From NCBI GenBank assembly GCA_903896595.1, contig CAITYL010000317.1:1-41491 (forward strand): a stretch of DNA of 41,491 bases. Reading direction: 5' to 3'. Made by a program: the position numbers and the translations under genes. Below are positions 1 to 41,491 of this stretch, piece after piece. The DNA comes from an uncultured Lentisphaerota bacterium (lineage in GTDB: Bacteria; Verrucomicrobiota; Lentisphaeria; Oligosphaerales; CAITYL01). Positions within the stretch are counted from its first letter, which is position 1, and every line of letters begins with the position of its first letter. The notes beneath the pieces were generated by a model that had not been told where the DNA came from, ran no database searches, and saw nothing but the letters and a program-made list of their open reading frames with translations.

Positions 1-141
1 ACGCGGAAAAATACACGCAGGAGATTGAAAAGGTTTTGAGCAGCGGGAAAACGCCCGCCGGTTCGCACCGCTCCATTTGCGTGCAGGAGATTCTCACGGT
101 GCTGGATCCCCAGCCCGGCCAAACCGGCTTGGACGCGACGC
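1..141. repeat. Terminal direct repeat, left copy (circular overlap)
   Basis: Bases 1-141 are identical to bases 41351-41491. Joining the two ends leaves one cycle of 41,350 bp, and the rsmH-like reading frame passes through the join intact. A 141-base exact overlap is what a de Bruijn assembler run at k=141 leaves on a closed cycle, so this is most likely an assembly overlap and not a biological terminal repeat. Confidence 0.93.
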
Positions 142-953
142 TGGGGTTCGGCGGACATGCCCGGGAACTGCTCGGGCGCGTCACGCCGGGCGGCCGGTTG
201 TTCGGGATCGACGCGGACCCGATCGAGATCGTGCGCACCGAGGCGCGGCTCCGCGGCTTGGGGTTCGATGAACACGCGCTCATCGTCCGGCGCCTTAATT
301 TTGCCGGCATTCCCAAGCTGCTCGCGGACGCCGGGGGCGGGTTTGATTTCATTTTGGCGGATCTGGGCGTCTCGTCCATGCAGTTGGATGATCCGGCCCG
401 TGGCTTTACGTTCAAGGCCGCGGGGCCGCTCGACCTCCGGTTTAACCCCACCCGCGGGCAGCCGGCGTCAGCGTTTCTCCAGACGGTTTCCGAACCGCAG
501 CTCGCGGAACTGCTGTGGAACCATTCGGATGAGCCCCATGCCCGCGTGATCGCGAAGGCCATTTGTCACGCCCGGGCTGGACTCACCACCACCACGGCAC
601 TGGCGGAAACGATCCGAAACGCCCTGCCGCCGGTTTCGCCGGCGCATTCCGAGGACGCGATCAAGCGCGCGATCCGCCGATGCTTTCAGGCCATCCGCAT
701 TGCGGTCAATGACGAGTTTTCGGCGCTGGACCAGTTTTTGCGGAACCTGCCGCTCTGCCTGAAGCCCCAGGGCCGGGTGGCGATCCTCACCTTCCATTCC
801 GGTGAAGATGACCGGGTGGCGCGCGCCTTCCAGACCGGAGTCGACGCGGGAATCTATGCGGACCAGGGCCGCGACCCGATCCGGGCCACGGCCCAGGAAT
901 GCCACGACAATCCCCGTGCCAAATGCGCCAAACTGCGCTGGGCCCGCCGGTAA
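1..953 (+). CDS. rsmH: RsmH-like 16S rRNA cytosine-N4 methyltransferase (5' end continues from 41248)
   Basis: SAM-dependent methyltransferase of the RsmH/MraW family, which N4-methylates C1402 of 16S rRNA in the small subunit. Visible motifs are the SAM loop GLDATLGFGGH, the block DLGVSSMQLDDPARGF followed by GPLDLRF, and the C-terminal VAILTFHSGEDDRV. The gene is open at the left edge. Joined to 41248-41350 through the terminal overlap it gives a 351-residue protein starting at the ATG at 41248, with a basic N-terminal extension containing RRVRYRGTHPRRFAEKYKEL. That extension recalls a stand-alone RsmH subtype and not the canonical copy of the cell-division cluster, and no mraZ, ftsL or other division gene lies next to it. 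A TTG at 36 could be taken as a start, but the continuing frame and the conserved extension argue against it. The exact substrate of this subtype is inferred. Confidence 0.85.
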   Translation, partial: AEKYTQEIEKVLSSGKTPAGSHRSICVQEILTVLDPQPGQTGLDATLGFGGHARELLGRVTPGGRLFGIDADPIEIVRTEARLRGLGFDEHALIVRRLNFAGIPKLLADAGGGFDFILADLGVSSMQLDDPARGFTFKAAGPLDLRFNPTRGQPASAFLQTVSEPQLAELLWNHSDEPHARVIAKAICHARAGLTTTTALAETIRNALPPVSPAHSEDAIKRAIRRCFQAIRIAVNDEFSALDQFLRNLPLCLKPQGRVAILTFHSGEDDRVARAFQTGVDAGIYADQGRDPIRATAQECHDNPRAKCAKLRWARR

Positions 954-986
954 AAACAAAACCGGCCATGATTGTAATGACGAGTG

Positions 987-1284
987 TGCCGGTTGGGAAC
1001 CCCCTTTTGAGGAAAGGCGGTTCCCAAACCCTCCGTCAAACCTGTTTGTGCCTTTTTGCGGATTCCGCAGGCCGCCCCTGTTGCCCCAATCGTGGCCTGT
1101 TGCGCTGAAGCGGCCTGCGGAATCCGCAAAATGAAACAAAAGTTTTGGGAAGGGGGTTGCAGAGTGAACATGTGAACGACCCGGCGGAGCCGGGACTGCG
1201 AAGCGCGGAGCGCGGGGGGAGCACCCTTTTTCAAAAGGGTGGCCCCAACATCATCCAACAAAACTGCCATGCACCCGTTGCCGC
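987..1284. repeat. MITE-like palindromic repeat, copy A
   Basis: First of two copies of a structured repeat; copy B is at 5651-5880. The outer ends form imperfect inverted repeats of about 34 bp, at 991-1024 and 1217-1249. Nested inside is a perfect 22-bp inverted repeat containing TTGCGGATTCCGCAGG, whose arms surround a 34-nt loop. Copy A carries about 55 extra bases near 1156-1214, with small palindromes of their own, that copy B lacks. No ORF of its own is credible. It fills the spacer between the rsmH-like gene and the DUF1573 gene; the rest of 954-1319 shows nothing else. Confidence 0.85.
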
Positions 1285-1319
1285 CCAGGGTGTCACGGGG
1301 AACGGCCAGACCTTATGTT

Positions 1320-2366
1320 ATGGGCATGCGCATCTCTGTGGCCATCTTGATGGGCCTGGTGTTGCCGGGACTGGCGGTGGTGGTCCGGGCCGGCGGCCCG
1401 GGTGCCCCCGATGTTGCCGCCAAGTCCGCGGTTGCGGACACCGTCCGGGTCGAGCCGGCCGGCATCCTGCAAATGGGGGTGTTGCAGCCGACGGGCACGC
1501 CCAACCGGTTGACGTTCACGCTGGTCAATGACGGTCCGGCGCCGATTACCATTCAGCAGGTGCGGGCGGGCTGTTCCTGTTCGGCGGTGGCGGGGTATGC
1601 GCGCGAGCCGGTCCCGGCCGGCGGCCGCACGACGGTCGTGATCGAACTGGATGCCGGGAAACTGCCGGACGGCCGGTTCGAGCGTGGGGCGACGGTGGTC
1701 TTCGCGCCGCCCCAGGCGCCGGTCACCCTGCGCTTTGCCGGCGAGGTGCGGCGGCCGTTTGCCGTGGCCCCGCGCCATGACCAGTATGTGGGCATTCTCC
1801 GGTCACGCGACGTGCCGTGGCGAGCCGAGTTCGAGATTGAGGCACGACCGATCGGCGGCGTCCCGGCCCAGCCGGGAGTGCCGGTAACGACGGCGCCGGG
1901 GGTGACGGCGCGCCTGCTCCCGGCCGGCAAGGCCGGCCTGTACCGGCTGGAGGTGACCGGGGCGCCCCCCCTGCCCCTGGGACCGTTTAACGTGGAGGTG
2001 CGGCTGCCGGTGGCGGTGCCGGCCGGCCTGCCGGAGGAACGACTCACGGTGCGCGGCCGGGTCGGCCCCGAACTGTTTGGCCTGCCGCCGGTTTTGACGT
2101 TGCCGACCGGGTCGGCGGCGCCGGTGACGCGGCCGGTTGAACTGTCGTTCCGCGACACGGCGGAGCAGGACGTCACGGTTGAAGAACTCCGGTTCACAAC
2201 CCCGCCCGGGGTGCAGGCCGTGGTCCGGCCCGCGGAGCATGGGGCCATTGTGGACCTGACGTTTTCGCCGGCCGCCCTGAAAACGCCGGCTCTGGGCCAG
2301 ATCGAAGTGGCGACCCCGCGCTCGGCCCCGCTGATCCTGCGTTATGTGGCCGGCCCTGGGCGGTAA
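1320..2366 (+). CDS. DUF1573-type exported protein
   Basis: Predicted exported protein of about 348 residues. An N-terminal signal peptide (a hydrophobic run of about 20 residues ending VVVRA) is followed near residue 55 onward by a beta-sandwich region with the sequence VRAGCSCSA, the short Cys-Ser-Cys signature of DUF1573/HYDIN-like domains. The remainder is rich in Val, Pro and Gly and looks like repeated Ig-like strands. The function of the family is unknown; such proteins are common in the periplasm or envelope of PVC bacteria and Bacteroidota. The frame is open upstream to 1239, but that start lies inside the palindromic repeat. ATG 1320 or 1326, directly before the signal peptide, is preferred. 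No strong ribosome-binding site is visible, so the start is uncertain. Confidence 0.75.
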   Translation: MGMRISVAILMGLVLPGLAVVVRAGGPGAPDVAAKSAVADTVRVEPAGILQMGVLQPTGTPNRLTFTLVNDGPAPITIQQVRAGCSCSAVAGYAREPVPAGGRTTVVIELDAGKLPDGRFERGATVVFAPPQAPVTLRFAGEVRRPFAVAPRHDQYVGILRSRDVPWRAEFEIEARPIGGVPAQPGVPVTTAPGVTARLLPAGKAGLYRLEVTGAPPLPLGPFNVEVRLPVAVPAGLPEERLTVRGRVGPELFGLPPVLTLPTGSAAPVTRPVELSFRDTAEQDVTVEELRFTTPPGVQAVVRPAEHGAIVDLTFSPAALKTPALGQIEVATPRSAPLILRYVAGPGR

Positions 2367-2396
2367 AATTGGGTTGCGGAGCCAACCAACAGGAAT

Positions 2397-2425
2397 GCCA
2401 GCCCCCGGAAAACCGGCGGGCTGGC
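2397..2425 (+). terminator. Strong hairpin downstream of the DUF1573 gene
   Basis: GCCAGCCC pairs with GGGCTGGC, and inside it CCGG-AAAA-CCGG continues the stem to about 12 bp with an AAAA loop and one extra C. It lies 31 bases after the stop codon. No T-tract follows, so this may be a 3'-end stabilising hairpin and not a classical intrinsic terminator. Confidence 0.5.
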
Positions 2426-2486
2426 CTGATCGTGGTGGCGGCATTATGGTGCACCGCTTACCGTTGAAAGGCATCGGCAAAAAATA

Positions 2487-2580
2487 TTGAACATTCAACG
2501 TTCAAAGCGAGAGCACGAGAGAGATGCGGCGGTTTTTTCTTCCATGTTGGATGTTCGATGTTGAACGTTGGACGTTCCAA
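2487..2580. repeat. 7-bp period repeat (consensus ATGTTSR), inverted arms
   Basis: Bases 2544-2578 consist of five consecutive 7-mers of the form A-T/C-GTT-S-R in perfect register. A shorter arm of opposite sense at 2487-2505 pairs with it. The same unit recurs at 34374-34415. The array ends 17 bases before the murJ start codon, so it occupies the murJ leader. Confidence 0.8.
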
Positions 2581-2597
2581 TTTTTGAGCCTTGCCGC

Positions 2598-4208
2598 ATG
2601 AGCGACGACACCCGTTCCCATAGCCGGTCCATGCTGGTGGTGAGCGGCGGTGTGCTGTTCAGCCGGGTGCTGGGATTGGCCCGGGACGTGCTGTTTGCCT
2701 TTGTCTGGGGCACCGGCGTGGCGATGGATGCCTTTGCTTTCGCCTTCATGGTGCCCAACCTGTTCCGGGCACTGTTCGGCGAAGGCGCCTTTACCGGCGC
2801 GTTTGTGCCGGTATTTTCCGATAAATTGGAGCGCGAGGGCAAGGAAGCGGCGTGGCGGGCCGCCTGCCGGGTGGTGTCGGTGCTGGCCGTGGTGCTGGGG
2901 GCGGCGACGCTGCTGGTGATGCTGGGCTGCCTGGCGGCGTACCCCTGGGTCACCCAGGAGTACCCGCGCCGGATTCTGCTGCTCACCGCGCTGTTCATGC
3001 CTTATGCGCCGCTGATCTGCCTGGCGGTGGCGCTGGCGGGGGTGCTGAACACGTTCCACCGGTTTGCCGTCACCTCGCTGACGCCGCTGCTGCTCAATCT
3101 GTTGCTGATGGCCGGCTCGGCGGCGGCCTGGTGGTGGTGCCCCCGGGGCGGGGCGGACCGCGGGGTGTGGCTGCTGGTGCCGGCCGTGCTGGCGGCCGGG
3201 GTGCTGCATGTGGGCTGCCACGTGTGGGTGGCGCGCCGCCGCGAGGGGCTCGCCTTTCGCTTTTTGCCGGACTTTCGCGCGCCCGAGGTCCGGCGCATGG
3301 CCGTGCTGATGACGCCGATGCTGCTGGGCACGGGCATGATCCAGTTCAACGCGGTTCTGGACCGCTTCTGGGCGGCGCTGCTGGGCGGCGGCGCGGTGTC
3401 CGCGCTTTACTACAGTCAGCGGATCGTTTACCTGCCGGTGGGGCTGTTCGGCGTGGCTTCGAGCGTGGTGGCGCTGCCGGCGATGTCCCGGGCCTGGGCG
3501 CGCGGTGACCAGGAGGGGCTGCTGGAACAGCTCAGCCACGCCCTGCGCAAAGTGCTGTTTTTGTGTTTGCCGATGACCGTGCTGATGATGGTGCTGGCGG
3601 ACCCGCTGGTCCGGCTGTTTTTCCAGCGCGGCAGTTTCACCGACGCCAGCGTGGCTGCGACGCTGCTGGCCCTGATGTTTTACCTGCCCGGCATTCCGTT
3701 TTTCTCGCTGGTGAAACCGCTGGCCACCGGCTTTTATGCGCGGCAGGACACGCGGACGCCGGTACGCGTGGCCTGGGTCTGCCTGGGGCTCAATTTGGTG
3801 CTGAACCTGTCGCTGATGTGGTGGTTGCGCCAGGGCGGTCTGGCGCTGAGCACCACCCTCGCGGCGGTGGTCAATCTGGTGACGCTGCTGGTGCTGTTCC
3901 GGCGGCAGACCGGGCTGGACGTGTGGGGGAAAATCCGGCCCGCGGTGGTGCGCATGGCGCTGGCGGCCGCGGCGGCGGCGGCAGTCGCCTGGATGGCGCG
4001 GCGGTGGCTGTCCTGCGACTGGGCGGCGGCAGGCCTTCAGCACCGGGTGGCGGTGGTGGCGGTGCCGCTGGTGGTCGGCTATGCCGTATATGGCGTGGCG
4101 GCCCTGGCCCTGGGGTGCGGGGAAGGCCGGGAATTGATTGGCGATCTCACCGGCAAGCTGGCCCGGCGCTGGCCGCGGATCTTTGGCTGCCGGGCCGGCC
4201 AGCCGTAG
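2598..4208 (+). CDS. murJ: Lipid II flippase MurJ (MviN)
   Basis: Inner-membrane flippase of the MOP superfamily that moves lipid II across the cytoplasmic membrane for peptidoglycan synthesis. The 536-residue length and the string of hydrophobic segments (about 13-14) fit the family. The N-terminal block SRVLGLARDVLFA followed by MDAFAFAFMVPNLFRALFGE is the typical MviN signature, with conserved arginines in the central cavity. Further typical elements are FFQRGSFT near the middle and a tract of Leu/Ala-rich helices at the C-terminus. ATG 2598 was chosen over an in-frame TTG at 2568 because the TTG falls inside the 7-bp repeat and the family starts shortly before the first conserved helix. 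There is no good Shine-Dalgarno sequence; the leader is repeat sequence. Confidence 0.95.
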   Translation: MSDDTRSHSRSMLVVSGGVLFSRVLGLARDVLFAFVWGTGVAMDAFAFAFMVPNLFRALFGEGAFTGAFVPVFSDKLEREGKEAAWRAACRVVSVLAVVLGAATLLVMLGCLAAYPWVTQEYPRRILLLTALFMPYAPLICLAVALAGVLNTFHRFAVTSLTPLLLNLLLMAGSAAAWWWCPRGGADRGVWLLVPAVLAAGVLHVGCHVWVARRREGLAFRFLPDFRAPEVRRMAVLMTPMLLGTGMIQFNAVLDRFWAALLGGGAVSALYYSQRIVYLPVGLFGVASSVVALPAMSRAWARGDQEGLLEQLSHALRKVLFLCLPMTVLMMVLADPLVRLFFQRGSFTDASVAATLLALMFYLPGIPFFSLVKPLATGFYARQDTRTPVRVAWVCLGLNLVLNLSLMWWLRQGGLALSTTLAAVVNLVTLLVLFRRQTGLDVWGKIRPAVVRMALAAAAAAAVAWMARRWLSCDWAAAGLQHRVAVVAVPLVVGYAVYGVAALALGCGEGRELIGDLTGKLARRWPRIFGCRAGQP

Positions 4209-4251
4209 CCAGCAGGTAATTCCACATTAACGTTTAAATGGATCTTTATTC

Positions 4252-4505
4252 TACCACAAAGAACGCAAAGATCACAAAGATCAATTGCTCATTTTTAGAT
4301 TGTTTTGTCTTTGCGATCTCTGCGATCTTTGCGGTTAATTTTGGAATCAAGTTGAAGTGTGATTGGAATAAGATCTCACACGAAGACACGAAATCACGAA
4401 GAAATCAGAAAAATTGGGCACTTCTGGAAACCACATCTATGCGCCATATCTTCTCAACGCCCTTCAATTCTTCGTGCTCTTCATGTTCTTCATGGTGAAA
4501 ATCAG
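4252..4505. repeat. CACAAAGAT / CACGAAG short-period repeats filling the spacer
   Basis: Bases 4252-4282 hold 9-bp units of the CACAAAGAT type, and 4308-4338 hold the inverted counterpart (TTTGCGATC type), making a stem with a 25-nt loop. Bases 4376-4402 carry CACGAAG-type units. Bases 4470-4500 carry the inverse TTCATG/TTCGTG type, which reads CACCATGAAG on the minus strand just after the stop of the following minus-strand gene. The 298-base spacer shows no credible gene. Confidence 0.75.
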
Positions 4506-4506
4506 G

Positions 4507-5610
4507 CTAGTAGCGGCATTCGGCGCAGGTGGCGGCCAGCAGGCGTAAATTGGCCTCGCTGCCGATGAAAAACTGGTCCGATGGCGCCAAGATATAGCCC
4601 GCGTGATCCTTGGTCGCCTCGAAGCAGTCGAAAACTTGCTTGCGAATGACTTCCGGCGTGCCGCGCTCCAAGCCGGCGTTTTGATCGAAACCGCCGATAA
4701 AAAATAGGGCGTCGCCAACCCGGCGCGACGCCTCGCGCAAATCGCAATTACCGCCCATGGACGGGGGCGTCATGGTTTCCAGGCCGTCGGCGCCCGTGGC
4801 CTTGACCAACTCCAGCATCGGCATCACCCCGCCGCACAGATGATAAGACACCTTCAAGCCGATGGCATGAAAAGCGTCGCACTGTTGCCGGTCATAAGGC
4901 AAACAAAATTCCGTGAACATCGCCGGGGAAATCACCGTGCTCGATCCCGCTCCGCCCCCGACTTCGATCACATCGGCGGCGCTGTGTCCAATCATGCCCG
5001 CCACGTGCAGCGTCTTGGCGAGAATTCGGCCCAGCATGTGGTGCATCCACTCGGGCGTGTCCAAGGCCGCCATGATCGCCTCCTGGGTCCCCATCAAACA
5101 ACACAGGCTTTGCCACGGGCTGCCTTGACCCGGAGAAAACGGAAAGGTCCGGATGATGCCGTCGTCTTTGATAAACTCTTTATCGGCGACCAGGCCACTT
5201 TGATCCACCCGCACCGGCACCGGGCAATACCGGTCCCACAATTCAAAATCGCGCTCGCTCCGGATCAAATGCTGGATATTCCACGCCGTGTAAGCATTGT
5301 TGGCGCCGGTTTGCGTGAGGTTTCCTTCGGGGGTGGTGATGACTTCAGACCACGCCCGATTCCCCTCGGCGTCGGCCGCGAACTCCTGACGGTTCACCTG
5401 CCACCGGGCTTGGTCCTTCGCGGAAAATTCATACTTCGGACACAGATACGAGACGTGATCGAAACCGCAACGGCGGTTGGCCTCGAATAAGCTGCACCCC
5501 CCCATTACGGTTTTCAGATGATAGTCCAGCCAGGCGTGAATCTGGCAGGGCAGGCGGTCGGGGCGCTGATTGTGCAACGCGGTCAGCAAACGTTCCCGTG
5601 ACTTCATCAT
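4507..5610 (-). CDS. Uroporphyrinogen-decarboxylase-like protein (URO-D/MtaA superfamily)
   Basis: 367-residue TIM-barrel protein of the URO-D/MtaA superfamily, whose members include haem-pathway decarboxylases and zinc-dependent methylcobamide:CoM methyltransferases. The N-terminal SRERLLTALHNQRPDRLP is typical of the MtaA-like branch. A zinc-type motif H257-x-C259 lies in SYHLCGGVMP, but the position where MtaA has its third ligand reads ILAPSDQFF without cysteine; cysteines occur only at the very C-terminus (CAEC). It is therefore unlikely to be a haem-pathway HemE, and its substrate is unknown. Start ATGATG at 5610/5607 follows a GGAGAAGGG ribosome-binding site. It is the last gene of the minus-strand sugar block, separated from the aldolase by repeat copy B. 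A role in methyl transfer from a methylated sugar or a cofactor is only a guess. Confidence 0.85.
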   Translation of the reverse strand: MMKSRERLLTALHNQRPDRLPCQIHAWLDYHLKTVMGGCSLFEANRRCGFDHVSYLCPKYEFSAKDQARWQVNRQEFAADAEGNRAWSEVITTPEGNLTQTGANNAYTAWNIQHLIRSERDFELWDRYCPVPVRVDQSGLVADKEFIKDDGIIRTFPFSPGQGSPWQSLCCLMGTQEAIMAALDTPEWMHHMLGRILAKTLHVAGMIGHSAADVIEVGGGAGSSTVISPAMFTEFCLPYDRQQCDAFHAIGLKVSYHLCGGVMPMLELVKATGADGLETMTPPSMGGNCDLREASRRVGDALFFIGGFDQNAGLERGTPEVIRKQVFDCFEATKDHAGYILAPSDQFFIGSEANLRLLAATCAECRY

Positions 5611-5650
5611 GGCGATTTCCCTTCTCCGTGATCTTTGTGTTCCTCAATGA

Positions 5651-5880
5651 TGCCGGTTGGGAACCCCCTTTTGAGGAAAGGCGGTTCCCAAACCCTCCGT
5701 CAAACCTTTTTGTCTCTTTTTGCGGATTCCGCAGGCCGCCTCTGCTGCCCCAATCGTGGTCTATTGCACAGGAGCGGCCTGCGAAATCCGCAAAAGGGCA
5801 CCAAAAGTTTTAGGAAGGGGCTTGGGGAGCACCCTTTTTCAAAAGGGTGGCCCCAACAACAGTCATGCATCCGTTACCAC
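5651..5880. repeat. MITE-like palindromic repeat, copy B
   Basis: Second copy of the element at 987-1284. The first 60 bases are essentially identical to copy A. The inner hairpin keeps one mismatch. The right terminal arm (ACCCTTTTTC...AAAAGGGTGG) and the following CATGCAYCCGTTRCC block are shared too. It lies between the class II aldolase gene and the downstream URO-D-like gene and takes up nearly the whole 275-base spacer. Confidence 0.87.
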
Positions 5881-5885
5881 AAACG

Positions 5886-6518
5886 TCATTTGTGACAATG
5901 CAGTTCCTCAATTTGGGCGCCGGTCAGATGAGCCACCGCGGCCTTCAGCAGATGGTCGCAGATCAGCGTGGTTTTCGCCGCGTTCTCCAGCACCTCTAGG
6001 CGGTCAAAGGCGTGCAGGAGGTTTTTCCCGAGTGCAAGCGCTCCGTGGTTTTGCATCAGCATGCAGTTGTGGCGTTTTGCCGCCAGGGCCACCGCTTCGG
6101 CCAGGGCCGTGCCACCCTGAAGGTGATACGGTACTTTGGCAATGTCACCCAAGACGACATAGGATTCGGCGAGCAGTGTGCTCGAAATCGGGCAGGCCGC
6201 CGCCGCAAAGGCGCTGGCGGTCACCGGGTGGGCATGAACCACGGCCAGCACATCAGGGCGCGCCCGGTAAATCGCCAGGTGCATGCCGGCTTCGCAGGTC
6301 GGCTTGAATCCCGGGTCAAGCAAGTCGCCATCCAAACTCATGCGCCCGATGTCGCACCCTTGCATGACCGCTTTATCGGTACTCCCCGGCGTCATCAATA
6401 CCACCTGGTCTAGCTTGGCCGAAATGTTGCCGCCAGAGGTGGTGGTCAGGCCGCGCTCGTACAAGCGGCGCATGAAACCCGCGATAGTGTCGGCGATCTT
6501 TTGTTCTTTTACGTTCAT
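5886..6518 (-). CDS. Class II aldolase, L-fuculose-phosphate aldolase type
   Basis: 210-residue class II aldolase/adducin-family protein. Family members cleave sugar phosphates such as L-fuculose-1-phosphate, or ribulose- and rhamnulose-1-phosphate, into dihydroxyacetone phosphate and an aldehyde using Zn2+. Key residues are visible with the spacing of E. coli FucA: the phosphate loop SGGNIS at 28-33, catalytic E76 in TCEAG, zinc ligands H95 and H97 in VHAHP, and H158 in MQNHGA. The protein is complete. It lies 98 bases downstream of the PfkB kinase in the same direction, so it probably cleaves the ketose phosphate that the kinase makes. The exact sugar cannot be read from sequence. No clear ribosome-binding site precedes the ATG. 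Confidence 0.9.
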   Translation of the reverse strand: MNVKEQKIADTIAGFMRRLYERGLTTTSGGNISAKLDQVVLMTPGSTDKAVMQGCDIGRMSLDGDLLDPGFKPTCEAGMHLAIYRARPDVLAVVHAHPVTASAFAAAACPISSTLLAESYVVLGDIAKVPYHLQGGTALAEAVALAAKRHNCMLMQNHGALALGKNLLHAFDRLEVLENAAKTTLICDHLLKAAVAHLTGAQIEELHCHK

Positions 6519-6546
6519 TTTAGTCTACCTGATGTGCGGTATCGCT

Positions 6547-6616
6547 GTGACACCGTCGTACTCGTTGTCGTCCTTCGTACTCGATTCGACGACGAGGACG
6601 AGTACGACGACGATTT
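6547..6616. repeat. Intergenic inverted repeat of GTCGTACTCG type
   Basis: The left arm at about 6554-6582 (GTCGTACTCGTTGTCGTCC) and the right arm at about 6585-6613 (rich in CGACGAGGACGAGTACGAC) are imperfect reverse complements with a very short loop. Each arm is built of GTCGT/ACTCG short units. It fills the 98-base spacer between the kinase and the aldolase and would form a stable hairpin in the transcript. Confidence 0.7.
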
Positions 6617-7561
6617 TCAATCGAACAAAGTAGAGTCAAACAATGCCTTGGCAGCGGCCCAGCCGGAAATGCCCGTGGTGGTGCCGACGGCGCCGATGCA
6701 CAACGCGGCGACGCAGTTGCCGAGCCGGGCGCATTCAGCGGGAGAATAGCCCTTGGTCAAACCGGCAATGAACCCGGCGCAGAACGCGTCGCCGGCGCCG
6801 GAGGTGTCAACCACCGCCGTTCCCGGCAGAGCGGGAACGATAAACGGTGTTTTATCCTTGACCGCCACCAAACAACCATGGCCGCCCAGCTTGATCACCA
6901 CATTGGGCACGCCGAGACCCTGAAAAACGGCGGCCATCGCCACGGGATCGTCGCGCTTCGCCATCGCCCGCGCCTCATCCAGACTGGGCATAAACCACTC
7001 CAAATGGGAAAAAATCCCGTCAATCCGGGCGAGCCAGCGACCGGTCGAATCCCAGGCGGTGTCCAGGCAACAGGTCGCGCCCTTCGTCTTGGCCTGGGCC
7101 AGAAAATCCGCCAGCGCGGCCCCCTCGAACTGGGGCATCAAAAAGGTGCCGGCCAGCAAGACGGTATCGCCCGGCTGGATCAGATCCACATCCACATCAC
7201 GGGGAGAAAAACTCGCATTCGCACCCAGGCAGTGCAGCACGGTGCGCTCGCCATCCGACCCGATCGTCACCACGCTGGCGGAGCTTTGCACGGCGCTAGT
7301 GACCCGCAAGGCCTGCGTGTTGACACCGGCCTCGGCCATTACCTTGCCAAGCATCGCGCCCAGCTCGTCGCAGCCCACTTTCGCCGCGATATTGGTGTCC
7401 ACCCCGAGTTTGGCCAGGGCCACCGCCGCGTTGGCCGCACAGCCGCCAAGCTGAAGCTCAAGCCCGTCGATCAATCCCAGCTTGCCAGCGTCCGGCAGCC
7501 GGTTGACCGGATAAACCAGCACATCGGCGCAGATGATGCCGACACAAACCACCTTGCTCAT
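6617..7561 (-). CDS. PfkB-family carbohydrate kinase
   Basis: 314-residue ribokinase-like sugar kinase that phosphorylates a sugar with ATP in the cytosol. PfkB signature 1 is seen as GGCAANAAVALAKLG at 39-53, and signature 2 as VDTSGAGDAFCAGF at 251-264 with catalytic base D258. The start ATG overlaps the stop of the isomerase gene upstream (ATGA at 7558-7561), so the two are translationally coupled. The context (an isomerase before it, a DHAP aldolase after it) suggests that it phosphorylates a ketose such as D-fructose or D-xylulose. Whether the product is a 1- or 6-phosphate is not evident. Confidence 0.92.
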   Translation of the reverse strand: MSKVVCVGIICADVLVYPVNRLPDAGKLGLIDGLELQLGGCAANAAVALAKLGVDTNIAAKVGCDELGAMLGKVMAEAGVNTQALRVTSAVQSSASVVTIGSDGERTVLHCLGANASFSPRDVDVDLIQPGDTVLLAGTFLMPQFEGAALADFLAQAKTKGATCCLDTAWDSTGRWLARIDGIFSHLEWFMPSLDEARAMAKRDDPVAMAAVFQGLGVPNVVIKLGGHGCLVAVKDKTPFIVPALPGTAVVDTSGAGDAFCAGFIAGLTKGYSPAECARLGNCVAALCIGAVGTTTGISGWAAAKALFDSTLFD

Positions 7562-8118
7562 GCCCCCACCTCGCCCTCTGCCACTTTGGTGAAACGGTTG
7601 ATCGCGGGATCGGTGAAAAGATCCGCCTCATCGGTCGAACGGGTCGAAAATTCCGACACCACCGCGCCCTCGGCGCCGCCGCGGAACCAGTGCAGCGTGT
7701 CCGGCATCAAGGTGTATTGTTCGCCGGGCAGAAGCACAATTTCATGGGCCGCGACCAAATGCGCGGCATATTTATCCAACCCCTGCAAGTGAGGGGTGGC
7801 ATTGGCCGCACCAGCCACGTAAAGATAAACTTTGCCCCAACGGCAGCGGAATGTTTCCTCTTTGCCGGGAACGCCATTGCGGGTGGGATGACGGTGCTCC
7901 GGACAAGTCTGCCCCGGAAACAGCACCAATTCTTTAGCGCAGACCCTGGCCGTGTTGACATAAGTCAGCACTTCCAAACCGATCGCGTCCAAGTCACTCA
8001 ACCCAAAATCCGCCACCTCAATCGCGTCCTTCTCCGCCGCGGTCAGAACGATTCCCGCCTGTTGGTAGAATCCCAACGCCCGCTGTTTCGCGTGGCCAAG
8101 TTCAGCAAGGGTTAACAT
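7558..8118 (-). CDS. D-lyxose/D-mannose ketol-isomerase-like cupin
   Basis: 186-residue cupin of the D-lyxose isomerase family (Lyx_isomer, former DUF1498). The family interconverts D-lyxose and D-xylulose and often also D-mannose and D-fructose, using Mn2+. Metal ligands can be placed at H75 and H77 in PEHRHP, E88 in GKEETF and H143 in TLHWF, in cupin order. The start ATG at 8118 overlaps the 3' end of the lpdA gene by 7 bases and is preceded by AAAGGAG at a proper distance. The stop overlaps the kinase start. With an alpha-mannosidase in the same block, D-mannose to D-fructose is the favoured reaction; this is inference. Confidence 0.83.
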   Translation of the reverse strand: MLTLAELGHAKQRALGFYQQAGIVLTAAEKDAIEVADFGLSDLDAIGLEVLTYVNTARVCAKELVLFPGQTCPEHRHPTRNGVPGKEETFRCRWGKVYLYVAGAANATPHLQGLDKYAAHLVAAHEIVLLPGEQYTLMPDTLHWFRGGAEGAVVSEFSTRSTDEADLFTDPAINRFTKVAEGEVGA

Positions 8119-9503
8119 GAGCGTGCTCCTTTCGCTGGTCGCGGCAGATGCAGACTGGCGTTCTCACCGGCCAGCGCGGCTTCCTTGAAGGCTTCCGAAC
8201 AGGTTGGGTGCGGAAAAATCATCGTTGCGAGGTCCGCAACCGTGCCCTTCATGTTCATCAGGGTCAACGCCGGCGCAAGCCATTCTGCGGCTTGGGCGCC
8301 AACGGCATGCACGCCAAGGATGCGGCCGTCGCTGGCGGCGGACAAGACCTTGATCATGCCCGTCCCGGCCTCGTCGGCCAGCGCCTTGCCACTGGCGGCC
8401 AGCGGAAAGACGCCGCGCTGGTAGGCGATCTGGCGTTCCCGCACCTGTTCCTCGGTCAACCCAACCGCCGCCAGTTGCGGCAGGCTGTAAATGCAGCGTG
8501 GCATCAACTCCAGTTGAACCGCGCACGGCTTCCCCAAGATCTGAGCCATGGCGATTTCCGCTTCGGCATAGGCCGCATGCGCCAGTTGCCAGCCGCCGGC
8601 GACGTCGCCAATGGCGTAGACGTGCGGTAGATTCGTCTCCTGGTGAGAGTCAACCTGGAGGTGGCCCGGCTTGGTCAGGCGCAGGCCCAGCTTGGCGGCA
8701 TCAATTCCGGCAAGCACCGGCTGGCGCCCGATGGCAACCAGGATTTTCTCCGCCGTGATGGTTGTGCCATCGGCCAGGGTCACCATCGTACCGGAGATGC
8801 CCTTGACGGCGCGGCCGAGTTGGAATGTGATCTTGGCGCGCTTGAGTTCGCGTTCCAACACCCCAACCGCTTCACGGTCTTCGCCGGGCAACAACGCATT
8901 CAGCATTTCCACCACCGTCACCTTGGAACCCACTGCGGCGAAGATCGAGGCGAACTCCAAGCCGATCACCCCGCCGCCGATGATGGTTAGTGAAGCGGGC
9001 ACGCGCTCTAACTGCAACAGGGCTGTGCTGTCCAGAATATCCGCGCCAGCCGAGCCGGGCACCGGCAACGAGGCATTGGCCGAGCCGGTGGCGATGATGA
9101 CATCTTTCACCTTGTAGGTTCTATTGGCGGCAGTCACCTCACCCGGAGCGGTCAGCGTGGCGGCGGCGTTGACCACCTGCACCTGATGGCTGGCGAGCAA
9201 ACCGTCAATGCCATGGGTCAATTTCCGGACCACCTCGTCTTTGCCGGCGATCACCTTTTTCCAGCTGAACAACCCGGCGTCCTTGAAAACGCCCGCTGCC
9301 GTTTGCTGACGGATCTCGGCGATCAAAGCCGCCTTGTGCAGCAGATATTTGGTCGGGATGCAGCCCACATTCAGGCAGGTTCCGCCCAGCCGTTTCGCTT
9401 CGAACAGCACGACTTTCAAGCCGTGCCGTGCCGCCATCACCGCCGCGGCATAGCCACCCGGGCCACCGCCCATGATGGCCAGATCATAACGTTCCTCGCT
9501 CAT
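8112..9503 (-). CDS. lpdA: Dihydrolipoyl dehydrogenase (E3)
   Basis: 463-residue flavoprotein disulfide oxidoreductase that reoxidises the dihydrolipoyl arm of 2-oxoacid dehydrogenase complexes with NAD+. It shows the FAD-binding GGGPGG at 12-17, the redox-active pair C43/C48 in GGTCLNVGCIPTK, a second nucleotide-binding GGGVIGLEFA and the C-terminal catalytic HPTCSEAF (more often HPTLSE). Length is normal. It starts 4 bases after the E2 stop and overlaps the isomerase gene, which makes E2, E3, isomerase and kinase one transcription unit. Confidence 0.96.
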   Translation of the reverse strand: MSEERYDLAIMGGGPGGYAAAVMAARHGLKVVLFEAKRLGGTCLNVGCIPTKYLLHKAALIAEIRQQTAAGVFKDAGLFSWKKVIAGKDEVVRKLTHGIDGLLASHQVQVVNAAATLTAPGEVTAANRTYKVKDVIIATGSANASLPVPGSAGADILDSTALLQLERVPASLTIIGGGVIGLEFASIFAAVGSKVTVVEMLNALLPGEDREAVGVLERELKRAKITFQLGRAVKGISGTMVTLADGTTITAEKILVAIGRQPVLAGIDAAKLGLRLTKPGHLQVDSHQETNLPHVYAIGDVAGGWQLAHAAYAEAEIAMAQILGKPCAVQLELMPRCIYSLPQLAAVGLTEEQVRERQIAYQRGVFPLAASGKALADEAGTGMIKVLSAASDGRILGVHAVGAQAAEWLAPALTLMNMKGTVADLATMIFPHPTCSEAFKEAALAGENASLHLPRPAKGARSC

Positions 9504-9507
9504 ACCC

Positions 9508-10653
9508 TTATTTCCCTTGTAACAGCAGCAATTCCGGCGCTTCCAAATAACTTTTCAGCTTATGCAGGAAGCCGGCGCCCGCCGCGCCGTCAATGATGCG
9601 ATGATCGAAGCTCCCCGTAATGCTCATTTGCCGGTCGGCGCGAATCGCCCCGACAGCCAGGATACACGCTTCCGGCGGATTGATGATGGCGGTGAAGCGC
9701 TTGACCCCAAAGCCCCCCAAATTCGACAGGGTAATGGTGCCACCAGAGATCAATTCGCCGATGTTCTTGCCGCTCTTTGCTTGTTCAATATTGTTTGCAT
9801 TAGCGACCGCCAGTTCGAACAGTGAGCGATTTCCGGCATCGCGGACCACCGGCACCACCAAGCCCTGAGGCAGGCTTACCGCCAAGCCGAAATTGACCTT
9901 GCGGTACTGCCGGATCGTGTCCCCGCGCCAGCTTGAATTGATTACGGGGTAGTCCGTAATGGCGCGGCAAACCGCCGACATGATCAGATCGTTGAAACTG
10001 ACTTTGGACACGGAACCGAGCGTTTTCCGCACGTCCATGGCACGGCCCATCTCCACCTCAATTTCGGCCGTGAACACAGGAATGGTCGTCACGCTTTCCA
10101 GCAGCCGTTGGGCGATCGTCCGCCGCATCTTAGTCACCGGAATCTCGATAGCGTCCACGGTGTTATCCTGGGCGATGAACGCCGCCACCGCCGCGCGTTT
10201 CAACGGCAACGTTGCCCCCCTCGCCACCACCGCCGTCAAGGGGACGGCATGCTCGCGCGCCAGCACTCGCGCCGCCGGAGACGCCGTGACTTTGCCACGG
10301 GCCGGAGGTTCCACGGCCGCGTCCGGTTTGACTAAAATCGGGCGATATTCGTCTTCGGCGGAAGCGGCCGCCGGCGCTGGCGCCGGGGGCGCGTCAGCGG
10401 CTGGAACGGCTTCCCCCGCCGCCCCGACCCAGGCGACCAGCGCCTTGGCCGGCACGCTCGCGCCCTCCTCGTAATAGCGGGTCAGCAACACCCCGCTGGC
10501 GCAGCTTTCAATCTCCAGCACCGCCTTGTCGGTTTCGACATCGAAGAGGATGTCGCCTTGCACGACGGCGTCGCCGACCTGTTTATGCCAGTGCCGCAGC
10601 ACCACCTCATCGGTCGTCTGTCCGCCTGCGGGCATGATGATTCGGGTCGCCAT
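9508..10653 (-). CDS. 2-oxoacid dehydrogenase E2 (dihydrolipoamide acyltransferase)
   Basis: 381-residue E2 core of a pyruvate- or acetoin-dehydrogenase type complex. It has a single N-terminal lipoyl domain with the lipoyl-lysine K43 in ETDKAVLEIES, an Ala/Pro-rich linker (about 90-115), an E3/E1-binding domain (TASPAARVLAREHAV), and the catalytic acyltransferase domain ending with the HxxxDG motif as DHRIIDGAAG. The start ATG lies 2 bases after the aldolase stop and overlaps an AAGGTG ribosome-binding sequence formed by the end of that gene. Substrate specificity (pyruvate, acetoin or branched chain) cannot be fixed, but the E1 subunits are encoded just upstream. Confidence 0.93.
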   Translation of the reverse strand: MATRIIMPAGGQTTDEVVLRHWHKQVGDAVVQGDILFDVETDKAVLEIESCASGVLLTRYYEEGASVPAKALVAWVGAAGEAVPAADAPPAPAPAAASAEDEYRPILVKPDAAVEPPARGKVTASPAARVLAREHAVPLTAVVARGATLPLKRAAVAAFIAQDNTVDAIEIPVTKMRRTIAQRLLESVTTIPVFTAEIEVEMGRAMDVRKTLGSVSKVSFNDLIMSAVCRAITDYPVINSSWRGDTIRQYRKVNFGLAVSLPQGLVVPVVRDAGNRSLFELAVANANNIEQAKSGKNIGELISGGTITLSNLGGFGVKRFTAIINPPEACILAVGAIRADRQMSITGSFDHRIIDGAAGAGFLHKLKSYLEAPELLLLQGK

Positions 10654-10655
10654 GG

Positions 10656-11561
10656 TTACACCTTGAACGCTTGGTTTTCACTGCGGAACAGCCGAAGGAA
10701 GCCGGCGACTTCCCGACTCATGGCCTCCCGTGCCGCCATCAGCACATCCGCGGGGCCGCCCCGGCCGACCAAGTCGTGCGGATCCACCTTGGAGACATCG
10801 GCGCCCAACTGTTGCTTCAGCGTGTTGATGAAGACGCGCTTGAGCACGGTGCCGACATTGACCTTGGCGATCCCCAAGTCAATCACCTTGGCGAAGTCCG
10901 CCGGCGCCACTCCGGTGCCGCCATGCAGCACCAGGGGCACGGGCACTTTCCGGCGCAATTCCTGGAGCAGCTTGAAATCCACCCCGGACTTCGCACCTTC
11001 AAGCAAGTGTACGTTGCCGATGGCAACCGCCAAGGCGTCAACCCCGGTCTCCTTGACAAACCATGCGGCCTGGTCCGGGTCGGTGAGCGAGCCGCTGCTC
11101 ATTTTTCCCGTGGCAACGTCCGCCGTCGGCAATTCGCCGAGCTCCGCCTCGACCGCCGCCTCGCAGTAGTGCGCGGTTTGCACCAGATATTGATTGACCT
11201 CGACCAAGTGCTCAAGGGTGGCATGCTCCTTGACATACATCACCGCGTTGAAGCCCGCCTTGAGCCCGTTCACTAGAATCGGCAGATGATCCGCCTCGTT
11301 CAACAACAGGGCCACCGGCACCTTGGCACGTTCCGCCACCCTTTTTCCCAGTGCCCCGTAATGGTAGATATCCTCCGGACGGCGCCGCGCCGGATTGTCC
11401 ACGAACATGCCGGAAAAGCCGATGATGATCGGGGAGTTGAGGTCTTCCGCCGCATCCACCACCGCCAGCAACGATTCCACATTCCAGGCTTCAAAGTAGC
11501 CAACGGCGTAGTGATGGTCCTGCGCGTGGCGCATCAAGGTTGTCATGGGCACGAACGACAT
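10656..11561 (-). CDS. Divergent class II fructose-bisphosphate aldolase-like protein
   Basis: 301-residue protein of the class II ketose-bisphosphate aldolase family. The phosphate- and zinc-site motifs GNVHLLEGAK (H185), VLHGGTGV (H213) and KVNVGT are present. The usual HLDHG block, which carries the catalytic Asp and a zinc His, reads LLLNEADHL at 86-93. Aligned without gaps Asp/His becomes Asn/Glu; alternatively the DH at 91-92 is displaced by three residues. Activity as a normal aldolase is therefore uncertain. A good ribosome-binding site (AGGAG, about 9 bases) precedes the ATG. The gene sits between the E1 genes and E2, which is unusual for a dehydrogenase operon and suggests a link between triose or pyruvate formation and its oxidation. 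Confidence 0.85.
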   Translation of the reverse strand: MSFVPMTTLMRHAQDHHYAVGYFEAWNVESLLAVVDAAEDLNSPIIIGFSGMFVDNPARRRPEDIYHYGALGKRVAERAKVPVALLLNEADHLPILVNGLKAGFNAVMYVKEHATLEHLVEVNQYLVQTAHYCEAAVEAELGELPTADVATGKMSSGSLTDPDQAAWFVKETGVDALAVAIGNVHLLEGAKSGVDFKLLQELRRKVPVPLVLHGGTGVAPADFAKVIDLGIAKVNVGTVLKRVFINTLKQQLGADVSKVDPHDLVGRGGPADVLMAAREAMSREVAGFLRLFRSENQAFKV

Positions 11562-11626
11562 CGTCTTATTCTCCTAAGTTATTGAGGTTCTTGCAAAACC
11601 ACCTTTTTCCGGCGGGGGATGGGGGG

Positions 11627-11661
11627 CGTGATACGTGATGCGTGATACGTGATACGTGAAA
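11627..11661. repeat. Tandem 7-bp repeat CGTGATA x5
   Basis: Five consecutive units CGTGATA/CGTGATG/CGTGAAA in perfect 7-bp register, 65 bases upstream of the aldolase start on its 5' side. A perfect CGTCA-G-TGACG palindrome lies close by at 11679-11689. No sigma70 promoter could be assigned here. Confidence 0.85.
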
Positions 11662-11745
11662 AATATCCGAGCCCGGAACGTCAGTGACGGGTCAACAATC
11701 AAAAGCTGAAATTAAGAAAGCGGAAATGACTTGGCTTACGGTTTT

Positions 11746-11993
11746 CCTTTCGCGGTCCTTAGCGTTCTTTCGCGGTTAATTTCTGTGGCAAAGGGCTTGC
11801 CGCCCGCCAGCTCGAAAACGTCAGGGTCGGAAGAGCGCGATGCAATCGCTTTGCTACAAGAGCATGCCGTCTGGTTTATTCACCATGAAGCGCATGAAGG
11901 TTATGAAGGTTTTTTGGGGGAGGCATGACGCCAACCCAAAACCCCTGATTTTAAGCTTCCCTTCTTCATGATCTTCATGTCCTTCATGGTGGA
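11746..11993. repeat. CATGAAG / CTTTCGCGG short-period repeats with inverted arms
   Basis: Bases 11746-11780 hold CTTTCGCGG-type units. Bases 11881-11909 hold three ATGAAG units starting CACCATGAAG, and 11961-11993 hold their inverse ending CTTCATGGTGG, giving an inverted pair around a loop of about 50 bases. These fill most of the 509-base gap 11562-12070. The short frame at 11731-11928 has no protein-like character and is not called. Confidence 0.72.
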
Positions 11994-12016
11994 GATACAT
12001 AATCCCGGCCAGGGCG

Positions 12017-12046
12017 ATAGCCTACAGCCTAAAACGCTTCAGCCTC
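12017..12046 (-). repeat. 3'-flank repeat (AGGCTGAAG...TTAGGCTGTAGGCT type)
   Basis: On the minus strand this reads GAGGCTGAAGC, four bases, then TTAGGCTGTAGGCT. It lies 24 bases after the E1 beta stop codon and in the sense of that gene. Nearly the same sequence follows the M48 protease gene (27930-27964), and a shorter form follows carB (34311-34330). Confidence 0.75.
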
Positions 12047-12070
12047 CCTGTCCCCAGTGGGACGGGTGTG

Positions 12071-13090
12071 TTATTTTTTCATTAACGCGCGAATTTCATC
12101 GGCGATCCGTTGCGCCGAGGGCACCACGTAATTTTCCATGATGGGCGCAAAGGGGATGGGCACGTCAAAGGTGGCGACCCGGACAATCGGCGCGTCCAAA
12201 TGATAAATCGCCGTCTCGGCGATGGTGGCGGCGACCTCCGCGCCCCAGCCGTTGCGCTTGGTGTCTTCCTCGACGATGACCAGGCGCGAGGTCTTGGCAA
12301 TCGACTTGACCACCATGGCGTAGTCGAACGGCACCAGCGAGCGCGGGTCAATGACCTCGACGCTGATTCCTTCCGCCTCCAGCACCTTCGCCGCCTCCAG
12401 CGCCTTGTACTGCATGAGCAGGTTCGCCACCACGGTCACATCGGTGCCTTCACGCCGGATCACCGCTTCGCCGAAGGGAATGGTGTAATCCTCGTCCGGC
12501 ACCTCGCCAATCGGGCTCAAGGCGTCCTTTTCCGCCCGGTTGCCCTTGCTGCCATAGAGCAACTTATGCTCAAACATCAAGACCGGACTGTCGTCGCGCA
12601 CCGCTGTTTTCAACATCCCCTTGGCATCGTAGGCGGTGGCCGGACAAATCACCTTCAGCCCCGGCACTTTGGTGAAAAAGCCTTCCAGACTCTGGGCATG
12701 CTGGGCGCCGCGGGTGGTGGCGCCAATGGGCGCCCGCATGACCATCGGAACTTTGACCGCGCCGCCCGACATATAAGTCATCTTGGCGGCCTGATTGACC
12801 AGTTGGTCCATCATGCAAAAGAGGAAATCGCCGTACTGGACATCGGCAATCGGGCGCATCCCGGTCATGGCGGCGCCAACCGCCGCCCCGGCGATCATGA
12901 TCTCGGAAATCGGCGTGTCGAGGATACGGTCGTGCCCGAACTCCTTTGACAATCCCAGGGTGACCGTGAACGCGCCACCGAAACCACCCTCGATGTCGAT
13001 ATCTTCGCCGATACAAAAGATGCGTTCGTCGCGCCGCATCTCTTCGGCAATGGCGCTGCGCAGCGCCTCGGCAATGGACATTTTAGCCAT
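12071..13090 (-). CDS. 2-oxoacid dehydrogenase E1 component, beta subunit
   Basis: 339-residue beta subunit of a heterotetrameric thiamine-pyrophosphate E1, of pyruvate dehydrogenase PdhB or acetoin dehydrogenase AcoB type. It matches along its length: GEDIDIEGGFGGAFTVT near 28-44, DTPISE, TRGAQHAQSLEGFF (the conserved GAQHxQS segment), and the C-terminal transketolase-like domain with VIDPRSLVPFD and VPIPFAP. The start ATG at 13090 is preceded by GGAGGT, which overlaps the stop of E1 alpha. It is separated from the aldolase-E2-E3 genes by a 509-base repeat-rich gap, so the dehydrogenase genes lie in two blocks. Confidence 0.94.
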   Translation of the reverse strand: MAKMSIAEALRSAIAEEMRRDERIFCIGEDIDIEGGFGGAFTVTLGLSKEFGHDRILDTPISEIMIAGAAVGAAMTGMRPIADVQYGDFLFCMMDQLVNQAAKMTYMSGGAVKVPMVMRAPIGATTRGAQHAQSLEGFFTKVPGLKVICPATAYDAKGMLKTAVRDDSPVLMFEHKLLYGSKGNRAEKDALSPIGEVPDEDYTIPFGEAVIRREGTDVTVVANLLMQYKALEAAKVLEAEGISVEVIDPRSLVPFDYAMVVKSIAKTSRLVIVEEDTKRNGWGAEVAATIAETAIYHLDAPIVRVATFDVPIPFAPIMENYVVPSAQRIADEIRALMKK

Positions 13091-13092
13091 GA

Positions 13093-14100
13093 TCAGTTAC
13101 CTCCAAAATAAACGTGCTTGAGCCCGTCTTCCGGTTTGGGATCAGGCGAGGCCTTGGCAAAAGCAATGGCGGCATCGAGCTGCGCTTCCACCCGCTGGTC
13201 GCAGTCGTCCAACTGGGCCGCCGCCTTGGGGTACGTCTCCAAAATGCGTTCACGGGCGATTTTCACCGGCTCGCGCTTCAGCCACTTGGCGGCCTCCTCT
13301 TTCGGACGGTAGCCGCAGGCGTCGTTGCGGGAGTGCCCGCCGATCCGGTAGGTTTTCAATTCGACCAACGTCGGACCGCCGCCGCCGCGGGCGCGCGCCA
13401 CCGCCTCATCCGCGGCCACCTGCACCGCGAAAACATCGTTGCCATCGACAATCATGCCAGGCATGCCATAAGCCGCCGCGCGATCCGCGACGTTGAGGAC
13501 CTTCATCACCTTGCCCACGGGGGTGCTGGCGCCGTAAAGGTTGTTTTCACAGGCGAAGACCACCGGCAGATCCCAGATGCTGGCGGCATTCAACGATTCG
13601 TGGAACGCGCCTTCGTTGCTGGCGCCGTCACCAAAAAAGCAGACCACCACGTTTTGCGTTTTGCGCATCTTGCAGGACAGGCCGATCCCGACCGCCAGCG
13701 GCATGCCGCCCCCGACAATGGCGATGGCCGGCACCGCGCCGACGGCCAGGTCGCCGGTGTGCATCGCGCCGCCGTATGCCTTGCAGCAGCCGGTGGTCTT
13801 GGCAAACATCTCGGCCATCATCGCATTCAAATCGACACCCTTGGCCAGACAATGCCCGGCCGGACGGTGGGTGCTGGTCATGTAATCCTCAACCCCCAGA
13901 TGATTGAGCATGCCGACGGCGCACGCCTCCTGGCCGTGGGACTGGTGGATCGTTCCCGGCATGACGCCTTCCAGGAACAGGTAGTAAATCCGTTCTTCGT
14001 AGCGCCGGATCAGGCGAACTTTCTCGTACATGCCCAGCGCTTCGGTCAAGGGCGGCAATGGTTTGATTTTCATTGTGTCACATTCCTGCATGGTTTGCAT
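13093..14100 (-). CDS. 2-oxoacid dehydrogenase E1 component, alpha subunit
   Basis: 335-residue alpha subunit of the same E1. The TPP motif starts GDGASNEGAFHESLNAAS at 157 and ends in ENN at 185-187, and the phosphorylation-loop region reads YRIGGHSRNDACGYR. Together with the beta subunit it decarboxylates pyruvate or a related 2-oxoacid and transfers the acyl group to E2 lipoate. Three starts are possible: ATG 14100, 14091 and 14073. A GAGGTG sequence overlapping the stop of the upstream gene favours 14091, while AGGAA favours 14073. The outer start is given. The gene begins within 6 bases of the end of the URO-D-like gene, which implies cotranscription. Confidence 0.94.
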   Translation of the reverse strand: MQTMQECDTMKIKPLPPLTEALGMYEKVRLIRRYEERIYYLFLEGVMPGTIHQSHGQEACAVGMLNHLGVEDYMTSTHRPAGHCLAKGVDLNAMMAEMFAKTTGCCKAYGGAMHTGDLAVGAVPAIAIVGGGMPLAVGIGLSCKMRKTQNVVVCFFGDGASNEGAFHESLNAASIWDLPVVFACENNLYGASTPVGKVMKVLNVADRAAAYGMPGMIVDGNDVFAVQVAADEAVARARGGGGPTLVELKTYRIGGHSRNDACGYRPKEEAAKWLKREPVKIARERILETYPKAAAQLDDCDQRVEAQLDAAIAFAKASPDPKPEDGLKHVYFGGN

Positions 14101-14105
14101 TCACC

Positions 14106-15257
14106 TCATACGCCGCGAGGGTTCACGGCCGGCCGGCCGTATTCCACGGCCGCTTCAGTCAGGGCCGCCAGATTCTCGACCGGCGTCCCCGGGCAGACGT
14201 TGGCGCCATCGCCAAGCATCAGGCCGCCGCACGGTGCCATGGCCTCCAGCGCCGCCCGCGCCGCCTGCTTCACCTCTGCCTTCGTGCCATTCAGCATCAA
14301 CATGGGGCTGATATTGCCCCACAGCAAAACTTTGCCGCCGAGGTTCTCGGCCGCCACCTTGGGATCAACGACATAACCGAAGAGATCCAGGCTCGTGATC
14401 TGAAGATCCTCCACCAACGCCTGATGCAGGTGCGCGCTCGGCCCGCACATATGCACACCACGGGAAGCCGAGGCGTCGAACAGCCGCCGCGTGTAAGGAA
14501 CGCAGAACTCCTTGAACATGGCCGGCGACATCACGGTGGCGGTGTCTTCAGCGACCCCGCCAATGCCGCTCCAAGCCTGATGGTCGAGTTTCAGGAAGTG
14601 GCGCTGGGCCGCGATGAGCGTGTCGGTGATTCGGCCCAGAAAGCGGTGGCAGGCCTCCGGGTATTCCGACTGCCAGTAATAGAACTCCACCCCGACCAGG
14701 TCGATGGCAATCATGTGCGGACTCAGACCGCTGATACCGGGACTGTTCACCCTCACCTGTCCTTCGACGCCGTTGAAGGTGAGCCGGGTGTTGCGCGCCA
14801 ATTCACGCATCTCCCGGCTCCATTCGATCGCCTGTTTCCAAAGCCCGGTGCCGGGCGCCGGCATCGGGTGGCGTTCCATCTGTTCAACACTGGTGATGAC
14901 GGGACGGCTGTGCAGCGTCTCGTCCTCCGGCCATGCGATCTCCGCTCCGAACGCCGCGGCATCCAGGATGTTGTCGAAATACGGGCCCACCCAAAGCGTG
15001 GTGCCGGTGCAGAGCAGATCTTCCGGAATGTTCTCAATCCGGTATTTCAGAAACTGCAACTGCCAGTGATAATGCTCTTGGACGCTTTTGAAAATCGTGT
15101 TGTACGGGATATGAAAAATGGGGGTGAAGTAACGCGGCACGAGGCAAAAGCCAACCGGCACGCGATCCACGTAGCGGTAGGAACTCCGCGCTTTCATGCG
15201 TTTCCGGTTGAGTTCCATTTTTTCAACCGGATAGTCAATATTGAGTCCGAATTTCAT
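14106..15257 (-). CDS. MtaA-like zinc methyltransferase / URO-D superfamily protein
   Basis: 383-residue URO-D/MtaA superfamily protein. It has all three residues expected of the zinc site of corrinoid:thiol methyltransferases: H269 and C271 in GVHMCGPS, and C355 in GDGANVCPGTPVENL. In MtaA-type enzymes this zinc activates the thiol that accepts a methyl group from a methyl-corrinoid protein. No corrinoid protein or partner methyltransferase is encoded nearby, so the partner is unknown. It is immediately upstream of the E1 alpha gene, with overlapping translation signals, and downstream of the large glycosidase-like lipoprotein, so it belongs to the sugar block. Similar orphan genes beside glycoside hydrolases are common in Lentisphaerota-like genomes (family knowledge). 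Confidence 0.85.
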   Translation of the reverse strand: MKFGLNIDYPVEKMELNRKRMKARSSYRYVDRVPVGFCLVPRYFTPIFHIPYNTIFKSVQEHYHWQLQFLKYRIENIPEDLLCTGTTLWVGPYFDNILDAAAFGAEIAWPEDETLHSRPVITSVEQMERHPMPAPGTGLWKQAIEWSREMRELARNTRLTFNGVEGQVRVNSPGISGLSPHMIAIDLVGVEFYYWQSEYPEACHRFLGRITDTLIAAQRHFLKLDHQAWSGIGGVAEDTATVMSPAMFKEFCVPYTRRLFDASASRGVHMCGPSAHLHQALVEDLQITSLDLFGYVVDPKVAAENLGGKVLLWGNISPMLMLNGTKAEVKQAARAALEAMAPCGGLMLGDGANVCPGTPVENLAALTEAAVEYGRPAVNPRGV

Positions 15258-15308
15258 GGGCTTCTTATCTTTTGCGCGCCGCGCGATTTTTTCAGAACCG
15301 CCTTATAA

Positions 15309-18300
15309 TTATTTTACTGATTGCTTGGTGATCCGCAGGTCGTCAATAATCAGATTTGTCATTACCGTTTCGTTGCGAATCACCAGGTACAACCGTCCGC
15401 CGGAAGCCGGTATGGAAAGTTCTGTAGATACTTTTTGCCATTCATCCGAAGGCTTCCACGGAGTGGTGTACTGGAATCCCTGAACACCTGCGAGGTCTGA
15501 TGCGATACCGATATTTGTTACACCTGAACCCTTGACCCATGCACTAAGCTCATACTTTTCCCCGGGCTGTAAATTTCCGGGGATGCGGACAAGATTAAGG
15601 AACACGCCCGGCTTGCTTCCCACCGTATTGTTCAGCACCAGCGCCTTGGACCCGTTGCGCCCAACGCCGCCGCGAACAACGGACTGCGGAACCGGGCCAT
15701 ACATGGAAACCGTCCGCCACATATCCGGCAGGGCGTCGTCCTTATATTCTTCAAAGTCTTCATAAAACACGTTCTTATTTTGGCCTGCTTGGTCATCAAG
15801 AGCAGCGGGAGCGTTCGCGTTCTGGCCGATCAGCCGCAGATAACCCAGGTCAGCCGCCTTCTTGGTGTAGACGATCCCACGGCCATAACGGAACATGTAG
15901 CGCCTGGGGGCAACCACGTCATCGTCGTTGATAAGTACGTCAAACCGCAGTGGCGTTGTTTCGGCGGGAACATGTCCGAAAATTTCCACCCAGGGAATCG
16001 CACACTCATAGATGGCCATGCCCGGCAGCAGTTTTACCGCCAGGGATGCGGTGCCAACCTTTTTACCGGCGTTGTTATCGGAAAAATCATCGTCCATGTA
16101 CCAAACCTGCGGCCCTTTAGGGGGCAACGCCAGCGAGAATTCTTTCATCTTCTTTTCGTCCTCCGACAGCGCGATCTGGATGCTGTCCTGCTTCCATACG
16201 CCCAGGCCGCTTAACTCCTGCTGAAAGGTCTGATCGCGGACCTTCGCGGCGAAATAGAAGTGGCTGCTGTCCCACATCGTGTAGACAACCGCCGAGAGGT
16301 CATCCTTGCTCCAGTTTCCGCCGAAACTGCCGTCGGAGTACGCCTCCTGGTCCAGATGCAGCGGAGCGGCGGCGATCCATTCGGAGAGCTCGCCATCGAT
16401 TTTGGGCGGCTTGGCGGCCTTCACCGCACAGTCAAAATCGACCGTCAGTGGCTGGGTTACCTCGTCGTCGCCGACGGTCATGTTCACAACCAGGTTCCAC
16501 TCATTGAACGTCGGCGGAACCAGGGTGTTCGGAAACTGCAGGTTGAGTGTCCGGCTTTCACCGGGCTGAAGGTTCTCCACGGCCGCCACGGCCAGCGGCG
16601 GCAGATCGACGCCTGGCAGTATCCGCAGCTTGCCGGAGATCGCCTTGCTCTGACGGTTAATCAGCGTCAGCGGCAATGGCGCGCCCGGCAGGATTGCTCC
16701 CGACACCCCGGCCCTGATGTCCAGCGGGAGTTGGATTTCAAAATTGTCGTACGGGATCGTCACCAGCGGCTTATCCTTGACCGACAGGACGGCGAAGAAT
16801 TGGCTGGCCTTCGTCAAGCTTGGAGTTACTTGAAACTCCGTGTCAATCTGCTGGCCTGGTTTAATTGGCCCCTTCCAACTGGCGGGCTGACACTGCCAGC
16901 CCGTCGGCAAGTCAAGATGGACTCGGACCTCATACGGCGTGGCCGCATACGATTTCAAGCGCACCTTGACCGGCGTTGGTTTGCCGGGTGTAAAGACAAA
17001 ACGCTCGATGCCTGTATCGCTGTCGGCCGGAGTGGCGTGCAGGTACGGCCAGATCGGGAAGAACACGCGATGCCCCGTTTGGGCAAAAACGCGGCAGAGA
17101 TGGTCAAAGACTTCGTCCAGCGCCTCCAACCCGGCGGCATAGTTCGTGTTGCGATCCTCCCGGTGCATCGCCGCTTCGTCGTGCGTGCGCTGCCAGACGG
17201 CGATTATCCAGCGAAGCGACGGAATATCAACGTCTTGAGCGACCGACTGGCGCAGCAGCGTCTGCCACTTATCCCAGGTTGCGCCGCCGGTGGCCGGTTT
17301 GGTAGGTTTGCCCGTTGCCGCCGCCCCGGCCGGCGGTGTCCTGGCGGCCAGGATCGCCCGTCTCAAGGTCTGGGCGATCACCGCTTGATCGGCATAGGAA
17401 ATCGTCACCGGCCCGCCCTGCCATGACATGAGGGCGTTTCTGAGCGCCTCGGCGGACGGAGAGTCCTGTTTTGCCAGCGCCGCCCACGGCTGCCTGTTCT
17501 TGAGGGAAGACCCGTCCAGAACACGCTGGTAACGGACGGTCGCCTCGGTAGCGGCATTCCGCCGCACCGCCTGCAAAATGCTTAACGGAATGCCCTGAAC
17601 ATAAACGGGGTGACCGTCAACGGCCAGGCTCAGCCTGCCGTTGCCACCGCTGGCCGGCAATGGATTCCCATAAATATCCCGCACAACAACACCGGCCGCC
17701 GGACAGTCCAGCGCCAGCGTCGCCGGCTGGTCCTTGGGCGACCAGGCCATCAGCAAGGGCACGCCGCCCCGTTCAAAAACGGCCGCCCACGCGCTGTCAT
17801 CCCGCCGCAACCAGCCGGCGAATTGAGCTCCGCGCGTCAGGACACAATAGGCGTTTACCGCCGCCGCGGCAGGATATGGGCGGCCATTGTCGTGGATGCC
17901 GAAGTGATTGTCCCAGGCGAACAGCCCCACCCTGGCAAGCCCCGCGGCCGTGGCGATCGCAAAATGTCTCACAATCCACTTGGCCCGATCATCCTGATTG
18001 ACGTTGGTGTGATGATAGCCCCACTCCGTCGTGTAGTGCGACTTCATGCCGCCAAGCTCGTCGATCCATTTATCGACTGCGCCATACTGCTCCCACAGGC
18101 CGAACACCTCCGGCCCTTCAGAGGCGTAAGGATGCGTCACCACCTCATCGAGATACTCGAACAACCCGCGGTTGGCCTGCATCCGCAGAAAGCCGAAGTC
18201 AACGCCTGCCGTTCCGGCATTGGCGATCCGGGCAGCGGCATTGGCGCTCCGAATGCCGGCGGCGCCATGGCGCGCCTGTTCCGTGTAAGCGTATTTTTCC

Positions 18301-19163
18301 ACGCCGTTGGTTTCATTGCTTAACTCATATTGGCGGAGGCGATTACCCGCCGCCTTGGCCAGCTGCCGGTTAAACCAACCGTATTTCAGGGCGAACTCAA
18401 GGCTCTCCGGGCGATAGAAGGTTGGATTGCCGTAAAGGTAGTTGTCAAACACCACCTCCATCGAGCATTTTTCCTTCTCCGCCAGCGTCTCCAGGTAAGG
18501 GGTAAAATCATATTTTCCCGGCTTGGGCTCACATTTGCTCCAGAAAAGCTCCACCTCGCGCATCCATGTCGCCCCCGTTTCAACGGCGCGCTGGTACGGC
18601 AGCCCCCATAACACGCCGCCGTTGGGCGACCATCGGTAAAGATACCTGCCCTCGGCGGGCTGGTCGGGATTCGGCGAGGCATCCTGGAACAGGCGCGTGC
18701 ATTGGGCGGCCCGCCCCGAGGCCTGGGGAATCGGCCCGGCGGCATCGGAGACCTTCCATTCGATATTGACGAACTGGCCGAACCGCATCTCGGGAGTGAA
18801 GGCCATCCGCTGCTGCTTGCCGCCGCCGGGCAGGGTAAGTTTTCGGCTGATCTGGAGAATTGATTTTCCCGTCACCGCATCGGTCACGCCTGCCTCGACC
18901 GTAACGTTTTCAAGCGGCGTTGCCGACTGATTGGCCAGGGTCAGCGTATAGGTTTGGGGTTTGGGGCCGGCGGCGAAGTCGGTTTCACCCGGCGCCAAGG
19001 TGCATTGAACCCGTTCTCGCGGCGGGCCGGCAACTTCCGCGATGATCGGCTTTACCAACGCGGGGGAAGGCGGGGAGAGCTTTCCCGACTTTTCGGGGGA
19101 GCAACCGCACATGGCAACTGCCATGATAACAGGAGCCCACACATTGCAGTAGAATTTATTCAT
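15309..19163 (-). CDS. Large multidomain glycoside-hydrolase-like lipoprotein
   Basis: 1284-residue predicted secreted lipoprotein. The N-terminus is hydrophobic and ends in MCGCSPEK, with C21 a likely lipidation site. Residues about 50-160 look like a beta-sandwich. Residues about 170-480 resemble a clan A (beta/alpha)8 glycosidase, with N283-E284 in ELSNETNG as candidate acid/base and E380 in HYTTEWGYHH as candidate nucleophile. Further Ig-like or bacterial-alpha-2-macroglobulin-like strands follow. Then comes a CBM9-like segment starting KIDGELSEW, and a C-terminal jelly-roll (about 1140-1284) starting with FYEDFEEYKDD and containing YELSAWVKG, which resembles CBM4/9-type carbohydrate-binding modules. 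The enzymatic family is not recognised; GH39/GH5-like architecture is an inference. It probably acts at the outer surface on a polysaccharide that feeds the catabolic genes downstream. Confidence 0.8.
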   Translation of the reverse strand: MNKFYCNVWAPVIMAVAMCGCSPEKSGKLSPPSPALVKPIIAEVAGPPRERVQCTLAPGETDFAAGPKPQTYTLTLANQSATPLENVTVEAGVTDAVTGKSILQISRKLTLPGGGKQQRMAFTPEMRFGQFVNIEWKVSDAAGPIPQASGRAAQCTRLFQDASPNPDQPAEGRYLYRWSPNGGVLWGLPYQRAVETGATWMREVELFWSKCEPKPGKYDFTPYLETLAEKEKCSMEVVFDNYLYGNPTFYRPESLEFALKYGWFNRQLAKAAGNRLRQYELSNETNGVEKYAYTEQARHGAAGIRSANAAARIANAGTAGVDFGFLRMQANRGLFEYLDEVVTHPYASEGPEVFGLWEQYGAVDKWIDELGGMKSHYTTEWGYHHTNVNQDDRAKWIVRHFAIATAAGLARVGLFAWDNHFGIHDNGRPYPAAAAVNAYCVLTRGAQFAGWLRRDDSAWAAVFERGGVPLLMAWSPKDQPATLALDCPAAGVVVRDIYGNPLPASGGNGRLSLAVDGHPVYVQGIPLSILQAVRRNAATEATVRYQRVLDGSSLKNRQPWAALAKQDSPSAEALRNALMSWQGGPVTISYADQAVIAQTLRRAILAARTPPAGAAATGKPTKPATGGATWDKWQTLLRQSVAQDVDIPSLRWIIAVWQRTHDEAAMHREDRNTNYAAGLEALDEVFDHLCRVFAQTGHRVFFPIWPYLHATPADSDTGIERFVFTPGKPTPVKVRLKSYAATPYEVRVHLDLPTGWQCQPASWKGPIKPGQQIDTEFQVTPSLTKASQFFAVLSVKDKPLVTIPYDNFEIQLPLDIRAGVSGAILPGAPLPLTLINRQSKAISGKLRILPGVDLPPLAVAAVENLQPGESRTLNLQFPNTLVPPTFNEWNLVVNMTVGDDEVTQPLTVDFDCAVKAAKPPKIDGELSEWIAAAPLHLDQEAYSDGSFGGNWSKDDLSAVVYTMWDSSHFYFAAKVRDQTFQQELSGLGVWKQDSIQIALSEDEKKMKEFSLALPPKGPQVWYMDDDFSDNNAGKKVGTASLAVKLLPGMAIYECAIPWVEIFGHVPAETTPLRFDVLINDDDVVAPRRYMFRYGRGIVYTKKAADLGYLRLIGQNANAPAALDDQAGQNKNVFYEDFEEYKDDALPDMWRTVSMYGPVPQSVVRGGVGRNGSKALVLNNTVGSKPGVFLNLVRIPGNLQPGEKYELSAWVKGSGVTNIGIASDLAGVQGFQYTTPWKPSDEWQKVSTELSIPASGGRLYLVIRNETVMTNLIIDDLRITKQSVK

Positions 19164-19208
19164 GGAAATTTTTCGGAAAATGGTTTTGCGAATAGTACAT
19201 CGTTGCGA

Positions 19209-19862
19209 TCATGGGCACCGCAGCTCCCGGTCGAACCAGCTCGGCCAGCCGCCGTAAGGCCAGCCCGGGAAGGGCGGCGGCTTGTACGGTTCGCCGGTAG
19301 CATGCGCGTCGGCCCACAAGACGTTGGCGTTGTTGCCATGGGCCGGCGCCTGATTCCAGAACTGCTCGGCGTCAACCGCCAGGGCGATTCCTGATTTGGG
19401 CGAAAATCGGTCCGGCAACAGGCTGATGCCCGCTTGTTGCTGAATGTTTTGGAGCGCGTAACTGCACCAGTTCGGATACGCATCGAAGAAGTCGGCCGAC
19501 ACCTTCTCCGGGCAACGGAGAACCAACGGCCGCGCCGTGCCGGTGGGATCGTCGGCCTGCGAGCCAAGATACCCGCTGGCGGTGATCAGGTAGCCCAGGC
19601 CGTTCGGCCCGCCGGCCCGAGTTAGTGAAACCGGAGCGGCCCCGTCAAACCACCCACTGGAATTGGCGTAGTTGGGCGGCATGACGTTCCCCTGTTCGTC
19701 GGCATAGTTGATGATGCCGATGCCGACCTGCTTGAGGTTGGACAGGCAACTGGCGGCCTTGGCCTGGCCCCGCGCCTTGCCCCGCGCCGACAACAGCATG
19801 GCCGCCAAAATGCCTATGATGGCAATGACCACCAGCAGTTCGATTAGGGTGAAGTGTTTCAT
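19209..19862 (-). CDS. Type II secretion/pseudopilin-like protein, H-X9-DG relative
   Basis: 217-residue protein with a class III prepilin leader: [20 protein letters not shown], cleaved before or near the FTLIE motif, with Glu at +5. The sequence after the helix ([20 protein letters not shown]) and the late [12 protein letters not shown] segment match the H-X9-DG / DUF1559-type pseudopilins that are multiplied in Planctomycetes, Lentisphaerota and Verrucomicrobiota. Their role is unknown; they may form short pseudopili or be displayed on the surface. It lies between the PEP-CTERM gene and the glycosidase-like lipoprotein, all in the same direction. The start is fixed by the leader peptide. 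No Shine-Dalgarno sequence precedes it; the minus strand there actually reads CACCTCCT. Confidence 0.9.
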
Positions 19863-19895
19863 AGGAGGTGCTTTCTGTGTGGCTGATGGTTCCCT

Positions 19896-19956
19896 GGGGG
19901 GGGGCTATTATGTCTGACATATCCGACGTGTCGGACGTGTCAGACGCCCCCCCCCC
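19896..19956. repeat. G9/C10-bracketed hairpin with four 9-bp units
   Basis: A run of nine G (19896-19904) and a run of ten C (19947-19956) enclose four 9-bp units of the TGTCNGACG type (19911-19946). The two inner units are the near reverse complement of the two outer units, so the whole element folds into a long stem. It sits in the 121-base spacer between the PEP-CTERM gene and the pseudopilin gene. Confidence 0.82.
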
Positions 19957-19983
19957 GAACCACTCGTCTTGGGCCGTTGCCGC

Positions 19984-20535
19984 TCAGCGCCGGCGGCGAA
20001 GCAGCATTGCCAGCCCGCTCAGCGCCAGCAGCCCCAGGCTCGCCGGCTCGGGGACGGGGACGATGGCAATGTTGTCAATGGAAATGGCGCGAGTCCCGTA
20101 ATATCCCGGTGCATAGGCGTAAAAGCCAAGCTTTGTGATCGTGTCGCCCGGGTTCACGCCGAAGGAAGAAAAGGGAATCTGATTGTTCAGGCTCCATTCA
20201 TACATTTGGGGAATGGCATAAGAGCTGAGGGGCTCCGTGACCACAACGACACTGAGAGCCGTATAGTCCGCCGCCTTGTAGTCAAACTTCAGGTAATCGC
20301 CTGCCCCGACCACGTAACTGAGATCCACCATCGGCTGATTGGTGGCGGAAGTAAAGGCATCACCGGTGACCGTGAGGTAATAACTTCCCGGGGTGCCGTC
20401 AATGGACAACGTGCCCGCCGCGCTGGAATACCACCCCTGAGCGGTGCCATCATCGAAATTCCAGGAGGTCATGCCAGCCATGGTCAGGGACGCGGTCGCC
20501 AGGATGGCGATGATGGTCAATAGTGTAGTTTTCAT
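19984..20535 (-). CDS. PEP-CTERM sorting-domain protein
   Basis: 183-residue exported protein. A signal peptide (MKTTLLTIIAILATASLTMA) leads into a beta-rich domain (residues about 22-155, WNFDDGTAQGW onward, reminiscent of lectin-like jelly-rolls). The C-terminal PEP-CTERM signal is VPEPASLGLLALSGLAMLL plus a poly-Arg tail. PEP-CTERM proteins are processed by exosortase (EpsH) and linked to exopolysaccharide and surface functions; no exosortase is in this window. An AAGGAAC ribosome-binding site precedes the ATG. The flanking pseudopilin and glycosidase lipoprotein suggest a surface polysaccharide-handling set. Confidence 0.92.
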   Translation of the reverse strand: MKTTLLTIIAILATASLTMAGMTSWNFDDGTAQGWYSSAAGTLSIDGTPGSYYLTVTGDAFTSATNQPMVDLSYVVGAGDYLKFDYKAADYTALSVVVVTEPLSSYAIPQMYEWSLNNQIPFSSFGVNPGDTITKLGFYAYAPGYYGTRAISIDNIAIVPVPEPASLGLLALSGLAMLLRRRR

Positions 20536-20732
20536 TTTCTGTTCCTTGGAGTTGAGTTCACTTGTTGCTCGGATTTAACCTTCGGTAATCGACGGTTTAC
20601 TTTTAACTTTCACCCTAACACAGCATACATGCCAGCCGGCCCTCCTTTCTTAACTGATGGTTCAACCGTTCTTTGTATTTGACTGTTGTTGCGTTAGCTA
20701 CTTGTCCGTTTTTATTATGTATTGCCCTCCTT

Positions 20733-21752
20733 TTAAGTATTTTTATAACTTTTCGCGGCGTATATCACCTCATCAGGATCGCGGAATGGGTTCTTGATCG
20801 CTTCAAGAATGAGCATGGCGGGATAATACCGCTGATATTCCCACAATCCGTGTTCTACCAATAGGAGAACCGTTTTCTCGCGAGCTGGCGAATCGGCAAT
20901 AATCCGAAAAACCTGCAAAGCATCAGGTAACCGTTTTTCGCAATAGTGCTCAGCGGCGTCCCATTTTTCCTGATACACATTGGCGAGAACTTTTAAGTCA
21001 AAATCTTCTAAAAGCATAGGATCGCAACCGCCCCAATGATTAGGAAAGCCTTTTACTATAAAGGCCACATCCTCATCGGCTCCGCGCAATTCACACATCC
21101 GCCTAACCATATTCAACGTTTGAGAAGTGACAGCGGTATCTTCAGCCTCCCAGTCGTACGCAAAAGGAACTTCAAGATGTTTTTTAGGGCCAGGCAGGTC
21201 TTCCCACATGATATTGATAGAAGTGTCCAGGAATTTTAATGCCTCGAAACTTTGATGCACCCCACCCAGATGGATGTTGGCGTAGAGCTTCAACTCTGGA
21301 TATTGTTTTTTAACGGCGTCAATAATGGTTCCGGCAAATTTCATATACAACGAGCCAACACCGTCACCGCCGTAAGTCTTTCGACATATAGGACACCCCA
21401 GACGACATTCAAAATCAAACTCTGTTCCGCCGACCTGAAAACAAATACCTTCCGGCTGGAGAGATTCATATTCATTTTTTAACATATTCAGCACAATATC
21501 TCGCCATTTGGCGGCATCCTCATCGCTGTTTAAGCACACGGGGCTGTTCCAGCTCCAATTGAACCCCCAAATCACCCGTATACCTAGGTGGTTGGCATAT
21601 TCCTTTATCTGAGGCGCGTTGGCAGGGGCATGGTAGTGCCAGAGCACCACCGTATCCATGCCGGAAAGTCGCATATGGTCAAGATACTTCTTCCAATTAA
21701 AAACGCGACCGCCCCACGTCCACATGCCATAATGATCTATTTTTCCGCTCAT
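20733..21752 (-). CDS. Uncharacterised TIM-barrel-like protein
   Basis: 339-residue protein, not assigned to a known family with confidence. The pattern of strands and helices and the Trp-, Tyr- and Asp-rich loops (WTWGGRVFNWKKYLDHM, VIWGFNWSWN, CFQVGGTEFDFECRLGCPICR, NIMWEDLPG) suggest a (beta/alpha)8 glycosidase-like fold; the CRLGCPICR cluster could bind a metal or be structural. There is no signal peptide, so it should act in the cytoplasm. ATG 21752 is chosen because AGGAGTG lies 5 bases before it; an in-frame GTG at 21758 overlaps that site. It follows the next gene by 24 bases. Its DNA is visibly AT-richer than the surroundings, as is its partner's, suggesting joint acquisition. Confidence 0.7.
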   Translation of the reverse strand: MSGKIDHYGMWTWGGRVFNWKKYLDHMRLSGMDTVVLWHYHAPANAPQIKEYANHLGIRVIWGFNWSWNSPVCLNSDEDAAKWRDIVLNMLKNEYESLQPEGICFQVGGTEFDFECRLGCPICRKTYGGDGVGSLYMKFAGTIIDAVKKQYPELKLYANIHLGGVHQSFEALKFLDTSINIMWEDLPGPKKHLEVPFAYDWEAEDTAVTSQTLNMVRRMCELRGADEDVAFIVKGFPNHWGGCDPMLLEDFDLKVLANVYQEKWDAAEHYCEKRLPDALQVFRIIADSPAREKTVLLLVEHGLWEYQRYYPAMLILEAIKNPFRDPDEVIYAAKSYKNT

Positions 21753-21776
21753 AAACACTCCTATGTTGGTTTATTT

Positions 21777-23867
21777 TTATTCGGTTTCAATAATCCGCAC
21801 TTCGTTAATCCTGAAATCCAACTCAACCCTATAATTTTCTTTTTCTTTAGTGATGGCAAACTCTTCCTTACGGGGGAAAACCGCAATCGGCTTATTCGCT
21901 GTAATGAGGCTAATACTTCGGCGGCAATGTTCATGATTTTGGATCGCCACAAAAGTTTTTGAACCCGCCGTGTATTTAATCACTTCGCGGGTCATCGTTC
22001 CCACGATTTTTTCTCGCGGATATTTTGACCGTTCGAGCGCCTGGTCACAAAGGGCACGGAAGTCCGCCTGATGTAATCTACTGACTGGCACCTGGCTATA
22101 GACGATCCGGCCGCTATCGGCAGTTCCTTTGATCCAGGCAAGCGGATGCTGATCCCAGATGAAAAATTCCTGCCACTGCCGCGTCGCGATGGAAGGCTTG
22201 GAGGTCCAATACTCGGCGGGGCGGACTTCCGCCAACTGGATGGGTTCACCGTCACCCCCCGCGACAAGCTTGGCTGAGAGTTTTTCCACAAGCCCAAGCA
22301 TTTCGCCCTGCAGTTCTCCGCCGAAAAGGATAGTCTTACCTTTGGAAAACCATTCCAAGACGGCCTCGGAAAATTCCTTGCTCAAGTGCTGATACCCGTC
22401 GATAACCAGCAACGGAACGTCTTTGCCATCCCGAGCCAATGCTTCTGGATACTCGTCATAGGCAAACATGAAGGGCAAATCCGAGCCTTGAAGTTTACTC
22501 GCGACGGAATAAAGGGAAAGCCAGCCCGGAAGGCTCTTATAGTCTTTTTGGACTTGCTGACGATAATCAGATTCTTTGGCATAAGCCACAAGGACAGCCG
22601 GACTCACCTGGGCGGTTTTATAATCTGAAGGCAGGCTTGCGTAAGTATCCATCGCCGAACGCACGATCTGCTTAAACTTTTGGTACTTCTCTTTCGGGTC
22701 TTCAAACCGGTTATAATCGTACATGCTCTGGTTTTTGAAGTTCACATAATCCCAGAAAAAAACATCCATTCGGTGAGCAATGATGGCCGTTTGAAGCATT
22801 TCCTCGATTTTTTCCAGTGGCCTACCTTGGCCAACCCCCGCATAAACACCGTGGCGCTCATTCCATCCACGCATGCTTTTAGATTCAATGCAACCCATAC
22901 TGGCAAGTTGGAGTGTGGTCACACGTAGATCCAGCAGAGCATTTAATCTGTCCTGAAGCACGCTTCCAAACGGACAGTGATAGGTGGTTGAAAGTTGTGA
23001 AATATCCGTCCGGCTGTATTTGCCGAAATTTTGACAAATAAGAAATGGATTATGCCCCAATGGGCTTGCAGTCAGATGATCCGCCAATCCGTGTTTTCTG
23101 GCATAGTTCCCAATATCTTCCAACCCCCGAAAATTCCGGTCTTCCATGAAACGACGATATTCGACCGTGGTGGGACATGGGACATCCCTGCCAGTCTTTT
23201 CTCGCCAGGCTTGGACGAGAGATTCCCCGAACCCATTGTCCCAACATGGATAATGGTCTGGTTCGCCGTAATCAATCATCCGCACCCCGAAATTCTTGAG
23301 GGCGTCGATTGATTTTTTGCAGAAATCAATAAACTCGTCACAGCCGTAATCGATAGTGAAGTGGCCATTTTTTTTATGCCAGCCAACGTAAGAGAAATCC
23401 CCCTGATAATTCTTTTGTTTTATGTGGGGGTATCGTGTCGTCAGTTGATTGTCGTAGGTGTCGGCGAATGGCATGCTATGAATGAATAAAATTCCGGCCT
23501 CTTGACATTTTTTAATCAACTCCACATATCGCTCGCACCGGATTTCATCAGGGGAAAGGCACGTTCCGTCCATCCCGACACAAGCCAAGGCATTTAACCC
23601 CATTTCCTTCAGATCCGCGATGATGTCATCCGCAGGCGTCGCTTGAAAAAGGGGCAGCATCCTCCTTACCCCATCTTCATCTTCCGGCAGGCAAAGATGC
23701 GTCCGATCCACCGTTTTCGTGGTAACGTCATCTTCCCGGATCAGAATGGAATCCACCGGAAACAGATAGAACATCACAAACTTGCCGTTAATCGCTTGTG
23801 GGGTCACTGACGACATTGAGTTCATTGTGGACTTTCTTTTCATTGAGAATGGGGCCAAGGGGTACAA
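21777..23867 (-). CDS. Putative beta-galactosidase-like (GH42-type architecture) glycoside hydrolase
   Basis: Protein of up to 696 residues. The N-terminal two thirds resemble a TIM barrel (DDIIADLKEMGLNALACVGMDG, RMIDYGEPDHYPCW, DVFFWDYVNF), with acidic residues such as E in DYGEPDH as catalytic candidates. The segment from about 430 to 590 (PAVLVAYAKESDYR through LLVIDGYQHLS and TILFGGELQGEM) resembles the trimerisation/Rossmann-like domain of GH42 beta-galactosidases, and the C-terminus is a small beta-domain. The GH family is not certain. No signal peptide is seen. Several Met codons (23867, 23843, 23825, 23816) could start it, and none has a strong ribosome-binding site. AT-rich composition is shared with the next gene, with which it forms a pair. 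Confidence 0.7.
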   Translation of the reverse strand: MYPLAPFSMKRKSTMNSMSSVTPQAINGKFVMFYLFPVDSILIREDDVTTKTVDRTHLCLPEDEDGVRRMLPLFQATPADDIIADLKEMGLNALACVGMDGTCLSPDEIRCERYVELIKKCQEAGILFIHSMPFADTYDNQLTTRYPHIKQKNYQGDFSYVGWHKKNGHFTIDYGCDEFIDFCKKSIDALKNFGVRMIDYGEPDHYPCWDNGFGESLVQAWREKTGRDVPCPTTVEYRRFMEDRNFRGLEDIGNYARKHGLADHLTASPLGHNPFLICQNFGKYSRTDISQLSTTYHCPFGSVLQDRLNALLDLRVTTLQLASMGCIESKSMRGWNERHGVYAGVGQGRPLEKIEEMLQTAIIAHRMDVFFWDYVNFKNQSMYDYNRFEDPKEKYQKFKQIVRSAMDTYASLPSDYKTAQVSPAVLVAYAKESDYRQQVQKDYKSLPGWLSLYSVASKLQGSDLPFMFAYDEYPEALARDGKDVPLLVIDGYQHLSKEFSEAVLEWFSKGKTILFGGELQGEMLGLVEKLSAKLVAGGDGEPIQLAEVRPAEYWTSKPSIATRQWQEFFIWDQHPLAWIKGTADSGRIVYSQVPVSRLHQADFRALCDQALERSKYPREKIVGTMTREVIKYTAGSKTFVAIQNHEHCRRSISLITANKPIAVFPRKEEFAITKEKENYRVELDFRINEVRIIETE

Positions 23868-24011
23868 CTGATAAGAATTTTGATTTCAGGGATTGGATCG
23901 GGGGGGGGAATAACTCAATCCTTGTCAACGGACACTTGTTTTCTTGCGGGCTTTTAGCTCATGACGGCCTCCTTTCTCCGTAGTACCTTGTAACACTTAA
24001 ACTTTCGGATT

Positions 24012-24039
24012 CACCACGAAGACACGAAGAGCACGAAGA
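24012..24039. repeat. CACGAAG tandem repeat
   Basis: Three CACGAAG units at 8-9 base spacing, preceded by CAC, in the spacer between the alpha-mannosidase stop and the GH42-like gene. It is the same family as at 4376-4402. The rest of this 189-base spacer has a run of nine G (23900-23908) inside a GGATTG...CAATCC inverted repeat. Confidence 0.72.
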
Positions 24040-24056
24040 TAAATCGAAGTGAAGAT

Positions 24057-26609
24057 TTAAACTTTACTGGGTACTAGCCGGATGGTTTTGATCTCGAACG
24101 GACGGAGGCCGACCTGGACGGTGTTATCCGTCCCGACCACCAGCTCACGGATCGGGTCTTCCATGAGATTGACCTCCACGGCGGACGCGATGGCCGGGGC
24201 AAACTTGATCCGCGCCCCGGCAACCGCGGCGCCCGCGGTTTCGTAAATGCGGAGCACGGTCCCATGGCCGTCTTCGGCGGTTTTCAGCGCCGAGACCATG
24301 ACGTTCGGGTGCGACAGTTCCAGAAATCCCCAGCGCCGCGGCAGGCGTCCGGGGTGTGCCGCCGCCGTGGCCGCGACCAGCGGGTGGTTGAACTCGTGGC
24401 CGGACTGGCAGACCGCCGCCCGGCGCCAGTCGCCCGCATGCGGCAGCAGCGCATAGTCGAAGGTCAACTCCTTGCCCAGTTCCAGCCCGGACGAGGAGTT
24501 CTGGCCTTCGTAACCGCCGGAAAGGCCGTAGGAGACAATTTGCGTGCTCCGCATCAGCGACAGCATCATCGTCCCGCCGCTGACGTTGTTCCCGGGCAGG
24601 CCGCGGTTGAGCAGGGCGACGCCCCTGTCCCCGTCGCTGTGATCAATCCAGCTCTGCGCCGGACCTTCGACACCGTCCGGGCGCTCAATGGCGCCAAACG
24701 GGATTTCATGCACGCTCCGGCCCTGGGTGAGCGCGGTGGGGAACAGCACCCGGTAGCGGACATGGGCGTCGTGGTTCAGAATTCGGGTGCGGATCTCGAC
24801 CCGGGGCAGTCCGGCATAAAGTCGAATCGTCGTTTGGAACCGGCCGCGCTCGCCGAACGGGTGCGCAACCGTGAATTCGGAATACACCGGACCGCGGATC
24901 ACGGTTCCGGGGGCGCCGGCCTGTTCCGTGCTGAAAACCGCCTGGCCCGGTTGCGGCGGCTGGTGCGGTTCCTTGGCGGTGACAAATCCCATGCCTAGGG
25001 GACGGTACAGCTCCCAGAAATCGCCACGGTCTTCCTCGCGGGCGACAACGTTCCCGGCGCCGGCCAGGACGTTCCACCCCGTGCGTTTGTCGGTTAGGGA
25101 GATGATCGCGCCGCTGGCCAGGTCAAGTTCCAGACGGCAGCAGGCGTTTTCCATGATATTTTCCGGTGCCGCCACGGGGGCGGACGCCAGTGCGGTTCCG
25201 GTTGCGGCGGCGACGTTCAGCGGGCGAAGATGATAGACGGAATACCCGAGCGCCGGGACGTCGCGGGCGATAAAGGCAAACTTCACCCGCAACAGGGAAC
25301 CGTGGTCGGATTTTTCCGTCTCGACGATCTGCACCGGGGTTGGCGTGCCGTCCGGCCCGAGCAGTTCCACGCCGGCAACCGTTTCATCGGAAAAACCGGC
25401 GCTGGCGAAAACCGCATCCGTACGCATCCAGCCGAGCGGGTTGAAGACGACCACCGGCACGCCGTCGCCCCGGGTGTCAATCAGATCCGTCAAACCACGC
25501 CACCGGGTTTGGAACTCCTCCTCGGCAAGGGTTCGCGAGACCTCGAAAAGCCGGAGCGTGTCCACATAGACGTGGTCCGTCATCACCCCGGACATCAAGT
25601 CGTGCGTCTGGTTGAAGAGCATGGGTTCCCAGGCACGCCAGAGCGTCTCGTTGGCGACCGTTTCGCCAGCGGCGCCCAGGATGGCCCCGAGCTTTTCGGC
25701 GGCGGTCAGGAGCCGTTCCAGCTCCCGGGTCCGTTGCTTGATCTCGATCCGGCTGCTGTAGGTGCCCTGGAAAATCGGGTTGAAATCGCCGGTCACCACC
25801 GGCCGCCGCTCCGGACGCGTCTCGACCATGGTTTCATAGTCGCACGGGAGGCCGATACGCAGGTCGAAGGGGCGATCAGGCTGGCGGTTGAACGCCTCGG
25901 TCAGCGGTGGCACATGCTCCTCCGGCAAACACACATCCGCCCCCGCCAGCCCGACGCGGCCGGCGCCACGGGTGTAACGGTCGAGATCATGGTACTTGCT
26001 GCGCATGAACTCGCTGAATTCCCGGATCGTGTTTGGCGAGCCATAGGTATTGGCGTAACTGCACGGTGTCCAATAGAAGGGTATCTGAGTTCCGTCCAGT
26101 CCCTCCCAGAAAAACTCCGACGGCGTGTCATCAGCCGGCACGCCGCGCTGGGACCAGAATGACGTGTAGCCGGCCAGCCGCAGCAACTGCGGCATCTGGG
26201 GATGGTGCCCGAAGGTGTCCAGCTGCCAGCCGGTGGTGACATCAGCCCCGAGCTGGCGCCGGAAATACCCCTTGCCGTAAAGAATCTGGCGGATGAACGA
26301 CTCGCCGCACGGCATGTTGACGTCGGGCATCACATACAGGCCGCCGGCAAGGGCCAGCCGGCCGTCGGCGATCAGCCGGCGGAAGGTCGCCGCCTCTTCA
26401 GGATACCGTTCCAAGAACGGCTGCACATAGCAGGACTGGTCGAGCACAAACCGGTAGTGCGGATGCTTCCGCAACAGCCGCAACGCCCGCAGGATGATCG
26501 GCAGCCCCAGCTCCAAATACTCTTCCCGGGTCTTGAAGACGGCGCCTTCCCAATGCGTATGCGGAATAAAGACGAAGGTGTCCATGATGTACTTTTTGCA
26601 GCATTTCAT
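24057..26609 (-). CDS. Alpha-mannosidase, GH38
   Basis: 850-residue retaining alpha-mannosidase of glycoside hydrolase family 38, a zinc enzyme that releases D-mannose from alpha-mannosides. It shows the N-terminal zinc-site motif as HTHWE at 17-21 (classically HxHxD, so Asp is replaced by Glu or shifted), the nucleophile region WQLDTFGHHPQMPQLL with D131, and FNQTHDLMSG, the counterpart of NQxHDxxPG. The C-terminal half has the usual beta-sandwich domains. There is no signal peptide, so it is cytoplasmic or processed elsewhere. Start 26609 or 26585 (just before the first strand) are both possible; neither has a clear ribosome-binding site. It follows the DeoR regulator by 22 bases and is the best clue to the substrate of this gene block. 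Confidence 0.9.
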   Translation of the reverse strand: MKCCKKYIMDTFVFIPHTHWEGAVFKTREEYLELGLPIILRALRLLRKHPHYRFVLDQSCYVQPFLERYPEEAATFRRLIADGRLALAGGLYVMPDVNMPCGESFIRQILYGKGYFRRQLGADVTTGWQLDTFGHHPQMPQLLRLAGYTSFWSQRGVPADDTPSEFFWEGLDGTQIPFYWTPCSYANTYGSPNTIREFSEFMRSKYHDLDRYTRGAGRVGLAGADVCLPEEHVPPLTEAFNRQPDRPFDLRIGLPCDYETMVETRPERRPVVTGDFNPIFQGTYSSRIEIKQRTRELERLLTAAEKLGAILGAAGETVANETLWRAWEPMLFNQTHDLMSGVMTDHVYVDTLRLFEVSRTLAEEEFQTRWRGLTDLIDTRGDGVPVVVFNPLGWMRTDAVFASAGFSDETVAGVELLGPDGTPTPVQIVETEKSDHGSLLRVKFAFIARDVPALGYSVYHLRPLNVAAATGTALASAPVAAPENIMENACCRLELDLASGAIISLTDKRTGWNVLAGAGNVVAREEDRGDFWELYRPLGMGFVTAKEPHQPPQPGQAVFSTEQAGAPGTVIRGPVYSEFTVAHPFGERGRFQTTIRLYAGLPRVEIRTRILNHDAHVRYRVLFPTALTQGRSVHEIPFGAIERPDGVEGPAQSWIDHSDGDRGVALLNRGLPGNNVSGGTMMLSLMRSTQIVSYGLSGGYEGQNSSSGLELGKELTFDYALLPHAGDWRRAAVCQSGHEFNHPLVAATAAAHPGRLPRRWGFLELSHPNVMVSALKTAEDGHGTVLRIYETAGAAVAGARIKFAPAIASAVEVNLMEDPIRELVVGTDNTVQVGLRPFEIKTIRLVPSKV

Positions 26610-26631
26610 TACTGTGAAAAATTAACGAGCT

Positions 26632-27465
26632 TTAGCCTAACGCTGCTTCCATTGGTCGGGTTTGGCCGTTTTCATGACGTCCCGTCACCTCCCGCCGTGG
26701 CGGGGCGACGAGCACCTCATGTCCGGCGTCCCGCAGGATGGCGAGACTGGCGGCCGGCGTTTGGCTGTCGGTCACGATCACATGAATCTGCGCGGTGTTG
26801 AACACCTTGCACAGCGCGCGCTGGCCAAACTTCGTGTGGTCGGCCAGCAGCACGACCTTCTTCGCCTGCCGGGCGATGATCTGCTTGATCCGGAAGTTGG
26901 GCGCGGCGGACTCGAAGGTGCCCTCGGCCGGCATGAAACCCTTGGTCGAGAAAAAGGCGATGTCCAGAAAATAGCGGGCGGCGGCATCTTCCGTGGCCGG
27001 ACCGACAAACGACATGCGGTCGGGATCATAATCGCCGCCGATTCCGATGACCGAGTTTGCCTGGCCCTGTCCGACTTCCAGCGTGATCAGCGCCGAATTG
27101 GTGACCACCGTCAGGCCCTGGGCCTTTTTGGAGAGCGCCCGGGCGAACTCCCAGCAGGTCGTCCCGCCGTCAATAAAGATCGTGCTGTTTCCGGCGAGCA
27201 ACCCCAGCGCCTGGGCGGCGATGGCTTGCTTTTCCTCTTTCTGTTCGTTCAGCCGGGCGTGCAGTTCCGTCTCACACATGAAGGCCGGAACCAGCGCCTT
27301 CTGCACCCCGCCCAGCGTTTTTGTCGCCGCGCCGAGATTGGCGAGCTCGTCCACGTCGCGCCGGATGGTCATCGCCGACACCTTGAACAGGGCCGCCAAT
27401 TCGTGATAGGTGCAGGCGCCCTGCTGTTCCAGGCGTTCCAGAATCTGTTTCTGTCGCTGATTCAT
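26632..27465 (-). CDS. DeoR-family transcriptional regulator
   Basis: 277-residue DeoR-type repressor. It has an N-terminal winged helix-turn-helix (MNQRQKQILERLEQQGACTY through VSAMTIRRDVDELANLG, residues about 1-45) and a DeoRC sugar-phosphate sensor domain (IFIDGGTTCWEFAR, VVTNSALI, ADHTKFG). Such proteins typically bind an operator near their own promoter and are released by a phosphorylated sugar. It is the first gene of the minus-strand sugar block, so it probably controls the block or its own transcript. GGAGA lies just before the ATG. A good promoter and a small palindrome lie upstream (27485-27558). Confidence 0.92.
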   Translation of the reverse strand: MNQRQKQILERLEQQGACTYHELAALFKVSAMTIRRDVDELANLGAATKTLGGVQKALVPAFMCETELHARLNEQKEEKQAIAAQALGLLAGNSTIFIDGGTTCWEFARALSKKAQGLTVVTNSALITLEVGQGQANSVIGIGGDYDPDRMSFVGPATEDAAARYFLDIAFFSTKGFMPAEGTFESAAPNFRIKQIIARQAKKVVLLADHTKFGQRALCKVFNTAQIHVIVTDSQTPAASLAILRDAGHEVLVAPPRREVTGRHENGQTRPMEAALG

Positions 27466-27484
27466 CCGTCTCCGCCCCAGGTTT

Positions 27485-27499
27485 TGTTATTTTTTAACA
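27485..27499. promoter_or_regulatory. Candidate operator palindrome
   Basis: A perfect TGTTA-N5-TAACA palindrome lies between the predicted promoter and the DeoR start codon, where an autorepressor would bind. The match to a DeoR operator is not established; the call rests on position and symmetry alone. Confidence 0.35.
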
Positions 27500-27529
27500 T
27501 TAGTTTGCATAAATACCGCCACTGAAAGC

Positions 27530-27558
27530 AGTATACACCCTATTTTTAACGCCGTCAA
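27530..27558 (-). promoter_or_regulatory. Sigma70-type promoter of the deoR gene
   Basis: On the minus strand TTGACG (27553-27558) is followed after exactly 17 bases by TATACT (27530-27535). This is near consensus for -35 and -10 boxes and lies 65 bases upstream of the regulator start codon, in an AT-rich stretch. Confidence 0.7.
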
Positions 27559-27929
27559 GTGCTATTACAACATTTAATTGAAAAATTATCACACCAGCGA
27601 CCAGGAACTGGGCGGGCAGATTGGCGTGGCGCCGACTTTGCTGGCGCTTATATGCTGTATTTAAACGTATTATACAAAAACCAGTTCCCAATTCGCGTTT
27701 CGGGCGGACGAACCCGTCATCGTCGGAGACGCGTATAATTGGTTCTGGCGAACGATGGCCCAACAAAAAGGGTGGAACGGGTGTGACGCCGTCGCTGTCC
27801 GCCCGAGGCCGGGCGGCTCCCGGTCTTGAAATAACGCCGAGATTAAAAAGCGGCAAAGGAATTGCCGCACTCCAAAACGGTGCCACCGTGATGGAAACTT
27901 TTGAAAACGGCTCAAAGTAGCATTGATTA
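27559..27929. other. Gene-free spacer with small hairpins
   Basis: No credible gene was found in this stretch between the M48 protease and the deoR promoter. It contains GCGGCAA-AGGAA-TTGCCGC (27850-27868), a perfect 7-bp stem, and scattered fragments such as CCAG-GAA-CTGG. Two frames of about 100-130 codons run through it in opposite directions without protein-like composition and are not called. Confidence 0.6.
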
Positions 27930-27964
27930 CCTTCAGCCTACAGCCTAACCAGCTTCAGCCTCAC
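27930..27964 (-). repeat. 3'-flank repeat after the M48 protease gene
   Basis: The minus strand reads GAGGCTGAAGC, four bases, TTAGGCTGTAGGCTGAAGG. It starts 7 bases after the stop codon of the protease, in its sense direction. It matches the repeat at 12017-12046 almost completely, and the short form after carB. Confidence 0.8.
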
Positions 27965-27971
27965 GCCGTTA

Positions 27972-29969
27972 TCAGGCCGCCAGAAGCGGGGCGGGGCAGC
28001 CAAAGGTTTCGGCCACCGCCCGGAACAATTCGTCCTCATCGACGCTGATGACGCCATCGCTGGCGATGGCCGCCGCAGCCGCTTCGAGCAGGCGCCGCTG
28101 AATGGCCGGCACGGCCTGGGTCAGGAGCGTCAGGGCGGCGTCGACTTGGGGCAGGCCGCACGCGGCGGCCGGCGGCAGGGTCCACGACCGGCCATCGTCA
28201 CCCATTTGTTGGACGGCGGCGGCAAAGGCGCTGGCGGCGGCCGCTTCCGTGTCGGCCCCGGTGCGGGCCAGGGCGCCCAGCAGGCAGGCGGCTTCCGGTT
28301 GCACACCTTTTATGGAGTAGTATTGGCGAAGCCGTGGCGGCGCCTGGGCGGACCGCGGGTCCAGCCGTTGGTCGGCCAGCCGCAGCAACAGATATTCGAA
28401 GAGGTCGATTTCGCCGTCGGCGCGGGCTAGGGCGCCCAGCAGATCACAGACGATTTGGCGGGCGGGGGCGGGCTGGCCGGCCAGGGTGGCCGCCGCCAGA
28501 TCGAGCAAGGGCAGGCGTGCGGCCCGTGGCAAGGTGCCGCCCACCGGTTCCAGGCCGGCCACGGCGTCCCGCCAGTTCGCCGGCGCCCGCTGGCGCAGCA
28601 GTGTCTCCTGCACCGCCCGCGCCGGAGTGCCGGGCGGCGCCAACAGCAGGCCGATCATCACGGCGGCCGCGCCCTGCGGATCGCGGGCGGCGACGCGCCA
28701 GGCCGGCGGCAGGCCCGCCAAGCGGGCGGCGGCCCCGGCCATGGCCGTGACGGGGGGGGCACCAATCCGCGCGGCGGCGGCGGCCGGCGACAACCGCCGC
28801 GCCGGGGTTGTGGTTTCAGCCGCGGTCATCATGGACGCCCCCGCCAGACCGGCGGTAAGACCCGTAACAAGTTCCGGAGCAGCTGGATCGGTGTCGGCGT
28901 CGCGGTCGGCGGCCGGATCCGCCGCCCCTGCCCCGGCGGGGTCCAGGCGCCGGAGCCGGTCGCCAAGCGGCGGGTGGGTGGCGAACCAGTCACCCCAGGA
29001 CGCACTGAGGGCATTGGCGAAAAACAGATGGGAGGCAATCCGGGCCTGGGCGCTGTCCAGCCGGCTGCCGCTGACTTGCCGGGCGATTTTCCGCAATGCG
29101 CCGGCCAGGCCGCCGGGATTGCGCGTGAACTGCACCGCCGCCGCATCGGCCAAAAATTCCCGCTGCCGCGACACGGCCGCCTGGATCAGCCGCGCAAAGA
29201 AGACGCCAATGCCGCCGATGACCAGCAGCGCCAGCCCGATCAGGAGCACGGCGACCAGCGCCCCCCCGCCCTTCTTGTTGTCATCGCCGCCGGAGCGTCG
29301 GCTGGAGGACGAGGAGGTCCCACCAAAGGACAGCACCCGTAGCACGGCATAGCCGACCAGGGCGATCAACAAAATGCCATTGAGCACTCCCAGCAGCCGC
29401 AAATTCAAGCGCATGTCGCCGTTTTGGATATGGCTGAATTCATGGGCAACCACGCCTTGCAATTCGTCCCGGGTGAGCCGTTCCAGGCAGCCGCGAGTTA
29501 CCCCGATGACGGCATGGTCCGCGGTAAAGCCGGCGGCAAAGGCGTTGATGCCCGCCTCGTCGCCCAGCAGATACACCCGCGGCACCGGCAGGCCGGCGGC
29601 GATGGCCATTTCCTCGACCACGTTGAGCAGGCGGCGTTCGGCGGGATCCGTGCTGTCCGGCGCCACCCGGGAGCCGCCCAGTTGTTCGGCCAGGGTGGCG
29701 CCGCCATCCCCGCTGAGCTGGAGGATCTTGTAGCCGGCGCCCGAACCGATGAGGCCCAGCGTCAGAGCCGTGCTGCACAGGAACCACAACGGGTCCCACA
29801 AGCGGCGCGGATCCGCCAGATAGGGGTCCCAACCGCCGGCCTGCCGGTGAAAAATCAGGAAGGTCGCCACGTACACCGCGGCGACAATCAGCACCACCGC
29901 CGAGACATAATAGAGCAGCAACAGCCGCGTGTTGCGCCGGGCCAATTCCTGATGTTGGAAGAAATCCAT
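27972..29969 (-). CDS. M48-family (HtpX-like) membrane metalloprotease with C-terminal extension
   Basis: 665-residue membrane zinc protease. Two N-terminal membrane segments (about 17-40 and 61-80) precede the catalytic HEFSH at 176-180, where E177 is the general base. Two more hydrophobic segments (192-215, 235-262) precede the third ligand region SRQREFLADAAA with E271. After about residue 350 comes an Ala/Pro-rich linker and a helical region of about 290 residues containing LARADGEIDLFEYLLLRL, recalling TerB-type acidic helices; this extension is longer than in E. coli HtpX. The ATG is directly preceded by five 8-bp repeat units and has no ribosome-binding site. It follows lemA in the same direction, a common pairing in membrane quality control. 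Confidence 0.92.
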   Translation of the reverse strand: MDFFQHQELARRNTRLLLLYYVSAVVLIVAAVYVATFLIFHRQAGGWDPYLADPRRLWDPLWFLCSTALTLGLIGSGAGYKILQLSGDGGATLAEQLGGSRVAPDSTDPAERRLLNVVEEMAIAAGLPVPRVYLLGDEAGINAFAAGFTADHAVIGVTRGCLERLTRDELQGVVAHEFSHIQNGDMRLNLRLLGVLNGILLIALVGYAVLRVLSFGGTSSSSSRRSGGDDNKKGGGALVAVLLIGLALLVIGGIGVFFARLIQAAVSRQREFLADAAAVQFTRNPGGLAGALRKIARQVSGSRLDSAQARIASHLFFANALSASWGDWFATHPPLGDRLRRLDPAGAGAADPAADRDADTDPAAPELVTGLTAGLAGASMMTAAETTTPARRLSPAAAAARIGAPPVTAMAGAAARLAGLPPAWRVAARDPQGAAAVMIGLLLAPPGTPARAVQETLLRQRAPANWRDAVAGLEPVGGTLPRAARLPLLDLAAATLAGQPAPARQIVCDLLGALARADGEIDLFEYLLLRLADQRLDPRSAQAPPRLRQYYSIKGVQPEAACLLGALARTGADTEAAAASAFAAAVQQMGDDGRSWTLPPAAACGLPQVDAALTLLTQAVPAIQRRLLEAAAAAIASDGVISVDEDELFRAVAETFGCPAPLLAA

Positions 29970-30009
29970 GGTTAGGTGGTTGAGGGGTTGGGTGGTTGGG
30001 TGGTTGAGG
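29970..30009 (-). repeat. 8-bp tandem repeat abutting the protease start codon
   Basis: Five consecutive 8-mers of the GGTTGRGK type in perfect register (29970-30009). On the minus strand the last unit ends exactly at the ATG of the M48 protease gene, so the repeat occupies the place of the ribosome-binding site. Confidence 0.88.
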
Positions 30010-30034
30010 GGTGCGAAAATCGGCCTGATGAGGG

Positions 30035-30189
30035 AGGACCATTAGGACCTTTGGGACCATTATGACCATTGGGACGACCGGCCGCTCAACCGCGGTACCA
30101 GGCGGCACCGGTTGTCGGATGCCGCGCCTCCCGCCGTCCTAATAGTCCTAATGGTCCCAATGGTCTTAATGGTCCTAATGGTCCTAACG
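30035..30189. repeat. 9-bp tandem repeats in two inverted arms (GTCCTAATG family)
   Basis: The left arm at 30035-30079 has five units of the AGGACCATT type. The right arm at 30136-30189 has six units of the GTCCTAATG type. Each is in perfect 9-bp register, and the arms are reverse complements of each other around a 56-base GC-rich loop. The element lies between lemA and the M48 protease gene and would form a very long stem or cruciform. Confidence 0.88.
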
Positions 30190-30246
30190 GCGCAGCGGTG
30201 CGCTTACCACTACTGCCGGCCGGCCCGTGGCGCCCCGTTTCGCCGG

Positions 30247-30846
30247 TTACGTGAAGGCAACCTTGGGGGCTTCGCGCTCGGCGACGTTGGTGAGTTCGAA
30301 CAGTTCGGCGGGACCAAACCCAAAGACGCCGGCAAGCAGGACGGCCGGGAAGCGTTCGCGGGCGGTGTTGTAGACCATGACCGCGTCATTGAAGGCCTGG
30401 CGGGCAAACGCGACTTTGTTTTCGGTCGAGGCCAATTCTTCCGACAACTGGGCCATGTTCTGGTTCGCCTTCAAGTCCGGATACGCCTCGGCCAGGGCGA
30501 ACAGCTTGCTGAGTACGCCGGTCAGGGCGCCTTCGGCTCCGGCCAGGCCGGCCATGGCCTTGGGGTCGCCGGGATTGATGGCGGCCTGAGCGCTGGCATG
30601 GGCCGCCTGATTGCGGGCCTGGATCACGGCCTCCAGCGTCCCGCGCTCATGCTTGAGATACCCCTTGGCGGTCTCCACCAGGTTGGGAATCAGGTCGTAA
30701 CGGCGTTTGAGCTGCACATCGATCTGGGCGTAGGCGTTTTTGTAGCGATTGCGGTAGGTGACCAGTCCATTGTAGATGCCGATGATCGCCAACAAGATCA
30801 CCACCATCACCACCACGATCACCAAACCAAAGACCATGATACTCAT
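30247..30846 (-). CDS. lemA: LemA family protein
   Basis: 199-residue LemA-type protein: one N-terminal membrane segment (VFGLVIVVVMVVILLAIIGI), then a long helical bundle with the typical YNGLVTYRNRYKNAYAQIDV and RRYDLIPNLVETAKGYLKHE blocks. LemA proteins are membrane-anchored with an extracytoplasmic helical domain of unclear role and often accompany HtpX or YgcG genes. The ATG at 30846 has AGGAGG 8 bases before it, which excludes an in-frame GTG 27 bases upstream. It precedes the M48 protease with 277 bases of repeats between them. Confidence 0.95.
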   Translation of the reverse strand: MSIMVFGLVIVVVMVVILLAIIGIYNGLVTYRNRYKNAYAQIDVQLKRRYDLIPNLVETAKGYLKHERGTLEAVIQARNQAAHASAQAAINPGDPKAMAGLAGAEGALTGVLSKLFALAEAYPDLKANQNMAQLSEELASTENKVAFARQAFNDAVMVYNTARERFPAVLLAGVFGFGPAELFELTNVAEREAPKVAFT

Positions 30847-31028
30847 GCGCGGATCCTCCTCGGTCACGGGCAACAGGCCAAGTCCTGCGCCCGAACCCCC
30901 GAATATACACCTGAATTCAGGCCGCTGCGCACGGTCGTCGAACCACTAAGCACGATGCGCAAGGCTTTCATTGAACCGTCTGAATTTCAGCAAGTGCGGC
31001 GTTGTGAAATGGGGCGCTATGGTATCGG

Positions 31029-31063
31029 CGTTGCCGGCCGGCGGGGCAGCCGCGCCGGCAACG
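31029..31063 (+). promoter_or_regulatory. Long hairpin in the carB leader
   Basis: CGTTGCCGGC (31029-31038) pairs perfectly with GCCGGCAACG (31054-31063), and CGGC/GCCG inside extends the stem, leaving a 6-base loop and a single bulged C. It lies 38 bases before the carB start. No T-tract follows. It may regulate or stabilise the carB transcript; a role in pyrimidine or arginine control is not shown. Confidence 0.5.
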
Positions 31064-31101
31064 TCCTCAATCCATAACCTGACACCGGGAGGTTGGTCGT
31101 C

Positions 31102-34100
31102 ATGGCAAAGCTGGCTGGCATCGACAAGGTCATGATCATCGGCTCGGGGCCGATCATCATTGGACAGGCGTGCGAATTTGACTATTCGGGCACCCAGGCG
31201 TGCAAAGCGCTGCGGGCGCTCGGCTACCAGATCGTCCTGGTCAACTCCAATCCTGCCACGATCATGACCGATCCGGGCATGGCGGACAGCACCTACATTG
31301 AGGCGCTCAATCTCGAGACCCTCGAGAAGATCATTGCCAAGGAACGGCCGGACGCCCTGCTGCCCAACTTGGGCGGCCAGTCCGCCCTGAACCTTTCCTC
31401 CGAACTGGGCAAGGCGGGCATTTTGGAGAAGTACGGGGTCAGGGTCATCGGCGTCAAGCTGGACGCCATTGAACGCGGCGAGGACCGCATGGCGTTCAAG
31501 GAAACCATGACCAAGCTCGGCATTGAGATGCCGAAGAGCGAGATCGCCTACACCATCGCCGAGGCGGAGGCGGTCGCCGCCAGGCTGGGCTATCCGGTGG
31601 TGATCCGCCCGGCCTACACCATGGGCGGCACCGGCGGCGGCCTGGTGTACAACGTTGAGGAACTGCGCACCATCGTCTCCCGCGGCATTGCCGCCAGCTT
31701 GGTCGGCCAGGTGCTGGTCGAGGAATCGGTGCTCGGCTGGGAGGAGTTGGAGCTGGAAGTCGTCCGCGACGAAAAGAATCAACTGATCACGGTTTGTTTC
31801 ATTGAGAACATTGACGCCATGGGCGTCCACACCGGCGATTCGTTTTGCGCCGCGCCAATGCTGACCATCGCCCCGGAGGTGCAGCGGCGCCTCCAGCAGT
31901 ATTCCTACGCCATCGTCGAGGCGATCGAAGTCATTGGCGGCACCAACGTGCAGTTCGCGCACAACCCCAAGGACGGGCGCATCGTCGTCATTGAGATCAA
32001 CCCGCGCACCTCGCGCTCCTCCGCCCTGGCTTCCAAGGCCACCGGCTTTCCGATCGCCCTGGTCTCCGCCAAGCTGGCGGGTGGCCTGACCCTGGACCAG
32101 TTCCCCTATTGGCGCGACGGCTCGCTGGAGAAGTACACCCCTTCCGGCGACTACGTGGTGATCAAATTCGCCCGTTGGGCGTTTGAGAAATTCAAGGGCG
32201 TGCCCGACCAACTCGGCACCCAGATGCGCGCCGTGGGCGAGGTCATGAGCATCGGCAAAACCTACAAGGAAGCGTACCAAAAGGCCATTCGTTCCCTGGA
32301 GAACGGCCGGCACGGCCTCGGCTTCGCCAAAAATTTCAACCGCCTAACCGTGGACGAGTTGCTGGCGTTGCTGGTCGAAGCCTCCAGCGAGCGCCAGTTC
32401 ATCCTCTATGAGGCGCTGCGCAAGGGCGCCGACTTGCAGAAACTGCACCAGATGACCCACATCAAGATCTGGTTTCTGGAGCAGATGAAGGAACTGGTGC
32501 TGCTCGAAGAGGAACTCCTCCAGCACCGGGGCAAGCCCTTGCCCGAGGCGCTGCTCAGGCGCGCCAAGCAAGACGGTTTCGCCGACAAGTATCTGGCCAA
32601 GATCCTCGCCGTGCCCGAGAGACAGCTTCGCGCCCAGCGCCAACAGGCCGGCATCGTCGAAGGCTGGCACGCCGTGCCGGTCAGCGGCGTCGAAAACGCC
32701 TGCTATTATTATTCCACTTACAACGCCCCGGACGCCTCCACCGCCTCGGCCGCCAAGAAGAAGGTCATGATCCTCGGCGGCGGTCCCAACCGCATCGGCC
32801 AGGGGATCGAGTTCGACTATTGCTGTTGCCACGCCGCCTATGCCCTGCGGGAAATGGGCTACGAGACGGTCATGGTCAACTGCAACCCCGAGACCGTCTC
32901 CACCGATTACGACACCTCCAACAAGCTCTACTTCGAGCCGCTTACCGTTGAGGATGTGCTGCAGATTTACGCCAAGGAGCAGCCGGTCGGCGTCATCTGC
33001 CAGTTCGGCGGCCAGACCCCGCTCAACATCGCCCGCGAACTGGCCGAGAACGGCGTCACCATTCTCGGCACCTCGGTCGACACCATCGACCTGGCCGAGG
33101 ATCGCGACCTGTTCCGCAAGCTGATGGACCGCCTCGGCATGCCGATGGCGGAAAGCGGCATGGCCACCACCTTCGACGAAGCACGCGTCATCGCCGCGCG
33201 GATTGGGTATCCGCTCATGCTCCGCCCCTCCTTCGTGCTCGGCGGGCGCGGCATGGAAATCATCTATGACGAGGCGATGCTGCGCGACTACATCGCCGCG
33301 GCGACGGACGTCACCCCCGACCGCCCGATTCTGATCGACAAATATCTGGACAACGCCCTGGAGACCGAGGCCGACGCCATCGCCGACGGCATCGACGCCT
33401 TTGTCCCCGCCGTGATGGAGCACATCGAGCAGGCCGGCATCCACTCCGGCGACTCCGCCTGCGTTCTGCCGCCGGTCGGCATCCCGGCCCAACATGTCGC
33501 GACGATCAAGGAGTACACCCGGCGCATCGCCCAGGAAATGAAGGTCGTCGGGCTGATGAATATCCAGTACGCCATCTACCAGGACCGGGTCTACATTCTG
33601 GAGGCGAATCCGCGGGCCTCGCGCACGGTGCCGCTGGTGTCCAAGGTCTGCGGCCTGTCCATGGCCCGCCTGGCCACTCAGATCATGCTCGGCAAGAAGC
33701 TCGCCGACTTCAAGCTCAAGGAAATCCAGGTGCCGTACTTCGGAGTCAAGGAAGCGGTCTTCCCGTTCAACATGTTCCCCGAAGCCGACCCGGTGCTCGG
33801 CCCGGAAATGCGCTCCACTGGCGAAGTCCTGGGGCTGGCCGACTCCTTCGGCCTGGCCTACTTCAAGGCCGAGGACGCCGCCAAGGCGACCCTGCCGCTC
33901 ACCGGCACCGTCTACCTCTCCATCAATCCGCGCGACCGTAATGCCGATGTGGTGACCGTTGCCCGGCGCCTGACGGAATTGGGTTTCAACCTTCGCGCCA
34001 CCGCCGGCACCCTGGCCTTCCTCCAGCAGCACGGCATCGCCGGCGGCCGCATCCTCAAACTGCATGAGGGGCGCCCGAATGTGCTCGATGCCCTCAAGAA

Positions 34101-34314
34101 CGGCGAGATCCAGCTGGTCATCAACACCCCCGCCGGCAAGCAGAGCGCCGAGGACGACTCCTACAACCGCAAGGCCGCCATCACGCACAAGGTCCCGTAC
34201 ATCACCACCGTGGCCGCCGCCCTCGCGGCGGTCGAGGGCATTGCCGCCTGGCGCCGCGGCGCCGCCGGGGTCAAATCCCTTCAGGAGTACCATGCCGACC
34301 TTAAAGGTGGTTAG
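31102..34314 (+). CDS. carB: Carbamoyl-phosphate synthase large subunit
   Basis: 1070-residue ATP-grasp enzyme that makes carbamoyl phosphate from ammonia (delivered by CarA), bicarbonate and two ATP, for pyrimidine and arginine synthesis. Both synthetase halves are complete: the first with IIGSGPIIIGQACEFDYSG at its N-terminus and RPAYTMGGTGGG; the second with ILGGGPNRIGQGIEFDYCC (about 555 onward) and RPSFVLGGRGME. The C-terminal MGS-like allosteric domain (residues about 935-1070) is present. ATG 31102 was chosen over an in-frame TTG because GGGAGG lies 9 bases upstream. carA is not adjacent. Codon use and GC content match the surrounding chromosome-like genes. Confidence 0.98.
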   Translation: MAKLAGIDKVMIIGSGPIIIGQACEFDYSGTQACKALRALGYQIVLVNSNPATIMTDPGMADSTYIEALNLETLEKIIAKERPDALLPNLGGQSALNLSSELGKAGILEKYGVRVIGVKLDAIERGEDRMAFKETMTKLGIEMPKSEIAYTIAEAEAVAARLGYPVVIRPAYTMGGTGGGLVYNVEELRTIVSRGIAASLVGQVLVEESVLGWEELELEVVRDEKNQLITVCFIENIDAMGVHTGDSFCAAPMLTIAPEVQRRLQQYSYAIVEAIEVIGGTNVQFAHNPKDGRIVVIEINPRTSRSSALASKATGFPIALVSAKLAGGLTLDQFPYWRDGSLEKYTPSGDYVVIKFARWAFEKFKGVPDQLGTQMRAVGEVMSIGKTYKEAYQKAIRSLENGRHGLGFAKNFNRLTVDELLALLVEASSERQFILYEALRKGADLQKLHQMTHIKIWFLEQMKELVLLEEELLQHRGKPLPEALLRRAKQDGFADKYLAKILAVPERQLRAQRQQAGIVEGWHAVPVSGVENACYYYSTYNAPDASTASAAKKKVMILGGGPNRIGQGIEFDYCCCHAAYALREMGYETVMVNCNPETVSTDYDTSNKLYFEPLTVEDVLQIYAKEQPVGVICQFGGQTPLNIARELAENGVTILGTSVDTIDLAEDRDLFRKLMDRLGMPMAESGMATTFDEARVIAARIGYPLMLRPSFVLGGRGMEIIYDEAMLRDYIAAATDVTPDRPILIDKYLDNALETEADAIADGIDAFVPAVMEHIEQAGIHSGDSACVLPPVGIPAQHVATIKEYTRRIAQEMKVVGLMNIQYAIYQDRVYILEANPRASRTVPLVSKVCGLSMARLATQIMLGKKLADFKLKEIQVPYFGVKEAVFPFNMFPEADPVLGPEMRSTGEVLGLADSFGLAYFKAEDAAKATLPLTGTVYLSINPRDRNADVVTVARRLTELGFNLRATAGTLAFLQQHGIAGGRILKLHEGRPNVLDALKNGEIQLVINTPAGKQSAEDDSYNRKAAITHKVPYITTVAAALAAVEGIAAWRRGAAGVKSLQEYHADLKGG

Positions 34315-34330
34315 GCTGAAGGCTGTTAGC
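34311..34330 (+). repeat. 3'-flank repeat after carB (short form)
   Basis: TTAGGCTGAAGGCTGTTAGC begins in the carB stop codon (TAG at 34312-34314) and is in sense with carB. It belongs to the family seen at 12017-12046 and 27930-27964. Confidence 0.65.
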
Positions 34331-34373
34331 GTCTAACGGTGAAATCTGTTGCAAGATGCGCATGATTTTAAAT

Positions 34374-34415
34374 CGAACATTCAACATCGAACATTCAACA
34401 TTGAACATCCAATTA
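34374..34415. repeat. 7-bp tandem repeat (YSAACAT), same family as 2487-2580
   Basis: Five units CGAACAT/TCAACAT/TGAACAT in perfect 7-bp register followed by one degenerate unit. A short inverse counterpart (ACGTTGG, ACATGG) follows at about 34430-34443. The units are the reverse complement of the ATGTTSR units upstream of murJ. Confidence 0.83.
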
Positions 34416-34445
34416 TGGTGATACCCTTCGACGTTGGACATGGAG

Positions 34446-34518
34446 GGCGGTTCCGCCTTCCGAACGTGAGACAGGCAATCGTGCCTGTCCCGGCGTTACG
34501 GAGTGCCGCAACGCCACC
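34446..34518. repeat. Chain of three hairpins downstream of carB
   Basis: GGCGG-TT-CCGCC (34446-34457), GACAGGCA-ATCG-TGCCTGTC (34470-34489, perfect 8-bp stem) and a third stem pairing GGCGTT (34492-34497) with AACGCC (34510-34515) follow one another closely. Together with the 7-bp array these occupy most of the 363-base gap before the nitroreductase gene. No gene is seen there. Confidence 0.72.
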
Positions 34519-34677
34519 GGACCCACTCGTCCGCCAGCGGCCCGTTTCCGGTACCCGCCATCTTTAATTGCAAATAGTAGGTTTGATCCCGTGCCCTTCA
34601 GACGCTGAAAACACCCCTCCTAATTAATTGTATTGTCGCGAAACTACGGATACACTACGCGAATAGAGGTGTGCTTG

Positions 34678-35199
34678 ATGAATCCGAAACTCCATCTGCT
34701 GTTTGCCCGGCGCAGCGTGCGCGCCTATCGCGGCGACCATGAAATTCCTCCGGGGCTGGTCGGGGATCTGCTGGAGGCCGCCATGGCGGCGCCGTCGGCC
34801 TGCGCCAAGGATCCCTGGCGCTTTATTGTCGTCCGCGAACGGCACCGGCTCGCGGCCATCGCGGCGGGGCTGCCCAACGGCCAGATGCTGCCCCAGGCGG
34901 CGCTCGCCATCGTGCTGTGCGGCGACCTTCAGGCGGCGCACAATAACGAGTTGAGTTACCTGCTCCAGGATTGTGCGGCGGCCATGGAAAACCTGCTGCT
35001 CGCCGCCAGCGCGCTGGGACTCGGCGCCTGCTGGCTCGGCGTGCATCCGCGCGAGGAGCGCATGCTGCACCTGCGCCAGCTGCTGTCCATTCCCGAGACG
35101 GTCGTGCCGGTGGGCGTGGCCGCCCTGGGCTGGCCCGCCGAGGACAAACCCGCCCGCAGCCGCTTCCAGGCCGCCCATGTCCATGAGGAAACTTGGTAG
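34678..35199 (+). CDS. Nitroreductase family protein
   Basis: 173-residue FMN-dependent nitroreductase-fold oxidoreductase. It starts with the typical FARRSVRAYRGDHEIPP (phosphate- and FMN-contacting Arg residues), followed by AAMAAPSACAKDPWRF near 38-53 and GLGACWLGVHPRE near 110-122. The enzymes reduce nitro compounds, quinones or flavins with NAD(P)H; the physiological substrate is unknown. ATG 34678 has GAGGTG upstream and was chosen over an in-frame upstream start at 34633 that lacks one. Confidence 0.92.
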   Translation: MNPKLHLLFARRSVRAYRGDHEIPPGLVGDLLEAAMAAPSACAKDPWRFIVVRERHRLAAIAAGLPNGQMLPQAALAIVLCGDLQAAHNNELSYLLQDCAAAMENLLLAASALGLGACWLGVHPREERMLHLRQLLSIPETVVPVGVAALGWPAEDKPARSRFQAAHVHEETW

Positions 35200-35260
35200 A
35201 ATACGGTCCCTGAACACCGAACACCGATAGCGACCACGAACCGGTTCCCGGAGGTGACAG

Positions 35261-36049
35261 ATGCACGGACTGGCCAGTATCGACCAGGGGCGCGAGTTCG
35301 ACTGGGGGCGCACTTCCAACGATTATGCCGCCTACCGGCCGGGGTATCCGGTCAGCTTTTTCCGCCGCCTGACCGCGCTCGGCATCGGGGTGCCGGAACA
35401 GCGCCTGCTCGATCTCGGCACCGGCACCGGCGCCCTGGCACGACTGTTCGCGGCGCGCGGCTGCGAGGTTACGGGGCTGGATATCGCCCCGAAGCTGCTG
35501 GCCGCCGGCCGCCGCCTCGCCGCGGAACAAGGGGCGGCCGTGGAGTTTCTTGAGGCGCCGGCGGAGAATACCGGGCTGCCGTCGCGCGCGTTTGACATTG
35601 TCACGGCCGGCCAGGCGTGGATCTACTTCGACCTGAACCGCGTCATCCCCGAAGTGCTGCGCCTGCTGATGCCGGGCGGCGGTTTGATGACCTGTCACCA
35701 ATGTTGGCTGCCACGCCATGACGAGATCGCCCGCCAGACCGAGGAGCTGGTGCTGCAGTTCAATCCCGGCTGGAGCGGGGCGGATTACTCGGGCGACATT
35801 CCGCCGCAGCCGGAGTGGTCCCGGGACGCCTTCCGGGTGCGCGCCATGTTTTATTACGACGAACCGATTCCGTTCACCCGCGACAGCTGGCGCGGCCGGA
35901 TCCGCGCCAGCCGCGGCATTGGTGCCAGCCTGCCGGCCGGCGAGGTGGAACGGTTCGACCGCGAACACGCCGCCCTGCTGGAACGGGCGGCGCCGGAGAG
36001 TTTTTCCATCCTGCACCGCATCGACATGCATTTTTTCGAGCCAAAATAA
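35261..36049 (+). CDS. Class I SAM-dependent methyltransferase
   Basis: 262-residue methyltransferase of the UbiE/Methyltransf_11 type. SAM motif I is LLDLGTGTGALARLFAARG (about 50-68), followed by the acidic motif II segment VTGLDIAPK and the later LRLLMPGGGLM strand. GGAGGTGACAG before the ATG is a strong ribosome-binding site. The acceptor is not identifiable: small molecule is more likely than RNA, given the domain type. The C-terminal third has no recognised motif. Confidence 0.88.
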   Translation: MHGLASIDQGREFDWGRTSNDYAAYRPGYPVSFFRRLTALGIGVPEQRLLDLGTGTGALARLFAARGCEVTGLDIAPKLLAAGRRLAAEQGAAVEFLEAPAENTGLPSRAFDIVTAGQAWIYFDLNRVIPEVLRLLMPGGGLMTCHQCWLPRHDEIARQTEELVLQFNPGWSGADYSGDIPPQPEWSRDAFRVRAMFYYDEPIPFTRDSWRGRIRASRGIGASLPAGEVERFDREHAALLERAAPESFSILHRIDMHFFEPK

Positions 36050-36117
36050 GCAGCCCCGCGCGCGCTTTTCAGCACCGCTTCGGCTCTTGTCCGCCCCAAA
36101 CTGCCTGAGACCGCACC

Positions 36118-36441
36118 ATGAGCGCCATGCACCAGCTGTGTTTTTACGTTCCTGAAACGCATGCCGCGGCGGTGAAGACAGCGGTGTTCGCGGCCGGAGC
36201 CGGCCGTTTCGGCAACTACGACCAGTGCTCGTGGGAAACCGCCGGGACCGGCCAGTTCCGGCCGCTGGCCGGCAGCCGCCCGTTCCTCGGCCGGGAGGGC
36301 GTCGTGGAAACCGTGCGCGAGCTCAAAATCGAGCTGCTGTGCGCCGAAGAACATTTGGCCGCCGTGGTGGCCGCGCTCAAGGCGGCACATCCCTACGAGA
36401 CCCCCGCCTTTTGCCATTGGCCGGTGGCCGGCGTGGCATAA
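36118..36441 (+). CDS. YqfO/NIF3-like small protein
   Basis: 107-residue protein resembling the stand-alone form of the domain inserted in YqfO/NIF3 proteins. The signature FYVPETHAAAVKTAVFAAGAG at the N-terminus is followed by GRFGNYDQCSWET, a GTGQFRPL segment and, at the end, AAHPYETPAFCHWPV. The fold is CutA/PII-like, and the function is unknown although it is widespread. It may bind a metal or a nucleotide. No strong ribosome-binding site is present. Confidence 0.88.
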   Translation: MSAMHQLCFYVPETHAAAVKTAVFAAGAGRFGNYDQCSWETAGTGQFRPLAGSRPFLGREGVVETVRELKIELLCAEEHLAAVVAALKAAHPYETPAFCHWPVAGVA

Positions 36442-36526
36442 GCGCGCATAACCGGAATTCATTGGTACGTTACCGATGCCATCCGTTGCGGCCCACTCAA
36501 AATTCATCACCGAGGAAACAGAGAAC

Positions 36527-36823
36527 ATGGATCCAGAAATCACCCTGATCGTGCCGATTCAAGCCAAATCCGACTGCCGCGACGACGTCCGGCGGCGCCT
36601 GGTCGCATTGGCGGAACAAACGCGGCAGGAGACGGGCAATCTGTGCTATGTCCTCCACGAGGTTGCCAACGACCCGGGCCACTTCGTCATCTATGAGCAG
36701 TGGAAAAATCAGGCGGCCCTGGATTTCCATATGGCGCAAGACTATCTCAAGGCGTTTGCGGCGGCGGCCCCCACCCTGCTGGCCACGCCGATTGCCGCCA
36801 CCGTATGCCAGGAGATTCGCTAG
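36527..36823 (+). CDS. Antibiotic-biosynthesis-monooxygenase (ABM) domain protein
   Basis: 98-residue dimeric ferredoxin-like ABM/putative quinol monooxygenase protein. The sequence IVPIQAKSDCRDDVRRRL begins strand 1, and ETGNLCYVLHEVANDPGHFVIYEQWKNQAALDFHMA is the typical core with the His (FHM) near the end. Such proteins act as cofactor-free monooxygenases or on quinones. ATG 36527 follows GAGGAAACAG and agrees with the family start; an upstream in-frame Met at 36476 is less likely. Confidence 0.9.
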   Translation: MDPEITLIVPIQAKSDCRDDVRRRLVALAEQTRQETGNLCYVLHEVANDPGHFVIYEQWKNQAALDFHMAQDYLKAFAAAAPTLLATPIAATVCQEIR

Positions 36824-36901
36824 TTGCTGAAGGTGGAAAATACCCCGTGCCGAAGGCGGAAATCCCGCGCGTTCGGAGTTCAATAATAGACAGGACGCTT
36901 A

Positions 36902-37791
36902 ATGGCTCTCGCGCTTAACAAACCCAAGCTGGACAACCTCGCCACCGACATCTGGAAATCCGCCGCTGGATTCTGGAGCACGACTGGCTCGACGCCATCG
37001 TCATGCTGCCCGATCAGCTTTTCTACAACACCGGCATCTTCACCTATATCTGGCTGCTGCGAAACGACAAACCCGCCAGCCACCAGGGCCGCGTGATGCT
37101 CATCGACGCCCGCCAGCAGTTCGAGAAGGAACCGAAGTCGTTCGGCAACAAACGTCACCGCATCACCGATGGCCACCGCGCGTGGATCGAAGAGCGTTAC
37201 ACCAAGGGCTGGGCCAAGGGCTACGCCGACGCGCAGGTCAAAATCTTCCCGCGCGCAGACTTCGCCTATCACAAAGTCAGCGTCGTCTTCTGGCAGACGG
37301 ATGAGCACGACCAGCCCGCCATCATCACCGAGCCTTATGAGAAGGCGTTCACCGCCGCGAACGTGAAGAAGGAGCAGGAGTTCCACGCGAGCGACCTGAG
37401 CTTCCGTGTGCGGGTGAAGACGAAGGGCCAGGAAAAGATCGTCGCGTTCACGGTCAAGGCCAAGGATAACGCCGCCAAAACGTTCAAAAAAGCCATGGCC
37501 GACGCCGACGAAACGCTCGCCGTCGAATGGACGCACCGGCACTACGTGCAGGACGACGAATACATCCCGCACGGCGAGGAGATCGCGGCCTTCCTGGAAC
37601 GCGAAATTGCCAAGCCGATCATCCGCTGGGAAGAAACCAAGAAGGACGGCAAAACCATCCTCGGCTACGAAATCCTGCCCAACAAATATTTCTACCGCTA
37701 CCAGCCGCCCACGCCCGCGAAGGAGTTGCTGGCGGAGTTCTGGAAACTGGAAAAGGCGGCGGAGAAGATGCTGGAGGGGCTGGCGAAATGA
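36902..37791 (+). pseudogene. hsdM: Remnant of hsdM (type I restriction-modification methylase), internal deletion
   Basis: The first 19 codons (MALALNKPKLDNLATDIWK) match the start of a type I modification subunit. At 36958-36964 the frame changes, and from there the sequence in another frame (starting IRRWILEHDWLDAIVMLP) is the C-terminal third of HsdM, down to the stop at 37789-37791. The SAM-binding and NPPY catalytic motifs are missing, so about 1 kb has been lost and the join is out of frame. The sequence ATCCGCC at the junction fits both sides, as expected for microhomology deletion. A short product could still start at ATG 37003 (262 residues) but would lack catalysis. It is the first gene of the restriction operon. 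Confidence 0.85.
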
Positions 37792-38981
37792 AAGCAAGCA
37801 CGGACACCACGCTGACGATCAGCGCCGACTACCGGCAGTTCATCGAGGAGCTGAAGACTCGGGTGGTTTCCGCCCGGATCTCTGCGGCCCGGGCCATTAC
37901 CCATGAGGCTATTCTGCTCTACGGGGACATCGGACAAGGGATCGTGGAAAAACAGAGGGAGCATGGGTGGGGCGATTCCGTGGTCGAAATGGTGGCCAGA
38001 GATTTACGGTGGGCGTTTCCTTCCATGAGCGGATTCTCCCCGCGCAATGTGTGGGATATGAGGCGTCTCTACGAAGTCTATTCAGCTCCCGAATTTCTCT
38101 CACAGGCGGTGAGAGAAATGGGGAAGCCCGGGGCTAGTCGAATTCTGCGACAGCCTGTCGCAGAATTGGAAACCGGCGGGATTTGGCTGCAACCTGTAGC
38201 CAAAATGGAGGTCGGCAACGACCCGAGCCGATTTCTGCGACAGCTTGTTGCAGAAATTCCCTGGGGGCAAAACCTCCTCATTCTGAACAAGCTCACGACC
38301 CCCGCCGCCCGCCTCTGGTATCTCCGCGCCACCGCGCAATTCGGCTGGTCGCGCAATGTCCTGCTCAATCAGATCAAGGCCGGGGCCTACGAACGCGCCG
38401 TCACGGAAAAGAAGACGCACAACTTCGATCTCGCGTTGCCGGAGCACTTCGCGGAGCAGGCGGATGAGATGCTTAAAAGCTCCTACAGCCTGGACTTCCT
38501 CGGCCTGCGCCGCGCGGTGCGGGAACGGGAGCTGGAGGATCGCCTTGTCTCCCGCCTGCAAGCCTTCCTCCTGGAGCTGGGCTATGGCTTCTGCTTTGTC
38601 GGGCGGCAGCACCGCCTCGCGCTGGGCAAGAAGGAGTATTTCATCGACCTGCTCTTCTATCACCGTTTCCTCAAGGCGCTGGTCGCCTTCGAGCTCAAGG
38701 TCGGCCACTTCGAGCCGGAGCACGCGGGCAAGATGGATTTCTATTTGAACCTGCTCAATGACCAGGAACGCGGCCCCGACGACCAGCCCTCCATCGGCAT
38801 CATCCTCTGCGCGGAAAAGGACGACGTGGAGGTCGAGTATGCCCTGCGCTCCAAAGCCAATCCCATCGGCGTCGCCGCCTATGAGTTGCAGTCGAAACTG
38901 CCGGGGGAACTGAAAGGGAAACTGCCGACGGCCAAACAGCTCACGGATGTGGTGCGGGTGGAAATGGCGGGTGGGAAGTGA
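37788..38981 (+). CDS. DUF1016 (YhcG-type) PDDEXK nuclease
   Basis: 397-residue YhcG/DUF1016 protein. An N-terminal DUF1016_N helical domain (residues about 10-100, through MARDLRWAFPSMSGFSPRNVWDMR) is joined by a linker to a C-terminal PDDEXK nuclease domain with YFIDLLFYHRFLKALVAFELK (D and E-x-K of the active site) and the following DFYLNLLND. Such proteins accompany type I restriction loci and are thought to act on DNA. The ATG overlaps the hsdM stop (ATGA). The linker (residues about 118-157) contains three copies of a palindrome-encoded segment (LRQPVAEL, LQPVAKM, LRQLVAEI). Only the last is followed by the PWGQNLLILNKL sequence normal for the family. Confidence 0.92.
   Translation: MKASTDTTLTISADYRQFIEELKTRVVSARISAARAITHEAILLYGDIGQGIVEKQREHGWGDSVVEMVARDLRWAFPSMSGFSPRNVWDMRRLYEVYSAPEFLSQAVREMGKPGASRILRQPVAELETGGIWLQPVAKMEVGNDPSRFLRQLVAEIPWGQNLLILNKLTTPAARLWYLRATAQFGWSRNVLLNQIKAGAYERAVTEKKTHNFDLALPEHFAEQADEMLKSSYSLDFLGLRRAVRERELEDRLVSRLQAFLLELGYGFCFVGRQHRLALGKKEYFIDLLFYHRFLKALVAFELKVGHFEPEHAGKMDFYLNLLNDQERGPDDQPSIGIILCAEKDDVEVEYALRSKANPIGVAAYELQSKLPGELKGKLPTAKQLTDVVRVEMAGGK
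38141..38257 (+). repeat. Three in-frame 27-nt palindromic elements inside the DUF1016 gene
   Basis: Element 1 at 38141-38167: AATTCTGCGACA, a 3-base loop and its perfect complement. Element 2 at 38182-38204: TTTGGCTGCA, loop, complementary arm with one wobble. Element 3 at 38231-38257: ATTTCTGCGACA, loop, arm with one wobble. Each has a 3-base loop, and each codes for a variant of the same short peptide. Confidence 0.85.
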
Positions 38982-40414
38982 TGCCCACCTACCAAGACCG
39001 CAGAAGTTCAGGTGTGGCGTCACTCGGAGAGATTCCGAACCATTGGCCTGTGACTGCTTTGAAACGGGTTCTTTCGGAGCCGCTTAAGTATGGCGCAACC
39101 GAGCCTGGCGATGAGTCAGATCCGAACTCGCCACGCTACCTCCGCATCACTGATTTTGACGGTGATGGGAGCCTGAGAGAAGACACGTTCGTTTCTCTGC
39201 CGGAGGAAATTGCGCGCCACTACTACCTTCGCGATGGCGATGTTCTCTTTGCCCGCAGTGGAGCCACCGTTGGAAAGACGTTCCTTTTTCGCAACTACTC
39301 CGGTCGTGCGTGTTTCGCTGGCTATCTCATCAAGGCGTCGACCGCTCGGCACAAACTGACGCCTGAATTTCTTACCTATTTCACAAGATCACCCGCCTAC
39401 GATGCGTGGAAGGATTCCATTTTCACCCAAGCAACGATTCAAAACATTGGGGCCGACAAATACGCGCGGCTCCCAATCTGTTTGCCGCCGCTGCCGGAGC
39501 AACAGCGCATCGCGGCGTATCTGGATGCCAGTTGCGCGGTGCTTGACGCGGCGGTGGCCGCCAAACGCCGCCAGCTCGAAACCCTCGATGCGCTTCGCAA
39601 ATCCATCATCCAACGCGCCGTCACACGGGGCATCTCAGAGTCCGTCACACTGAAGTCTACGGGCAATGCGTGGATGGAACAGATTCCACAAGGATGGAAA
39701 CTCGTTTGTCTGAAACGCATTGCTGCAATTCAGGGTGGCCTTACCCTCGGCAAACCATACGAAGGCCCGCTCATCGAGCGCCCGTACCTGCGTGTCGGCA
39801 ACGTGCAGGATGGGCACCTCGACTTGGCGGAGGTTTCCGTGATCGAACTCCCCGCCAGTGTGGCAAAGGGTGTTGAACTTCGTCCTGACGACGTGCTGAT
39901 GACCGAGGGCGGTGACCTCGATAAACTTGGTCGTGGCTATTTGTGGAAGGGCGAGATTCCGGAATGCCTGCACCAAAATCACATCTTCGCGGTGCGCTGT
40001 TTCCTCCACAAACTGAAGCCGAGGTTCCTCGCGTATGTCACTGCCGCCAAGTATGGGCGGGATTATTTCGAGGCGACGGGAAAGAAAACAACCAATCTCG
40101 CCTGCACCAACGCGACCAAAGTCGGTGAGTTTCCCATCCCCTTGCCCCGATTGACTGAACAGGAAGCGATCTGTGCCTACCTCGAAAAGAAGCTTGGTGA
40201 AGTGAAGAATATTGTCACCGGCATCGAAGCCCAAATCGCCACTCTCACCGCCTACCGCAAATCGCTGATTCACGAATGCGTCACCGGCCAGCGGCGGATC
40301 TCGGAGGCGGATGTGCGGCAGGCAGAGCAAGGGGGGGGACAATTTGTACCCCCCCTTGCTTTGGGTTTGGGGATGAACGGCGGAACTCAGCGAGGAGGAA
40401 TCCATCATGAGTAA
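38981..40414 (+). CDS. hsdS: Type I restriction-modification specificity subunit (HsdS)
   Basis: 477-residue DNA-specificity subunit. There are two target-recognition domains, each opened by an IPxxW motif (IPNHWPV near 18, IPQGWKL near 235), and two conserved helical regions, each beginning with a PEQQ/TEQE motif (LPPLPEQQRIAAYLDA and LPRLTEQEAICAYLEKK). ATG 38981 overlaps the stop of the DUF1016 gene. The last 30 or so residues (from about 447) are unusual for the family and are coded by the G/C-run hairpin at 40326-40360. The gene appears intact, but its partners hsdM and hsdR are broken. It overlaps the start of the Bro-N gene by 8 bases. Confidence 0.94.
   Translation: MPTYQDRRSSGVASLGEIPNHWPVTALKRVLSEPLKYGATEPGDESDPNSPRYLRITDFDGDGSLREDTFVSLPEEIARHYYLRDGDVLFARSGATVGKTFLFRNYSGRACFAGYLIKASTARHKLTPEFLTYFTRSPAYDAWKDSIFTQATIQNIGADKYARLPICLPPLPEQQRIAAYLDASCAVLDAAVAAKRRQLETLDALRKSIIQRAVTRGISESVTLKSTGNAWMEQIPQGWKLVCLKRIAAIQGGLTLGKPYEGPLIERPYLRVGNVQDGHLDLAEVSVIELPASVAKGVELRPDDVLMTEGGDLDKLGRGYLWKGEIPECLHQNHIFAVRCFLHKLKPRFLAYVTAAKYGRDYFEATGKKTTNLACTNATKVGEFPIPLPRLTEQEAICAYLEKKLGEVKNIVTGIEAQIATLTAYRKSLIHECVTGQRRISEADVRQAEQGGGQFVPPLALGLGMNGGTQRGGIHHE
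40326..40360 (+). repeat. G8/C7 hairpin element within hsdS 3' end
   Basis: AGCAAGGGGGGG pairs perfectly with CCCCCCCTTGCT around an 11-base loop containing ACAATTTGT. It codes in frame for GGGQFVPPLA. A near copy occurs 260 bases downstream at 40588-40625, inside the Bro-N gene. Confidence 0.85.
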
Positions 40415-41119
40415 ACAAGAAGCGTCCAAACTGGCGGTATTTGAAGGTAAGCAGATTCGAAAAACGCTTCATGAAGAGGCCTGGTGGTTTGTCATCGTGG
40501 ATGTGGTCGCCATCCTCACCGATTCCGTTAATCCCTCCGGTTATCTAAAGGATATGCGTGGGCGCGAACCCTCCCTGGGCGAAGCATTCAAAGGGGGGGG
40601 GCAAATTGCCCCCCCCTTGCTTTGAAGTTCGCAACGACCGGCGGGGCCCAAAAGCTCCAGTGCTGGAACACCGAAGGCATTTTCCGTCTCATCCAGTCCA
40701 TCCCCAGCCCCAAAGCGGAGCCGTTCAAGCGCTGGCTGGCGCGCGTCGGCAAGGAACGGCTGGACGAGATCGAAAACCCCGAACTGGCGATGGCCCGAAT
40801 GCAGGAACTCTACGAAAAGAAAGGCTATCCCAAGGAATGGATCGATAAACGGTTGCGGGGCATCGCGGTTCGGCAGGACTTGACCGACATCGAACTGATC
40901 CTGACCATGCTGGCCGAGGCGACCACCACCAAGCTGCATCGGGACCGGGATTCCAATGGTATGGTCCCGCTGAAAAAAGATGCTCAGGACGGCGGGGCGG
41001 TGGCTGGCCGGACGCGCAAGGACATCGAGACCCAGTCCGGCAAGCCGGTCATCTCCGCCAAAAACTTCAAGCAACTGGCCGCCAGGAAAGCGAATACGTT
41101 GAAGGTGATCGAGGACTGA
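40407..41119 (+). pseudogene. Bro-N (BRO/antirepressor-type) gene with a homopolymer frameshift and internal deletion
   Basis: The start is ATG 40407 with GAGGAGGA upstream. Frame 1 codes SKLAVFEGKQIRKTLHEE, AWWFVIVDVVAILTDSVNPSGYLKDM and KGGGQIAPPL, then meets a stop at 40623-40625. Adding one C to the C8 run at 40609-40616 restores a continuous frame into LALKFATTGG, QKLQCWNTEGIFRLIQSIPS and KGYPKEWIDKRLRGIAVRQDLTD. The family normally has a further 55-60 residues between LTDEW and MTDxELI; here LTD is joined directly to IELILTMLAEATTT, which suggests an in-frame deletion. Bro-N proteins of this type often lie in type I restriction loci. It could be a phase-variable switch or a decaying gene. 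Confidence 0.8.
40588..40625 (+). repeat. G9/C8 hairpin element inside the Bro-N gene
   Basis: CAAAG and a run of nine G (40593-40601) face CAAATTG and a run of eight C (40609-40616) followed by TTGCTTTG. The flanks TTGCTTTG match the hsdS copy. The run length decides the reading frame of the host gene. Confidence 0.85.
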
Positions 41120-41121
41120 CC

Positions 41122-41205
41122 ATGTCGAAGCGAAAGAAAGCCCCCGAGTTGACGGTTCAGCAGCACATCGCAGATTACCTCTTCCCGAAAGACGGCAAGC
41201 TGTAG
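41122..41205 (+). pseudogene. hsdR: 5' stub of hsdR (type I restriction subunit)
   Basis: ATG 41122, two bases after the stop of the Bro-N gene, opens a 27-codon frame. Its first 20 codons (MSKRKKAPELTVQQHIADYL) look like the N-terminus of a type I HsdR; the frame then runs into FPKDGKL and a stop at 41203-41205. The remaining roughly 3 kb of an hsdR gene are absent. Position and direction fit the restriction operon. The assignment rests on a short sequence and on context. Confidence 0.55.
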
Positions 41206-41247
41206 GGCGAGATGACAACCCGTTTCTTATGTGTAAACTTGGACGCC

Positions 41248-41491
41248 ATGAAATCAACCTCCATTAATCCGCAGGAGTCGCCACACCACCGGCGGGTGCG
41301 CTATCGCGGCACGCATCCGCGGCGGTTTGCGGAAAAGTACAAAGAACTGAACGCGGAAAAATACACGCAGGAGATTGAAAAGGTTTTGAGCAGCGGGAAA
41401 ACGCCCGCCGGTTCGCACCGCTCCATTTGCGTGCAGGAGATTCTCACGGTGCTGGATCCCCAGCCCGGCCAAACCGGCTTGGACGCGACGC
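41248..41491 (+). CDS. rsmH: RsmH-like methyltransferase, 5' part (continues at base 3)
   Basis: ATG 41248 begins a frame that runs off the right edge and continues, in the same frame, at the left edge (codon beginning at base 3) through the overlap. The N-terminus MKSTSINPQESPHHRRVRYR and the following GTHPRRFAEKYKELN give the basic extension of the stand-alone RsmH subtype. Bases 41351-41491 duplicate 1-141. It lies 42 bases after the hsdR stub. Confidence 0.85.
   Translation, partial: MKSTSINPQESPHHRRVRYRGTHPRRFAEKYKELNAEKYTQEIEKVLSSGKTPAGSHRSICVQEILTVLDPQPGQTGLDAT
41351..41491. repeat. Terminal direct repeat, right copy (circular overlap)
   Basis: Identical to bases 1-141. The rsmH-like frame is preserved through the join, so the two ends are continuous. 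Confidence 0.93.

Follow-up and report, generated by a model that had tools for sequence, protein, structure and literature searches.

A hairpin of facing 9-nt arrays between lemA and an M48 peptidase gene as a probable copy of a dispersed, REPIN-like repeat with a non-transposase partner protein

The window analyzed here is a 41,491-nt stretch of DNA from an uncultured Lentisphaerota bacterium (contig CAITYL010000317.1), in which two inverted arrays of a 9-nt unit face each other between lemA and an M48 peptidase gene. The stem formed by these arrays is probably a copy of a dispersed, REPIN-like, non-autonomous hairpin repeat that has a non-transposase partner protein and that landed in the operon by chance. 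In the mechanism we favor, a hairpin repeat, its arms being short arrays of 9-nt units inverted relative to each other, would have inserted into a normally tight lemA-M48 pair. The protein-coding relative of the repeat family would be TIGR04258, a four-helix-bundle protein that has a "suffix" domain at its C terminus and may recognize the unit in DNA or RNA. The hairpin would be, or would have been, copied and inserted with the help of this protein and of some nuclease or polymerase. If transcribed, the window element would separate two cistrons by a strong stem. That the repeat moves, that the protein binds it and that lemA or the protease is affected at all are inferences from the patterns described below.

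The 9-nt unit of the stem is GGACCATTA-like. The left arm (30035-30075, plus strand) has about 4.6 copies of AGGACCATT, and the right arm (30136-30189, minus strand) about 5.8 copies of the inverse unit GTCCTAATG, both located by Tandem Repeats Finder and a repeat finder. As scored by Tandem Repeats Finder, the left array (30035-30075, 4.6 copies) has 78% matches and the right array (30136-30187, 5.8 copies) 88%, with zero indels in either. The facing arrays described in the sequence-only reading are real, at about five and six copies, but the loop, put at 56 bases there, measures 60 nt between the arrays, or 58 nt in the best ungapped pairing. This GC-rich loop (30076-30135, no strand assigned) was compared with those of related copies, also in alignment A2; where it borders the left array, its minus-strand reading, GCGGCCGGTCGTCCC, corresponds to GGCGGCCGGTTGTCCC in those copies. 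The perfect register claimed for the arms holds for the unit spacing, which is exactly 9 in each arm, but not for the pairing, since the arms are 85-89% complementary. Registers shifted by one or two units pair about equally well (repeat-finder pairs I1-I3), which makes the stem slippery. Mirroring of the two arms unit by unit was considered and set aside; it is weak overall (19/400 permutations are as high) and absent in the window copy (p 0.47). The potential to form a long RNA stem or a DNA cruciform is borne out, as both strands of 30025-30200 fold far better than shuffled sequences: the minus strand at -93.6 kcal/mol (z -7.6) and the plus strand at -94.4 kcal/mol (z -8.0), with none of 200 shuffles as stable in either case.

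In the window, the upstream gene of the pair is lemA (30247-30873, minus strand, start according to the ORF list; PF04011, E 1.9e-55), whose stop codon is 57 nt from the arrays. The M48 peptidase gene lies downstream of the element (27972-29969, minus strand; PF01435, E 2.1e-28); the best named match of its product is from a Lentisphaerota MAG (42% identity), followed by Verrucomicrobiota proteins (42-44%). A second array, unpaired and with a unit of about 8 nt (GGTTGAGG/GGTTGGGT), was found by Tandem Repeats Finder at 29970-30012 (plus strand) and adjoins the M48 start codon. Arms of the same unit type flank a TIGR02436 gene on contig C50 (L163), and one such arm matches 18 bins of the sampled genome. 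For comparison, we used 31 other loci in which this M48 gene follows lemA on the same strand; five further loci gave no lemA match. The lemA-M48 gap is 277 nt in the window, at most 152 nt in 27 of the 31 loci and 263-1305 nt in the other four. The family is represented by only one other genome (G001), which is of another genus, and there the two genes abut (gap -1). A GGACC array was seen in none of the 31 gaps when these were read by eye; in two Verrucomicrobiota records (L036 and L038), a small inverted repeat of another kind was noted by eye in the gap. Since the gaps elsewhere are mostly short and show no GGACC array, the 277-nt gap of the window is best read as a repeat insertion into a tight gene pair.

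The repeat is dispersed in the genome. A degenerate three-unit GGACC pattern has 185+126 genome matches with up to two mismatches, compared to 9+27 for the reversed control. With up to one mismatch, the 100 places listed reduce to 51 sites, and at 11 of these both orientations are present. Hairpins were counted by an inverted-repeat scan in a sample of 807,511 bases of the same genome, comprising the window, 25 stretches picked regardless of repeats (L061-L080, L096-L100) and 35 picked for pattern matches (L081-L095, L101-L120). The scan found 195 hairpins, compared to none in one order-1 Markov shuffle per stretch; such hairpins are far beyond chance, yet common in this genome. The GGAC-unit type accounts for 32 of the 195, and 31 of these 32 copies are intergenic, compared to 343 of 2000 random 140-base pieces, genes being called by a simple codon-based method. 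The family is thus a multi-copy, extragenic, hairpin-forming inverted doublet with stable folds, as REPs and REPINs are. Two subfamilies can be distinguished. In subfamily 1 (11 copies compared, including the two flanking a gene on contig C25; 10 in alignment A1), the loop motif and the outer ends are common, and homology ends about 30 nt outside the arms. In subfamily 2 (eight copies compared, including that of the window), the loop-edge and right-end motifs are common. Common loop edges and outer ends of related copies indicate that the copies spread as units. Stem covariation was also considered and is modest, with two-sided changes in 6/37 pairs of A1 and 3/30 pairs of A2; the pairing that is kept mostly reflects the invariant core of the unit.

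That arms should be paired in relatives, as the sequence-only reading expected, holds only in part. GGACC arrays are unpaired at 11 sites of three distant relatives (G020, G026 and G032), a minimum of three sites lying close to the end of a contig, but arrays flanking a partner gene are inverted across at least one such gene in 20 of the 32 genomes evaluated. In G020, long unpaired GGACC(C/T)GTC arrays are found near the ends of contigs C12, C18, C21, C39, C48, C51, C55, C70 and C71, and probably break the assembly. A TIGR04258 gene of the same genome (L215) has the related unit GGTCGGACA.

These results bear on the role in the lemA-protease transcript that the sequence-only reading implied. 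An inter-cistronic RNA stem that attenuates, terminates or protects the operon transcript would suit the very stable fold, obtained on either strand, and the position of the element between two co-directional genes; moreover, inter-cistronic stems, such as REP elements, stabilize upstream mRNA. The array, however, was not seen in the same gap of the 31 other loci, and the window element has neither an intrinsic terminator (a GC-rich stem followed by a T-run) nor an Rfam family; the only terminator-like site in 29900-31150 is away from the element, 1.2 being expected in shuffles. No sigma-70-like promoter was found at the element. Members of the family also lie in divergent gaps: among the 29 copies with both neighbors called, 14 are in co-directional, nine in convergent and six in divergent gaps, the background (293 gaps of at least 150 nt) being 187, 48 and 58, respectively. 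Divergent gaps are thus as well represented among the copies (6/29) as in the background (58/293), which means that there is no 3'-end bias. Operon-specific regulation was therefore rejected as the main reading and is very unlikely. The element is not a feature of the lemA-M48 operon, and the data do not support a regulatory stem or terminator specific to it.

The candidate partner comes from a family of small proteins well represented in this genome, which has 16 matches to PF05635 (23S_rRNA_IVP) and seven to PF13366. We take PF05635 to be equivalent to the S23p ORF of 23S rRNA intervening sequences. Many of these genes are bracketed by short-unit arrays in inverted orientation, the unit mostly differing from gene to gene, and the longer proteins of this type carry the NCBIfam domains TIGR04258 and TIGR02436. 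On contig C25, a TIGR04258 ("four helix bundle suffix") gene lies between two subfamily-1 hairpins (L168 1057-1151 and 1863-1957). The unit is therefore common to the arrays flanking a resident TIGR04258 gene, the window copy being of the related subfamily 2. The N-terminal part of the C25 gene reads as a frame of 221 aa, whereas the suffix is matched in another one; the gene is broken or misassembled. No catalytic domain was found in the TIGR04258 partner, and the TIGR04258 protein of L169 has no significant match to a solved structure (best E 0.83). For the short TIGR02436 protein of L162, the matches are the uncharacterized proteins 2gsc and 2rld. At two loci (L167 1045-1770 and L174 1129-1902), the TIGR04258 reading frame contains the cognate arrays, which seem to have been inserted in frame between the N-terminal and suffix parts.

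Bracketing by inverted arrays is not confined to the C25 gene. A search of 40 genomes, the present one included, gave 102 TIGR04258 matches; 77 loci were tested, of which seven had too little flanking DNA. With a score of at least 15 as the threshold for the best inverted match between the flanks, 38 of the 70 evaluable loci qualify (10/13 in the present genome, 28/57 in others), compared to 7/300 random positions in the present genome and 0/78 positions in other genomes. One of the ten in the present genome (L180) has an arm of the REP type and not a 9-nt array. The remaining 32 of the 70 loci have no inverted pair at this threshold. When orientation is disregarded, an array of period 7-10 is present in both flanks at 37 of 59 loci, compared to 5/300 controls (65 of the 77 loci were included, 59 with enough flank). 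The arms contain GGAC or GTCC in 24/38 cases, compared to 32% of random pieces of equal length, and their period is 9 in 21/38 and 10 in 7/38. Two other families behave similarly in the same genomes: inverted arms scoring at least 15 are found at 21/26 GxxExxY loci and 18/27 TIGR02436 loci (30 fetched for each, the denominators being those with enough flank), compared to 3/135 control positions. Typical periods are mostly 9 for TIGR04258, 7, 8 or 14 for TIGR02436 and 9-10 nt for GxxExxY. Among six IVP genes of the present genome (L161-L166), five have inverted arms on both sides with a score of at least 17; the right flank of L164 is 131 nt.

Other repeats of the window and the genome may be listed alongside these. 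Paired short-unit arrays at 4253-4335 and 4377-4498 (CACAAAGATC/TCTTTGCGA and CACGAAGA/CTTCGTG) have units resembling those around GxxExxY genes of the same genome (L154, L156). Around the GxxExxY gene on contig C192 (L154 886-2556), several repeated TCGCCAAGA hairpins are found on either side. Paired CATGAAG/CTTCATG arrays of period 9 lie at 11881-11991, and this unit also flanks a broken GxxExxY gene (L158). A non-periodic, REP-like hairpin (TTTTGCGGATTCCGCAGGCCGC) is present at 1054-1131 and 5702-5811, with 35 copies in the 807-kb sample, all intergenic. A second dispersed hairpin (GGGAGCCGCCCGTCCTCGGGCGGA; L064 8-147, L074 31-170 and others), whose arms are nearly perfect and whose loop is mostly close to 87 nt long, has 15 copies in the sample. 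An array of period 14/7 (ATCGAACATTCAAC) lies between genes at 34372-34412, with paired versions elsewhere (e.g., L066 4542, L073 9442).

The more alike two TIGR04258 proteins are, the more alike are their units, and this holds across genera as well. The correlation of protein identity with unit similarity has r 0.52 over 528 pairs, and with r 0.47 (Mantel) when only pairs from different genera are considered (n=482); none of 2000 permutations is as high in either case. The set consisted of 33 loci, that is, the 37 left after omitting L180, minus four without the protein motif. Descent of a gene together with its flanks, vertical or horizontal, could by itself give such a correlation. The arms also recur in the genome where their gene resides: 17 arms of the genome's own genes match its DNA in a median of three bins (40 for GGACC, a count inflated by the enrichment of the sample for GGACC sites), compared to a median of zero for 28 arms from other genomes, the highest exceptions being 9 and 22. 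The one-sided p for own against foreign arms is 0.0017 with all 17 own arms and 0.025 with the 10 TIGR04258 arms.

Two further explanations were weighed. The arrays could be ordinary microsatellites, grown by slippage and facing each other by chance, without mobility or a partner. The units do vary, any 9-nt register pairs, and long arrays of similar units on one side only occur in distant relatives, all as expected of slippage. However, slippage would not account for loop edges and outer ends common to unrelated sites, for the bracketing of three specific protein families or for a unit that tracks the protein, and we regard this explanation as unlikely. Alternatively, the hairpins could be REP/REPIN elements mobilized by a Y1 (RAYT) transposase, given that the organization is the same (hairpin, intergenic, multi-copy) and that the genome has 10 Y1_Tnp matches. 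Linkage of the family to a Y1 gene was not seen here: no contig is common to the Y1_Tnp matches and the 51 GGACC sites, the cognate gene is TIGR04258 and not Y1_Tnp, and two genomes with many GGACC arrays (G026 and G038, 88% and 85% complete) have no Y1_Tnp match. Movement by a Y1 transposase is thus hardly probable at all.

Spread of the hairpin as a non-autonomous repeat with a TIGR04258 partner remains the reading that we consider likely. More tentatively, it may be one case of a wider phenomenon, in which TIGR04258, TIGR02436 and GxxExxY would each be the coding partner of its own inverted array. These would form one class of mobile gene-array modules spreading without a known transposase, possibly via protein-bound hairpin RNA or single-stranded DNA, and the window stem would be a non-autonomous copy. 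The gene-array pair suggests an unrecognized kind of mobile gene-and-repeat pair; no paper linking TIGR04258, TIGR02436 or GxxExxY to such arrays was among those listed for the terms used in the open-license literature. The family names examined for the four-helix-bundle (IVP/S23-like) and GxxExxY proteins give no functional description. A gene-specific bracketing array whose unit tracks the protein offers a direct, testable hypothesis on what these proteins bind, and a new dispersal system in which they may take part. Many degenerate 7-10 nt intergenic repeats in this order would thereby be explained as well, which otherwise resemble random microsatellites or putative regulatory stems.

Several known systems invite comparison. 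For the protein family, the closest is the 23S rRNA intervening sequence of Coxiella with its S23p ORF, which is described as a selfish element and as excised by RNase III (PMC4990558). Unlike that sequence, the elements here are intergenic (the window copy being in the lemA-M48 gap) and not in rRNA, their stems are short-unit arrays, and most copies are without an ORF; the window loop is too short to hold an IVP/S23p ORF. There is a weak profile likeness to Avd of diversity-generating retroelements, in that a short TIGR02436 protein of this genome matches the Avd model with an E of 5e-4, which is below the cut-off of the model. In a CRISPR survey, 23S rRNA IVP is named in the legend of a figure on adaptation-module associations (PMC10910872). 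CRISPR arrays are likewise repeats near a small gene, but the units here are head-to-tail, with no spacers or unique DNA between them. In organization, the closest analogy is with REPINs and RAYTs, described in PMC3116915 as short inverted hairpin doublets, multi-copy and extragenic, with a specific associated gene nearby. Here too there are many short hairpin copies and a cognate gene that has this sequence on either side. However, the arms here are tandem arrays of a 9-nt unit, whereas each arm of a REPIN is one palindromic REP, a 20-40 nt palindrome ended by a GTAG or CGTC tag (PMC3733652). Moreover, the partner is a four-helix-bundle protein, unlike RAYT, a tyrosine transposase, and several paralogous pairs that differ in their units occur side by side in one genome.
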